From positions 21,991,501-22,055,500 of the forward strand of contig CM046870.1 of assembly GCA_025617745.1 (NCBI GenBank): 64,000 nt of DNA, given 5' to 3'. The notes beneath the pieces are model-generated. The model ran no database searches, was not told the DNA's origin, and saw only the letters and a list, made by a program, of their open reading frames with translations. Positions 1 to 64,000 of the stretch are shown here, in pieces (the stretch's first letter is position 1; each line of letters begins with the position of its first letter). This stretch comes from Heliocidaris erythrogramma (taxonomy: Eukaryota; Echinodermata; Echinoidea; Camarodonta; Echinometridae). The translations under genes and the position numbers were made by a program.

Positions 1-239
1 GCCAATCAGGAGACATTATTCTTATAATCTTGTTACCCTAGCTTATCAGCGAACCATAACATAAGCTAATCAGTACCAAATTTACTGAAATACTACTAAC
101 TTTTATAACATTTAACCAGTAAGACTCCAGTATTCTGATCAAACTTATAAAAATACAGGTCTAAAGAGACTGCTACCATATAATAATTGCAACGTTCCTT
201 CAACACACATGCACTCCAAAGTATTGTAAGATGATTTAC

Positions 240-329
240 CTGATCGGCCACATAGACCTTCTGCTTTCCGTACACCTTCTCTGTAATCTTGCCATCTTTG
301 GCTAGGTCTTCAAGACACCTCACTATGAG
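240..329 (-). CDS. PSMC3IP: PSMC3IP (HOP2) coding exon 3, gene continues off the left edge
   Basis: HOP2 pairs with MND1 and stimulates the DMC1/RAD51 recombinases during meiotic strand exchange in the nucleus. This 90-bp exon encodes 30 residues containing EDLAKDGKI and VYGKQKVYVADQ, which match the winged-helix region of animal HOP2 (LEQLAQQGKI...YGKQKIYFADQ in mammals, from memory). Reading on the minus strand, it is bounded by a pyrimidine-rich acceptor ending CAG before CTC (329) and a donor CAG|GTAAAT after 240. Both junctions are phase 0. It follows exon 2 (44580-44674) in frame with no residue gained or lost relative to the family, so exon 3 is joined across a 44-kb intron. Later exons, for the coiled coil and C-terminus, lie outside the window. 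Confidence 0.9.
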
Positions 330-478
330 CTGGTAGGAGAAAGGATGAAAGCGAAAAATAAAAATACCGGGTAAGCTCCAGATTAACAATCTAAAGACAA
401 AGTGATATGGAGAAAGGTCAGATGATATAGGAAAAGGAAATAAAATGGGTAAACAGAGAGGAAGAGACAAATATGTTA

Positions 479-1299
479 AGGCCCGGTCACACAGCCCTCC
501 GCGGGCGTATCGCGGGTAAAATTTCGCGATTTTTTTTTTGCCCGCGGTTGCCCGCGGTGGAAAATGTGCAAAATTGGCTTACCCGCGGTTTACCCGTGGT
601 ATGCCCGCGGAACAGACGCCGGCGACTGTTCCGCGTCCTTATCGCGGGTGAAGCGCGGCTGAAGCGCGGCGGTACCGCGGCCTACCACGGGTATAAATAT
701 AATAAATAAAATGTAGAAATCATAACCGCTCAAGACACAGTCCTGTGAAGATCAAGATTTCAAGCTATGGCAAATCGCGCTTTATATATACCTAAAATCA
801 GACGTTGTACGGACGCGATTAGGCCGGTATTGGGCCGCGCTGTATACGCGGAGAAAGGCGTTTGTCCGTGCTTACACGCGGTACACACGCTAATGCACGT
901 GATAACAACGCGGTACAGACGCGGAACAAACGTGCTATGACCGTGCTCCACCCGCGATTACCCGCTAAAATTTCGCGTCCTACCGCGTGTAACCACGTCT
1001 TAACCGCGGCCGTAGCACGTCCTAGCACGTTCGTTCCGCGTCTGTACCGCGTCTTTACCGCGTGTGTACCACGTGTGCCGCCCGCGGTTACCCGCGGTCT
1101 AAATTTTTGAGCAGCGCAAAACTTTTTCGCGCGGCCAACCGCGTGTGAATTTCTTACCGCATGTAACGACGGGTAAAGTACGGCTGTATCGCGTCTTTAT
1201 CGCGACCTCAAAGCGTCCAACAGCGTCTGCTTCACGGGCAGAAATTTTTGGCCGTGATTCGGCCGCGATACGCCCGCGGAGGGCTGTGTGACCGGGCCT
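479..1299. mobile_element. GC-rich non-autonomous TIR transposon with TTA target duplication
   Basis: Ends are near-perfect inverted repeats of about 38 bp beginning AGGCCCGGTCACACAGCC and ending in its complement. TTA flanks both sides (476-478 and 1300-1302), as expected for the TWA duplication of PIF/Harbinger-type elements; the superfamily is inferred. The 821-bp interior is strikingly CpG-rich in an AT-rich setting. It is built from dozens of degenerate copies of a 9-11-bp word of the type ACCGCGGTTA in both orientations. The short open frames in it are by-products of this repetition, and no transposase is visible. Confidence 0.85.
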
Positions 1300-1529
1300 T
1301 TAGCTACAATAGGAGGGTAGAATGAAGAGTTCAGAAGTGAACACGAAAGGTTTTTTTTTTTAAATTTACTTGCAAATACGCATCCTTCAAATACGCATCA
1401 GTTCTAATTCATACAAAATTTGTGAAATGTCGACGAATTTCTGAAAACAATTTTTACCCAATGAAAATGGTATGAGAGGCTTCCTACTTTTGACATTCTT
1501 GAATGAAGTTTGACCATGTTGTTTACATA

Positions 1530-2330
1530 TACATTTTTAATAGCAACCACGATATCCCTCCTAAGATACTGACCTCCCATTCTCTAAGGGACCACAAAAC
1601 AACACCTTTCCTTCATGACAGTCTCCCAGGTGACCAAGCTATCGCTAGGCAATGGCTTGGTCAGGGAAATAACCAATTAGAATTTCAGGTTTTATACAAA
1701 TCTGCATACATCATTATGCATATTTTAACGATGTGTATGTTTACATAGCAACCATATTAATCCTTCTAGGCTAGTTACTCCTCCCATTGTCTCCGGAACT
1801 GACCACAAAGCAACACCTTTCCTTCATGACAGCCTCCCAAGTGACCAAGCTCTATCGCTAGGCAATGGCTTGGTCAGGAAAATAACCAAGTAGAATTTCA
1901 GTTTTCATACAAATACATTATGCATATTTTAACATGTATGTTTATATAGCAACCATATTAATCCTTCTAGGCTACAATTACTCCTCCCATACTTGCAGAA
2001 ACTGACCACAAAACAACACTTTTCCTAAATGACAGTCTCCCATGTGACCAAGCTTGAAGGCTAGGCAATTTCTTGTTCATGAAATTAACGCTATGATTTC
2101 ATTTAAAAAAGAAATAAATCTACATTATGTATATTATTTACTATACATGTTTGTTTACATAGCAACACAACAACTCCTCCTAGGTTACAGTACTCCTCCC
2201 AGGTTACAGTACTCCTCCCATAATCTCAAAGGAACTGACCACAAACCAACACCTTTCCTTCATGACAGTCTCCCATATGACAGAGGTCTAATGGTGAGGT
2301 AATGCCTTGTCCAGGAAATTAACCAATTAT
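1530..2330. repeat. Tandem array, about 4 units of about 200 bp
   Basis: Four diverged head-to-tail copies share the blocks CACCTTTCCTTCATGACAG, TCCCAGGTGACCAAGCT and GGCAATGGCTTGGTCAGG, at spacings of about 200 bp (around 1600, 1815, 2020 and 2260). The last unit also has an internal duplication of CTCCTCCCAGGTTACAGTA. No coding capacity is conserved between units. The following 2330-2599 is unremarkable non-coding DNA. Confidence 0.8.
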
Positions 2331-2642
2331 AATTAGCAACAAGGGCCTATACATCTGGATCACCATGTGGGGGTCAGTTAACACTGCTTCAAGACATGAA
2401 CCTTTGAAGCCACTGCATCCACAAGCATAAGACAATTGGGATGACTATATGGTGGCAACTCCAGCCTGACCACCATGCACTGCCAAAAAAAGGGCAGTTT
2501 CCACAGATGGGACAGAATATGTGTAGGGTTTCCAAGCCTGAAATTCACCTTGCACACTTGGTGATACTGAAGTATTGTAAAATTACTACTTCATCAAACC
2601 AGTAAAATCAGAATTGATTTTATTATTTGCTAGATAAATCTA

Positions 2643-2779
2643 TGTACCTACCTATTTGCTAGTCTTCCGACTACGCAAGCCATTCGAGTAATTAAAGTCA
2701 TGACAGTGCATATACCCCCCTAGGATCACGCCTTCCTCTGTGCACGTACGCATGACGCGCGCACACAATCCTCCTCTTT
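2643..2779. repeat. DIRS inverted terminal repeat (3' side of element)
   Basis: It is the inverted counterpart of 8645-8783. Blocks such as CTTCCGACTACGCAAGCC, ACCCCCCTAGGATCACG and GCACACAATCCTCCTC all occur as reverse complements at the other end. Outside the shared core the two termini differ, as in other DIRS elements with unequal terminal extensions. Confidence 0.9.
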
Positions 2780-2839
2780 ACGAGCAGCCTCAGACAAACT
2801 TTGACATGTTGCTAGGCAAGGAGTGGGGTAGGAGGGTGG

Positions 2840-2938
2840 GACATAGGTAGGTACATAGATTTATCTAGCAAATAATAAAATCAATTCTGATTTTACTGAT
2901 TTACTACAATAAATCAATGTACCTACCTATTTGCTAGA
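2840..2938. repeat. DIRS internal complementary region (ICR)
   Basis: 2840-2898 is the reverse complement of the left terminus (2600-2655). It is followed without a gap by the reverse complement of the right terminus (8760-8799). In DIRS1 such a region is thought to template joining of the two ends into a circular replication intermediate (family knowledge). Here it is intact and adjoins the recombinase 3' end at 2980. Confidence 0.88.
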
Positions 2939-2979
2939 CCAGCACAGATTCAAATGGGGGGCATGTCCCAAGAGGAAGG

Positions 2980-3990
2980 TCAACAGGAACCCAAGGATGA
3001 CGTTGCAGCTTGCAACGTCTTGTTAGAAAAAGACTCTTCAGACAGAACATCTTTTAAATAAAAAGATGTGAAGGACGTGGAGGAGCGCCAGTAGGCTGCC
3101 CTCATAATGTCCACTAGGGGCACCCCTTGGAAAAGAGCCCAAGAGGCACTGATGCCCCTGGTATCGGGAGCACGGGGCTTCCCATCACTCAATAGGGCCT
3201 CCGGCCCAGCTGCCTGGATCGCTTCGACTATCCATCTAGAAATGGATTCTCTGGAAGCGGGGGAAAAGGGCTTTCGAGTGATGACAAAAAGCTGATCACT
3301 CTTACGAAGAGTCTTAGTCCTATCTAAATACCATTTCAAGGCCCTCACCGGACACCAGACCTTATCCTCCTGCACCGAGGAATGGTCCGACAGCGGTCTA
3401 AGAAAAATCTCAACTGGACCAGAGGAAGCAGTCTGATTTTTGGCAATAAAGGAGGGCTTGGGTATAGGTCGCACACCATGGTTTTCCCAACGGATGTGAC
3501 CCGGTGTTATACACAGAGCATGAAGAGTACTCCTCTTCTGTGCCGAAGCAATAGCGACTAAAAATAGCGTCTTGACCGTTAATGGTGAAAGGACGCTTTA
3601 CCCAAAGGTTCAAAAGGTGGCTTCGCAAGCACGTCAAGGACCTTGGGTAGACTCCAAGAAGGAGTCAGGCTACGAGTTGATGGACGCTGCAAGAAGAACG
3701 AGCGAGTCAACCTAGCCAAAAGAGGGGAGTTGGAGACTCCCGAACCATCAGCAAAACCAACGTGGACGGCGGCAATAGCCGAACGATAGCCACGTATGGT
3801 TGAAATCGATCTACCCTTATCGAAAAGGGAGATCAAAAAATCGGCAATAACACCAATAGGGGCTTCACGTGGCGAGACATCCCTGATTCTCGCACCAAGA
3901 AAAGAAGGCCCCTAGACGAGAGTTGTAGAGATCTCTGGTGGAGTCTCTACGGATTCTCATTACAAACTGGGAGGCCCTTTCGGAGAGCCC
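2980..3990 (-). pseudogene. DIRS tyrosine recombinase, two frameshifts
   Basis: The gene encodes a phage-integrase-type tyrosine recombinase that would insert the circular cDNA. The N-terminal core-binding part (STRDLYNSRLGAFFSW) lies just above 3865 in a frame overlapping the end of the RT gene. The next block (ISTIRGYRSAIAAVH) lies in 3579-3836, and the catalytic C-terminal part in 2980-3590. The last block shows the DTRGISAS arginine box and the AAYWRSS...FYL segment with the presumed catalytic tyrosine. The three blocks are collinear with the family but sit in different frames. One shift lies near 3865 and one near 3590, so the enzyme is broken in this copy. The start within the overlap is uncertain. 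Confidence 0.82.
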
Positions 3991-5891
3991 CGAATTTCTG
4001 GCGTCTTCCCCAACAACGGCCAGGCAGTCAAGTGGAGGACCGCTGGGCGTTGATGAACAATCCCCGAGAGGGGTTGAATTATCAAATCCTCCCTGAGAGG
4101 AAGGGGAAACGGCTGGCCGGCCAGGAGACTCAGCAGGTCTGGAAACCAATGTCTCGCTGGCCAATGTGGGGCTATCAACAAGAGCCAAGCCCTGTCCTCC
4201 TTGACCTTCCTCAAGACCTGAGGGATCAGAGGAATGGGGGGAAAAGCGTACCCCTGGATAGCTCCCCAATGGAGGGAAAAGGCATCCATCGCCCACGCCT
4301 CCTGATCCCGAACCCGCGAGCAATACCTCGGGAGTCGGTGATTGAGGGTGGAGGCGAACAGATCGATCTCCAGAGGACCCCACACCTCTTGGAGAAGAGC
4401 AAACACCTCCGGATGAAGAGTCCACTCTGACGGGAGGCATTTGCCCCGCGACAGAAAATCCGCGATCAGATTTTCCTGACCGGGAATGTAGGAGGCTACC
4501 GGAATAATGTTCATAGACCGGCACCACCTCCACAACTGGGCAGCTAAGGTGTTCAGAGAGGAAGACCGAGTGCCGCCTTGGCGATTGATATAGGCAGCTA
4601 CTGTGACATTGTCCGTAAGAACGAGTACAGTGCGACCAACAAGACCGGGCCTGAAATGATGAAGAGACAGGCTGACCGTCATCATTTCCAAAACATTGAC
4701 ATGGGGCATAACTCTCAAGTGAGACCAGTCCCCTGAAATCATCTCGCCCCGGCAATGACCGCCCCAACCGAGAAGGGAGGCGTCTGTCGCCAGAGAAACT
4801 GACGGAAGAGGGGAACAGAGAGGCTTGCCTTGGGCAAGAAACGAACTGTTCGACCAGGGGGCGAGAAGGAGCTTGATATCTCTTGGGAGTGGAATCCACC
4901 CCAAAGGAGAATCTTTGCCCGGTCTGAAAAGCTTGAGGAGGTGCCTCTGAAAGGGCCTCATCAACAGCCTGCAGTCTGGTAAGACGTCGACTAGACTGGC
5001 CAGATAGCCCAGGAATTGAAGCCATTGTCTGGCTCTGACCCTGCGGGCTACTCGCAATGACCGTGCGGTCATGGTGATAGTCCGAATTCTGTCCCGACTG
5101 GGGCGGGCAAGCTGATTCGGGATATCTATCTCCGCACCCAAGTACACCGGGGTACGTGTGGGAGATAATTCCGATTTTTCCCAGTTTATCAGAAAGCCTA
5201 AGTCTTGCGTTAGTCGCAGTAAAAGGCATAACTGATCCAACAGGAGGGACTCTGAGTTTGCAACTAGGAGCCAATCGTCTAGATAGACGAATAATCGGAG
5301 GCCGCGATTCCGTAGAAACGCGGCCAGGGCCGACACTATTCGGGTAAAGACTCGAGGGGCCGGCCTCAGCCCAAAGGGCAGGGCACGAAATCGAAACGTT
5401 TCGCCCTGGAACGCGAATCCCAGCAAATTTCTCGACAGAGAGTGAATGGGAATGTGAAAGTACGCGTCTTTGAGATCGAGGGAGATCGCAAGGTCGTCCC
5501 GTTTGATCAAGGGCAGAATAGATGCCAAGGTCTCCATGCGAAAATGCACTGGAGGTATAAACCTGTTGATTCTTTTCATGTTTAGAATCATTCGTAAACT
5601 TCCCGAGCGCTTGGGAATGACAAAAATTGGGGAGAGACAGAGATGAGGATGATCTCTCGCCCTCTCTACAGCGCCCTTTCCCAGCAGTGTGGCGATCTCT
5701 GAGGAGATGTGCTGCTGGAAAAGGGCTGACATTTGAGGCGGGCGGATTCTGATGGCGCCGTTTGGAATCGGCTTTATCAGATCTATGTAAAAGCCGTCGC
5801 GCACGACGGATAGTACGAAGGCGTCGCCGGAGATTGCCTCCCAAACTGGGAGGAATCTCTGGAGCCGCCCGCCTACACTGTCCACAAGCAC
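3960..5891 (-). CDS. DIRS reverse transcriptase / RNase H / methyltransferase-like polyprotein
   Basis: This is a 643-residue open frame. Residues about 60-290 are a reverse transcriptase with SLDLKDAYFHIPI and the catalytic box FVYLDD (Y at about residue 202). Residues about 360-460 are RNase H, with ATDAS, LTDN and the DFLSRG end. Residues about 505-600 carry the EIDLFAS...DAFSLHW...AFPPIPLI block, often annotated in DIRS elements as a DAM-like N6-methyltransferase. The product would copy element RNA into cDNA. The start at 5891 overlaps the gag-like frame by about 18 nt, and the 3' end overlaps the recombinase, both usual for DIRS. No in-frame stop interrupts it. A 659-codon opposite-phase frame over the same DNA (3865-5844) is a shadow apart from its last part, which is recombinase. 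Confidence 0.9.
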   Translation of the reverse strand: MLVDSVGGRLQRFLPVWEAISGDAFVLSVVRDGFYIDLIKPIPNGAIRIRPPQMSALFQQHISSEIATLLGKGAVERARDHPHLCLSPIFVIPKRSGSLRMILNMKRINRFIPPVHFRMETLASILPLIKRDDLAISLDLKDAYFHIPIHSLSRNLLGFAFQGETFRFRALPFGLRPAPRVFTRIVSALAAFLRNRGLRLFVYLDDWLLVANSESLLLDQLCLLLRLTQDLGFLINWEKSELSPTRTPVYLGAEIDIPNQLARPSRDRIRTITMTARSLRVARRVRARQWLQFLGYLASLVDVLPDCRLLMRPFQRHLLKLFRPGKDSPLGWIPLPRDIKLLLAPWSNSSFLAQGKPLCSPLPSVSLATDASLLGWGGHCRGEMISGDWSHLRVMPHVNVLEMMTVSLSLHHFRPGLVGRTVLVLTDNVTVAAYINRQGGTRSSSLNTLAAQLWRWCRSMNIIPVASYIPGQENLIADFLSRGKCLPSEWTLHPEVFALLQEVWGPLEIDLFASTLNHRLPRYCSRVRDQEAWAMDAFSLHWGAIQGYAFPPIPLIPQVLRKVKEDRAWLLLIAPHWPARHWFPDLLSLLAGQPFPLPLREDLIIQPLSGIVHQRPAVLHLTAWPLLGKTPEIRGSPKGPPSL

Positions 5892-7099
5892 CCGAGGTAA
5901 GGTATCAAAAGGCCGACTTGGGCCTGACCGGGGCCCTTGGCGGCGGTCTTACGCCCCCCTCTTCCTCTCGCCGAGCCTCTACCACGGTTGCCCAGGGTAG
6001 GGGTCTCAACCCGAGGGATAGTCACAGTCACTCGACGATTTGAGCGGTTAGCGCCTGTCGAGACCGACTTAGACTTCGGAAAGGACCGAGCAGGCTGAGT
6101 GGGCAGGAATTGTCTGGCCATCTCCTTTGCCTGTTTGCGACCCTCTATCTCTTTGAGGAAGACCTCGTTAAACTGGCCCCCAAAGAGTTTGGGATGAGAG
6201 GAAGGGATACCCCGCAAGAGAGGCGGGATGTCTTTCTCTAGCACTCCCAGTGTGGAGAGCGCCAACTTGCGGCGTTGATGCATAATGTCAATCGCCGCTG
6301 ATGAGAGCTGAGACCACTGAAGTCCAGCTAACAAAAGCAGGAGTTCATCCAACAAATTGGAGTCCCCCTCGGTCACATTCAGTTCAACTGACCTGGCCCG
6401 AAGGCGTAACAGTGAACCCAGGTACGCCGAAAGCTTTAAGCCCGAACTGACTTTGGTTTCAAAGTTCACTAGGGGCTTCTCGGCGGATCTATAGGACTGA
6501 GACTTGAAATTGATATTCAAACATTGTCCCATACCCAAAATTTCCTGGGATAAACCCTTGGCTGAAAAGAAGCCCTGGGTATCATCCCGATAGAAAGAGA
6601 AGGCACTTTCAAAGGGAAGTCGGGTAGCCCGACCCGCATCGGAGAGTGCCTCCCTATCCCCATACTCCTGTTTGAAGTCCTCTGTAAGAGGAATACCAGG
6701 AGACGGGCCATGCTGTCTGAATAACAGCGATGGCTGATCACTGTCCGACTGGACTTGGGGAAAAATTTCTGGCATATACTTCTCTAACAGGGCCTTGGCA
6801 TCTGCCGCCATAGCCTGACAAGGCTGGGGGTCGTAGCCGGCCTGAGATTCTGAAACAGACGGGGTAGAAACCTGCGAGACAGAATCAAATTCGGGAGAAG
6901 TAGTCCGGTGGGTAAAATCCCATGGGGGTGGATATGACCATGGACCAGTGACAGACTCCTCCCCCGGCAGGGCTCCGAGAGCCGCAGGCACGGGAGGAGT
7001 AGGTCGAGATACCGCATTCGGACAAAATTGTCCCAGGTTCTCATGAATATCGGAGACCGGGAAAACACCGGGGTCCGACTCGGGAACATCCTCCATCAC
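5873..7099 (-). CDS. DIRS gag-like protein, C-terminal open segment
   Basis: This is a 408-codon open segment directly upstream of, and slightly overlapping, the RT gene. It is acidic and proline-rich at the start. A central helical stretch (FNEVFLKEIEGRKQAKEMARQF) follows, and it ends in a basic, RG-rich region (RGRGSARGRGG), consistent with a nucleic-acid-binding structural protein. The reading frame continues open upstream of the first methionine to about 7180, where it is separated by a frameshift from a lysine-rich block. The true protein therefore starts further upstream. Assignment as gag rests on position and composition, not on a recognised domain. Confidence 0.65.
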   Translation of the reverse strand: MMEDVPESDPGVFPVSDIHENLGQFCPNAVSRPTPPVPAALGALPGEESVTGPWSYPPPWDFTHRTTSPEFDSVSQVSTPSVSESQAGYDPQPCQAMAADAKALLEKYMPEIFPQVQSDSDQPSLLFRQHGPSPGIPLTEDFKQEYGDREALSDAGRATRLPFESAFSFYRDDTQGFFSAKGLSQEILGMGQCLNINFKSQSYRSAEKPLVNFETKVSSGLKLSAYLGSLLRLRARSVELNVTEGDSNLLDELLLLLAGLQWSQLSSAAIDIMHQRRKLALSTLGVLEKDIPPLLRGIPSSHPKLFGGQFNEVFLKEIEGRKQAKEMARQFLPTQPARSFPKSKSVSTGANRSNRRVTVTIPRVETPTLGNRGRGSARGRGGRKTAAKGPGQAQVGLLIPYLGCLWTV

Positions 7100-7172
7100 A
7101 GTGACAACTGACTGGGGAGAACCCTTCTCAATAGCCGGCAGCGTCGGGGGATTAGTATCCGAACCATGCCGC

Positions 7173-8181
7173 TCAGCAAAGAGTCAATAATCTGAGCAAC
7201 TCAGATTGAGAGTCGGGGGGAAGAGAGGGCTGAGCCTTCTTACCCGACTTGGGTTTATCCTTGGATTTACCCTTCTTGGCTTTAAGCTTCTTAGCGGGGG
7301 TGTGAGCCACCGTAATAGAAGGCCGTTTAGAAGCACGGGAAGTGTTAGGCTGCAGAGTAGAAGCCTCACTACCCAAATTGTCCGAGCCGGGCTCCCCAGT
7401 GGGGAGAAGCAATTCGGCCGCAACTCTAGGGACTGTGCTTCCCCGACCAGAGCCCCGATTCGCATCGACTGCCGGGGGTGGACGGGCTGCTGCATTGCAG
7501 CACTGCTGGGAAAAGCACCCGGAGCACTGACGTTGGTCAGTGGCTGGCGGGAACCAGCAGTCTTCCGCTGCGAGAACCTGCTCGAAGAGGAGGTCTTCTT
7601 AGCGGGATGCGGATTTGCGTTACCGGCTGTAATTCCCCCAGACACACCGACGGTGGTCGGATGTCGGGGGAAGCCAGTAACACTGGGTGAAATCTCGCTA
7701 GGCACCCCGACGGTGGTCGGGGGTCGGCAAGACCCAGTAACATCATTAGCTGACCGCTTAGCGGTCTTACCAGTTAATGCCCCCTCCAGGCTCCCGACGG
7801 TGGTCGGGGGTCGAGAGGACCCGGTAATACTAGCTACCGCCCCACCAACTGCACAGACGCGGTGGTCGTGAGTTGGAGGGAGCTAGAATTGCTAATGACG
7901 GGTGTTCGGTCCGAAGACTTATGAACACCTAACTTACCTATATAGCCTGTCTTGCTCGACGCTCCCGGTACAAAAATACCACAGCGAGCCGACAGACTGA
8001 CGCCCTTACCTCCCCTGACCATCGTGTTTGACTCGCTGTTAGGCGAGCGAAACACAGAGGTCTCCAACACACTCACTGAGCTGACGCCCTTATAAGTGAG
8101 AGTAGTGGAAGGGAGGGAAGAAGAATTGGAAGAGCACGGAGGCAACCAAGACCTCGATTGCTCTTCCTCCGAAGAACTCAT
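7173..8181 (-). pseudogene. DIRS gag-like N-terminal region, disrupted
   Basis: Coding-like fragments lie in three frames. The first is a start at 8181 (MSSSEEEQ..., serine-rich) that runs to a stop at 7834. A second fragment lies at 7184-7705. A third is a strongly basic stretch at 7173-7412 (TPAKKLKAKKGKSKDKPK), likely the nuclear-localising or nucleic-acid-binding part. At least two frame changes are needed to join them to the intact segment below 7099. An imperfect GACGGTGGTCGGGGGTCG minisatellite inside (7648-7870) may have caused some of the length changes. Confidence 0.55.
7648..7870. repeat. Imperfect minisatellite in the DIRS gag region
   Basis: The word CCGACGGTGGTCGGGGGTCG recurs at about 7646, 7706 and 7793, with a partial copy near 7858. 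Two copies are followed by GACCCAGTAAC-like sequence. Spacings are 60-90 bp, not multiples of one unit, so this is a decayed array. Confidence 0.6.
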
Positions 8182-8644
8182 TATCACCTGTAAGGAGATA
8201 TAAAAAGAGTCAAACAATAAACAATTGTAAAGAAAAGGGCGTACAAAGCGAGAGTGAAACGGAATGGAATTTTCCCGCGCAATGTGTGGAAAATTCCATT
8301 CACGCACTACGAACAAAAGAACACTCTCGTAAGGGTATATGCACACAACAGCCACACACACGAAACACCAACGAAACGTTACAGGGCTGAGCGCCCGGCA
8401 AAACGCCAAAGCGAATGCCCTGGGCTACTATACGAAAGAGGTGAAAAGTGAGGTATGAATTTAAGCTCAAATATCACCAAAATAAATACGTGACAGACAT
8501 AAACCGACACTAAACAGATATTAAACAAGTCTAGGACGGAAATATTGGCAAAAGTCACCCAAAAACGCGCTAAAAGAGTAGCAAACTCTGATTTTTTTGC
8601 GCAAGATAGTGACTTAGCTGCAACTCTTTATGCTGCGAGAAGGA

Positions 8645-8783
8645 AAGAGGAGGATTGTGTGCGCGCGTCATGCGTACGTGCACAGAGGAAGGCGTGATCC
8701 TAGGGGGGTATATGCACTGTCGTGACTTTAATTACTCGAATGGCTTGCGTAGTCGGAAGACTAGCAAATAGGTAGGTACATTG
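8645..8783. repeat. DIRS inverted terminal repeat (5' side of element)
   Basis: It is the reverse-complement partner of 2643-2779. It lies upstream of the gag-like region and is followed by the terminal extension to 8799, whose complement forms half of the internal complementary region. The element promoter would be expected here, but no motif was assigned. Confidence 0.88.
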
Positions 8784-8799
8784 ATTTATTGTAGTAAAT

Positions 8800-10758
8800 A
8801 TGTGCATTTCATATTGAAATTACCACAGTCTTTCAATGCTAAATTTATTAGCTCTAAGCCAGGATTGTAAGGGTATCATTATCACATTGTCAATGACACA
8901 AAGAAGGATTCAATTCATTTAGGCTATTGAAGACTTCCTGGTTTATTTTAAGAAGATCAAGCTCTGGCCTTCATCCTATTCCTGTGTTGTTTGATAATCC
9001 AGACATGTTCATGATTGTAATCAACATGATATCAATAGACTATATTGGGCTCGAATAAAATGTTAAAATGTGTCCTACATGTAAATTACAGAATCAATTC
9101 AAACACAGCATGGGTATACCTGTAAGTCATTTTTTTTGTTTGTGATGAAAGTAGGGAAATAGAAAGTTACATTTCCATTTCTATCTCTTTTTTTTCTAAC
9201 AAGTACAACCTTCCAAATTAGAATGGAGGGAGTAGTACATATTCCCTCTAAATAAAAAAAAGAACATCATTGAGTACGAGAGAGTTGTCATTTCAGGAGC
9301 ATTTGAAGGCATCCTGTTAAATAACTTTGTTGGCTTATATGGCTTGGGTTTGTGGCTTACAATATTTTGATTGGTTTAATATGGCAACAATCCAAACATT
9401 AAAATAGGACAAAGGATATCTGATCCAAGATTTCTGGAGGACTTAAATAGCATTTATATTTATGAATAAGCAATCACTAATTTGGTTTAAAGTAAGGATA
9501 TATTATAAAGCTCAAGTAAACAGGCCTAACTAGATGTGTGAGAGTGAGAGGCAAAGAGAGTGAGAGGCAAACAGAGAGAGAGAGAGAGAGAGACAGCGAG
9601 AGGGAGAAACAGACAGATAAAGGAAAGTGCAGGAGAAAGAAGTAAGAGAGTGAAAAAGGCTAGATAAGGAGAGAAACAGAAACCAGAATTATCAGATAAT
9701 TTAAATATTATAAGACAGATAATCAGAAACATACACAGAATATTAAACAGATTTATGGAATGATCAACATAAATACAATATCTATTTTTTGTGATCTGGC
9801 TTTTATAAATGGCAAAATTCAGTACAAAGTAAAAAAAACAAACAATAAAATCATTTGCTAGAAGTCCACTGAACTGTAGTGAATACCATTTAACAAACTT
9901 CCTCTTGAAAAAAAATACCTTGTCACGATCAATTTCAAAGCGAAAACAAATGCCAATCGTGTCTCTGTGATACTCCTATATAAACACAGCAGACTTCAGC
10001 TGTAAGCCTGTATGAATCAGCACCTAAATACAGCCATGACCATGATGGAAGCCTGTCAGCCACAAAAGCGTTGATGTATTTTGGTCTGATCAATGGCGAC
10101 ATTCGGAGCAGATGAGAAGTTTTGCCTGGGAGAAATTCTGCCTCGTCAGGTAGCTAGCGTGATTTTTGTTCCAGCTTTAGTTCTGATGATGTCATATGAG
10201 TGGGCAATGATACCAAGTTTACACGTAGTTAACATAATGTTTTCAGCAAGGATTCCTTCTTTAATTCTTAAAAAGAAATGAATATGGTCAAGTCCAAGGT
10301 GTTTTGTCTCTCACATACCAACTACTTCAAAGATTTTAGTAAACCTAATGATTGTATCAACTTGATAGCCCTACTTTACCTCAGATCAGACAATATTTCA
10401 AGGAAAATGACACTTGGTATGTAAATCATTATTCAAGGTAACATGAGGGAAAGCAATTGCCCAGATATCTTGTACTTGCCCATATCTTTATCCTTTTCTA
10501 ATCCCCAACTAGCCAAACCTCTGAGGCAAGTTAAACCTGATAATACTTTCGCGAGTTTCATGAATAACTTAACCAAAGATTGGACTAACTTTTACATTAT
10601 GATTTTTAACCCCCAAAACGTCAGATTCATTTTCTTTTATTGAAGATGCAGCTTAAGTTCTGCAGAAGACAAAAAATATACGCCTTTTTCATTATCAACA
10701 TCAACCACTATTCTCATTGTGTTTTTAAAAATATAAATCTCTTTAAATAAAATCTCAT
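8800..10758. other. Intronic stretch without recognisable genes
   Basis: AT-rich non-coding DNA. The only distinct feature is an interrupted GA-rich tract at 9538-9660. Short open frames here have no coding-like composition. Confidence 0.6.
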
Positions 10759-10769
10759 CGCATCCAAGC

Positions 10770-10952
10770 ACTGGGCGTTGTGGCGTGCGCCTGTAATCCA
10801 GCTACCAGTGGAAGTTATAAACTGATTCAGCGGACCCAGGTTCGAGACTGAGTCACGTCTTTCGGATGGTGACGTTAAAGGTCGGTCCCAGACGTAAATA
10901 ATCATATCTGATTGATACACGTCTGTAAAAACCCAATTACACACACAAGCAC
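10770..10952 (+). mobile_element. SINE with 7SL-RNA-like head
   Basis: The 183-bp element is flanked by an 11-bp direct repeat CGCATCCAAGC (10759-10769 and 10953-10963). Its head reads GGGCGTTGTGGCGTGCGCC then TGTAATCCAGCTAC. It closely resembles the 5' Alu domain of 7SL RNA (GGGCGCGGTGGCGCGTGCC then TGTAGTCCCAGCTAC in human, from memory). A B-box-like GGTTCGAGACT follows. The 3' part has CTTTCGGATGGTGACGTTAAAGG, resembling a tail word I recall from other marine-animal SINEs. The target duplication is seen directly; the 7SL origin of the head is inferred from similarity by eye. Confidence 0.75.
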
Positions 10953-11315
10953 CGCATCCAAGCTCCAAGGTCAATATTGTGAACATAACATTAAAGATAA
11001 AGTTGAGTTCTGGTCATGCAATTACATTGCGAAAGAAATTATCTCAAAGCAATTTGGAAAGGTTTATCATGTTAGGGTATACTGTGAGGTTTTGAATCGT
11101 CAAAATGATAACAAATTCACCTAATCTCGCTGCAAACACATATGCACTGCACACAGAAATGGGTATATGGGACTGCACACACACATGGGGCATGGATGTT
11201 CGGCCAGAACACTTTAGCTTTTTCTCGTCATATTTCGAATATGAGGGCATTTGAAGAGCAATCAATTTCAGGGAACATTTCTACTATGATATTCTTCCAA
11301 AATGACATACCGTAA

Positions 11316-11930
11316 CTGTTTTCACAAAGTGACGGTTGAGCGTGCAACTAAAAGAAAGTTAGTTTTGAATAAATCGCTTTCAAAGTTTTAAAGCATAATC
11401 TCATCCTCTTTAGTGTATGCAGGTTGAATAAATTTTATATCCTGGGGTAGACCACATTTCAATGTTTAGTTCTATGTTTAATTATTTGCATAATTTTTTA
11501 TATTTGGGGGGAAAATGAGCTGTAAACATACCGTCATTTTGTGAAAACACAAAATTCAAGGACACGCTTATGATTTGTTTTCACGAAGCGACGGCTCTCA
11601 GCCGCGCATGTGTAAAACATATGAGACTTGATGACCGTGCATTTAAGCGTCATTGCGCGTAAACACAAATTCAAATCAACGACCCACTGTTTTTTTTGTT
11701 TTCACGAAGTGACGAGTCTCAGGCTGTAAGCCGTCACTTCGTGAAAACAGAAAATCCTTTTACTAGGTATTTTCTTGTTGACGTTATCGCCATAGTTACA
11801 TAATTAGACATTATTATGATCTGAAACTTTGTGAGGTTCAAGATGTTAGTGAATGATGTCCAAAAATGCAAAAAATTCAAATTTGAAAAAATATGCGATT
11901 TTCCTCACTCCTGTCACTTCGTGAAAACAG
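11316..11930. repeat. Inverted-repeat element built on TTTTCACGAAGTGACG words
   Basis: The outer copies CTGTTTTCACAAAGTGACGG (11316) and GTCACTTCGTGAAAACAG (to 11930) are inverted. Three further copies lie inside (about 11577, 11698 and 11731), plus a variant at 11531, in both orientations. It is probably a decayed TIR element; no clear target duplication was found. Confidence 0.6.
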
Positions 11931-12307
11931 TAAAGATACATGTAAAATAAATGAGAAAAATATGTTTTTCACCTTTCCTGTAATACAACCTCTTTAACAC
12001 AGGGCATCTGGTCCTATTACATGTAGGTTTAGGACACTTCACTGTACAGCATAATAATCTCATCATACAGTAGTTCATTCAAGAGGATATCCTGCTCTCA
12101 TCATTATACACTAGAAGTTATCAAACCATAAGCACTCTACCAAGCATTAATGTGAAGAATGCACTTGTCATGCACACTAAATTCCTGATGGGTATGAACA
12201 TGAAACCACAGGTAGTCCTAAAATCTCATGCAAGTTCAGCTAAAGGACATTAATGCGCAGAATGTGCGTGTCATGCTAATTGGTGCACATGAAGTTATCA
12301 CAAACCA

Positions 12308-12445
12308 GGGGAGCGTTTCATCAAGTGTTTTGTCAGTGATTTTTACCAACAACTGATATAAGCTACTGAAATCCTTGCATCTGATTGGCTGAGAGCAAAT
12401 TTGTCAGTAAAAATCACTGACAAGACACTTGATGAAACGCTCCCC
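12308..12445. mobile_element. Short palindromic MITE (GGGGAGCGTTTCATCAAG family), copy 1
   Basis: Inverted arms of about 38 bp (GGGGAGCGTTTCATCAAG... and its complement, with GTCAGTGATTTTTAC) surround a core ATAAGCTACTGAAATCCTTG then CATCTGATTGGCTGAGAG. A second copy is at 53298-53435. Confidence 0.85.
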
Positions 12446-12777
12446 AGAACATGTTGGTGATAAGAGGGCCGTGGAGCAGTGGCTGCCAAGTCTGTTCAGG
12501 GATTAAATAGTTGAATGAGAGAATTCTTGCTTGATTTCAATAGTTTGCTAACAGCATGTTCAATCTAGACTGACTGAAAAAAAAACAATCCCAAACTGGA
12601 CACCTCTGGGGGGTGGTCCACGAGAGATAGCGCGATCTAGAGAATGCCTATTTGCAGTTTACTGTGCAGAGAGTGCCAAGATAAAGAGTGCCAAGATAGA
12701 TCGCGCTAACCTCTGCAGGTGTGAACCTGTGGACCTCCCTCTTGAAATGAGAACGGGGTCTCTAGAGAGGAGAGGGA

Positions 12778-13068
12778 GACAGGGAAAAGGGGGGGGGGGG
12801 GGGGAGAAAGATTGCTACGCACCCACACTACACACACCCACACTTGAGAAAATGAAAGAGTGTGAGACAGACCAACAAAAAGAAAGACTGTGACATTGCG
12901 AGCAAGAGAGAGAGCAAGAAAGGGGAGAGAGAGAGCGATAAAGGGGAGAGAGAGAGAGAGAAAGGGGAGAGAGAGAGAGAAAGGAGAGAGAGAGAAAGGT
13001 TAGAGAGGGAGAGAAAGGTGAGAGAGAAAGGTGAGAGAGAGAGAAAGGGGAGAGAGAGAGAGAGAAAG

Positions 13069-13116
<48 letters not shown>

Positions 13117-13293
13117 GAGAGAGAGAAAGGGGAGAGAGAGAGAGAGAGAAAGGGGAGAGAGAGAGAGAGAGAGAAAGGAGAGAGAGAAAGGAGAGAGAGA
13201 AAGGGGAGAGAGAGAGAGAGAGACAGGACAGAGAGAAAGGGGAGAGAGAGAGACAGACAGACAGACAGAGAGACAGAGAGGAGACAGAGATAG
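12778..13293. repeat. Long purine (GA/GGGA) microsatellite
   Basis: A G-tract near 12790 is followed by about 400 bp of almost pure GAGA/AAAGGGGAGA repeats on the plus strand. Open frames on both strands here encode only Ser/Leu or Arg/Glu runs and are repeat artefacts. The polypurine strand could form H-DNA (inference). Confidence 0.95.
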
Positions 13294-13529
13294 AGACATA
13301 CATGTAGGAGACAAACAATTAGATAAAAATAAATCAAGGGAGGCAAAACCTCTGTTCTAATATGACCACAGAAATTGAAACCTTTTCCACCTGTTCTGAC
13401 CAACAATTACCATCCCTGACCCTGACCCTTACGCTAATTCTTTCCTCCTCAACTTCGAGTATCACTAAACAGGGTGTGGTCTGAACTTGACGGTTACTGC
13501 TGTTGTTCCTATGGGACAGCATCAATTAA

Positions 13530-14103
13530 AGGAGAATGAAACCCTGTGGAAATATTCACTTTAATGAAAAGAGAGGATAGTGAGAAGCAACTTTAAAAAG
13601 TTCCATCAAAATCAGTTAAGAAATGAGAAAGTTGTGAAAGTTTGAAAGTCTGAATTTACTTTCTATGGCGATCCTCAAATTGGCAATGTAATTGCTTCAA
13701 AATGGCCGGTTTAGTAGTACAACTCTCAATATGTTTTGTACACAAAATTTCATATTCTCTTCATTATCTCTAAAGATGCTGCTTGTCTTTTTGTGAACTC
13801 AACATAATTTATGCTGTGTCAAATACATTTTCCCACGGAGGAGACAAGCTGCACCTTGAGAGATAATGGGGAAAATATGAAATTTTGTGTACAAAACATA
13901 TTGAGAGTTGTACTACTAAACCTGTCACTTTGAAGCAACATTGCCAATTTTGAGGATTGCCATAGAAAGTAAATAGAGACTTTTCAAATTTTTCATAACT
14001 TTCTCATTTCGTAACCGAGTTTGATGGAACTTTTTTTAAATTGCTTTTCTCTATCCTCTCTTTTCATTGAAATTGATTTTTTCCCCAGGGGTTTCATTCT
14101 CCT
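13530..14103. mobile_element. MITE with about 200-bp inverted repeats and TTAA duplication
   Basis: The ends AGGAGAATGAAACCC and GGGTTTCATTCTCCT are inverted. The arms extend through blocks such as TTTTGTACACAAAATTTCAT and its complement. TTAA flanks both sides (13526-13529 and 14104-14107), the target used by piggyBac and Kolobok transposases. It is 574 bp with no coding capacity. Confidence 0.88.
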
Positions 14104-14107
14104 TTAA

Positions 14108-14532
14108 GGCCTAGTCCCACCTAAACAATAACCATAATCATAATTATACATTTCTTTTTCATAACCGTGAACTTGGTTCAATTATCTATAGTAAATCTAT
14201 CTTAAACTGCTTAAAAACATACTGGATAGACTTATCCTATAAAGATATCACTGTTTAGCTGTTTTTAAAAGAGAAATTTTGACTCTTTTATGTTTCTTTG
14301 TTTTCTATACATGTGTGTCTCATGGATATTTTGTGGGAAATGATCAAATCTCCCACAACTTGGCATGAATTTAATTCGTAAGAGAAATAAGTCTTTTCAT
14401 GTTTGATTCTTTTGGTTATCTTTTTATCCCAAACACTTTTGAAGGATATTTCAAAAGTGCACAAGAATCATTATTACATATGGAGTAAATTTCATCAAAT
14501 GTACAGTTAAAATATAGCAGGTGGGACAGGCC
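14108..14532. mobile_element. Probable TIR element adjoining the previous MITE
   Basis: It starts GGCCTAGTCCCACCT directly after the TTAA of the preceding element and ends AGGTGGGACAGGCC. These are inverted ends differing by one base insertion. The interior is AT-rich and non-coding. No target duplication was resolved because its left edge coincides with the neighbouring TTAA. Confidence 0.6.
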
Positions 14533-15580
14533 TTTTTATCCCTTCACACTTTCAAACTCAAATCCAGTTCCAGTGTCAACAATCTCTTGGATTTTAATGC
14601 AGATTTTTATGATCAGAAATATTAAAATGCTTTTTCACATATCCTGTCAAAAATAATTGTGTGAAAAGAAGATTGATTCCATTGTAATAGCATACCAACT
14701 TATAACTATGAAATTCACATCTGAAATAGTTTGAAACAGCTCAACTAAACTTCCAAATTCTTGCCTCTGACAAAAAGGCTAGCTTCTACATGGGTAAGCT
14801 ACCAAGCTACTTTCTATCTCTATCTCTGACATCAACAACCTTTGGAAAAAAACTAACTCTATCAACACCAAGAGAGGATACAACAGAAATAAAATCAGAG
14901 CGTTTGGAGGAAGGAAACAAACTTTGTGGATCCACAAACAATTTGTTAGCACTCTATAAATATAGAAGAAAAAACATGATCCCATCAGTGTCATGAAATT
15001 GGCAGTACTGGAGGCCATGAACATGTCACACACTCTTTATTTCCGAAATTGTACTTCTCCTGCAGGAAGTGGAGAATAGCGATGGTGACAGAGAGAATGT
15101 CAAATAATTGACGGGGATTTGAAGGGAAATGTGTCCAGCTTGATTGATGGAATTTGAATTTGAACTGTGACACAGAAACTGAGGTATAGAACTCTAGAAA
15201 TTGTTTCTATGTAACAAATCCATGATCTTCAAAGAAAGAGAGATGGGTGAAAAGTCTCTTGATGAAAGGCCATGATTTACTCCAGATCTTTTATGAACTT
15301 TTGGAAGATTTTTGGTAATTCTTAGGTTTTGGAATGAAAGTGGAAGAAATAATAAATAAAAATGTAACTCATAACTGCTCCCAATGTGTATTTGGTACAA
15401 ATAGACAAAAGAAAGTTTAAAACTTGAAAAAAGAAGTGTTTAAATCTACTACATCTGCTTGGCAGTGCAAGCATCCACTCCTGTCTGTCGGGCACAAGAC
15501 AAATTATACAGATTATGTTGGGTAAGTTACAATATACTCTCTAAGACAATTAAATAAATTTAATAAGCTGGCCATGGGCT
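14533..15580. other. Intronic stretch with nothing recognised
   Basis: AT-rich DNA without coding signal, strong hairpins or arrays. The first distinct feature beyond it is a C-tract followed by (GA)n at 15582-15630. Confidence 0.5.
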
Positions 15581-15794
15581 ACCCCCCCCCCCCCCCCACC
15601 AAAAGAGAGAGAGAGAGAGAGAGGGGGGGGAGAAATGCTAACAAATTTGGAAACACAATAAATGTAGATTTTTTTTTAAGAATAAAATCAAGACGAAGCA
15701 TAAAAGAGGGGAGGCAATGTGATTGTTAGATCTTGAGATAGAAATATATAAGAAAAGGAGGCATCTACATTGTACTTATATGTATGTGTGAAGG

Positions 15795-16205
15795 TCAGAC
15801 AGAAATGTCCTATTGTCACCACTTTCTTGGTTAATTTCCAAAACAATGCCAAACATATTATATCCCCTCATTTCAAAATAGCACTTTTAACAACCCTTAA
15901 TGGGTACCAAGGACTTTTTTAATCTACATTACTACATGTATCTATTTCTAGCAGAGTGTCTGCCCTCTACCTGATCACTGAACCCATACTACACCATTAT
16001 CTATAGGACATAGATACTGGAAAGGAAAAGGGAGGGACTGCTTCATGAAGGACAGATAAAAACGTCATACTGTCACCATCCTAACATTATGTAATTACAA
16101 ATCAATTACTTGGTTAATTTCCAGACAATGCAATACAGGCTATCTTGAAATTTCACAATTATGCAATGAACAACCCTAAACAAAGGTACCAATGACTTAA
16201 ATTAA
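15795..16205. repeat. Two-unit direct repeat, about 255 bp apart
   Basis: The blocks TACTGTCACC / TATTGTCACC, CTTGGTTAATTTCCA and AACAACCCTWAA...GGTACCAA recur in the same order from 15810 and from 16065. This indicates an old tandem duplication. Confidence 0.6.
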
Positions 16206-16864
16206 GGATACTATCTACAACATCATTTTTCAAATATAATTCTTATGAGATTGAAATTCGCAGGTAAATTACAGAAAGTTTCATAACATGTTTCAAACAT
16301 CTGTTTAAATCAGATCAAACTACGTAAATATATTCGAGAATACATAAACAAATTTTAATGTTCTTTTTTTTACATTTTTAGCATACCTTTAAAACAATTG
16401 ATGAAAATAAATTTGAGGTCAATACATAGTGACGCGAGAAAGAAACATTCGTCAGAAGTCAAATCAAGAGATTTCTGGGTGAAATACTTGGATAATAATA
16501 TGTTGTTCTATTGACATACATGTATCTTTCACCTCTAAAAGATCAAAGTACTACACGATTACCCTTAAAAAAGATCCTAAGTAATTATTCATATGAATAT
16601 GAGGTCAAAACACTACTGTCAAAATGTCATATTTTTATGTTGAATTGACTATGAAAGAAATTAGAAAACTTGAGTAATAAAATGACTTTAAAAAGCTACC
16701 ATTCAATGCTGTGAAACTGCGAAAATGTGAACACCTCTGTGCTTACTTATTCCTATCATTTACGGCCTCATTAGCCATTTGTTTTTCTTTTAAAATGAAT
16801 CATCCCCCCTAGACTAGGTTCAAGAACAAGAACAACTGTTCTAATCTTGCATGATATCCGAAGA

Positions 16865-17395
16865 TCTTATCACCATGGCAACCAATAAGCAGTAGATCTG
16901 TGATTAATATTCCATTGTTTTTTAGTATCGAGGGGTTATAAACCTGTTGGTATCCCCAGACAGCAGTAGAAGCAACTGCCGTCTTACTACCAAATAGAAA
17001 GTACAGTCATTCTCTTCTCCTCAAATTCTTGAGAGATATATTAGGTCATAAGAAAAGGGTGTTTTCCTATAAAAAAAAAACGAAAGGCAGTGCTCAACAC
17101 TTACAGGTGCCCAGGATATATATACAAGTCTGAACCCCCAAAATTTCAAACTTTCAACATGCAAGATGATTGCTCATACATGTACAAGAGAGAGCAAGTT
17201 TGAGTCTGAGAATTTAGACTGATCAGCACTCCAGAAATGGCCCCTTCAAATAAAGTAAAAGAGTCTATCACCATGGGAACCACTAAGCAATAGATCTGTG
17301 ACTAATCTTTCATTGTTTTTGTATCTAGAGGTTATAAACATGTTGGTATCCACAGACAACAGTAGAAGCAACTTCTGTCTTCCTACCAAATTCTT
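16865..17395. repeat. Direct repeat of about 130 bp, copies 405 bp apart
   Basis: TATCACCATGGCAACCAATAAGC ... GAGGGGTTATAAACCTGTTGG ... AGCAGTAGAAGCAACT at 16868-16990 recurs with substitutions at 17269-17395. It is non-coding. Confidence 0.75.
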
Positions 17396-17970
17396 AATTT
17401 TGCAGCCCCAAATTTTGAAGTTGTGTGAGTATGCAATAAATTACAAAAGAATTATAATATTAAACTTGTGCAGATGTGAAAAGGATAATAATTTGTTTTT
17501 AACTAAGTAATAACAACAATCTGGTAACACTTAATTTTTTTTTTTACTCAATTTTTTTTTTACCGTTACTAGTACAGGTATGTACATTTATACTTGTGTT
17601 GTTGATTTCTGAGTAGCTCCCTCTGCGACAAAAGCAAGATTTTCATTTCTTACAACGGAGTTATAGAACCTGTGACCTTGAAATTTCATAGGCATTATCA
17701 AGAGGATGTCTACTAAACCTGTGCAAAGTTTTGCAGAATTTTGTGGAAGTATGCAAAAGGGATGAAGTACTTTTAAAACCAAGTCCAGACCCAAACTTTC
17801 AACATTCATGGGCACATGCATACTGACCCCAAAATTCTCAATCAAGACCCCCTACAAAAAGTTAGTGTATTGTGAACCCATGCAAAAGGAGCTTGCTTTT
17901 TAGCCAGAGCTAGGTTTAGCTTGAGAATTTAAACTGAGCAACACTCGAGAGATTATTAGTTACACCCTGC

Positions 17971-18084
17971 TTGTTCACGGAATACGGGAAATATCTACGT
18001 TCTGGTTCCATATTCCATGAGGCCGGAGGCCGAATATAATATGGAACCAGAACGTAGATATTTCCCGTATTCCGTGAGAACAAC
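17971..18084. repeat. Near-perfect hairpin, about 44-bp stem
   Basis: The left arm (TTGTTCACGGAATACGGGAA onward, 17971-18015) pairs with the right arm ending CCGTATTCCGTGAGAACAA (18039-18084). The loop contains GGCCGGAGGCC. Conservation of both arms implies recent insertion or ongoing arm correction. Confidence 0.85.
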
Positions 18085-18960
18085 GGTTTTATCCCTTAAA
18101 GTGTACACATATAATTTATTGGTCAAGAATACGGAATTATCTCTCAGACAAATTGACCAATCAGATTACAGAATTCATGAAAAAAAGAGCCCACTATAAA
18201 GAGATAAGGTATTTTATTCTGTAGTTCATGAAAACAGAGTGTTCTCTCTACAAAAGATGCTTGTTCATTTATACATGTTGTAACGAGCATGTTTGAGCTT
18301 GAGAATTTGGACTGATCAGTACTCAAGATATGTTCTAGTATTAGTTCATGAGAATAGGTGTTAATTTCTTGACATAAGGTGCTTAATGACATAAGGTCAT
18401 TAGCAAGAGCAAGCTTGAGCTTGATCACCGTTTCCTGAGAAATACTGTCATATCTCATTTAAAAATGCATCTTATGCAATGGGGTATAGTCACTATTACT
18501 TTGAGAGAAAGTTACGACATTGCTGAAAATATGTGAAGAGTTAAAGAGTTACACAAAAAAGTGTACAGGCAGACAACATGTGAAAATAAGACAATATGTG
18601 AAAATAAGAAAAAATAAAGTACAAGGAAATACTTTATGTCATGGTATGAAAAGAAATTCATATCTTGGAAAGTGGTTATTGATAGACTGTGTCAATTACA
18701 ATTATAATTAAAGCCTTTTGGGAATGAAACATTTAATTCCTACACATTAATTAAGCCTCATATATTGTCTAATCCTCACACATTGAGGCCAGAAGCTCCA
18801 TTAATCTCATGACCACCAGTCACATGTCTTGAACAAACGCTAAGCGTGAATGTGAGTGAGTGGACAGAAATAGATTGCTGTTATGGACGCTCTGGGGACA
18901 CCGCACTTTTCATGCCTGAATTCTTTCAAGTCAACTCTATCAACTCAAAATCTTGTTCAA

Positions 18961-19110
18961 GGCCCAGTTTCATAAAACTTGTTATCTATATAACAAGTTG
19001 CAATAACTGTTATAAGCTACTGAAATCCTTGCATCTGATTGGCTGAGAGAAAATTTGTCATAGAAATGTGGTAGTTGTTACCAATGACAAGTTTTATGAA
19101 ACGGGAGACC
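18961..19110. mobile_element. Short palindromic MITE with the shared core and different arms
   Basis: The arms GGCCCAGTTTCATAAAACTTG and CAAGTTTTATGAAACGGGAGACC are inverted. The core ATAAGCTACTGAAATCCTTG then CATCTGATTGGCTGAGAG is the same as in the elements at 12308 and 53298, although the arms are unlike theirs. Confidence 0.75.
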
Positions 19111-20600
19111 AATGATTTGAAAATGTTTTCATGAAAGAAAAGATCCAAGCAATGCATCCAAGATATTCCCTTATTTGGGATAGATCAATCACTTGTGGAA
19201 AGGAGATGAGTTGTCAAATTGAGCAGATGAATTATTATCAAGGTACGATAATACGCCAGCGGCGGTCTGTACCAGACTGGAAGAAGAAGATATCAATGAT
19301 AGGAAGTTAAGACTTTAGAATGCAATTTTAATCTCTTTAAGAATCTCATTTTGGCTATTTCATCATAAAATTTCTATACAGCAGTCCAAAATGTTAAATG
19401 TAACACTTTTAAAATGCTGTCACTTCTCTGTCCTTTGAGTTTGATTTAAAACTTCAATTTTAATAGACTATACATCAGCCATTAGCCAATAGTTTTTTTC
19501 AATGGTGTACATGTACTTAGACATTGCAAATCAATACAAAATTACTCTTTACATATTCTTCAGCTCAATCTTCAGAATATAGAGAAATGAAACACTATAT
19601 TAGAAGGTAATAAGATATTATTCTAAACAACAGAATAAAAACTACACCAAACTAACCAAAATACCCAAAATAAGTTTGTACATTTACTTTATAATGCCTC
19701 AGACATTTTATTGAGTGTACTTTACATTTTGAATCAATGCATTGAGTTCTTTGCCAGATTTTTCATTTAAATAAATTTCAGAAGGAAATGAGCAAATTAG
19801 ATTCATAAGGGAAAAACAAAAATAACACAATTCTGTAAACAAGTAAAGCCACTACACTAGTCCAATTAATTGTACTTTTTTAGTTTGACATGATAATATC
19901 AGTCACAAATTAATTTAACTCTTGTGTCTAAAAGTAGTGTGTGTCAATACAGGTTGGCGTATAACAGACTCTGAGTCAAAAAAGCAAGTGTAGGTGAATA
20001 ATAGGAATCTCATTTAGACCATGAAACATATGAAATAAATATAATGAAAGTATATAAAGAGCATGGTACTGAGAAGACAATGTTTCTTACCAAATAATTA
20101 GCTTTTCAAGAAAACTGGTCAGTCATAGACAAGTAAAATCAATACCCGAACCCATTGTTTGAAGCAGTCATTTAGATATTGATTGCAACAAAACGAAACC
20201 AAGTTGGTATTAAATGAGTTTGAAAGACAATGATTGCTACTTTTTATTTATGACAATTCATAAGTGTTCTTTAATTTTTCAAGTAAGTTCTGGTTTATTT
20301 GTAATCAGTTATTGTAGGATGAAAATGTTTTTTGTTTCTCAAAACTATTTATAAAAAAAATTATCAACACCTGGTAGGCCCGCCCACTGTGTACATGTTG
20401 GCCAACGCCCATGCTTACCGTACAACTTGCTTTTAACTTTAACCAATCACTGGTTTTGCTACACTGTACATTCATGGAAGAAACTTGCAGTTAGGATTCA
20501 GCTTATCTTAAGACTGCTCTTCAAAACAAAGTGACATCACCGCAACCACCTCGAGATAATTTCATGCGTAATGGTAAATCACATCCGACATCAATGGCAA
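19111..20600. other. Intronic stretch with nothing recognised
   Basis: AT-rich, no long open frames, and no repeats recognised by eye. Confidence 0.5.
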
Positions 20601-20610
20601 ATATTAAAGG

Positions 20611-20985
20611 GATTTCGTTAGATTCCGTGCTGCCAGAAGGTCCAACAGGGAAGGAAGTCTACAAATGAATGAAAGTATCAGCTGTACTGCACATGACACT
20701 GTTTTACAGGTTCTTCATCATCAGTTTTAGGTCAGAATCTACATTTTTTTCATTTTCTGGTCAATTTCAGTAAAAGTGACTAACCAGAGTCAATAAAATT
20801 TTTTGAAGGATTTCATTAGATTCTGTGCTGCCGGAGGGTTCAACCGGGAAGGAAGTCTACAAATGAATGGAAGTATCAGCTGTACGGCACATGATACTAG
20901 TTCTAAACAGACAGTTTTAGGTCAAAATCTGCAGTTTTGTTTTTTCTGGTCAACTTCAGTCTAGTGTGACCAACTGGAGACAGCA
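20611..20985. repeat. Two-unit tandem repeat, about 197-bp unit
   Basis: GATTYCRTTAGATTCYGTGC, GGAAGGAAGTCTACAAATGA and TTTTAGGTCARAATCT recur in order from 20611 and 20808, with modest divergence. Confidence 0.85.
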
Positions 20986-21139
20986 TTTCTCTCAGGGTCT
21001 TATTCAGTGGCATATCCAGGCAATTTTGCTGGGGGGGGGGGGGGGTGCAGTATGATTTTCAAAACTCTTGCCAGCCTTTCCAGTCTCTGAGCAGGGAATT
21101 AAGGGGAAGGGATAGCCTGGTAGTTATTAAAATCAAATT

Positions 21140-21410
21140 TTCACTAGAAAAGGGAAAAATAGAAGTATCAGGAGCAGATGTGAACATCTCTTTTCAGGTT
21201 GCATCAGCTGAACTTTGGAATAACTTGCCAGAAACTATCAAATATTGTGATACCATTGACAATTTTAAGACTCGTCTTAAAACATTTTTTTGAAATAATT
21301 CCAGTGTTAACTGGTAACTAGAGGAAGTATGTTGAGCATACATGTACATGCACCTCACTCTATATGACAGTGCATAGGGACATGCGCTACATAAATATGG
21401 TATATTATAT
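21140..21410 (+). mobile_element. Non-LTR retrotransposon (LINE) 3' end, 5'-truncated
   Basis: A plus-strand frame ends ASAELWNNLPETIKYCDT...FKTRLKTFF and then a stop at 21293. This is the characteristic C-terminus of CR1/Jockey-like reverse-transcriptase ORFs (xLWNxLPxxIxxxxxxxxFKxxLKxxLF). A short 3' UTR with CATGCGCTACATAAATATGG follows. Everything upstream of the C-terminus is missing. Confidence 0.75.
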
Positions 21411-22089
21411 CCCTTCTATGAATATTCATGAGTATTTTAAATATATGATTGGTCAATTGGTGATCACGTGATAAAATATAATTTAACTAGGAAAAACAAA
21501 TCTCTGTCAGAGCTCCGAATATCTTTCACTATTTTTTCCTGGGCAGAACTGCGCATGCTCTATTTAGTATTTTCTTCCAAGGCGCTACTGCGCATGCTCA
21601 TTTAGTCACTGTTCATTGAAAAAAAAATTGTGTCAAATTCGAACGCTCAGATGACCCGCTAAGCGAGTCCTTGACCTCATGCGGACTGCTCATAACCTTG
21701 CCGTCTGCAGTATCGGCGCAAGTCACCGGTAATTTAGCCCCGCGCCTGGATCCGAATCAGCTGTATTATTATTCGAAGGTCTTCGATCAAACAGCTAAGT
21801 CAAGACAAGTAATGTAGACTCGAGTCTATATGGGGGACCTAAAGCTAAGCTACGCACTTTGTTTTGTATGTGGAGCGCGTATTCTACAATAGACAACGCG
21901 TATTAAAAGTGGTGCGTAGCTTTAGGACCCGCGTAGCTTTAGGACCCCTGCCATATACAACTACAAGTTACATGTAATTGTACGGTACTATTAAGGTTAG
22001 TCAAAATATTGTTTTACGTTTTTCTTTTTTTTAATTAGTTGTAAAGAAGGGATATAAAACAAATATACCAAGCATTTAGTTCGAAATTA

Positions 22090-22204
22090 TAGTGGAAATT
22101 ATATATCTTCGGAGGGACTGGCATAACTATTTTTTCCTTGGGGCTTTGCCCCTCGGAAAAAATAGTATTATGCCAGTCCCTCCTCAGATAAATAATTTCC
22201 ACTA
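22090..22204. repeat. Hairpin MITE, about 48-bp stem
   Basis: TAGTGGAAATTATATATCTT...GGAGGGACTGGCATAACTAT and its complement flank a loop GGGGCTTTGCCCC, itself a small palindrome. It is flanked by AT-rich DNA. Confidence 0.8.
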
Positions 22205-22879
22205 CACTTTCTCACAGCTTGGTATATTTGTATATTATTATTAAATTTTACTTGAAAATAATCATCATTATTTCACTTTATAATAAGAAACTTGTATCAG
22301 ATGAGGGGGCAACATGCCCATGTGTCCCACCCATGAATCTGTCACGTACTGTCATTATATAGAAAGATGAGTAAGTTTTGGCTCCCTTACAATTAAATCA
22401 TAATAAATATATGGTCAAGAGCAGCATCTGTCACAATGTCATTGTCAGAAAGCGGTTAATGATGACAGCTTGTCTCCAACGATGACAGATTTTGGAACTG
22501 CTCCTGTTTTCCGTGGCTCAATTAATTCAGGCTTTGAGATATTTTAAGGGGTGACCCGTATAATTCAAAAATGGTTATTAGAAATATATTAGCTCATCAA
22601 CAGTCAACACACATGAACAGTGATAGTGCAAGTCAATAGGGTCACAGATTTGCCTTACTCAGATACGTCATGGATTCATTATTTTTTAAGGAACTGCACA
22701 TGTTTTGTGTAAAGTATTTCCTATGTCCTGAACCATCCAAAATTTGCTCTAAAGACTGAAAATATGCCAGGTATTAAAACAATTTCAAAGTGATTTATCT
22801 CAATAATGAAAATAAGAAAAATGTACACTTATAAGCATTTTGATACAACTATGTTATCCATTATTATTTATAAACCAAA

Positions 22880-23560
22880 TGCTCTGACTGTGTCACTCTG
22901 TGAATGAAGCTCAGTCACAGAGCTATGAAACCAAAGTCATGACATCATCACAAATACAAACAAAAATGATGCATTTTATTTGCCAAATTTTGCCAAAATT
23001 TTGCCAAAAATCCACCCAATATAAACTTATAGCCATTTAAATCTGACTATACTCTCATTTCTTTAAACACAGCGATCTGAGTGATTCACAGTTTCACTCT
23101 CTAAATTCCCTTTGATAAGCAGCTCAGTCACAGAGCTATGGTACCAAAGTCATGACATCATCATTAATACAAAAAGGAAGTATTTTATTTATAAAACATT
23201 TGGAAACATCCATCTAATGTACACTTACAACCATTGAAATCTTACTATATTTTCAGGTTTTCTTTTGAACCAAATGCTCTGAGTGATTCCCTATCTGCAG
23301 CTCAGTCACAGAGCTATGAAACCAAAGTCAAGACAGCATCAAATGCACAAAAGGAAGCATTTATTTAAAATCACATTTTCAGAAACATCCATCCAATGTA
23401 ATACAACCATTGAAACCTGACTATGTATGTTTTTTCATTTTTTTCTTTTTTTCACCAATAGCTCTGACTGAATCATTCTGAATTCCCATTGATAAGCAGC
23501 TCATGCAGTCAGAGAGCAATGAAACAAAGTCATGACATCATCACTAAATACAAAAGGAAG
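22880..23560. repeat. Tandem array, 4 units of about 180-215 bp
   Basis: The word AGCTCAGTCACAGAGCTATG, followed by AAACCAAAGTCATGACATCATC, recurs at about 22909, 23121, 23298 and 23499, each followed by a TTTATTT block and CCATCCAATG-like sequence. TGACATCA resembles a CRE/AP-1-like site and is kept in most units (inference only). Confidence 0.85.
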
Positions 23561-23599
23561 CATTCTATTTATCACACATGTAGAAACATCCATCCACTG

Positions 23600-26230
23600 T
23601 CTGCAGGCCACTCACATGATCCACCTTCTTTATAAAACAATCATCCTTCAAACTTATTTCTACTGCTGACCATTTATGCTGATTCATTCCCTGCAGTGCT
23701 CTAACATCCTGCCATATAACAAATTTGTAAGAACGAAGAAGTTTGAAAGGAAAGAATATCCTCAAAAAAACATTTCAAGGACATACAAAACAAGCAACTC
23801 ATGCTCACAGATGTAATTTTAAAGGGGATCTTGGGTTCTGGGAAAGGTGAAATATAATTTGTGAGCTTTCTCATTCCCTTTGTGTCAGTTTGGAAGAACA
23901 TAGAACATCATGGTAGAAACATCCCCTGGAAAGGATTTCTCTTCAAATGCTCTTATATTCAAAATATGACTAGAAACAGCTGAAATGTTCGGGCGGAACA
24001 TTCATGCCACTTGTGTGTGTAGTCCCATTTATTTCTGTGTGCAGTACACGTGCTTTTCAGTGAGATTGAGTCAATTTCTGATCTATTTTGATGATTCCAA
24101 AACAACACAGTATAAAACAATTCTTATGTAGACATGGTCATCCTTTCCCAATTTCTTTGAGATAGTTTCTTTCACAATATAATTGCATGTCAGACCAGAA
24201 CTCAACTTTATCTTTAAAGGCTTGTACATGTAGCAGTAAAGACAATGTCCTTTAATATTTTTATTGTAAACTTCGACATCAATGTCATATCAATAGGTCA
24301 TCTCTTTTTTATTTTACTTTGATTAGAAATGAACTACATGTACCAGTACTACAGCTTACACAAACTCTCTCACTCAATTTATGATTTACTGTGGACTCAT
24401 TCTAAATAAAAAAGAATTGGTCTTCAGAAGAAAAAACAATGAAAGATCATTCTTTCTTTTGAAAAAGAACATCAATCAAGCAAGATAGATGCATTTCTCA
24501 AGATAAATTATATTAACGGTTTGACAATGAATGTAAATCACAAAGCACTAATGGATGAACAAAATATCCCTAAAACTGGATGTGCTTCAAGAAAGTTTTG
24601 ACACAACTAATCCAATTAAAGTTAATATGCCAATAGCTGTGTATTTAGGGGAATTAACCACTTAACGAGTTTGGTCTGCGACCAATTTAGTGAGAAATTA
24701 TTCTTAATTGTCTCTAAGTTTTCATGGTCTTCTGGCAACAGCAATAATTCAACACCTTCTGAAGAGAGATCCTACCATTATAAAGCAATTGTAAAATTTG
24801 CAGAGTCGGTCCAGGGTGATCAGTGATCGCCTGTAATTGGACGCTTCCTTTTCCAATCACGACAGCATTGTTCATTGCACTTCAGTTGAAACGTGACGCA
24901 CCCTCAAACTCTCAGCCAGTCCCTAAGCTTCATGGGGGCCACTTCCATTGCTTATTTCGTTTCCTGGGATGCTTCATCACCAAGACAATTTGCACTTTTG
25001 ATACAACTCCTATATGCAGCTACATTCAACTGCTTCTACAGGTATAACATGGACCCTACTACTAGTACTTGGGTCCATGCTATAACCATATTCAATGTAG
25101 ATTTTATTCAGAACTAAAAGGAATATACGTGTACATGTTTGTCGAAACTCAAAAGAAAAAGACAACAAAAGAAGAGAAAGTACGCAAGAGGAAAGTGAAA
25201 AAAATATAAGTAGAATATGTACACATGTAGGAAGATATATGTACATACTAAAAGCAATGCGAAATGCAATCAACAAACAAGACCCCCCAAAAAAAAAAAA
25301 AAAAAAAAATGGAAAAAAGAAAGTTGTATTCTTATAAATAAATGAAGTAATCTAGGAAGGTCAAAGAGACTATATTACTATATTGTAAAAAAAAAAAATT
25401 ATAAAGTTACGCCCATATCTTATGAAAAGTTTTTAACATGTCTCTATGGGTTTGATAACAAAATATAACAGAAGGGTTAAAAGAATTTTACTATATCTAA
25501 ATAGTGTAAGGGGGAACATAAACCAAAGTAAAAAGTTAATGTCCAATATCCATTGCAAAATGATCATCTACTTATTATAGCCATTGAAAAATTGTCTACT
25601 AGCTTTCTCACTAGAGTTCAGTTTGTTGATCACTAACCCCTCCCCCAAATAGTAGGCCAGCCCCCTTTTCCCCCTTCATCAACGAATGAATGAGCTCATG
25701 CAGCACAAGTTGTAGACTTGCTCAGAAGCACAGGAAGAGCTACAAGCGAGTGGGACAGAGCTCCCAGAGAAAGAAGTCAGCTCTTACTTGTAGTTATAGT
25801 AGTAGTAGTAGGTGTCTACCTCGCTTCAGGAAATGCAACTGGGACTCGGCTGACGATAACAGACTTATGGCAACACTCCCGAAGCATATTGTAAAAGGAG
25901 ACACCACAGATTTTACTCTGGTGCAAGTATTTAAATGGGACATTTGAACTTTGGATAACCTGTATGTGATGACGACTACTGTCACTGTTGTTCATGATAA
26001 CTTCTTATTTAATTAACAGTGACAAAGATTTTTTTTTTGTCATTTGACTCCACTCGCTCATTTACAAAGTTTATATTTGACTTGCAGATATGTGGTTGTG
26101 AAACTTGTGCGTTAATTCAATCCACTTCTGATAAAACTCACTTTGCTATCTAGAAATTCTGACTGTGAAGCAGTTATTCTACTACTGATTGAACTCACTT
26201 TGCTATCAAGGAATATTGACTGTAAACCTG
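23600..26230. other. Upstream region of the Ig receptor gene, no coding exon recognised
   Basis: It is AT-rich, with A-tracts at 25289-25308 and 25388-25397. A 15-17-bp hairpin lies at 25042-25086 (TATAACATGGACCC...GGGTCCATGCTATA). The 5' UTR and promoter of the gene at 26319 probably lie in this stretch, but no TATA box or start site can be fixed. Confidence 0.5.
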
Positions 26231-26318
26231 TTTAAATTTGCCTTACAGTGATTCTAACCGCTTACAATTTTGGTAGCCTGGATAGTTTGTATCATAATAA
26301 TTTGATCATAAATTAAAG

Positions 26319-28175
26319 ATGAAGGTATTAGCATCACTCTTGCTTCTTGTCATGCTATACTTCTGTCGGACTACATCTGCAAAACTAATGTGGCGGATGA
26401 AGCCGAATGAAATTATTGCCCTTAGAGGTAACTTGGTGATGCTGAACTGTTTTGTGGATGGACGTAACATCACTAATCCTGGAGAACACAAGTTCTGGTG
26501 GTACAGAGTGGACAGGAATGTGGTCCTCAGTAAGAACTTGCAGATCACCGCTACTGACCCTGACAGTGATCGCTACAGTGTACTCCTGGACAAATACAGG
26601 GGAGTATACTCACTTGTGATTAGAAACGTTTCCGAGGGTGATGGAGGTCTTTACCAGTGTCTCTTGAAGCAGTCCAGAAATGGCCCACAAGAGGCATCTG
26701 ACAATGCCAGCTTGACTGTACTTACTCCTCCAACACATGGGTACAAGCCCTGCACCATGTTCACCCAATCAAACATCATTCTTTCTCCCCAAGAAAACCG
26801 AGCTCTTAGGTGTCCCAAGTCAACAGACTCTTTCTGGAGAAGTGTCAGTTCTAACGTTGTCACAAATGAAACAGTTTACCACAGCTGGACAGCAAAAAGG
26901 CAAGTCCTCCATGCATTCTTCCTGCAGAACAAGACAACACTTTTGTCTGAATCATCAACTATTGAGAACCAAGAAACTGTTTACTGTGCTGTGAACAGTT
27001 CAATGCTTCAACAGTTTCCCAACAGATGCACACTGATTCCACGTGCCACATCAACAAAAGCCATCATAACACCACCTATCATAGATGTCACAAATGGAGA
27101 CACAGTTAACTTCACTTGCAGTCATGAAGATATAGCTGTTGCTATTGACTTCACTTGGGATATCCCTATAGAACTTGAGGTTGCTGGAATCCAGTTTGTG
27201 AAAAATGGAAGAGCAATTATCCTGAAGGGTATTAACGGAAATTGGGGGGACATGCTGGATATTGTGTGTCAGGTAACGACTGAGTGGGGTGTTAAAGCCA
27301 ATGCAACAGCTACAATAGCATTTTTGCATAAGCTGATCACAACACCTGTAGTAAATGCTATTGCGAAAGGTGAGAAAGTAGAGAGGCCAGAAGTGATACA
27401 GCCACGACCTATTATACCAGATGAATCCCAAAGGCCATCAAGATCTAGTAATCCAGCCTTGAAGAATATAAGCATCTTGATTGGACCTGCACTAGGTGTG
27501 ATTATTCTGTTTCTCCTTGCAGTCATATTTGCACTCTGCATCACAAAACGCAAGACATCTTCTGCAAAGCACCAGCTCAGACTGACACATCAACTCTCTT
27601 CTTCCTCGGATCCTCAGAAGACGGTTACTCTGAGATCTGTCAGCAAGCCTTCCAACAGGAACAGTCGCTCATCAAGGCGCTTCTCAGACTCCTTCACCTA
27701 TCGATTCAGCAGGGACTGTGAATATGAGAACATTGAAGCATACATGGCAAAGAAGGGACAGTTCCTTGGTGGGACAACATCTTTCCAAGATGAGAACAAT
27801 CAACCAATGGAGGCAAACGTCAGGGTGAAAATAGAAATGCCCAACAGCCTTAGCACCAGTATGCCAGCCTTGAATGCTTGTAAGATCTCGTCGAATATCA
27901 ACAGCCATGCAGTGAATGAAGCGAACTACCAACAACACTACAGCAACCACCAGCCACACATCACCAGCCACCAACCCTACAAGCCTTTGGCAAACGGGAA
28001 TGCCTATGCCACCAGAGAACAACTAGGGTTTCCATCCTTGATCAGCCATGATCTTCGAGACACGCAGCATTACCATGTGCCCACAACGACATCAACAATG
28101 CCTCATGCAGTTATTGATCGGTCAAAAAAGGCCATGAAACCACCTAATCCACCTCCAAGGAAACCTTCTTACTGA
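26319..28175 (+). CDS. Single-exon Ig-superfamily type I membrane receptor
   Basis: The product is 618 residues. A signal peptide (1-21, hydrophobic core LLLLVMLYF) precedes an Ig V-like domain, C44 to C114, with WWY at 60-62 and the classic DGGLYQC motif at 108-114. A cysteine-containing middle region follows (C145, C165, C223), then a third Ig-like domain, C267 to C317, with FTW between. Residues 384-408 form the membrane helix, followed by KRK. The tail of about 210 residues carries Y469 in YENI (a pYxN-type SH2 target pattern), a His/Gln/Asn-rich stretch and a proline-rich end PPNPPPRKPSY. Extracellular N-x-S/T sites (N50, N103 and others) suggest glycosylation. A cell-surface recognition or adhesion receptor is inferred; ligand and family are unknown. 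It lies antisense inside PSMC3IP intron 2. An acceptor-like TTTGCCTTACAG ends at 26248, so a 5' UTR intron is possible. Confidence 0.88.
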   Translation: MKVLASLLLLVMLYFCRTTSAKLMWRMKPNEIIALRGNLVMLNCFVDGRNITNPGEHKFWWYRVDRNVVLSKNLQITATDPDSDRYSVLLDKYRGVYSLVIRNVSEGDGGLYQCLLKQSRNGPQEASDNASLTVLTPPTHGYKPCTMFTQSNIILSPQENRALRCPKSTDSFWRSVSSNVVTNETVYHSWTAKRQVLHAFFLQNKTTLLSESSTIENQETVYCAVNSSMLQQFPNRCTLIPRATSTKAIITPPIIDVTNGDTVNFTCSHEDIAVAIDFTWDIPIELEVAGIQFVKNGRAIILKGINGNWGDMLDIVCQVTTEWGVKANATATIAFLHKLITTPVVNAIAKGEKVERPEVIQPRPIIPDESQRPSRSSNPALKNISILIGPALGVIILFLLAVIFALCITKRKTSSAKHQLRLTHQLSSSSDPQKTVTLRSVSKPSNRNSRSSRRFSDSFTYRFSRDCEYENIEAYMAKKGQFLGGTTSFQDENNQPMEANVRVKIEMPNSLSTSMPALNACKISSNINSHAVNEANYQQHYSNHQPHITSHQPYKPLANGNAYATREQLGFPSLISHDLRDTQHYHVPTTTSTMPHAVIDRSKKAMKPPNPPPRKPSY

Positions 28176-28585
28176 CAAAAAAATGTCTGGAAAGAATGAG
28201 CAATGGACTGACTCTGAACTTGTTACTTCAGTGTGAAACCTGATCTGGGACATGATCGATGTATATTTGTATTTTGTTGTATTTTGTGTCCGAGTACTCT
28301 ACTCCGGTTTTCCACTTGCTTGTTCTTACATCTAACACTATCATGCAGAAAAGGACAATAATTGCTTCCAAATGGCAGAAGGTCCAGTAAATTGTGGAAG
28401 GCTTGAATTATCATTGTTTACATTCTTAAAACTTGCCTGGACCATTAGGTGCACCATTTTCTCATGTATGTACATGTATATATTGTGGCTTACATACTTC
28501 AAAATTTTAGAATACATCACAATCTTTGAGATTTAACCATGATTTTCAATAATCTTTTACTGACTTTCTGAAGGCTTCTCCAGAC

Positions 28586-28591
28586 AATAAA
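28586..28591 (+). promoter_or_regulatory. Candidate polyadenylation signal of the Ig receptor gene
   Basis: AATAAA occurs 411 bp after the stop codon at 28175. It is the first canonical hexamer seen downstream on the plus strand. The cleavage site is not determined. Confidence 0.5.
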
Positions 28592-28639
28592 GAATAAGCA
28601 TCGAGTTCTACATTCCGAAAATTGTTACTGAGTTGGGTG

Positions 28640-30590
28640 TACATTATACAAATATATTTACTGCCATGCATGAGAGGGTCTGGTTGGAAACCACGGTCCC
28701 CGAGGTGACGTGACTGCAATTATTTTCAAGATGGGCACAAACTCCAAAGGAAAATGGTCATCTTCATGTAACCGAAGGTACCATAGTTTTAACAGATGCT
28801 CAGATATAGGCAGTATATATTTGGTTTATGTCCATCATCTTTAAAGTCATCTACTGATCTAGTGATAATCATCTGCACCTCACAGTATCGCACACACATA
28901 AATTTCAACTCCTTCAGTGATACCTTTCACTATGAAACCAAAAAAAATACCTCTCTTCAATTAAATACTTATTTTCTACAGGCCTTCAAACTTTCAAAAT
29001 ATGTCAAATGTTCATCTGTCTGTGACTAACTGATCAGGCTCTATATGTTATATAAAAATAAATATTTTGGCCCTAATGTTTGTATTTTTTTCCAAGGTTG
29101 TGAGTCATTAGTATTTTCCCCCTTGCCTGATTTATGTGACAAGCTCAAGGTAACAAATGATTTCATAATGACATAATGATTAGAGGCACAATTGAAGGCT
29201 GGACAGTCATGAGGAACAGGGATTTCCAAGTTCCAGCAAATGTGACTGATGGGGGATTTCACACGAATAACTTCAAGAACATTCCTACATATGTGACGAA
29301 AATTTTGGCAGCCTTTATTCACGAAGACATTGTATTTTGGTCACTTGATGAATTTTTTCAATATTTCTTGCATAAAATCTGACCAGATTTTAATCAGTTG
29401 TCAAAGAGTAATGAAGGTTTGATTGGGCTTGTCTTGATAATTGAAACACATTTTCCACTGATCAAATTTCACACATTTCACTCCTACAAATAGAATCACT
29501 AATCAACTAAGAATAGAGGCTGTGTTCAGATTTCTTTCCGAAATAATTATTAATATCACTTGTTGTTAAACAAGTTTTATGTAACAGGATATGTATCTTG
29601 ATCTAAGATCATTCCATGGGGTTACGGCAAAAATTATGACGATGTCCATGTAACGGTGGTATGAGATTTTCTATATCACATGGAAGATGAAATCATCTGT
29701 TCAAGATTTTTATGCTGTGAATATGTATAGTAGTGCCCAGCCAGAATCATTCCTGTTTCAGGTGGAACTCAGTCAAAGCTTTCCTTAATATGCATTCTTT
29801 TTTTTCCACCGTTTCATGGACATCACATTTATATAACATTATATACAATTTTGGTCTACAATAACGATTCACCACGAAGCTAGAGTACTTCTCAACATAA
29901 GTGGCTATGCTTTTTATGCTCTTAACTTTAGAAAACATTGTTACGAGTGATAGGAGACATGGTTCTTCACTTCTGGTATGTCACAAAATTTGCCCCAACC
30001 TGTGGAATGACCCTCTATTCAATCTCAAAGTTGACGGAAAATTTACCATCATATAATGTACAAGAACATTTGTATCAATTATTATTGCCATATGTGTTTA
30101 ATATAGAGAGAGGGGTAATATATAGTTATCTGAGTACAACCTGTATGTCTACATGTATGGTTGGTTATTTGGTTAATCTGAGAGGGGACAGAAGTTATTA
30201 GGTAAAAATATCTATCCCTCTTCCCTCCCCTTGTCATTCATTTCTTCTCCTTCTCCTTCCCTTTCTGACTCTCATCTTCTCCTTCTTTCTTCTCTTTTTC
30301 CTCTCTCTCTCTCTCTCTCTCTTTTCTTTACCTTCCTCCTCCCCTTCCCTCCCTGTGTCTTCTCAAATAATCAAACATTTTTGTTGTTACATATTGTTAG
30401 TATAATTTGCAAAGCGTTTCAGTATTTCAACATTTCTGTCATACAGTTTGGGTTTTTTGAATCCTTTTATTACATGCACAATGTATTTAGAGCTAGGGAA
30501 ATAGAAACGTGGAGGAACAAGATCACTTTCATAAATGACTAATTTTCAGGAACAAAGGAGACTTTTCAATGACATTCCAATTCCAAAGTT
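28640..30590. other. Intronic stretch, little structure
   Basis: AT-rich non-coding DNA. The only clear feature is a CT-rich tract at 30215-30355 ending in (CT)n. 30590-30689 is the left part of another repeat (GTCCACCCTAATATCAAGTTGG), split by the next element. Its counterpart lies, inverted, near 32930-33010. Confidence 0.5.
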
Positions 30591-31204
30591 AAAGGGAAAG
30601 TCCACCCTAATATCAAGTTGGTTTCGGAAGAAGCAAAAAGATTAAAGAAACATATCAATGATAGTTTGAGAAAATTCCAATAAGAAACTAGAATTGAATT
30701 CGTCATGAGGACGAATTAGGTGGTCTGTCTTTCAATTTGTACGATCATGATTGTAATCAGGATGATCATAATAATGGGAAAATACTAAACTGAAGATAGG
30801 ATGTCAAGAATGCCATGAATGGAGATGCTTCTTGAGGACAGGAATGTAGCAAAATGTGAAACGGTCATTGTAAAATGATTATGGTGATGATGATAATGGT
30901 GATTATGATGATTATAATGATATAATGATGTTGGCGATGATATAATAATAGCGATGATGATCATGACGGTGATGATAATAATGATGATGATACAGGATAC
31001 TTGGGAGATTAACCCCATAGCTCTAATACAGGACAGGAAATCACAATTTCCATAGGGTTGTACACAAACTACTGCACACTACTTTCTAATAGACATAATA
31101 CGGAAAATAAGGCAGTTTATTACATGATTTGTGATTTTTTATGTTACAATAGTCGAAGAGGATGGTAAAATGACAGGCAAAAAGAAGCAAAAAAAAAAAA
31201 AAAA

Positions 31205-31275
31205 AAAATCGGCCCGGGGATCGAACCAGGTACCTTGACCATGGTAGTCATGTGCTTTACCGATAGACCAGAATA
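31205..31275 (-). other. tRNA-like Pol III module in repeat copy 1
   Basis: On the minus strand it reads TGGTCTATCGGTAAAGCA (A-box-like), then an anticodon-arm-like segment, then GGTTCGATCCC (B box), followed by a run of about 20 T (plus-strand A-tract 31188-31208) that would stop Pol III. The 5' acceptor strand does not pair with the 3' end, so it is not called a functional tRNA. Confidence 0.6.
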
Positions 31276-32497
31276 TTTCCCATAGAGATAACACGTAAAC
31301 GAAAACGGGATTCTCAAATCACATTTTGTACTGAAAAATTGGGCATGATCCCGACATCTGATCAAAATTTGGAGACCACATTTGTAAAAGCTTATAGTCT
31401 CAGCTACAACATATTAAAATCTGGAAGAAAATAGACCAAAAATAACTGAGATACTGCTCAGAGAACGATGTCATGTAGATTCATGATTCGAAAAAAAGTC
31501 ATCTTCCATAGACATAACACGCAAATAGGGAAAATTCTGACATGGCGTCTTTAATTGAACATTTCAGTGTGATGACGTCATCCAAATGCAAAACAGTGGA
31601 GCGTTATGTTGTAGAGAATTGTCTCAGCTATAACATATCAAAATTTGGAAGAAAATCAACCACCTATTACTGAAATATTATCAAAAGAATACAAAAATGA
31701 TGACATAATTTTTTCAAAATCATTTTTTTGAGTTCATATGCAAATATGATGACGTTAGAACATGAGATCGGCAAAAATTCTACATGAATTCATATCTACA
31801 ACTCACAGGCTTTCAGAATATGTAAAGAAATTGGGGGGTTTCCGCCCCTTCTGAGGAGCTATGGCGAATTCTAGATGGGCATGTTTTTACCACTTTTTGC
31901 ATTAGAATGCCCTTTGACGTGCGCACAAATTTGAAAGTTTGACGCGCGCGTACGACATTATGGAAGGTCGATAATGACTGTAAATAGTTGGAAATTGTCA
32001 AGAATATTATCAGGAAGATGAAACATGCGAAAAACAGCGTTTTTATGTTCTCTACGCGCTGTGCGCGCGCATAACGTGCGCGCGGACGCGCACGGACAGG
32101 AAATTTTTAAATGCGTAAAATGTCCTGAACCATACCCTAATTTGATTAAAAAGTGATTTGGAGCATTTTTAAATTTTGACGCGCGCGTACGTGCGCGTCA
32201 TGATGCGCGCACAGATTTTAATGACATTTTATGTTGACCCTTGACCTGAAGTTCATGTGTGTCAAATATGGTTTATTTTTGATGACTCGTTATGAAGATA
32301 TGATTGATAATGTGATTTCACAAAATGGCGCCTGGATGACGTCACGATGACCTAATGACCTTGAAATAGATACCCGAGCTTGATCTTATAAGTCCTCATA
32401 ACTGTAGAGACTTTCATAAAAATTGACTCAGCCGATATTGAGGAATCATGGTAACAAGAAAGTGGTGGAAAAATAAAAATAAATAATAAAGAATAAT

Positions 32498-32612
32498 AAA
32501 TAAAGAAAATTCTGACGAAATTAAGAGGTGGTCTGTCGACTACGACAGACCACCTAATAAAGAAAATTCTGACGAAATTAAGAGGTGGTCTGTCGACTAC
32601 GACAGACCACCT
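32498..32612. repeat. 57-bp tandem duplication at transposon end
   Basis: AAAGAAAATTCTGACGAAAT plus the hairpin GGTGGTCTGTCGACTACGAC and its complement occurs twice in direct order with no visible difference, so it is a recent duplication. Confidence 0.9.
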
Positions 32613-33896
32613 AATAAGAAACTTATGAATTAAACACAAATTGACAACTCTGTGATGTATCTTGCAAGCTCTTCGCCTATATGCTCCATACACAAAAATT
32701 CATGAATTTGAATTTTCTTTGTTTTTGACGAAAGAAAAGATTTATATCATTCAGGTTTTGAGTAAAAGCATAAGTAAAATGATTATGTGATATATATGTA
32801 TAAGATATTTGATAAAATATTTTTTCAGAGAAAAAAATCAAAATTTATGATTTTTTATTACAGGGCGAATGGGAGATAAGCTCAAAAGATACATCACAGA
32901 GTTGCCAATTTGTGTTTGATTGATTGAAACTTCAAAAATTCCTAACTTTATTTCTTATTGGATTTTGCTCAAACTTTCGCTGATCTGTTTCTCTAATTTT
33001 TACACAACTCATCACATATGATTTCAGAACAATATTCAGTATTTCAACATGTACTGAATCAACATCTACACAAACAAAGAAGTGATCAGATGTTTTTTAA
33101 TGTTTTCATTGTTGGCTGCAACTCGATATACCATTGGACTCTTGGATCCAACCATAAAACATTGGGAATTGTGGTGGTGACTACATGACCCTAAAGTAAA
33201 TGTTGGTTCACTTTTTAATTCCTCAGAGTTCATGGTTAAGCTTAATCTGCACCTGTTGTCTGTAGGTTGCAGAGATTTTTTTTGTTTTTGTAGTAATGAC
33301 AAATCATCATTCTTGGTGGTTTTAAACCACATGCTTCTTGTCATAGATGTGGGTTTACTTTATGTGTATCCAAAAGAGCCCATCTATATCGGACCTTTTT
33401 TTAGCCCAAATCGTCATTTGTCAGGATTTAGTTTTAAAGCCATTTTGACTATTTCAGCTAGGCTCCACATTGACTTTTTTGTGAAGGGGCCCGGATTGCA
33501 ATATTTAGGGTGTGTATACATGACCCCATGCAAAAATTTTGAAATTTGGGAGGGGGGGGGGGTTCGGACTGACATTTTGGGCGCCCGTGGGTCATGGTGC
33601 ATGTTAGCGTCATGCCCTGCTTTAGAGCAGAAATATTATTTTAGTACTCTAAACAGCAACCATGAAAGCATACCATGACCATCGATGATTCAATCTTGTT
33701 TATTTCCAATGCAATCTGTATATTTCTTTACTTTTCAAAGAGTATTTTGGTTTATGACTGATTGTGAATATTGAATAAAGTAATGTACATGTATACCATA
33801 TTTCAGGATGGACTATAATTTCAGGACTTCATTGGTTATAATTGTGAATACAGATATACATGTATACTATTTCAGGATCAATAGCAGTTGTACTTT

Positions 33897-34170
33897 AGTT
33901 AGCTTAGCGAAACGTGATGGCACGTAAAAACGCAGGAAAGACGCAAATGACAAAATCATTATAAATCAAAATTTTATTCCATAGAGGCAGAACCAAAATA
34001 TTAGGAAGTATAATTAGTACTCTACAAACACTTTTAAGCAAAACTGCATGACAATATTCTTCAAGCAGATAAGTGAAATAAAAAAAAACTTAATAACTAA
34101 AAATACTAACAATTTGCTCTTTGCGTCTTTCCTACATGTTTACGTGCCATTAGATTTTGCTAAGCTAACT
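33897..34170. mobile_element. Palindromic MITE, about 53-bp arms
   Basis: AGTTAGCTTAGCGAAACGTG, ATGGCACGTAAAAACGCAGG and AAAGACGCAAATG (33897-33949) are mirrored by CTTTGCGTCTTTCCTACATG...GCTAAGCTAACT (34117-34170). The interior is AT-rich and non-coding. Confidence 0.8.
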
Positions 34171-34247
34171 TATGAGGATTATCAGCAATTTGACATTTGC
34201 TCCAGTGACGAGTGCTCCAGGTTTTATTTCTTTAAAGATATTAAAGG

Positions 34248-34345
34248 GTTAAACTTAGGGTTGCAATTGGGTATTGGACTAGGACTAGGGTTAGGGTTAG
34301 AGTTAGGGACAGGGTCAGGGTCAGGGTCAGGGTCAGGGTTAGTGT
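34248..34345 (+). repeat. Degenerate telomere-like G-rich tract
   Basis: Runs of TTAGGG, TAGGAC, TTAGAG and then (GGGTCA)n lie on the plus strand, including GGGTTAGGGTTAGAGTTAGG. It resembles a decayed interstitial TTAGGG array with later GGGTCA expansion. Several GGG runs could support a G-quadruplex (inference). Confidence 0.75.
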
Positions 34346-34459
34346 TTGGTCCATTGTTGAAGTTAAGAATTTGGTTTGTACAGGAAATTCAACAAGAAGA
34401 AATAGTAGCTAGAGCATGTGCCGTGCAACCGGATTATCTTGTGAAGGTTAACTGAAAAT

Positions 34460-37400
34460 TGTTCAATTTTTGTCAGTTAGCCAGTATGGGGGGAAAAGCA
34501 GAATGATAGTACAGCACTACCTTATAGAGCCCTTACTTATGTGAGCATTTCTTCAGGCGGGAAAGGTGGAAGGATATGATTAATTAATCATCTTTCTATT
34601 TTATTCATTTCAAAGAGGCACTTGCATAATTTACATTCGTACGAGGGATCACTTGCTTTAATACATCACATCATTTTCATGAGTCATTTTTATATCAACA
34701 TAATATACACAAAGATAATCTGTTCTCTTTTTTGACGAGAAAGAACTCATCAAGAGAAAGAAGAAGAACCTTATGAAAACTAACTTCAAATTATAAATAT
34801 AGAAGTATTAATATATTCCGGTTCTTTTAGGTATAGAGGGAACCCACCCCCTTCCTTCACTCCAGCAACCCTTTCGTTAAAGAGTACCAGTAGAAGGAAA
34901 GACGTGTGGATATATAATTTGAGCATCTGTGTCGACTTCTGCACATTAAATACAGTATCCCCATGTTTGAAATTTATGTCAAAAATCTAGATGATGTCAT
35001 TTTAAAAATTCATCCAAATACTACCAGACTGCCATTTCCTTGTTTGTGTGCGAATATTCCTTGTTATGTGGCAGAATTAAACTGTTTACAGTTCCTACAG
35101 GGTGTTTAAACACAACATTTTTAAAACACTTGGAGATTTGGTATCTTGGTAAATCTTCAAAGGTTATTTCTGAACATAAATTCACTACACCTGTAGGCTG
35201 AATTTAAAAAAAAAGAGATCCTAAGAGGTTAAATACTTTATGGTTGTCTGCTCACGTTAAAAATTAGGAAGATTTGAAATTGTTTACAAGCCTGTAACCA
35301 TATGGTCAACTGGGGCCAGAAGGGCGTCAACTGAATGTTGGGGATATGAGTTATTGCCTTTACAATCCTCAGGAGACATTTACTTTCAATTGGAAAACCA
35401 GAGCAAATGGACAATATAACGATTGTAGAACCATTCAAATTATTAGTTGCATGTACAACTCATTTGATGGTTCGCCAGAAACTAAGTAACTCAATTCATC
35501 CTCCACCTGCAAACATCCAGCCTGAGTGGAGGAGGGAAGCGCTAATTGGTAATACCTCTAGCGAGGGAGAAAAAAAGTACAGAGTCATTGCTACTTGCCA
35601 AGTCTATATATATGATTTGAGAAGTACACAGATGTATTTGCAGGCACTTTACCATAACCCAGAAAAGTTCAGCCTTCCTGCACTGGCAAATTGTACCTGG
35701 GATAATATGGTACATGTGTACATGTACATGTATGTGCACAAACATGTATACTACTGTATGTGCATGTACATCTATGTGAATCACTATCCCATGCTATCCC
35801 CTCAGCAACACATGAACCCCCCCCCCCCCCCTTTCTCCCATCGTCATGAAACATTAAAAGTGATAAATTTAGCGAATATACATGTCCAGAGTACAGGCAT
35901 CATCAGTTTGTAAAAATAAGAATAGATACATGCAGAGCATGAACATGAAATTTACAATTTATCCAGGGAATTCCCTGATTTATCTACTCGGATCAAAGTA
36001 ATTTCTTATTTTTCTTTTTCTTATTCTCTTTACTGTTGACTACTTCGCACATACCCGGTACACACACACACATACATGTAGCTCCCATCTCCCCTCTCAA
36101 ACTCTTTATACCTCATTCCCGCATCGAAAGCCACCTTGACTTCACGACACTGTTACCTAAATTGATACATCCTGCGTGAGAACGCAACTTGGCTAAGAAA
36201 CGGGAGGCTGAGTAAGAGAGATCTCATCTAAAACAATGTGTCAGCCTCTCCATGTCCCTATAGATGACTTTGAGAGACAGGTCATATTAAAACATCTTTA
36301 CACTTTCTACAAGTGTCAGGTGTAACAGAAACAGAGTCCCTTGATCCATGCACTTGACGATGATTCATTTTAAAGGTAATGGTGATTTCTGGTAATGAAA
36401 CTCAATTTTGAGAGAAATTTATATCTAAAAGTCTTCCTGAAATGTTGAATGTGCATCAAATATAAGCAGCATCTATGTAAATGCATTTCTCTCACCAATA
36501 ACATTACACAAACCAAGGAGTTATCACTGAACTTCTAGAACATACTCACATGTATGAAGACTTGCTATTAAATAAGGAACAAATTTTTGGCCCCTCATGA
36601 TCTTTCTTTACCCTTATCTCCGTTTAGGCCATGCTATTTCAGTCTCCATACATTGTAGATTTTTGACAGCTCTATCTCCCTTTCTCTCTCTTTCATTGTT
36701 TATTTTCTCACTCTCTCTCACTGTATTTTTCTTTTCTTTTCTCTCTCTCTCACTCTTTCATTGGTTCTTTTTCTGTCACTCTCTTATTGTATTTTTCCTC
36801 TCTCTCTGTCTCTGTCTCTCTGTCTCTCTCTGTCTCTGTCTCTCTGTCTCTCTCTGTCTCTCTGTCTGTCTCTCTCTCTCTCTCATTGTTTCATTTTCTA
36901 TCACTCTCTCACTCCTATATAGAGTACCGAAGTGTGACATCATGCCTGATAAGTTGTCAAGGTTGCTGGTTCCAAACAATTTTGTGCTGAACAATGGTGT
37001 GGTGATCACACCAGCGCCAAACACTGAATTTGCCTTGCTCCAGCCCGTTGCTTGAATGATTTCTTGGTGAACCTCATGAGCGGGCTTTGTTGTTTGGAAC
37101 CAGTAACCTGGACGATGAGCGAATATGATGCCAGCACTTCGGTAAGTACTCTATTGTATTTTTCTTTTCTTTTTTCTCTCTTTCATTGTTTCATTTTCTC
37201 CCACTCTCTCTCTCTCTCTCTCTCTGTGTCTCCTATTGTATTTTTCTTTTCTCTAAATCTCTCTCCCTTATAAATACACAAACACGTTTCACTTGTACCT
37301 TTTGCTTCCATTCATTTTCATGTGTGACACAAAGAGGTCGACATCTAACAAAGATGACAGTATCACATCAGCCGGGATAAAGAAGACATTCATTTTCACT

Positions 37401-38170
37401 GCCCTCTTCTTATTAAATAATAGTGATTGCTATGATGAGAAAAATATGGATTGTCATGCATGAAAATGATATAGCAAATTGATGACTGTATATATAGACA
37501 TGCAAATATTTTGATGACATAACAAAAATTGATTATAGATTTATACTATTTAAATAATCTTTTTCCCCCATTTCGGCGACAACTCTGCTTTCCAATTTCA
37601 ATAGCTAATTCTTACATTTTTTTTTTGTATTCGCCAAATTTGGTAAAAATAACTTGAACGACATTCAATATGTTTTTACCCACGACCAACTGCTTTCAAT
37701 TTAAATACCTTATTAAGTTGCAAACTGCAGGGTGATGGAAATCAGGATTATGGTGGGAGCATAAATAACAATGAGGAAATTATATGTAAGACATGTAGCA
37801 GAACAACAGATTTTGAAAACAGGAAATGCTAAATTCAGAACACGTTTGTCCCTTAAATAGGTCTGTCTTTCCAAATAGACTACACCCAAATTAGAAATGA
37901 GGGCTGGAGTTCGAGTCAACTCACCATACTACCTATATCAAGATTGTTTCCTAAACTCACTGAGTGTGTTTTTCCCATTCCTACACCTGACTTTGATCAT
38001 TTGACAAAAGACGTCACCAAGCTCATATTCAGTCAAATTTCATATTTCGGTATTGTAGGGGAATTGTTTTTAATTTAATTGTAACCACTGATGCACCTGT
38101 ATTTTTTTATTAATATGGTCTGAATCCCTTAAAAGAAATAGTTACAATGTGCATGTACATACATGTATGT
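34460..38170. other. Intronic stretch: microsatellites and no recognised gene
   Basis: It includes ACATGT-rich DNA at 35708-35775, a C-tract at 35818-35832, CT-rich microsatellites at 36660-36905 and 37150-37265, and an inverted copy of GCTGGTTCCAAACAA around 36964-37105. Open frames in the CT tracts are Ser/Leu-only artefacts. Confidence 0.6.
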
Positions 38171-38177
38171 CCAGATA

Positions 38178-38788
38178 CACTCAACCAAAAAAGTAAGTTC
38201 CCCCCCTAGCATTTTTGGATATATCTCAAAAAGTATTTTACCGATTTTCATAATTCAAACGGGAATGGATAGGGAATTTTATTACTCATAACATGAATGG
38301 CATATCATTGCCACCAGATATCATTATTCGTGTGAAAAAATGCATTTTATGTCAAAATGCATGGGGAAAAAAGTTGCACTTTAGTGATTTGCATTGACTT
38401 TTACACAAATAATCAATCACTCATGATTCTGATCTTTTAAGCATGGTTTATTGCATATTTCTCTATCTCTTTCTTTTCATGAGCATACAGTTTAATAGGG
38501 AAGTATATTGTACCTGAAGAAATTCCTGAGAATTACATAACAATTTAAAAAGGTCATTTGCTAACTTGCATAGGAAATGTACACAATATGCTTCATATAA
38601 CCGTAAGTGCAACTTTTTTCCCCATGCATTTTTTCACACCAATAATGATATCTGGTGGCAATGATGCCATTCATGTTATGAGTAATAAAATTTCCTATCC
38701 ATTCCCGTTTGAATTATGAAAATCGGTAAAATACTTTTTGAGATATATCCAAAAATGCTAGGGGGGAACTTACTTTTTTGGTAGGGTG
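38178..38788. mobile_element. Long-inverted-repeat MITE with TA ends (Tc1/mariner-like)
   Basis: Arms of about 200 bp: ACCAAAAAAGTAAGTTCCCC...CTAGCATTTTTGGATATATC and its complement. They are bounded by TA dinucleotides at 38176-38177 and 38789-38790, consistent with a Tc1/mariner-mobilised element. The 611-bp element has no transposase. Confidence 0.85.
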
Positions 38789-38916
38789 TATTTTCTCTAT
38801 TCCTCTCTCCATTTCTCAAGAAGTCGCTGTATCTGTATCTGTATCTGTATCTCTCTCTCTCTCTCTCTGTTTTTCTCTATTAATCTACATACATGCCAGT
38901 GTCTGTTTTGTCATCC

Positions 38917-38957
<41 letters not shown>

Positions 38958-40340
38958 TCTCTCTTTCTCTCTCTTGAAATGCTACAAATTATATGCCCCG
39001 AACTGCCAACACACTACATCAAATTCTGACCAATCTCTGCCTTGAACAGAAGATTGGATTTCAATAAATATATTGAATGTTCAAAAGTACTCAACCTATT
39101 TGGGGAGGTGATTACACAATTCATGTTGTTCAATCATATTTTAAACTTTTTTCAGGAAATTTTAACAATAACTTATCGTTGCCGTTGTTTGAATATGGAG
39201 CATTTGAAGAACTACATGTAAATGTACATGTACATCACATGTACATGTACATGTGTATGTACAAATTCTAGACTAGACATGAAAAGACTTAGAATTGTGT
39301 AGTCTCAGATGTTTTAATAATAAAATATCCAATCTGACCTCCCCTAATACAGCTCTTGACCTTCAAATCATTTCCTCATGCTAAGGTATGAATACATTTA
39401 AAGGGCATTCATTTGAAAATTGATGGCTAAGCACGATCATCAACTCCTGACCTATAAAATATCAAGGCAGAGAGGAGGAGAGCTTCACTCATCAGTTGCG
39501 CAACAAATTTAGACTTCACCCCTCCCGGCAAAACTGTTTGCCCAGAGTGTCGGCTGTCTTAACGGGGGAAGTACTTCAATTAAGGCAGATTTGAGAGGTC
39601 CTGGTAAACTTTGGATTATAAAATAACAGCAGAAGGATAATGACTTTGGGGCACAGGAAGAAATCAAGATTCTAAATTTGTCAAGCTGGAAGGTAAGGAA
39701 AGCCGTGCCTCCTCCAAGATATCATGCTCAGGCCCTGTGAAGATTTTTGAGGGAACCCATAAATAATTGCTTTTTAAATGTCTAAATTAAAATTCAATAA
39801 ATTAAATAGTTCAGGCAGATGATAACTAAATTAATTTTGATTATAAAAAATATGTCTGCATTTGTTTAATAAAATTCTTTAAAGCCATGAAGTTGAAAAG
39901 CTAATATTTGGACAAAAATGCCTTAGTTTCAGGTACAATTAGATTTTGTTAACCCATGTTTAGACTCTTTATACATGTAGAGCTTAAAAATGCAAAAGGA
40001 GACACAAGATAGCAGATCTCTTGGATTAAAAAAACAAACAGAAATGAAACATTTGGGGGGGGGTTGTAAGATGAACACTTGCTCATTACATTTCTGGATT
40101 TTGGCATAAATTGCCAGTATGCCTAGTTTTATCCAAATTTCTGTTTCTATAGATTCATATCTTGTAGAGGTTCTGTCTAATTGAATTTCTAACCTTCCAT
40201 ATATATTATATACAGGAGTCATACCTACCCAAGAATAACAAACTTGAAGTTCTGATTCACTGAGATTTTATGCATTAACTTCCAAGGATATGGACTTATC
40301 TTGTCAAACCTGAAGTTCAAAAGCTGAACAAAAGAAGTGA
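38789..40340. other. Intronic stretch: CT microsatellites, no recognised gene
   Basis: (CTGTAT)n and (CT)n tracts lie at 38830-38975, and ACATGTACATG palindromes at 39215-39260. The rest is AT-rich with no coding signal. Confidence 0.55.
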
Positions 40341-40349
40341 CGGGACCTC

Positions 40350-41100
40350 AAACGTAACCATCCTTTGTTACATTTCAGAGAAAATCTGTTAAATATGGCA
40401 ACTCCATCCCATAGATTAAGGAAGATAGATGACCTCATATACACTGATCAACCATTTGACGTCATTTACGATGACAATACAGTTATAATGAGGATGATCA
40501 AGAGTGGTAGGATTGTGTTAATGTGTTTTTTGGATGCGGAACTGAATTACAAAGGACATGCACTTCCTTGTCAAACCTCAAGTCACAGAAAATCCTTAAC
40601 CATAAGAAGTGATGGGGCCCTAAATGTGAGGTCCTTTGTTTTCCATTAATTACAAGTGACAGGAGAAAGTATAAAAAATTTCAGAGAAAATATTTTAAAT
40701 ATAGCATATCCATCCCTCTGGATTAAGGAAAATAGATGACCTCATACATACTGATCAACCATTTGACGTCATTTACTATGACAATACATTGAGAGTGGTG
40801 GTTTTATTGTCTTTTTTTATGTAGAACTAAATTACAAAGGACACGTACTTCCTTGTCAAACCTGCAGTTAAAGAAAATAATAGAACATTAGAAGTGATGG
40901 GGCTTCAAACATAACTACACTTTGTTTTCCAGTAATTGAGTGACAGATGAGTGACAGAAGAAAGTTTTAAAATTTAGAGAAAATCTTTTAAATATGTGTT
41001 GTCATCCCATTGGATTAAGGATGATAGATGATCTCATACACACTTATCAACCCTATGACATCATTAATAATGATAATGAGGATGATTGACAGCAGCAGCA
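40350..41100. repeat. Tandem array, 2.5 units of about 300 bp
   Basis: The words AGAGAAAATCTKTTAAATAT, GATGACCTCATAYACACTGA, TCAACCATTTGACGTCATTTAC and AATTACAAAGGACATGCACTTCC recur from about 40377, 40681 and 40978. TGACGTCA, the CRE palindrome, sits in the first two units. Confidence 0.82.
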
Positions 41101-41739
41101 TTGTTGTGTTATTAGTCAGGTTCACACGATAGGAGCTAAACTTTAAGTTTCGCTTGTAGTTATCTTGTAGTATCAGACCGTACATGTATGAACGGACTCA
41201 TACTTTCGAAACTTTAAGTTTACTTTTAGTTCTAGAACCACAAGCGAGCTCCTCTGTCGCAGTTTCGGACTGTGTGGACAGAATAACCTTCGCACAAATT
41301 AGGAACACAGGATCTGTATGTGTACTGTACACACAATCGGTATCTAATTCCGGTGTTAACAATGACAATCACTCGGCTTGTAGTTTCAGAATGAGCACTG
41401 TTGTTTCGAGCCCATGTGAACCCTCATCGTGGTTAGTGAGTCATTGCTTCGCTTACTTAAAGTTTCGCTAAGTAACTTAAAGTTTCGAAACCACAAGTCC
41501 CGTATTATTCTCCAAGAGCAGGACTGAATTACAAGGGCAAGCGAACTGGAGCAAACAGAATCACTGTAAACCCCCAGCTCTCTTTCCCCCAAAAAGAGTC
41601 ATAAATTACCCAAAGAATATAACAAGATGAATGCGACTGTGTCTCCTACAATACGCATCCGCCTAAATTCAGGTGATGGCTCAAACTGTTCTTGAAATAT
41701 TGTGATAACCAGAATAAAAAGCCTCTAATTACATGTTAA

Positions 41740-42512
41740 TTGACCTCTTTGACACTTGACCTTACACCTTACATGTATAACCCCAAAGTCTGATCACTTT
41801 ATCTCTTCCTAGTCATGCATACAAAATAGTTGAGATATGGTGATAACAAAGGTAAAAAAACATTAATTTACACCTGTATAATGACCTCTATGACCTGTCA
41901 CCTTTGACCTACGTGAACAAAAATCAAATCATCAGGTGATGCATACTACATAGTTACAAGTTTGAAGTTAATGGATCAAATGTTTCTTGAGATATCATGT
42001 TAAGGCTAAAACCTGCAATTTCAGAATTGACTTCTTTGACCTTTGACCTACATATCCAAAATCTAATCAGATAGTCTTTCTATGGTGATACATACTAGTA
42101 TCTAGTTTGAAGTTCATACCTCAAATGGTTTTTGAGATATCACGTTAACAAGGCTAACACCTGCAATTTCAGAAATTGACCTGTGACCTTTGACCTACAT
42201 ACCCCAAAATCTAATCAGGTCGTCTTCCTATGGTGGTACATAATAGCACCAAGTTTAAAGTTCATAGCCCAAATGATTCTTGAGTTATCGCGAGAACGAG
42301 GCTAACACCTGAAATTTCAAAAATTGGCCCGTGACCTTTGACCTACATACCCCAAAATCTAATCAGATTGTCTTCGTATGGTGATACATACTAGCACCAA
42401 GTTTGAAGTTCATACCTCATGTGGTTCTTGAGTTGTCGCGAGAACAAGGAAGCCGGACGGACAACCCAAAAACATAATGCCTCCGGCACCACCTTCGGTG
42501 GGCGAAGGCATA
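41740..42512. repeat. Tandem array of about 148-bp units with DR1-type words, plus mobile-element tail
   Basis: At least four units carry TGACCTTTGACCTACATACC, TCTAATCAG..TCTTCCTATGG and AAGTTTGAAGTTCATACC. TGACCTTTGACCT is exact at 42037, 42184 and 42332 and one base off at 41898. The array ends in GGACGGACAACCC...AACATAATGCCTCCGGCACC, an end sequence I recall from dispersed repeats of marine invertebrates. Confidence 0.82.
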
Positions 42513-42519
42513 AAAAGAA

Positions 42520-43985
42520 ATTTCCTAGTGATATTCTTAAAATAGGATACGAGTCTGAAACCGAAACATACAGAGCAAAAATACATTTTTACACGATTGG
42601 TCCCCTTTCAAAAGTTTTAACAACGATATTTTAGACATTGCACTTCATAATTCATAGGAAATGACAGATGAACAATGGTTTGGTGTCAGTGAGGCAGGAG
42701 CAGGATATTTCAAATCACTGTAATTTGATTGAATTCAATTCTGAGGCAAAAATATTTTGTTCGTGGAAATTAGGGGACTACCTTAAAATATTTGAGTTTT
42801 ACAACTACCATATGGCTGCTGCATGCTGCCCTCATTACAAATTGGGGGAATTTCCTCCACAAATTAGCCCTTTTTTCTACTTTTTGTATTTGAACACAAG
42901 TTTTGTTTGCTCTGTACATCTGCATAAATTGTAATGTAATTGATTTATGGATCTGTTTGTTTAAAGATCCAATTGGCTTGTCAATAAGAGCCAATACAAA
43001 ACCAGGTCAATGCCTGGGGGCCTCCAAGAATAGGATTTCCTGGAAAAGCCCTGAAAAACATGTCTTTCTGTTTAATTCTTAAATGATGGAATTATAGGAA
43101 GATTTAAAACAATCTGCATTTTAACAAAATAATACTTGTATGTACTTACTAGAGTCTGCAAGAATACTAATCAATAAATTTATATTGCAAATTTGCAATC
43201 TGCCATATCATTACAGTTATTGTATAAATTTTGCATTATATTCTGATACAGATGAATCTGGTACTCTGTGTGAATTTATGTTAGTTCTTGCATATGGCTG
43301 ATACCCATTCCATGTGTAGAGTGGGGACTATCTACAATAAAATTTTAAAATACAACAAAATGAATCATTTTAGAAGGGTCCATTTTTTCCATCAAATGTC
43401 GCACTTCAAATATTTATGCACTACACACTATGATTTCTGAAGAAAGAAATGGAAGAAAAGAAACAGAGAATGCATGTGTTCTAGAGCAAAATTTGGGAGA
43501 TTATATTCTACAGTCTAATACTTCCAAATAGCTGTATTTCCAAATCAATTAAATCAGTCAATGCTTTAAGTATGCATGTTCTACTTCATAACAGTGAGGG
43601 CAGCAATTATAAAAATAATTGTTTAAACATTGACATCTGCATCGTGAGGCTACAATGTACATGTGTAGCTGCCATATCTCATTTTTATAAACAAGCTACA
43701 GTACATGTACATGTATGTTAGTCATGAAATAGATGTAGCGCAATATGCTAACAATATATTGTTTAATACACTAATTCCACATAAAATGTGCCCAATGAGC
43801 AGTGAAAGAAAGTCTAAGGAAAGAAAGTTGAGACTACAAATAAAGAACAGAACTACATTCACTACAATGCACATTTCTAACATATTATTACCGAGTACTT
43901 ATATTTAAAACAATCCACTTGGTAATAGAGGTCCACCAATATAATGTAGAATAATGTTGATACTATGTTCTGTACTCTATATCTT
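42520..43985. other. Intronic stretch with nothing recognised
   Basis: AT-rich DNA. Short frames only, with no structured repeats other than ACATGTACATG near 43700. Confidence 0.5.
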
Positions 43986-43996
43986 TTATCATTTAA

Positions 43997-44323
43997 AGGG
44001 AGCGACAAGTCGCAATCTATGGGCGCTTTTACAGTTGGCTGCTCCTTTCTCTGGATCAAAGTTCAAAGCGACTTCAATTTATCGTGCGCAGCTAATAAAA
44101 GTTCGCACATTGACCCAAATTTGAGTAAACAAGATCGCGCGTTCTTTATTCCAGTATTTGAATCTCATTGGTCGGTTGCGTATGGAGGGATTCGAGTTAA
44201 CGATCGCGCGAGGAATCCGGCAATAACATTCCTTCGGTAGCGCACGATTGGACCCGATTGTATCCGAATTTCCCCGAGTCAGGCCAACTGGTCAGGCCCA
44301 TGGATTATGACTTGCCACTCCCT
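43997..44323. mobile_element. CpG-rich MITE with TTAA duplication
   Basis: The ends AGGGAGCGACAAGTC and GACTTGCCACTCCCT are inverted with one or two mismatches. TTAA lies on both sides (43993-43996 and 44324-44327). The 327-bp interior has several CGCGCG words. It lies 256 bp from PSMC3IP exon 2. Confidence 0.82.
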
Positions 44324-44579
44324 TTAAGTAAATGAACTGTTGAAAATGCATTTTTACTTCCATTTTCACCTTAATTTTTTATTTTAAACATGCACGTGTA
44401 CATTCATTTACCTCCTCATCCATTGGCATTGAACAGTTAATCCTTCCTCCAATAATGTAAATTCTTTCCTTATTCCATAATGTTCTTACAAGATATAAAA
44501 TAGTGATTGTGATTTGTTTTTAATTATAGAGTCTATTAAAAGGCCTACATGTACTTAGAGTAACTTAGAGTCTACTCAC

Positions 44580-44674
44580 AGTTTTGCCGAACTCCTTGTG
44601 GAGGTTATTGAAAATATCAATGGCACTGTATGGTCTGTTCTGGCGATTCAGGTAGTCCAAGACTCCAGAGGCAG
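44580..44674 (-). CDS. PSMC3IP: PSMC3IP (HOP2) coding exon 2
   Basis: This 95-bp exon encodes the first half of the HOP2 winged-helix DNA-binding domain: GVLDYLNRQNRPYSAIDIF then NNLHKEFGKT. Human HOP2 has a closely similar LLRYLQEQNRPYSSQDVF...LGK (from memory). The acceptor is AAACTTAG|CTGCC at 44674/44675 and the donor ACT|GTGAGT at 44580/44579, read on the minus strand. It enters with one base from exon 1 (G+CT = Ala) and leaves in phase 0, joining exon 3 exactly as expected from the family alignment. It is the anchor for the gene call. Confidence 0.93.
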
Positions 44675-44864
44675 CTAAGTTTAAAATAGAATAGGAAATT
44701 TAAAAGGCCTAAGAAATGTTTCAATTCATTTATCATGTTTATGTGAATCTAAATAAATAATTATTTATCAAAATCTCAGATTAAGTTTACTTCAAGTTCA
44801 AACTTCAAGTTCAACAACAAAAAATCTACAAAGTATGGCTAGAGACAGTGCCCAAGTCTGCGCA

Positions 44865-45095
44865 GTGCCCATGTCTGCGCACACGCGTAACTGCGCGATT
44901 CTAATAAAACAAAACACGCAACGAACACAAACTTTTCATCTTTATCATAGCGATAGGTATTCATGCAAAAAACGAGTCAAAATAATGAAAAACGGTCTTA
45001 TTTCAGACATTTTATTCACAAGCCTTAAAATGTTGTCTTTCACGTCAAAACTCCCGAACTGCGTGTAAAATGAATGAGTGCGCAGACATGGGCAC
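44865..45095. repeat. Small inverted-repeat element in PSMC3IP intron 1
   Basis: GTGCCCATGTCTGCGC (44865-44880) is matched by its exact complement at 45080-45095. A direct copy of the left word with one change precedes it (44849). A further GCGCAGACATGGGGC lies at 45279. Confidence 0.65.
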
Positions 45096-45633
45096 CATTG
45101 CTTTTTCAATGTTGAAATGACACGACCACCGTTTCTTGTGAAAATGGCATTGTTCTTGCTCTTATTTTGATGAGATTTTTTGCAGACTTACTCTTTAGAA
45201 TATCAGGAATAATATAAAATTAAGCTTTAGAGGAATATTGAAGAAATTCTTGTTCATTTTCAGATCAAAACCTTAGTTGCGCAGACATGGGGCTCCCCAC
45301 TCATAGCTACATTCCTATACTTCGTGTGTATAATGTAGGCAGTCATACACCTCGACTTTTTAAAACACCACTGCAGAAAAGTCACCAACATTCACTCAAA
45401 ATCGGCACTTAATTTTACAAAAACCGATCCCAAAATATTCAAGAAATACAATAAATCCAACTCACCGATGTTGGAAAAGATATTTCCAAAAATAAAATCC
45501 GTAATTTACTGTCGTTTCTCGCGAAACGAGCTATCGGAGTCATTGTGTACATTTCCTTGTCGCCGCGGGCGCTGACATCTCCCCAAAAGAGTTTTGTCCT
45601 TAAAAATTCGGTCCCTATATGGCGTATGATCAG

Positions 45634-46269
45634 TTGCCCTAATTTCGCCCTTGCTCTAATTTCGCCCCCCAAGCGCAACAAAGGTACCCAGCGCGTTTAA
45701 TGCATTTAAACGCGTGGGACTACGCGTAAGAAACTATATGACGCTTAGGCCGAAGGCAACGGAGAAAAATGAGGGCAAAAAATGTAAGTATTGGCTTAAT
45801 ATTTCGTATTTTAATCAAAATAATGTAGAAAATCATTAAAATGGAAGTTTCATACCGTCAGTGAATGTCTAGAGTCATAGAATGTCGAAAATTATGTATG
45901 TTTCCACGACGTATTCCCACTGTCCGAGCGTTTCATGGAAATCGCCATTTTGTGTGTAATGTTGTGCTGCCAGCTACGTCGCTCTCGTAATGGCAAATGT
46001 TGACGATGTTGGCGAATGTTGACGCCATCTATAGTCACTGTGATGGAGGGGGGGGGGCGAAATTAAGTACATCCTTATCCAGCGCGCATCGGTGAACACG
46101 TCTCCATTGTGACGTCATTTCTGAAGGAACGCGAAGGAATTGACGCGCAATTTTCATCGCATTTTTAACTCAAGTATTTTTAACATATGTTCAGCGTTTT
46201 TTAGAACAATCTATGAAGTATTACTCCCGTAATCGTTCAAAATGTCGTTAGGGGGGCGAAATTAGGACC
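45634..46269. mobile_element. Insertion in the left palindrome arm
   Basis: It starts TTGCCCTAATTTCGCCC and ends GGGCGAAATTAGGACCA (inverted ends), with further GGGCGAAATTA words inside. It is absent from the corresponding point of the right arm, which proves insertion after the palindrome formed or in one arm only. Exact ends are uncertain by a few bases. Confidence 0.72.
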
Positions 46270-46946
46270 ACGCATGCTACACGGAAAAGTCCCGATTTTC
46301 TGTGTGCGCGATCGTAAAGATCGATGTGCGCTTGCGACCCCGATTTTTTCGTGGACAAAAATTTTATTGGCCGATTTTAGTGTAAGACATCGGCAGTATG
46401 TAAACAACACGCGATCGCGAAACAAATCGGCGGGGATTTCACCGGTTTTGGACAAGATTTTGACTTTGGATTTTGCTGAAAATATCAAAAGTTCTTCCTA
46501 ACGCCATTTGAGGTAGGAGTGAGATTTTTAAGGGCTGAATTTGAAAGCAAGTTATTTAAAATATTTATCTTATTTCCCCCCCATACCTTTAGTACATGCG
46601 ACAGAAAATACCAACTATTTTACAGTAATGTAGCCATGAGTGGGGCTCCCCATCATACAAACAAAGTCAAAATTACCATGAGTCGACCACATGATCATGT
46701 CTTTTATAGTTTCATGATGATCACACCACGAATAGTGGTCATATTGACCACTACGAATACAAAATGCAAAAATAGTTGATATTTTCTGTCGCGTGTAGTA
46801 AAGGTATGGGGGGGAAATAAGATAAATATTTTAAATACTTGCTTTCAAATTCAGCCCTTAAAAATCTCACTCCTACCTCAAATGGCCGTTAGGAAGAACT
46901 TTTGATATTTTCAGCAAAATCCAAAGTCAAAATCTTGTCCAAAACC

Positions 46947-47763
46947 ACATCAGCAAGCAATGGTCATATTGACCATTAGGATCATATACATGTGTGTATA
47001 CTGGGTATTGGGGATACAGATGTAATTTTGTTTGAAATGGAGGTTTTTGTGGGCAAACTGATACTCAAGTATCATTCTTTAGATTTTAAGTTATCAGTTC
47101 GTTAAGATACAAAATGTAGAAAGTTATAAAAACTTACATTTACAGCCCTCTTTTTGGTACTTGTTACCCACACCTCCTGATACGGATGACGACTGCTCTC
47201 AATAATGTTGCGCACTAGTGAGGCCGCTCTACATGGTTACGCACCGTAGATACGTACGCAGAATGTTACGCACACAAGCTATTCTACGAAGACCTGGAAG
47301 GGCCAAACTGACGACGTAAAAAAATAAAAAATATTACGTACGTACGTAGTAATTATTACGTACGTACGTAATATTTTTTATTTTTTTACGTCATCAGTTT
47401 GGCCCTTCCAGGTCTTCGTAGGAGATCGACGAACCGATCGCGCCGGTACTACTACGAGCGCTGAGGGCTCCCTTCATCATAATCGTGAAAAATACAAACT
47501 GGATGCTGACGGGACAGTCTCGATAGCAGTTATCGACAAAAAGGACCCAAAATTTCAGGAAACCCTCTTCAAAGGTCACAAAACAACCTGGTAAGTTTTA
47601 ATCATCTATTATTCAACATAATTAGTTATATTTAAGTAAACTCCAAGATATGGGTTTCACTTAAATATAGCCAAAAATGCACAGTGATACATATTAGTAC
47701 CGTACTCACTATTGCCTGCGTTACTACACAGTCGGCAATGGCGTGTACCAACAAATGTATGAG
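46947..47763. mobile_element. Insertion in the right palindrome arm with 11-bp duplication
   Basis: TGTCCAAAACC occurs at 46936-46946 and again at 47764-47774, while the left arm has only one copy at the equivalent site. The 817-bp insert contains the long hairpin at 47284-47421. Its class is not recognised: no clear terminal inverted repeats and no ORF. Confidence 0.78.
47284..47421. repeat. Near-perfect 67-bp-arm hairpin
   Basis: CTACGAAGACCTGGAAGGGC...TTACGTACGTACGTA and its complement are separated by only a few bases (GTAATTA). There are one or two mismatches over the whole arm. TACGTACGTACG is itself self-complementary, so cruciform extrusion is plausible (inference). Confidence 0.9.
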
Positions 47764-48585
47764 TGTCCAAAACCGGAGAAATCCCCGCCGATTTGTTTCG
47801 CGATCGCGTGTTGTTTACATACTGCCGATGTCTTAGACTAAAATCGGCCAATAAAATTTTTGTCCACGAAGAAACTCGGGATCGCAAGCGCACATCGATC
47901 TTTACGATCGCGCACACAGAAAATCGGGACTTTTCCGTGTATGCCACATAGGGACCGAATTTTTAAGGACAAAACTCTTTTGGGGAGATGTCAGCGCCCG
48001 CGGCGACCAGGAAATGTACACAATGACTCCGATAGCTCGTTTCGCGAGAATCAACAGTAAATTACGGATTTGATTTTTGGAAATATCTTTTCCAACATCG
48101 GTGAGTTGAATTTATTGTATTTCTTGGATATTTAGTGGTCGGTTTTTGTAAATTAAATGCCGATTTTGAGTGAATGTTTGTGACTTTTGTGCAGTGGTGT
48201 TTTAAAAAGTTGAGGTGTATGAACTATGACTGCCTACAGGCTACATTATACACACGAAGTATAGGAATGTAGCTATGAGTGATGACGATGACACTATCCC
48301 TAATCCCTTTTGTGTGTAATGAATCTTTCCTCAACCACGATATAGCCAAAACTTGACAATAATTGTGAGTAATAATAAAATTAAATAAGGGAACAGTTTC
48401 AAGACGCAAAGGCAAAGCCAAAGACAAGTCAAACATCGCGAAATAATGTCTTCGGCCGGATACACCATTCACCAAATCTACACATCAATATCTGCAAGTG
48501 GGACTGTAATGTAGATGACGTGCAGTAAGCCAACGCATTACATGCCGTATTTTCTTTTAAAAATACAATTAAGGAAATATCTTAC

Positions 48586-48610
48586 CTTGTGCATCCTTTC
48601 CTTTGCTCAT
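48586..48610 (-). CDS. PSMC3IP: PSMC3IP (HOP2) coding exon 1 with start codon
   Basis: On the minus strand ATG at 48610 begins MSKGKDAQ and runs into a consensus donor CAAG|GTAAGA after 48586. Mammalian HOP2 begins MSKGR (from memory), so both the start and the short first exon fit the family. The exon contributes 25 nt, leaving one base that completes the alanine codon with exon 2. The in-window protein is 70 residues. AGAAT precedes the ATG. Upstream is a CpG-containing region that probably holds the promoter. Confidence 0.88.
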
Positions 48611-48800
48611 ATTCTCTTGATAAGTGATGATGTTTCTACCGAAAGAGGGTTATAATCGCGGACATTTCCTGTGGCACATCAATCCGTCAGTCGTCATTCA
48701 AACTTCCCGCAACTCGGAATCGTATCCGCTCCGAGATCTACGCGCGCGCTGTATTTGAGCTGGAGGTCTATTTTCTTCCGATTTTCTTTCTTTCTTTTTG
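48611..48800 (-). promoter_or_regulatory. PSMC3IP: Probable PSMC3IP 5' UTR and promoter region
   Basis: The DNA just upstream of the start codon is locally CpG-rich (CGCGCGCG near 48740, TCCGCTCCGAG at 48727), unlike the AT-rich surroundings. No TATA box or transcription start can be assigned. Confidence 0.45.
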
Positions 48801-48949
48801 AGCTTACTTTTGATGATAAATGAAGGGAAGCAATCAATAGGCCTACAGTTTACGCGCCAATTTATTCTTCACAATCATTGGCCCTTCTTAGCTAGACTGT
48901 GGACCTTTGTTCTTATTATAGGGATTATACCCTACCCTGGGGATGTTTC

Positions 48950-49131
48950 TCCCTCTTTCATTAATTAGACAGCAGACCCCCCCCCCCCCCTTTCTATCTC
49001 CCCCTCTCGATTCTCTTTCTGCCCTATCATTCTCTTTTTTTCCCTCTCCTCTTATTTGTCCTTATTCTCTACCTCTCTTCCTAGCCTGAGCGCCTCCCAC
49101 CCTACTCTCCATTGCTACTTTTTTCCATACC

Positions 49132-49162
<31 letters not shown>

Positions 49163-49165
49163 GCT
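48950..49165. repeat. Pyrimidine-rich low-complexity DNA
   Basis: C-tracts (48980 and 49130) and (CT)n at 49142-49163 lie in a T/C-rich stretch. It has no coding content. Confidence 0.85.
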
Positions 49166-49176
49166 CTTACTTTAAA

Positions 49177-49346
49177 GGGCCCCTGCAACCCAAATGCAAT
49201 GCAAAGGCAAGTTTATTGCATTTTTTAGGGTGGAACTTAGCATGTAAACATATTTAGATGTTTGAATAACAAAATATGAGTTGTATCCATCCATATCCCC
49301 TATACATCAAATGAAATAAGTTTGCATTTGGGTTGCACTGCACCCT
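49177..49346. mobile_element. Short inverted-repeat MITE
   Basis: GGGCCCCTGCAACCCAAATGC at the left and GCATTTGGGTTGCACTGCACCC at the right are imperfect inverted repeats around about 120 bp of AT-rich DNA. Confidence 0.6.
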
Positions 49347-49970
49347 TGTAACTCTTTTATCCTATTTTCCATCCCTCTCCCTCTCTTAAGCCCTATACAT
49401 GAATCCACCATTCTTATTTCTTAATTTTTTTTAACAACACATCTCCACAATGCATTGGGCTAAATATTGACTGGAAACATTCTCAAAGCAGCTCTCATGC
49501 ACTTTATACACATTTTTATTGCATATATACAATTCATAAGTTACAAGTATAATTATGCTACACTGTTTTGTAAAATAACTGATTGTCTTAACAAAGGAGA
49601 TAAAATACTGAACTGTTGACTTTAGCATCTTCTACCGGTATGTTGTTTTTGACAATCAAATACCTAAGAATGTATTTTGTAGTTGCCTTACAGGTCATTT
49701 CATGCAATACTGGATGCACTTTATTATTGGACAACATCTTTTGAACTAGGAGAATATGAATACAAACTTCAATGCAACTTAATAAGTTGACCTAAATTCC
49801 TATTGCCTGAAACTTCATCTTTTTTCCAAGCAGTTGGAAATAATTCATGCAATGTTCAACCACTTTCAGCCCCCCCCCCCCGAAAAAAGTAATAAATGAA
49901 AATAAGAATACATGTACATGTAGTACCTTCTGATAGGCTCAGCGTGAGTTCATGGGTGCAAGTATATAAC

Positions 49971-50340
49971 TTCAATATGGCACGAAAAAGAGACATGATA
50001 ACGAAGCTTTTCGACCTGCACTCATCAGGTTATCACGCAGGTATATAACAAATTACTTGAAATCAACTATATTATACTCGGTAAACCCGGACGCAACCTA
50101 GACGCATTTACGCTTTCTGGAAGCCGCTTACATTCAATCGCATGAACCTCTTCTGTGCAGACAAAAGGAGTTCGTCCAAGCTTTGCGATTGTTCTGAAAT
50201 TACGGCGTCTAGGTTGCGTCCGGGTTTACCGAGTATAATATAGTTGATTTCAAGTAATTTGTTATATACCTGCGTGATAACCGGATGAGTGCAGGTCGAA
50301 AAGCTTCGTTATCATGTCTCTTTTTCATGCCATATTGAAA
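49971..50340. mobile_element. Palindromic element with about 135-bp arms
   Basis: Arms 49971-50105 and 50206-50340 are near-perfect inverted copies (TTCGACCTGCACTCATCAGG, AAATCAACTATATTATACTC, GGACGCAACCTAGACGC). GTAGTACC occurs at 49920-49927 and 50345-50352, a possible 8-bp duplication, though the arms do not reach the left copy. It lies between the two conserved genes. Confidence 0.82.
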
Positions 50341-50599
50341 TTTTGTAGTACCAAGAAATTATTTAAGTATTTAATTAGAAATTAAAATCTTAATTTCTCT
50401 CTGCAATGATATGCATGTACTACACATATAAAGCAAGCAGAAAGGGAATAAAGGATGCAACTTCCTTCATTCCATTATTCTACTCCAGTTCTGATTTCAA
50501 TCATCTTGCTACTACTTATTATCAAATTTTTACATGTTTGGTAAGGCCTTGAGATTAATTTGTCTGATTTATTGATTTTTCACTTTGATATTTCTCGTA

Positions 50600-50960
50600 G
50601 GGTAGAGTCATGGAGGTGTCGTAGTCGAAGGGTTTAAACTCTCGACTGGAGATGTGAAGGTCATGGGTTCCATCCCCAGCAAGACACTTGTGTACTGGAG
50701 CAAGGCATTTTATCTTCATTACTCCTCTCCAGCCAGGTGTTAAACGACTACCCGGTAGGACGGAAAGTCATCGTGGTTTGTTCAGCATTGTGAGCGTCTT
50801 TAAAAAGGTGCCTGGCTGGAATGCTCCCCAGGGAGTGGAGAAGATGCATGCACTGTGTGCAGGCAAGCCTGAACCTGATGACCGGGGTAATAATATATCT
50901 GTAAAGCACTTAGAGACATCGTAGATGTAATATCCAGATTATTATCATTATTATAAGCAA
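50600..50960 (+). mobile_element. tRNA-like SINE with (ATT)n tail
   Basis: The head has GTGTCGTAGTCGAAGGG and GGTTCCATCCCC (B-box-like). The body has CTGGCTGGAATGCTCCCCAG and GATGACCGGGGTAATAATAT. The tail is TTATTATCATTATTATA. Body words recur inverted at 54515-54725 and in part at 61020, which defines a family. Confidence 0.75.
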
Positions 50961-51147
50961 AGGAAAATTAAATGAATTAAAATTCATGGCCATGGTCAAA
51001 ATTTGCATGTGGCTATTTTTTAAAACTTTATATTCACATTCACCAGTGGCACAGCAGGGGATCAGCCACCGAGGGGGCACTGGAGTCAATGGGGTGGCAC
51101 CATTCTCACAAGATGGATAAAAATGTGAGAGAACAAGGAGGTCCTGT

Positions 51148-51568
51148 CAGTGGCGGCACCAGGGGGGGGGGGGGGCATGGGGGGCATTTGCCCCCCCAGT
51201 CAGAGGCTTTGCCCCCCAGTTGCCCCCCCAATAATTTTCGGAGTGAAAAAAAATAAAAGGGTGGAAAAAATGTTTGTCCGCCTTTGCCCCCCATAGGCGG
51301 ATCCAGAACCCCTTTACTGAGCGTTTTTTGGAAGTTTGGCGAAAATTTTTTTTTTGTTGTCCCTACCCCCCCCCCCCCCCCCCCCCCCACTGAGCGACTT
51401 TTGGAGAAGCTGGCGAGACCAAAAAAATACGGGTCTACGTTTTGACAAACTGTCATTTTTGTACCCCCTCTTTTACTCAATCCTGCATCCGCCCCTGCCC
51501 CTCCCCCAACATTTTCTTTTGCCCCCCATTTGCCCCCCCCCACTTTAAAAATCCTGGTGCCGCCACTG
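51148..51568. mobile_element. hAT-type MITE with 8-bp duplication
   Basis: The ends CAGTGGCGGCACCAGG and CCTGGTGCCGCCACTG are perfect inverted repeats. GGTCCTGT flanks both sides (51140-51147 and 51569-51576). An 8-bp duplication and CAG-initial ends are hallmarks of hAT elements. The interior is extremely G/C-homopolymeric (C-tract 51366-51388). Frames through it are artefacts. Confidence 0.92.
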
Positions 51569-51861
51569 GGTCCTGTGTGTAGGAGTCACCATCATGCACA
51601 TGACGAACCCACTGCACTTTCCGTGAAAGAGTAAGGTGAAACCCAGGTGTAATGGTTCACCTCCACATCCCAATCGGTTATAATGGGAGGAGAGACCAGA
51701 AGGCCATAATAAAAAAATTCCCATCCTAGGCACAGGTGAATAATAATCAAGTGTGAACAGGGTGTGCAAGGGGTCATATCATCTTCTTTTCATTTTGCCT
51801 CCCCTCTCTCCCTTTCTTCCTCTCTCTTTCATCCATTTTTCTCTTTTCCACCATATTTATC

Positions 51862-51993
51862 TCACTGAACATCTAAATTGGCTCTCCTCAATGCCAGTAG
51901 TCCATTAACTATGTCTTGCGGTAACATTCGTAGCTGAGCAAACTCCTCTGTGGTTGAATAACGTAGCTTGGTACGTGGATCTGTATATTTTGC
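51862..51993 (-). CDS. INO80C: INO80C coding exon 5 (last), stop at 51862
   Basis: INO80C is the animal Ies6 homologue, a subunit of the INO80 nucleosome-remodelling ATPase complex in the nucleus. This exon encodes 43 residues and a stop: AKYTDPRTKLRYSTTEEFAQ then LRMLPQDIVNGLLALRRANLD. It is the C-terminal YL1_C-type domain; human INO80C has NYTDPQSKLRFSTIEEF...VTGYLALRKA (from memory). The acceptor is TTCTACAG|GCAAAA at 51993/51994, phase 0. It joins exon 4, which ends SDISGLP, to give the family motif GLPAKYTDP. Confidence 0.95.
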   Translation of the reverse strand, partial: AKYTDPRTKLRYSTTEEFAQLRMLPQDIVNGLLALRRANLDVQ

Positions 51994-52292
51994 CTGTAGA
52001 AGAAATATGGGGAATAAATGTAGAATTGAATTTCTTGAAGTACAGATAAAGACAGCATCAAGAGAGATACAAATATGAGTATTCGTGTTTATTTCAAAGC
52101 AAGAGATATATATATGACACAGAAAGATACCACACTTGTTTATGGTAATCATAAAATATGTCATCATAAACCTTGATGAGTATCTGTGGGATACTTGAAT
52201 GTGTGTCACATATTTATGATGTTATCATGTGATGATATTCCTGCTAATTCTGACTTTCCCCATGGCCGCCTGGTGGCGTATTCCTTTAAATG

Positions 52293-52835
52293 CCAAGTCC
52301 ACCCTAACAAAAAGTTGATTTGAATAAATAGAGAAAAATCCAACAAGCATAACACTGAAAATTTCATCAATATAGGATGTAAAATAAGAAAGTTATGGTA
52401 TTTTAAAGTTTTGCTTAATTTCGCGAAACAGTTGTATGCACATCCTGCTCAGTATGCAAATGAGGGAACCAGTGACATCACCCACTCACTATTTTTTTGT
52501 ATTTTATTACATGAAATACGAAATATTTTAATTTTTCCTTGTTATAATGTGAAACAAGGTTTGATTCCTCGCTGAACATGTGTAATTGCCATTGTTGCAA
52601 CCTATACACAATTCAATGAGAGCTTCCTAATTGTGAAATCTGCAGAAATTAAAATATTCTATATTTCACATAATAAAATACACAAGAAATAGTGAGTGGG
52701 TGACGTCACTGGTTCCCTCATTTAAAATACCATAACTTTCTTATTTTACACCCTATTTTGATGAAATTTGCAGTGTTATGCTTGTTGGATTTTTCTCTAT
52801 TTATTCAAATCAACTTTTTGTTAGGGTGGACTTGG
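52293..52835. mobile_element. Long-TIR MITE with 10-bp duplication, inside INO80C intron 4
   Basis: CCAAGTCCACCCTAAC and its exact complement form the ends of arms of about 220 bp. CCTTTAAATG flanks both sides (52283-52292 and 52836-52845). A 10-bp duplication would fit a Mutator-like element (inference). Its right end is 65 bp from the donor of INO80C exon 4. Confidence 0.92.
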
Positions 52836-52899
52836 CCTTTAAATGTGTGTTACACAAATCATATCCACTGGGTTAAGAAAAGGCAAGACTTTTACTCAC

Positions 52900-52967
52900 T
52901 GGCAAACCTGAAATATCTGAGTACTTCTTTGGTGGTTTCCTTGAAGGAGGTGCATCAATACTGCTAT
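52900..52967 (-). CDS. INO80C: INO80C coding exon 4
   Basis: The 68-bp exon starts with two bases completing a tyrosine codon and encodes SSIDAPPSRKPPKKYSDISG then LP, matching the FSIDAPPSFKPAKKYSDVSG region of human INO80C (from memory). The acceptor is GTATTTTAG|ATAGC and the donor CCA|GTGAGT. This is the linker and start of the YL1_C region. It is surrounded by MITEs but its splice sites are intact. Confidence 0.94.
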
Positions 52968-53297
52968 CTAAAATACACAGAAAGAAACCATTGATACAAA
53001 AGGTTACAGTGCTGTTTATTTCCTAAATTAGTTAATCTTCATGAAAACAGGTGTTAAATAACTGTCAATATCATTTTCATTTCTTCTTTCAGTGAAAAAT
53101 CCAGGATTACTTGACTGGGGCAGGGGGACACACATATTTGTCAAGTGTCAACAATCTATGACAACAACAAAAAAGAAAGAAAGAAAAAAAAAAGGTTTCT
53201 CAAATTTGCACATGTGTGTATTATGCATAGACAGATGTTGACATGGGCTTACAATAACTTACACTTGCAAGCACAATCTTTCTAGCATTAGACAACA

Positions 53298-53435
53298 GGG
53301 GAGCATTTCATCAAGCGTTTTATCAGTGATTTTTACTGACAAATTTGCTCTCAACCAATCAGATGCAAGGATTTCAGCAGCTTATAACAGTTGTCGGTAA
53401 AAATCACTGACAAAACGCTTGATGAAACGCTCCCC
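53298..53435. mobile_element. Short palindromic MITE (GGGGAGCRTTTCATCAAG family), copy 2
   Basis: The arms match the element at 12308-12445 and the core is in inverted orientation (CTCTCAACCAATCAGATGC...CAGCTTATAACAG). It lies in INO80C intron 3. Confidence 0.85.
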
Positions 53436-53748
53436 AGAATTAACAAAATTTGGTGGTACCACGGGCAGGGAGGATCAGATTCTCTCTACCCCCCCTCCCC
53501 CTCTGGAATCTCAGCAGCAGCGTGAAAAAATACACTGTAAATGTACTTAAGAAACTTGGTGTGACAAGAAAACATTTTATAATGAATGATACACTGAAGT
53601 TTCAAATCGATATTTCCCAAAGTTTTAGAATTACCACTACCAGTAATTAATCATTTATATAATTCAGGTATGACAATTCTGCACTGTGTACAATATGTAC
53701 AGTGAAATGTCCCCATCCCTAGCCCTTGTCATAAATTATGTTTTTACT

Positions 53749-54144
53749 TACTGTAAAAGCTGTTATTTTCGTGAGGGTTTAATTTTCACAAATTGCACAA
53801 GTTGATGTTGGGGACGCGAATTAAACAGCTCGCGAAAATATCGCCAATTACAGGTGCACTTATTTGCATCGCGAAAAAGTGAAGCTTGGGTACAGATGCA
53901 GCCGCTTCTTTGAGAAAACCTGACCTCAGATGGCAATAATCAAAGCCTAATTTGTCACCTTATCCTATTCGATGTATGGGCCAGCACTTAATAATGTACA
54001 TAAATTCTACTACTTAAAAGTTGGTTAGACAGTTTAAACATTGGCTTGAATTGGCAAACCGCGAAAACAACAACTCGCGTAATCATCTGAGACCTTGCCA
54101 ATAGCGGAAACATCTGTACGCGAAAATAACAGCTATTAAAAGTA
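53749..54144. mobile_element. TIR element with TACTGTAAAAGCTGTTATTTTCG ends
   Basis: The left end TACTGTAAAAGCTGTTATTT and the right end AAATAACAGCTATTAAAAGTA are inverted, with CGCGAAAAT words repeated inside. It is about 396 bp and non-coding. Confidence 0.75.
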
Positions 54145-54514
54145 CTACAAGGAGGATCAACGTTGGCCAATGTGACAAGCATCGATCTCTACCAGTGGAT
54201 AGAGCAATGCCCTCTACATTTGATGTGACCCGGCGCGACGCGTCGCCATGCTTGGGCTCGCAGAAAAACACCACCGCAATACTGTTTCAATACAATTTTA
54301 TGCATTTTTAGAATCAAATAATTCAGCACTGTGAAGTCTTTTCCACAAATTAACTGCAAAATCAGGCAATACAAGTGTAGCCTTACAAATTTTAGAGGCG
54401 ATTTAATGTGACAATTAGTATAATGTCTGTTTTAGATAAAAAATCAAATCATGTATCTTTCGAATAGGAGTACACTTACATCGTACACAGCAGACGATGT
54501 CCCACGCTATAATA

Positions 54515-54725
54515 ATATTTCGATTTTATATAGCGCCTAATACATCGGAGATGTCGCTTACAGATATATTATTACCCTGGTCATCGGATTCTGGCATGCC
54601 CGCACACAATTTCCACTCCCTTGGGAGCATTCCAGCAATGGGCCGTGGCGCTCACACTGCTAAGCAAACATTAACTTTCGCATCCTACCGGGTACCCATT
54701 TAAAACCTGGGTGGAGAGTGGCTAT
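54515..54725 (-). mobile_element. SINE fragment, same family as 50600-50960
   Basis: Read on the minus strand it contains GCTGGAATGCTCCCAAGGGA, GATGACCAGGGTAATAATAT and a GGCGCTATATAAAATCG tail. These words match the 50.6-kb SINE body. Confidence 0.75.
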
Positions 54726-54919
54726 GTCCCACGCGGTTTGAGTGAGGGCTCCTAATTTTGGTGTGTGGGTGCATCAACTGCTTGCATAGAGCCGTGCATA
54801 CAATGCGATATCCACGTAAAGTAGAGATTGATGGTGACAAGTGACCCAGTCAATTTTAATTCTGATTTTGGTTTTAAAAAATGCAATACAACCGGCTTTG
54901 TGACATCCGTGATACTTAC

Positions 54920-55031
54920 ATGTGGAGCCTACTGGTCGATGGAGCTGAGCCCTTTCGGATGCAATGATCTGTTTTAACGTCTTCCATGTCCTTGTCTTCT
55001 TCCCGGCTGATAAACCCCCTCTACCTGAATG
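54920..55031 (-). CDS. INO80C: INO80C coding exon 3
   Basis: The 112-bp exon encodes HSGRGGLSAGKKTRTWKTLK then QIIASERAQLHRPVGST, the conserved core of INO80C (HSGHGG...GKKNRTWKNLKQIL in human, from memory). The acceptor used is TCTCTTAAG|CATTCAGG. A second AG four codons-equivalent downstream (CATTCAG) would break the frame and lose the conserved HSG, so it is rejected. The donor ACAT|GTAAGT leaves one base, giving Tyr with exon 4. Confidence 0.95.
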
Positions 55032-56339
55032 CTTAAGAGATTCAAATAAACAATAAAAAGAATGATTTTAAAATCAAAGACAATAGCCTTTGGTTACCGG
55101 TATCAAAAATGGAAGAAGAATACAAATGTGGACTTGAAAGCGCAGTCCTTGCAGGTACTTCAGTTATGTATCAAACAACATTAATGATGTTTAAATTGCA
55201 AACACAATTATAGTCTTAATTCTCCAGTTATCACAAATAGGAATACAAACTGAACTTATAATTTAAGAACATAGATAATATACAATTCTTAAATAAACCC
55301 TGAGGCAGAATTTGAACCTAATCTCAATTTTAGAAAAAGACACTTGGATTATTACAAATAGTGTCTACATAAATTCACATCTGGGTCTGTTCACAAAGTT
55401 GGGCACCTTTTGAGGCATTTTTTTTTTTAATCCCCTGTTATTCGATGAAAAAGTCTAGTTAGAATTTTCTTACTTGGCCATTCTATCTTTGGTGAAAATA
55501 AAAAGCATCTGAGAATCATAAACATGTTGTTCCACAATGTATTTTGGAAATAATTATGAAAAACCAGCGTGTGGATGTAACTGGACATCGTGTCCGTGTT
55601 ACATCCGCAAAGTCTCATTTTGAGACATAACGGCACATCCATAATGCTCTTGATGATAAGTATTTGCCTGGTTACTTTAGGCTCTCTATTTAATTCAATG
55701 CAACAACAACTGCAATGAGAGTATACTGACTTCAAGAGTTATTGATGAAAGTTGCTGATATTCTTTGGTGTCCCGTTCATCCACAATTTGTGACATTTGA
55801 TTGGAAACTGTTACACCCACAACATTCATGATAAACTCAGGGAAGATAGTTATTCTTTTGTTAAAAGTTTTGCTTCATTAAGTCAGCACCATAACACATT
55901 GTACCCATTAGGATTTAGCTATGTAAGGTATCATGCATGTAGATATGCTGGTAATCTAAAAAAAAGGTGGTTGTGGATGTAACATGGGACACCAGTATGT
56001 TTTTGTCAATATTTTGAAAATGCCTCTCAAAACAATTTGTCTTGTGTTCTTCAAAAGTTTCCTCGAAGCACCAAGTACATTCATATAAAACAACTTAATG
56101 GTTTAAGTCATAGTGTTAAAACTACAATGTTTTTACGATAAAATGTCACGTTTTGGTGCCCCACTTTGTGAACAGACCCATCTACAATATATATTTAAGC
56201 ATTTAAAAAGGATTTATATCTACAGCTTTTTATACTTTTTTTAATGAAAGGAAAGGAAATTAAAGAGCTGTAAATAATCATACTGCCATTGAGATAAACA
56301 ATCTCTATGAGGCATATTGGGCTTTAAGTGTAAACATAC

Positions 56340-56738
56340 TGTAAAGTTTGGATTCTTGAAGATGTGAGTTGGAGGCAAGACTGGAGCTGCCTGTTGAGCA
56401 GCAGAATCAACACTTCCCTGAGATACTGGACTTGACTTGGCCTGTGCTGGCATAGCAATAGCAGGGGCATTTCCATGTGGTGTAGATGCCACAACAACTG
56501 GTTTAGCAGATGCTGTCGGCTTGGAAGGCACATCGTCCTTGGGCACTGATGATGCCCCTCTCTGTGAAGACCTTGTTGCAATGGTACCAGTAGAAGATGC
56601 TGTGATAGGACTGGACAAGGGGACTACGTTTGCTGGTTTGCCAGAAGCTGTAGATGGTGTTGTAGGTTCTCCTGAAGAGCGGGATGTACTTGGACTGGTG
56701 ACATTCTGGATGACTGCTGACTTCTTTGCAGGAGTGGT
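56340..56738 (-). CDS. INO80C: INO80C coding exon 2, Ser/Thr/Pro/Ala-rich
   Basis: The 399-bp exon (133 codons, phase 0 at both ends) starts TTPAKKSAVIQNVTSPSTSR and ends PPTHIFKNPNFT, matching the FKNPNF/FKDPNF motif just before HSG in the family. The long middle is Ser/Thr/Ala/Pro/Gln-rich, low-complexity and probably disordered. It is longer than the human equivalent. Acceptor GTTTTACAG|ACCACT and donor TTTACA|GTATGT are good. No stop occurs in frame. Confidence 0.9.
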
Positions 56739-57616
56739 CTGTAAAACACCAGAAGCTTGGTCATCTTTTGACTGGCATAAGGGAGATACAGTAATAAGGA
56801 TAACTAGAAATTTAATTCGTCATGACGACGAATTAGGTGGTCTGTCTTTCAATTTGTATGATCATGATTATAATCAGGATGATCATAACAATGGGGAAAT
56901 GCTAAACTGAAGATAGGAAGTCAAGAATGCCATGAATGGAGATGCTTCTTGAGGACAGGAATGTAACAAAATGTGGGAAACGGTCATTGTAAAATGATTA
57001 TGGTGATGATATTGGTGATGATTATAATGATATAATGATGGTTATAATGATTATGATGATATAATGATGATGGTGATGATATAATAATAATAGCGATGAT
57101 GATCATAACGGTGATGATAATAATGATGATGTTGATGTTGGTGATAATCATGATGATGATGATGATGATGATGATGATGTAATGATGATTATGATGGTGA
57201 TGATAATCATGATGATGAAGGTGATAATGATGATTATTGATGATGTGATAATGGTGATGATTATGGTGATGGTGATTATGAAGATGACGATATAATGATG
57301 ATGATGGTGATGATGATGGTAATGGTGGGGATAATGGTGTTGACCATGACTGCAATGACAGTGACCTTAACAATGCCAAATATGAAAGAGAAATCACATT
57401 TTGTTATGAAGATACGACCATAAGTTGATTTTTACAAAATGGCGCCTGGATGACGTCACGATAATCTGATGACCTTGAAAAAGATGCGGGGACTTGACCT
57501 TATTAGGACTGATGGCTGACGAAAATTTGAAGATAATTGACTAAGCCAATTTTGAGAAATTGTGATATCAAATAGCACTATTTGACAGTGTAGGATACTT
57601 TGGAGATAAACCCAAT

Positions 57617-57928
57617 GGCCCGTATTCTGAACTCCGGTTTAACTTAAACCATGGTTTAAATCTGTGGTTTAACTATGGGTAGCCAAAAATGTCAAAACTG
57701 TGTTTACACTGTATGTTCCTTATGTTTTCTGGATACTGGTCTCGTGCTTTAATGGTCAAGAAAAATATTCTACTTATCATTCCCAGACAGTTTTTAAAAG
57801 CTTGAGTACCAAAAATGCTGATAAATTGAATATCTACTGTTTGAGATTTGTGTCACATTTGGCTGCCCATAGTTAAACCACACATTTAGACCATGGTTTA
57901 AGTTAAACCGGAGTTCAGAATACGGGCC
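57617..57928. mobile_element. Foldback MITE (GGCCCGTATTCTGAACTCCGG), copy 1
   Basis: The ends GGCCCGTATTCTGAACTCCGG and complement, with GTTTAACTTAAACCATGG, give arms of about 75 bp. AAT borders both sides. The host repeat copy at 31010-31025 lacks it, giving an empty site. Confidence 0.9.
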
Positions 57929-58124
57929 AATAGCTTTAATACACGACAGGCAATCACAATTTCCATAGGGTTGTACACAAACTACTGCACACTACTTTCC
58001 AATAGACAAAACACGCAAAATAAGGCACTTTAGTACATGGTTTGGGATTGTATATGATATAATAGTCGAAGAAGATGGTAAAATGAAAGGCAAAAAGAAG
58101 CAAAAAAAAAAAAAAAAATTATGG

Positions 58125-58196
58125 ACCCACAGGGGATCGAACCTGGGTCACCGGAATGAGAGGCAAGTGCTATAACCAATAGACCAAAATATTTCC
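58125..58196 (-). other. tRNA-like Pol III module in repeat copy 2
   Basis: On the minus strand: TGGTCTATTGGTTATAGCA (A-box-like), CTTGCCTCTCATTCCGG, then GGTTCGATCCCCTG (B box), GTGGGTCC and a T-run (A-tract at 58103-58118). The 5' acceptor strand is missing and the anticodon stem pairs poorly, so it is tRNA-derived rather than a tRNA gene. It sits at the same place as the module in copy 1. Confidence 0.6.
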
Positions 58197-59458
58197 CATA
58201 GAGATAACACGTAAACGAAAAACGGGATTCTGAAATTCCATTTTGTAGTTAAAAATTGGGCATGATCCCGACATCTGATCAAAAATTGGAGACCACATTT
58301 ATAAAAGCTTATAGTCTCAGCTATAACATACTAAAATCTGGAAGAAAATAGACCAAAAACAACTGAGATACAGCTCAGAGAACAATGTCATGTAGATTCA
58401 TGATTCGAAAAAAAATCATCTTCCATAGACATAACACGCAAATAGGGAAAATTCTGACATGGCATCTTTAATTGAAAATTTCACTGTGATGACGTCATCA
58501 AAATGAAAAATGGTGGTGACTGATTTTGTAGGAAATTGCCTCAGCTACAACATATTAAAATCTGGGCGAAAAACGACCAATAATTACGAATCTAGAGCCC
58601 AATTTGCATAAATGTGATAACGTCAAAACATGAAAAATGGAAATTTTGAATTCTGGCGCCATTTTGATGACGTCATAATGTTTATAAGGGTCAAATGATA
58701 CTTGAAATGAAATCTATGATTCATACCCTACCTGATGATGAAAAGAAATTGGGGGGTTTATGGACTATTTAAAGAGCTAGAGTTAATTTTGTAGAGGCAT
58801 GTTTTTGCACGTTTTTACGTTATTTTCGCCATAGATGCGCGCACAGATTTTGAACTTTGACGCGCCCGTACGACCTTATTATTGATTGAAATTGATTCCA
58901 AGTTGATGGAAATGATGAAGAAAAGTGTCAGGATTGCAAATCAATCGAAAAAACAGCGTTTTAACGTTATTTACGACTTCGCGGACGCTTACGCACGGAC
59001 ATTTTTGAAATGCTCAAAATGACCTGAAACGTGTGCAGACTTGATCCTACGTGATTTTGAGCATTTTTAAATTTTGACGCGCGCGTACGCGCACGTCCTG
59101 ACCTCTAGATGACCTGTGAGGAGATGACTTGATGACCCGTCATGTGAAGTTTATGTGATGTGAATATAGTTGATTTTTGATGATCGATTATGAAGATATA
59201 ATCGATCTTGTAAATTTACAAAATGGCGTCTTGATGACGTCACAATGACCTGATGACCTCCAAAAGCTTAATGGACCATGTCCATGATTGACCTCATACA
59301 TGACATGAAACTCGATGATAGTGACCTGACCGATTTTGAGATTTGGTGGGAACAAAAATTTGTAATAAAAAGAAATAATAAAATTAATAATAAAGAAAAT
59401 CTTGACAAAATTAAAAGGAGGTCTGTCATAAATGACAGACCACCTAACAAGATACAAT

Positions 59459-59983
59459 GGCCCGTATTCTGAACTCCGGTTTAACTTAAACCATGGTCTA
59501 AATGTGTGGTTTAACTATGGGCAGCCAAATGTGACACAAATCTCTAACAGTAGATATTCAATTTATCAGCATTTTTGGTACTCGAACTATTAAAAACTGT
59601 CTGGGAATGATAAGTCCCTAAAGTCGCAAGATCTTGGGGGAAAGATCATTTGCCCATGCATGTCCTAAATTATGGAATAGCCTTCCTGAAGACATCAAAA
59701 AGTGCATAACATCTGATTCTTTTAAAAATCATGTAAAAACATTTCTGTTTAATTCTTAATTAATTTCTACATGCGACTTGAGCACTCCACAGAGTGGATT
59801 TGGCCCTATATAAGTTGCATTATTATTATTAAGTATAATATTTTCCTTGACTGTTAAAGCATGAGACCAGAATCCAGTAAACATAAGGAACATACATTAT
59901 AAACAAAGTTTTGACATATTTGGCTACCTAAACCACACATTTAGACCCTGGTTTAAGTTAAACCGGAGTTCAGAATACGGGCC
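59459..59983. mobile_element. Foldback MITE (GGCCCGTATTCTGAACTCCGG), copy 2, carrying a LINE insert
   Basis: It has the same ends and arms as 57617-57928. The centre is enlarged by a LINE tail at 59616-59830. Right-flank bases are ATT against AAT on the left, so the target duplication is unclear. Confidence 0.88.
59616..59830 (+). mobile_element. LINE 3' end inserted in the MITE
   Basis: A plus-strand frame reads SFAHACPKLWNSLPEDIKKC...FKNHVKTFLFNS and then stop, the CR1/Jockey-type RT C-terminus. A short 3' UTR (ATTTGGCCCTATATAAGTTG) and an (ATT)n tail follow. AAGT lies on both sides as a short target duplication. The empty site is visible in the MITE copy at 57617. Confidence 0.82.
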
Positions 59984-60959
59984 ATTGAGACCAAACTGTA
60001 GAATGGTGAAGCAAAAATTGTGTAACACGGATAAAGACAGGGCGAGTTCTGTCTACAGAGCGTGCAGTGGGTCCTTATGTATCACCAGATGTGCACATAA
60101 GATAGTACATTACCATTTGAATACAATGACTCATGACAGTAAAGTAACAACATGTCATATTAAAGGGGAAGACAGTCCACCCTAATATAGAACTTATTTT
60201 TTTAATAAAAAAATATATTTATCAAAAATACTTTTTTCCAATTGTATTGTGCCATATACATGTATCAATAAAAGGGGAAAAAAAAAAAAAAATTTTTGGT
60301 AACAAATTTGGATCGATCCAGTTAAGTTTTGCCAGGTGCCAAAAGCATTTTTTCTTTTTTGCCGTTTCCCTCCGAGGACTTCCTTATAAGGTCAAGTCAT
60401 GTGATCATGGTGTAATATTCTTGCCTTGGGTTTGCCGTAGATTTTCCTACTTAGTCTCAGTAACTAGACCGTTTTATTTTTTACAGTGCGTGCGTATTAT
60501 GCGCGAGCGGCCGCGGGCACGTGATATACAAAATTATGCAGCGGAAAGGTGCGTATTGTACGTTCGGTTGGAGACCATTGACGCTTTTTCAAAAAAAGTA
60601 CCTTTTACTGAACTACTATAATAAATGCATACCGGAATATTTTGAATATTTTTGCATAATTTAAGTCTCGGAACATATGGGATGACAAGAAAACCTCCAA
60701 GTGGCACCACAACATTACTTTTTTTATTTTTAATAGACAAGGGATTCCAGAGCACTTTGATAGAGAGCGTTGTGACACATGAATAATGATAATAAGCCTA
60801 CGCGTACGCAGTCTTTGACTTTGTTTAAACATGGCGTGAAAGGGAACTATCCAATAGGCAATACTTTGCAATGTTCCCTTTCACATACATTCTATATGAG
60901 AGGGTACTTTTTGAAGCTCCATGATTCATGAAATAACTGACCAATCAGAAGCGACCTCC

Positions 60960-61095
60960 AGTGTCAGGACTCTCTGTATGTATAGCTCTGAGGGATTCAG
61001 GTTAGCGCCCTCTAGTCTAGTGACTATGACCGGGGTAATAATGTTGGAGTGCCATGAGCGTCACAGCGTGACGGACCTGAGCGCTATACAAGAAA
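60960..61095 (+). mobile_element. SINE-tail fragment
   Basis: GACTATGACCGGGGTAATAATG and GAGCGCTATACAAGAA match the 3' body words of the SINE family at 50600 and 54515. The head is missing. Confidence 0.5.
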
Positions 61096-61096
61096 A

Positions 61097-61200
61097 AGCT
61101 GTTAAAGGAACTCAACCCCTACAAGGCTAGTAAACCAGACAAAATCCCAAGCTACATCCTGAAGGAATGTGCAGAAGAAATAGCCCCAGTTCTTACTAGG
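61097..61200 (+). pseudogene. LINE reverse-transcriptase fragment
   Basis: A plus-strand frame reads LLKELNPYKASKPDKIPSYI then LKECAEEIAPVLT, the conserved N-terminal RT block of CR1/Jockey-like LINEs (LNxxKAxGPDxIPxxxLK...APxL). It stops abruptly at a G-tract (61201). It is a relic. Confidence 0.82.
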
Positions 61201-61239
61201 GGGGGGGGGGGACACTCAACCTTCTTTAGGATGTGGGTG

Positions 61240-61455
61240 TGCCTCTGCCAATCTCAAAACAGGGGGCTAAGGAGCTAAATGGTTAATTGAGGAAGCTCAT
61301 TTTTGAGGGTCTAAGAAGCGAAAGGGCTCATGGCAGCTCCAATTTTGAGGGTCTGAAGAGCTAAAAATTAGTTGGGAAATCCCATTTTGGAGGGTCTCGG
61401 GAGCTAAAACTAAAAGGTTGATGGTCAGAGCGAATTTGGAGGGTCTAAGGAGCTA
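61240..61455. repeat. Degenerate repeat of GAGGGTCTAAGGAGCTAA
   Basis: TTTGAGGGTCTAAGAAGC, TTTGAGGGTCTGAAGAGCTA, TTGGAGGGTCTCGGGAGCTA and TTGGAGGGTCTAAGGAGCTA recur at intervals of about 50-70 bp. Confidence 0.75.
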
Positions 61456-61459
61456 ATAT

Positions 61460-63095
61460 TATTAAAGTAGTGTATTAATTGACTGTTTTAATTGACTAAT
61501 ATAATCTTATGTTTTGGTTTGATTTGGTAAATGTTAAGGTGTATTTCTTGCACCAAGATCAAAGCTAGAAAATTTGATTTGAATTATTTAGAAAATACAC
61601 AATTTACATTCACTGGAACCAAAGCTTGTTTTAAAACTCAAATGGTGTACTGTATATTGTGACCGTTTCACTAAAAACTATTTACAGAATAAAATATCTC
61701 TGCAAAACAGAGATAATATACACAGGTGATTACATCATTAATCAGGTCCTTTTGGCTTTACAAAAGTATTCATCATTGGCTGTAGCATCTTCATATATTA
61801 ATCCAACATCTTCTATTTTATCAGTTTTATCAGTTTATGGAGATCCTAAAATAGATAGATAGATAGATAGATAGAGATAGATAGATAGATAGATAGCAAT
61901 TTGAAACATCACATAAATTAAATACAACATTAATTGTATAAATGGAAGTGGAACCTTCTTTCTAATATTGTATAGATCAGAACTACCATTTGGCACCTCA
62001 GTCAGACTAATATAGAAAGGTGGTTGCATTGTTTTCAGAGCAAAAGTTTCCATTGGAGGTTTTACCAAATACATGTGCACATGCACATATGCAGACAACT
62101 GTTTTTATCACATTTTGGATCAAATTTCAAGGCCAAAATCATGCAAATAGGCAGTCTTGTGGTATATTTTATTAAAATATGTATTACAGACTATTACTAC
62201 AGCAAATATGACAGGGCTGGGACTCTCCATTTTGAAACTGTCGTCATGTGAAACGTCCCCCGAATCCCATTTTCATCGTTTACGACCACTTTTGGTGGTG
62301 AAAATTAGCCGTTAAACCTTTCAGTACCAAAATTTCTTTGGTCATGTTGGTAACCCCCGATAATATTGGTAAATGTCTATTAATACAGAAAATTTCCTAA
62401 ATGGGACGAAGGGTCATCTGTGACCTTGAACTTTGAGGGCGCCCTTCACAAAAACGCCTCGGCCAATTCTGATTTTTTGTTGGATTATTGCCCAAGTCAA
62501 AGTCTTTAACTGTACAAAATTCCAGTTCCTTATCTCATACAGTATTAGAGATATGAGACTCTAAACATGCATCCAAAATTTCAAAAATGAAATTCGACAC
62601 CATGTTCGGTGACCTCATACGCAGAAACGAAAGGTCAGTTTTGCGTCACAATTAATTTTTCTTTTAAAGAGCATAAAGTTCTTCCAATTTACAGATAATG
62701 AGCTGTACTGGATAACAATTCTGGCTTCAATGGTCAATTAAAAAACCATAATTATTTTTCATAAAACTCATTTCAGAAATGACTTTCTGACATTGGTTGC
62801 TATGCGAGGCTGTATCTTAGCAACCACTTGACCTTGGGGCAAAATATTTTGAGGTTTTCCGTCAGACACTACGAGGAACATTTAGTGCGAGTTTAAAAAA
62901 AATTGAAGGGGGTCGGGTGACAAATTGTCAAAAAATTAGTTGATTTGACGTGGATTGACCCTATTATCCCTGCACTGTCATTAATGACAACACGAATACA
63001 CACACATCGGACTACACAAATATTCTTATTCAGAATTTATCATGATTTTCACACTACGAAATGAATGGTCATGATTGAAAATGATATAAATGATT
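61460..63095. other. INO80C intron 1 remainder, no exon recognised
   Basis: AT-rich DNA with a GATA microsatellite (61850-61896). The block at 62240-62960 reads like a diverged dispersed repeat (CATCTGTGACCTTGAACTTTG and similar) but has no second copy here. Confidence 0.5.
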
Positions 63096-63102
63096 AAATT
63101 AC

Positions 63103-63204
63103 ATTTTTCCTCTTCCTTGCTCCCACATCTGGCTCTGTATCTGCAGAAACTAGCCTGTCTTTTCGTGCTTTAATTCTTGAAGATGTGCGTACGGTCGCAG
63201 ACAT
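63103..63204 (-). CDS. INO80C: INO80C coding exon 1 with start codon (predicted)
   Basis: ATG at 63204 (minus) begins MSATVRTSSRIKARKDRLVS and runs 34 codons to RKRKN, ending at a donor AAT|GTAATT. It is phase 0, so it joins exon 2 (TTPAKKSAV) in frame. The result is a 270-residue protein over 813 coding bases including the stop. The basic, unstructured N-terminus fits INO80C, whose N-terminus is poorly conserved, so support comes from frame, position and the CpG-rich context rather than homology. The donor is non-ideal, and another first exon is possible. Confidence 0.65.
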
Positions 63205-63602
63205 TTTAACGGGTGGTCAAATTGTCAGGCGCTTTCACAAAATTTATTAAATTAAAATTGAAATATTATTTTTAGAATACAATAGTATTATTTTTTTTCT
63301 CATAACAATATTTTTAAATGATTTATAATTATTTATATATTCATTTTTTGACTTTTTGATAGCTTTGTATAATTTTTATTCTTTGTAAAATTTTAGTTGA
63401 TGATTAATTAGTGGACTCTCAATCTACGCGTGTCTTTGTGAACGAGCGGCTGGAAATGGTCAGTATAGAATGCTTAATTTGAATTAGACTGAGAGTACAG
63501 TTGTATGATTTCTATCATATATACGAAGAAAGAATATATTTTAACATGAATATTAATGATTTATGTTCAGAATCGCTTTTCATATCGTTATTTAGTCCAT
63601 TA
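63205..63602. promoter_or_regulatory. Candidate divergent promoter between INO80C and a plus-strand gene
   Basis: About 400 bp separates the INO80C start from a plus-strand candidate start at 63603. It is mostly AT-rich with a short CpG-containing patch (ACGCGTGTCTTTGTGAACGAG at 63425). No core promoter motif is assigned. Confidence 0.35.
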
Positions 63603-63770
63603 ATGCCGAGTTCGTTTCGGACGTTAGCGTTACTAAGGGGTACGCTAGCAAGTAACGCTGCCGGTGGTTCAGGCGTAAAGTACCTGTCTCAACCGCAGGT
63701 CCTGCTTGTGAATTCTGGAGCGCCAGCGCGGCTGTACTCTTCCAACTTCTCGCTAAAATCAAACACTTAA
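63603..63770 (+). CDS. Possible first exon of a mitochondrial-type protein
   Basis: The frame from ATG 63603 encodes about 55 residues (MPSSFRTLALLRGTLASNAA...SGAPARLYSSNFSLKSNT) before a stop. It is Arg/Ser/Ala-rich without acidic residues, and ends in ARLYSS-like sequence typical of mitochondrial presequence cleavage regions. Its base composition is more GC-rich than its surroundings. The frame is also open upstream to 63501. If real, a donor must lie before the stop or the frame is a short uORF-like peptide. The family is not recognised. Confidence 0.3.
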   Translation: MPSSFRTLALLRGTLASNAAGGSGVKYLSQPQVLLVNSGAPARLYSSNFSLKSNT

Positions 63771-63905
63771 CTTGTGACTATTTCTACCGAAATAGTGACA
63801 GGTAGGCCTAGTAAACTAGCATTCTGATATCGGCAACCTGGAGAATAGGGACCAGATCAGAAGACAGAAGCGTGCGCAGTCCATTTTACATTCTGACTAG
63901 CCCTG

Positions 63906-63932
63906 GGACGCTGCCACGAAGTGGCAGCGTCC
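63906..63932. repeat. Short perfect hairpin
   Basis: GGACGCTGCCAC and GTGGCAGCGTCC are separated by GAA: a 12-bp stem with a 3-base loop. Confidence 0.8.
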
Positions 63933-64000
63933 TGAGCATGCTGAGTGAAACCAGTATGTAGGTACGTTACAATGCGTGCGCTCTCGCGGCAGTAAATTCT

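What the first reader, a model, noticed from the sequence alone, without database searches (positions are those of the whole stretch)
10770..10952. SINE with a 7SL-RNA-like head in a probable invertebrate
The head shows the 7SL Alu-domain signature (GTGGCGTGCGCC, TGTAATCCAGCTAC), followed by a B-box-like word, a tail shared with other marine SINEs and an exact 11-bp target duplication. Well-known 7SL-derived SINEs are vertebrate. One here would be an independent origin from the signal-recognition-particle RNA.
Basis: partly seen in the sequence, partly recalled or inferred. Interest (0 to 1): 0.7.

Follow-up and report, generated by a model that had tools for sequence, protein, structure and literature searches.

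The report
Lone SINE with 7SL-like start
A short jumping-DNA insertion in an animal-type genome begins with the front end of the signal-recognition-particle RNA, a kind of start described so far mainly in a few vertebrates, but only one copy could be examined and its host could not be named.

Summary
The core observation holds. Window 10770-10952 is a 183-bp insertion flanked by an exact 11-bp duplication. Base 1 of the Rfam metazoan 7SL model falls on the first base after the duplication: 34.3 bits, E 2.6e-7 for 501 bases, 3.3e-5 for the window. No tRNA or 5S family reaches E 10.

7SL likeness covers 36 ungapped bases (31 identical), about 46 if the 5'-domain base pairs count (12 of 14 standard, two changed on both sides). 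After that no 7SL similarity exceeds shuffles. The B-box word there fits a tRNA box better than the 7SL box.

Best reading: a SINE joining the 7SL 5' domain to a tRNA-type B box and a LINE-like tail.

Not shown: further copies (one in the window, none in the virus and prokaryote collections, own-genome search unanswered in 11 of 11 tries), host 7SL, host identity, relatives of the tail. A one-off chimeric retrocopy remains possible. A 2024 paper limits 7SL-headed SINEs to primates, rodents and hagfishes (PMC10886601); a 2019 survey claims Alu in 48 arthropod genomes (PMC6327564).

The parts
10759..10769 (+). left copy of the 11-bp target site duplication, CGCATCCAAGC
   Evidence: exact match to 10953-10963
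10770..10952 (+). whole inserted element, 183 bp, one copy in the window
   Evidence: bounded by the duplication; no other copy in the window by short-word blastn
10770..10815 (+). 7SL-RNA-like 5' domain (Rfam model positions 1-44); 36 ungapped bases, then a 2-nt insert and the 3' strands of two short helices
   Evidence: RF00017 match; 31 of 36 identical; 12 of 14 domain pairs standard
10774..10783 (+). putative Pol III A box, GGCGTTGTGG (human 7SL GGCGCGGTGG, hagfish GGCGCAGTGG as printed in PMC7245038)
   Evidence: 8 of 10 identical to either, read
10792..10796 (+). UGUAA loop of the 7SL 5' domain; part of the SRP9/14 site (role recalled, not from a call)
   Evidence: aligned without change to upper-case consensus letters
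10822..10845 (+). stretch resembling part of a unit with tRNA-type boxes found elsewhere in the window
   Evidence: 20 of 24 bases to 58137-58160 minus strand; E 0.21 for the window, so weak
10839..10849 (+). putative Pol III B box, GGTTCGAGACT
   Evidence: only GGTTCGANNC on the + strand of the window; 7 of 11 to the human 7SL B box printed in PMC7245038; 8 of 9 fixed positions of the tRNA B-box consensus (consensus recalled)
10850..10952 (+). body and tail with the word CTTTCGGATGGTGACGTTAAAGGTCGGTCCC, ending in an ACACACAAGCAC stretch; LINE-like tail by inference only
   Evidence: sequence; bases 10808-10952 match no RNA family better than E 9.5; no relatives in the collections searched
10953..10963 (+). 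right copy of the target site duplication
   Evidence: exact match to 10759-10769

Best explanation
A non-autonomous retroposon (SINE) with a composite head. Its first about 46 bases come from the 5' (Alu) domain of 7SL RNA and bring the A box and the fold that SRP9/14 binds. The B box further on comes from, or has converged on, a tRNA-type promoter, as if a reverse transcriptase copying a tRNA-headed SINE had switched to 7SL RNA and run to its 5' end. Proposed life cycle: RNA polymerase III transcribes it from the two boxes; the Alu-type fold parks the RNA on ribosomes through SRP9/14; a LINE reverse transcriptase that knows the tail copies it into a nicked target, leaving the 11-bp duplication. 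Shown here: the 7SL-like start at the insertion boundary, the kept pairs of that domain, the duplication, a B-box word. Inferred: transcription, SRP9/14 binding, the LINE partner, the template switch, the tRNA origin of the second half, and that it is a family rather than one event.
For: 7SL base 1 sits at the insertion boundary and RF00017 scores 34.3 bits (E 3.3e-5 for the whole window). 31 of 36 identical, next best 20. All five differences lie at the 18 lower-case consensus positions and none at the 18 upper-case ones (p 0.023), as expected of a constrained 7SL-type RNA. Two of the three pairs of the outermost helix changed on both sides (G-C to A-U, C-G to U-A). Exact duplication. Bases 53-76 resemble a unit with tRNA-type boxes at 20 of 24 bases, while bases 37-95 are no better than shuffles against 7SL. 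Precedent: the hagfish SINE is explained as a join of 7SL and a tRNA-headed SINE (PMC7245038).
Against: Only one copy. The tRNA side is weak: window-wide E 0.21; the small p is for a unit picked because it matched, and the second unit gives p 0.19; Rfam finds no tRNA at the 58.1-kb unit up to E 10, and ARAGORN folds the units as tRNAs only with its threshold lowered to 70%. The head does not fold better than shuffles (z 0.24, -0.57, -0.42), and the free fold does not form the outermost helix. Two of 14 domain pairs fail. The box spacing (65 nt) is nearer to 7SL. No LINE partner was found. The tail's kinship rests on memory.
Confidence: 0.55

Rival explanations
1. A one-off chimeric retrocopy: a LINE reverse transcriptase copying an ordinary SINE jumped once onto 7SL RNA and inserted the hybrid. 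It is not a family and was never active again.
For: One copy in 64 kb; 7SL likeness ends abruptly near base 36-46; retrocopies of 7SL and other small RNAs are known (PMC7245038).
Against: Needs a host 7SL with the same five differences, including the paired ones, which is possible but untested.
Confidence: 0.22
2. A fully 7SL-derived head (5' and 3' parts of the Alu domain, as in Alu, B1 and the hagfish SINE) whose second half has diverged.
For: A-to-B-box spacing is 65 nt (boxes at nt 5 and 70) against 70 in human 7SL (6-15 and 76-86) and much less in tRNAs (recalled); a loose end-to-end alignment to 7SL exists, with GGA, CCAG and GTTC words in order; the Rfam alignment runs to the 3' end of the model.
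Against: Bases 37-90 against 7SL p 0.55 local and 0.12 global, bases 49-110 against the 7SL 3' end p 0.19; bases 37-95 p 0.44; low posterior values after about base 46.
Confidence: 0.16
3. The host is a vertebrate (hagfish or another non-mammal), so this is a further vertebrate 7SL SINE, not an invertebrate one. (Not exclusive of the other readings.)
For: Hagfish carry one (PMC7245038); no call names the host; automatic annotation also reports SINE/7SL in a caecilian (PMC8498967, passages).
Against: Differs from the hagfish family: 183 against 282 bp, 11 against about 17-bp duplication, no AAC tail, 7SL likeness 36-46 against 96 bp plus the 3' part.
Confidence: 0.15
4. Chance similarity or contamination by mammalian Alu.
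For: A core of about 25 bases carries much of the likeness.
Against: the letters follow the Rfam metazoan consensus without a gap (31 of 36), while human 7SL (recalled letters) needs a gap and has 29 of 36.
Confidence: 0.03

Closest known systems
SINE1-1_EBu, hagfish (Kojima 2020, PMC7245038)
   Same: 7SL 5' end at element base 1, Pol III boxes, no L1-type poly(A) end, proposed origin by joining 7SL to a tRNA-headed SINE
   Different: Hagfish head keeps 96 bp of the 7SL 5' part plus its 3' part, is 282 bp, has an RTE tail with AAC repeats and about 17-bp duplications, and has 2363 full-length copies; here 36-46 bp, 183 bp, 11 bp, one copy seen
Alu / B1 (SINE1 of Euarchontoglires)
   Same: 5' domain of 7SL including the A box and the UGU loop (loop role recalled)
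   Different: Alu and B1 consist solely of 7SL sequence and use L1; here the second half of the head is not recognisably 7SL and there is no poly(A) end
7SL/tRNA composite SINEs of mammals (tree shrew Tu, bushbaby GarnAlu; named in PMC7245038)
   Same: joins of 7SL-derived and tRNA-derived SINE parts
   Different: here the 7SL piece would replace the first half of the head, so that the A box is 7SL and the B box tRNA-type (arrangement in the mammals not checked here)
tRNA-headed SINEs (SINE2)
   Same: B-box word
   Different: no tRNA family matches at E 10; the A-box half is 7SL-like

Membership tests
SINE (non-autonomous retroposon) | flanking target site duplication | tested here: met
   exact 11 bp
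SINE (non-autonomous retroposon) | small-RNA-derived head with Pol III boxes | tested here: met
   7SL-like start and A box, B-box word; promoter activity not testable here
SINE (non-autonomous retroposon) | many dispersed copies | tested here: inconclusive
   one in the window; own genome not reached in 11 of 11 tries
SINE (non-autonomous retroposon) | tail shared with a partner LINE | not tested
   no collection of animal LINEs was at hand
SINE1 (7SL-headed) | 5' end homologous to 7SL base 1 onward | tested here: met
SINE1 (7SL-headed) | 7SL-derived B box and 3' part of the Alu domain | tested here: not met
   no similarity above shuffles after base 36; 7 of 11 to the human 7SL B box; one diverged copy, so a consensus could change this
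SINE1 (7SL-headed) | Alu-domain fold | tested here: inconclusive
   12 of 14 pairs of the 5' domain form, two compensated; free folding is no better than shuffles
SINE2 (tRNA-headed) | tRNA-derived 5' head | tested here: not met
   no tRNA match; bases 1-48 against the local unit with tRNA-type boxes p 0.80

The most novel reading that the evidence does not exclude
An invertebrate SINE family with a hybrid Pol III head: the SRP9/14-binding 5' domain and A box of 7SL RNA fused to a tRNA-type B box. It would be an origin of 7SL-headed SINEs independent of mammals and hagfish, keeping only the 5' domain, which would point to that domain rather than the whole Alu fold as what such elements need.
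Probability: 0.38. Interest if true: 0.65.

Novelty: new variant of a known kind. Interest (0 to 1): 0.48.

Why it matters
7SL-headed SINEs are counted as having arisen very few times. A further origin, keeping only the 5' domain next to a tRNA-type B box, would give a natural test of which part of 7SL helps a SINE spread with a LINE that is not L1. It would also show that Pol III promoter halves from different small RNAs can be combined.

Tried and rejected
Copies outside the window: an exact and a degenerate head pattern in viral contigs, the degenerate one in prokaryote contigs, tail patterns in viral contigs and prokaryote contigs, blastn against plasmids and phages (one 21-base hit, E 0.6, in a staphylococcal phage). 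No copy found. The pattern allowed one base where this element has two, so it could not have found this element itself. These collections hold little animal DNA, so all this says almost nothing about copy number. The reverse transcriptase at 3960-5888 as bait in viral contigs for host contamination: 20 stretches matched a pattern, none was a relative.

Rejected: a tRNA or 5S start; chance; Alu contamination. Structure energy as support: dropped, because shuffles fold as well. The whole-window scan up to E 1 lists 11 matches, of which five hits of three microRNA models have lower E-values than 7SL. All five overlap repeat arms listed (I5, I16, I4), which I take as their cause. They warn that a low E-value by itself is not enough.

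Literature: ten searches, several listing only part of the papers found (30 of 297, 20 of 50, 37 of 38). The 2020 hagfish paper was read in parts 1-3 of 4; passages only were seen of PMC10886601, PMC3747384, PMC6327564, PMC5753468, PMC8010984 and PMC8498967. In these listings and passages I saw no characterised 7SL-headed SINE in an invertebrate, apart from the arthropod Alu claim of PMC6327564, made with an AluJo profile and not checked here. Subscription papers, Repbase and Dfam were not searched.

This weakens the tRNA side, so the best explanation went from 0.58 to 0.55, the all-7SL rival from 0.13 to 0.16, the novel case from 0.40 to 0.38.

Full report
What is there. Window 10770-10952 is a 183-bp stretch between two exact copies of CGCATCCAAGC. 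It occurs once in the window. Of 22,636 positions whose 11-mer is at least that complex, 132 recur 100-300 bp downstream and one at exactly this spacing, so the duplication is unlikely but not decisive by itself.

The 7SL match. A scan of 501 bases against all 4227 Rfam families gives metazoan SRP RNA at 10770-10862, 34.3 bits, E 2.6e-7; the other two matches up to E 10 are mir-1268 on the same bases and a snoRNA on the other strand, and no tRNA or 5S family appears. For the whole window the E-value is 3.3e-5, and five hits of three microRNA models, all overlapping repeat arms, have lower ones. The score is below Rfam's gathering score of 70, so one search lists nothing; this would fit a truncated 7SL. 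Model base 1 falls on the first base after the duplication. Ungapped, 31 of the first 36 bases equal the consensus; the next best places on either strand have 20, and the maximum in 40 Markov-generated windows is 22. The five differences (bases 1, 3, 9, 10, 17) all fall on the 18 lower-case consensus positions, none on the 18 upper-case ones (p 0.023).

Structure. Read on the Rfam structure, 12 of 14 pairs of the 5' domain are standard. The consensus pairs g1-c44 and c3-g42 are A-U and U-A here, changed on both sides, with C2-G43 kept, and a 2-nt insert in the loop before. The six bases GGAAGT that supply the 3' strands occur in 857 of 200,000 random 20-base stretches of the window; part of that string is expected from homology. 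The pairing is read on an alignment that was itself fitted to the structure. Against it, the free fold is no more stable than shuffles and omits the outer helix.

Where it stops. Alone, bases 39-183 (10808-10952) match no RNA family beyond chance (one match, E 9.5). Bases 37-90 against human 7SL 38-100 (recalled letters) give p 0.55 local and 0.12 global; bases 49-110 against the 7SL 3' end p 0.19; bases 37-95 with stricter scoring p 0.44.

The other half. The B-box word GGTTCGAGACT starts at element base 70 and is the only + strand GGTTCGANNC in the window; a looser word occurs 4 and 2 times on the two strands. The two strict words on the minus strand, at 31218 and 58134, lie in units with tRNA-type A- and B-box words followed by a run of T, inside a repeated stretch. 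Element bases 53-76 equal the 58.1-kb unit at 20 of 24 positions (shuffle p 2e-4), but this unit was picked because it matched: the window-wide blastn E is 0.21, and the other unit gives p 0.19. Rfam finds no tRNA at the 58.1-kb unit up to E 10; ARAGORN finds no tRNA in the window, none in the two units at default settings, and folds both only at a threshold lowered to 70%. So a tRNA origin of the second half is a lead, not a result. The box spacing (65 nt, against 70 in human 7SL) points the other way.

The tail. Bases from about 10850 carry CTTTCGGATGGTGACGTTAAAGGTCGGTCCC and end in ACACACAAGCAC.

Mechanism. Most likely a Pol III transcript mobilised by a LINE, with the 7SL 5' domain giving contact with SRP9/14 and ribosomes. 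For mammalian SINE1 that contact is described as required for retrotransposition (PMC7245038). Everything beyond the sequence anatomy is inference.

Known work. [quoted passage not shown] PMC5753468 of 2018 (passages) still said only euarchontoglires. PMC7245038 (parts 1-3 of 4) describes the hagfish family and its origin by joining 7SL with a tRNA-headed SINE. PMC6327564 (passages) claims Alu in 48 arthropod genomes. PMC8498967 (passages) lists SINE/7SL in a caecilian.

Limits. Family status, host, host 7SL and partner LINE are all open, because the own-genome search did not complete (11 of 11 calls).

Noticed in passing
58118-58192 minus and 31204-31275 minus: Two diverged copies of a unit with tRNA-type A- and B-box words followed by a long run of T, inside a large repeat pair (about 30692-32560 and 56809-59450, pieces joined by eye); perhaps a Pol III-driven part of a larger mobile element. 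Rfam sees no tRNA at the 58.1-kb copy.
   Followed up: partly
2634-8789: Reverse transcriptase ORF on the minus strand (RVT_1, E 1.2e-20) between 146-bp inverted repeats that are 99% complementary; reads like a DIRS-type retrotransposon (label recalled).
   Followed up: partly
26319-28175: Uninterrupted ORF of 618 aa with one Ig domain match (Ig_3, V-set) and, by eye, a signal-like start and a membrane segment.
   Followed up: no
96-470 minus: Exon of a Hop2-type homologous-pairing protein (TBPIP winged helix, E 2.3e-7; PDB 2mh2, E 4e-7); would help to name the host.
   Followed up: partly
12302-12451 and 53294-53441: Two copies, in opposite orientation, of a repeat (I5) that score against microRNA family MIR2606; probably a small hairpin transposon, by inference.
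   Followed up: no
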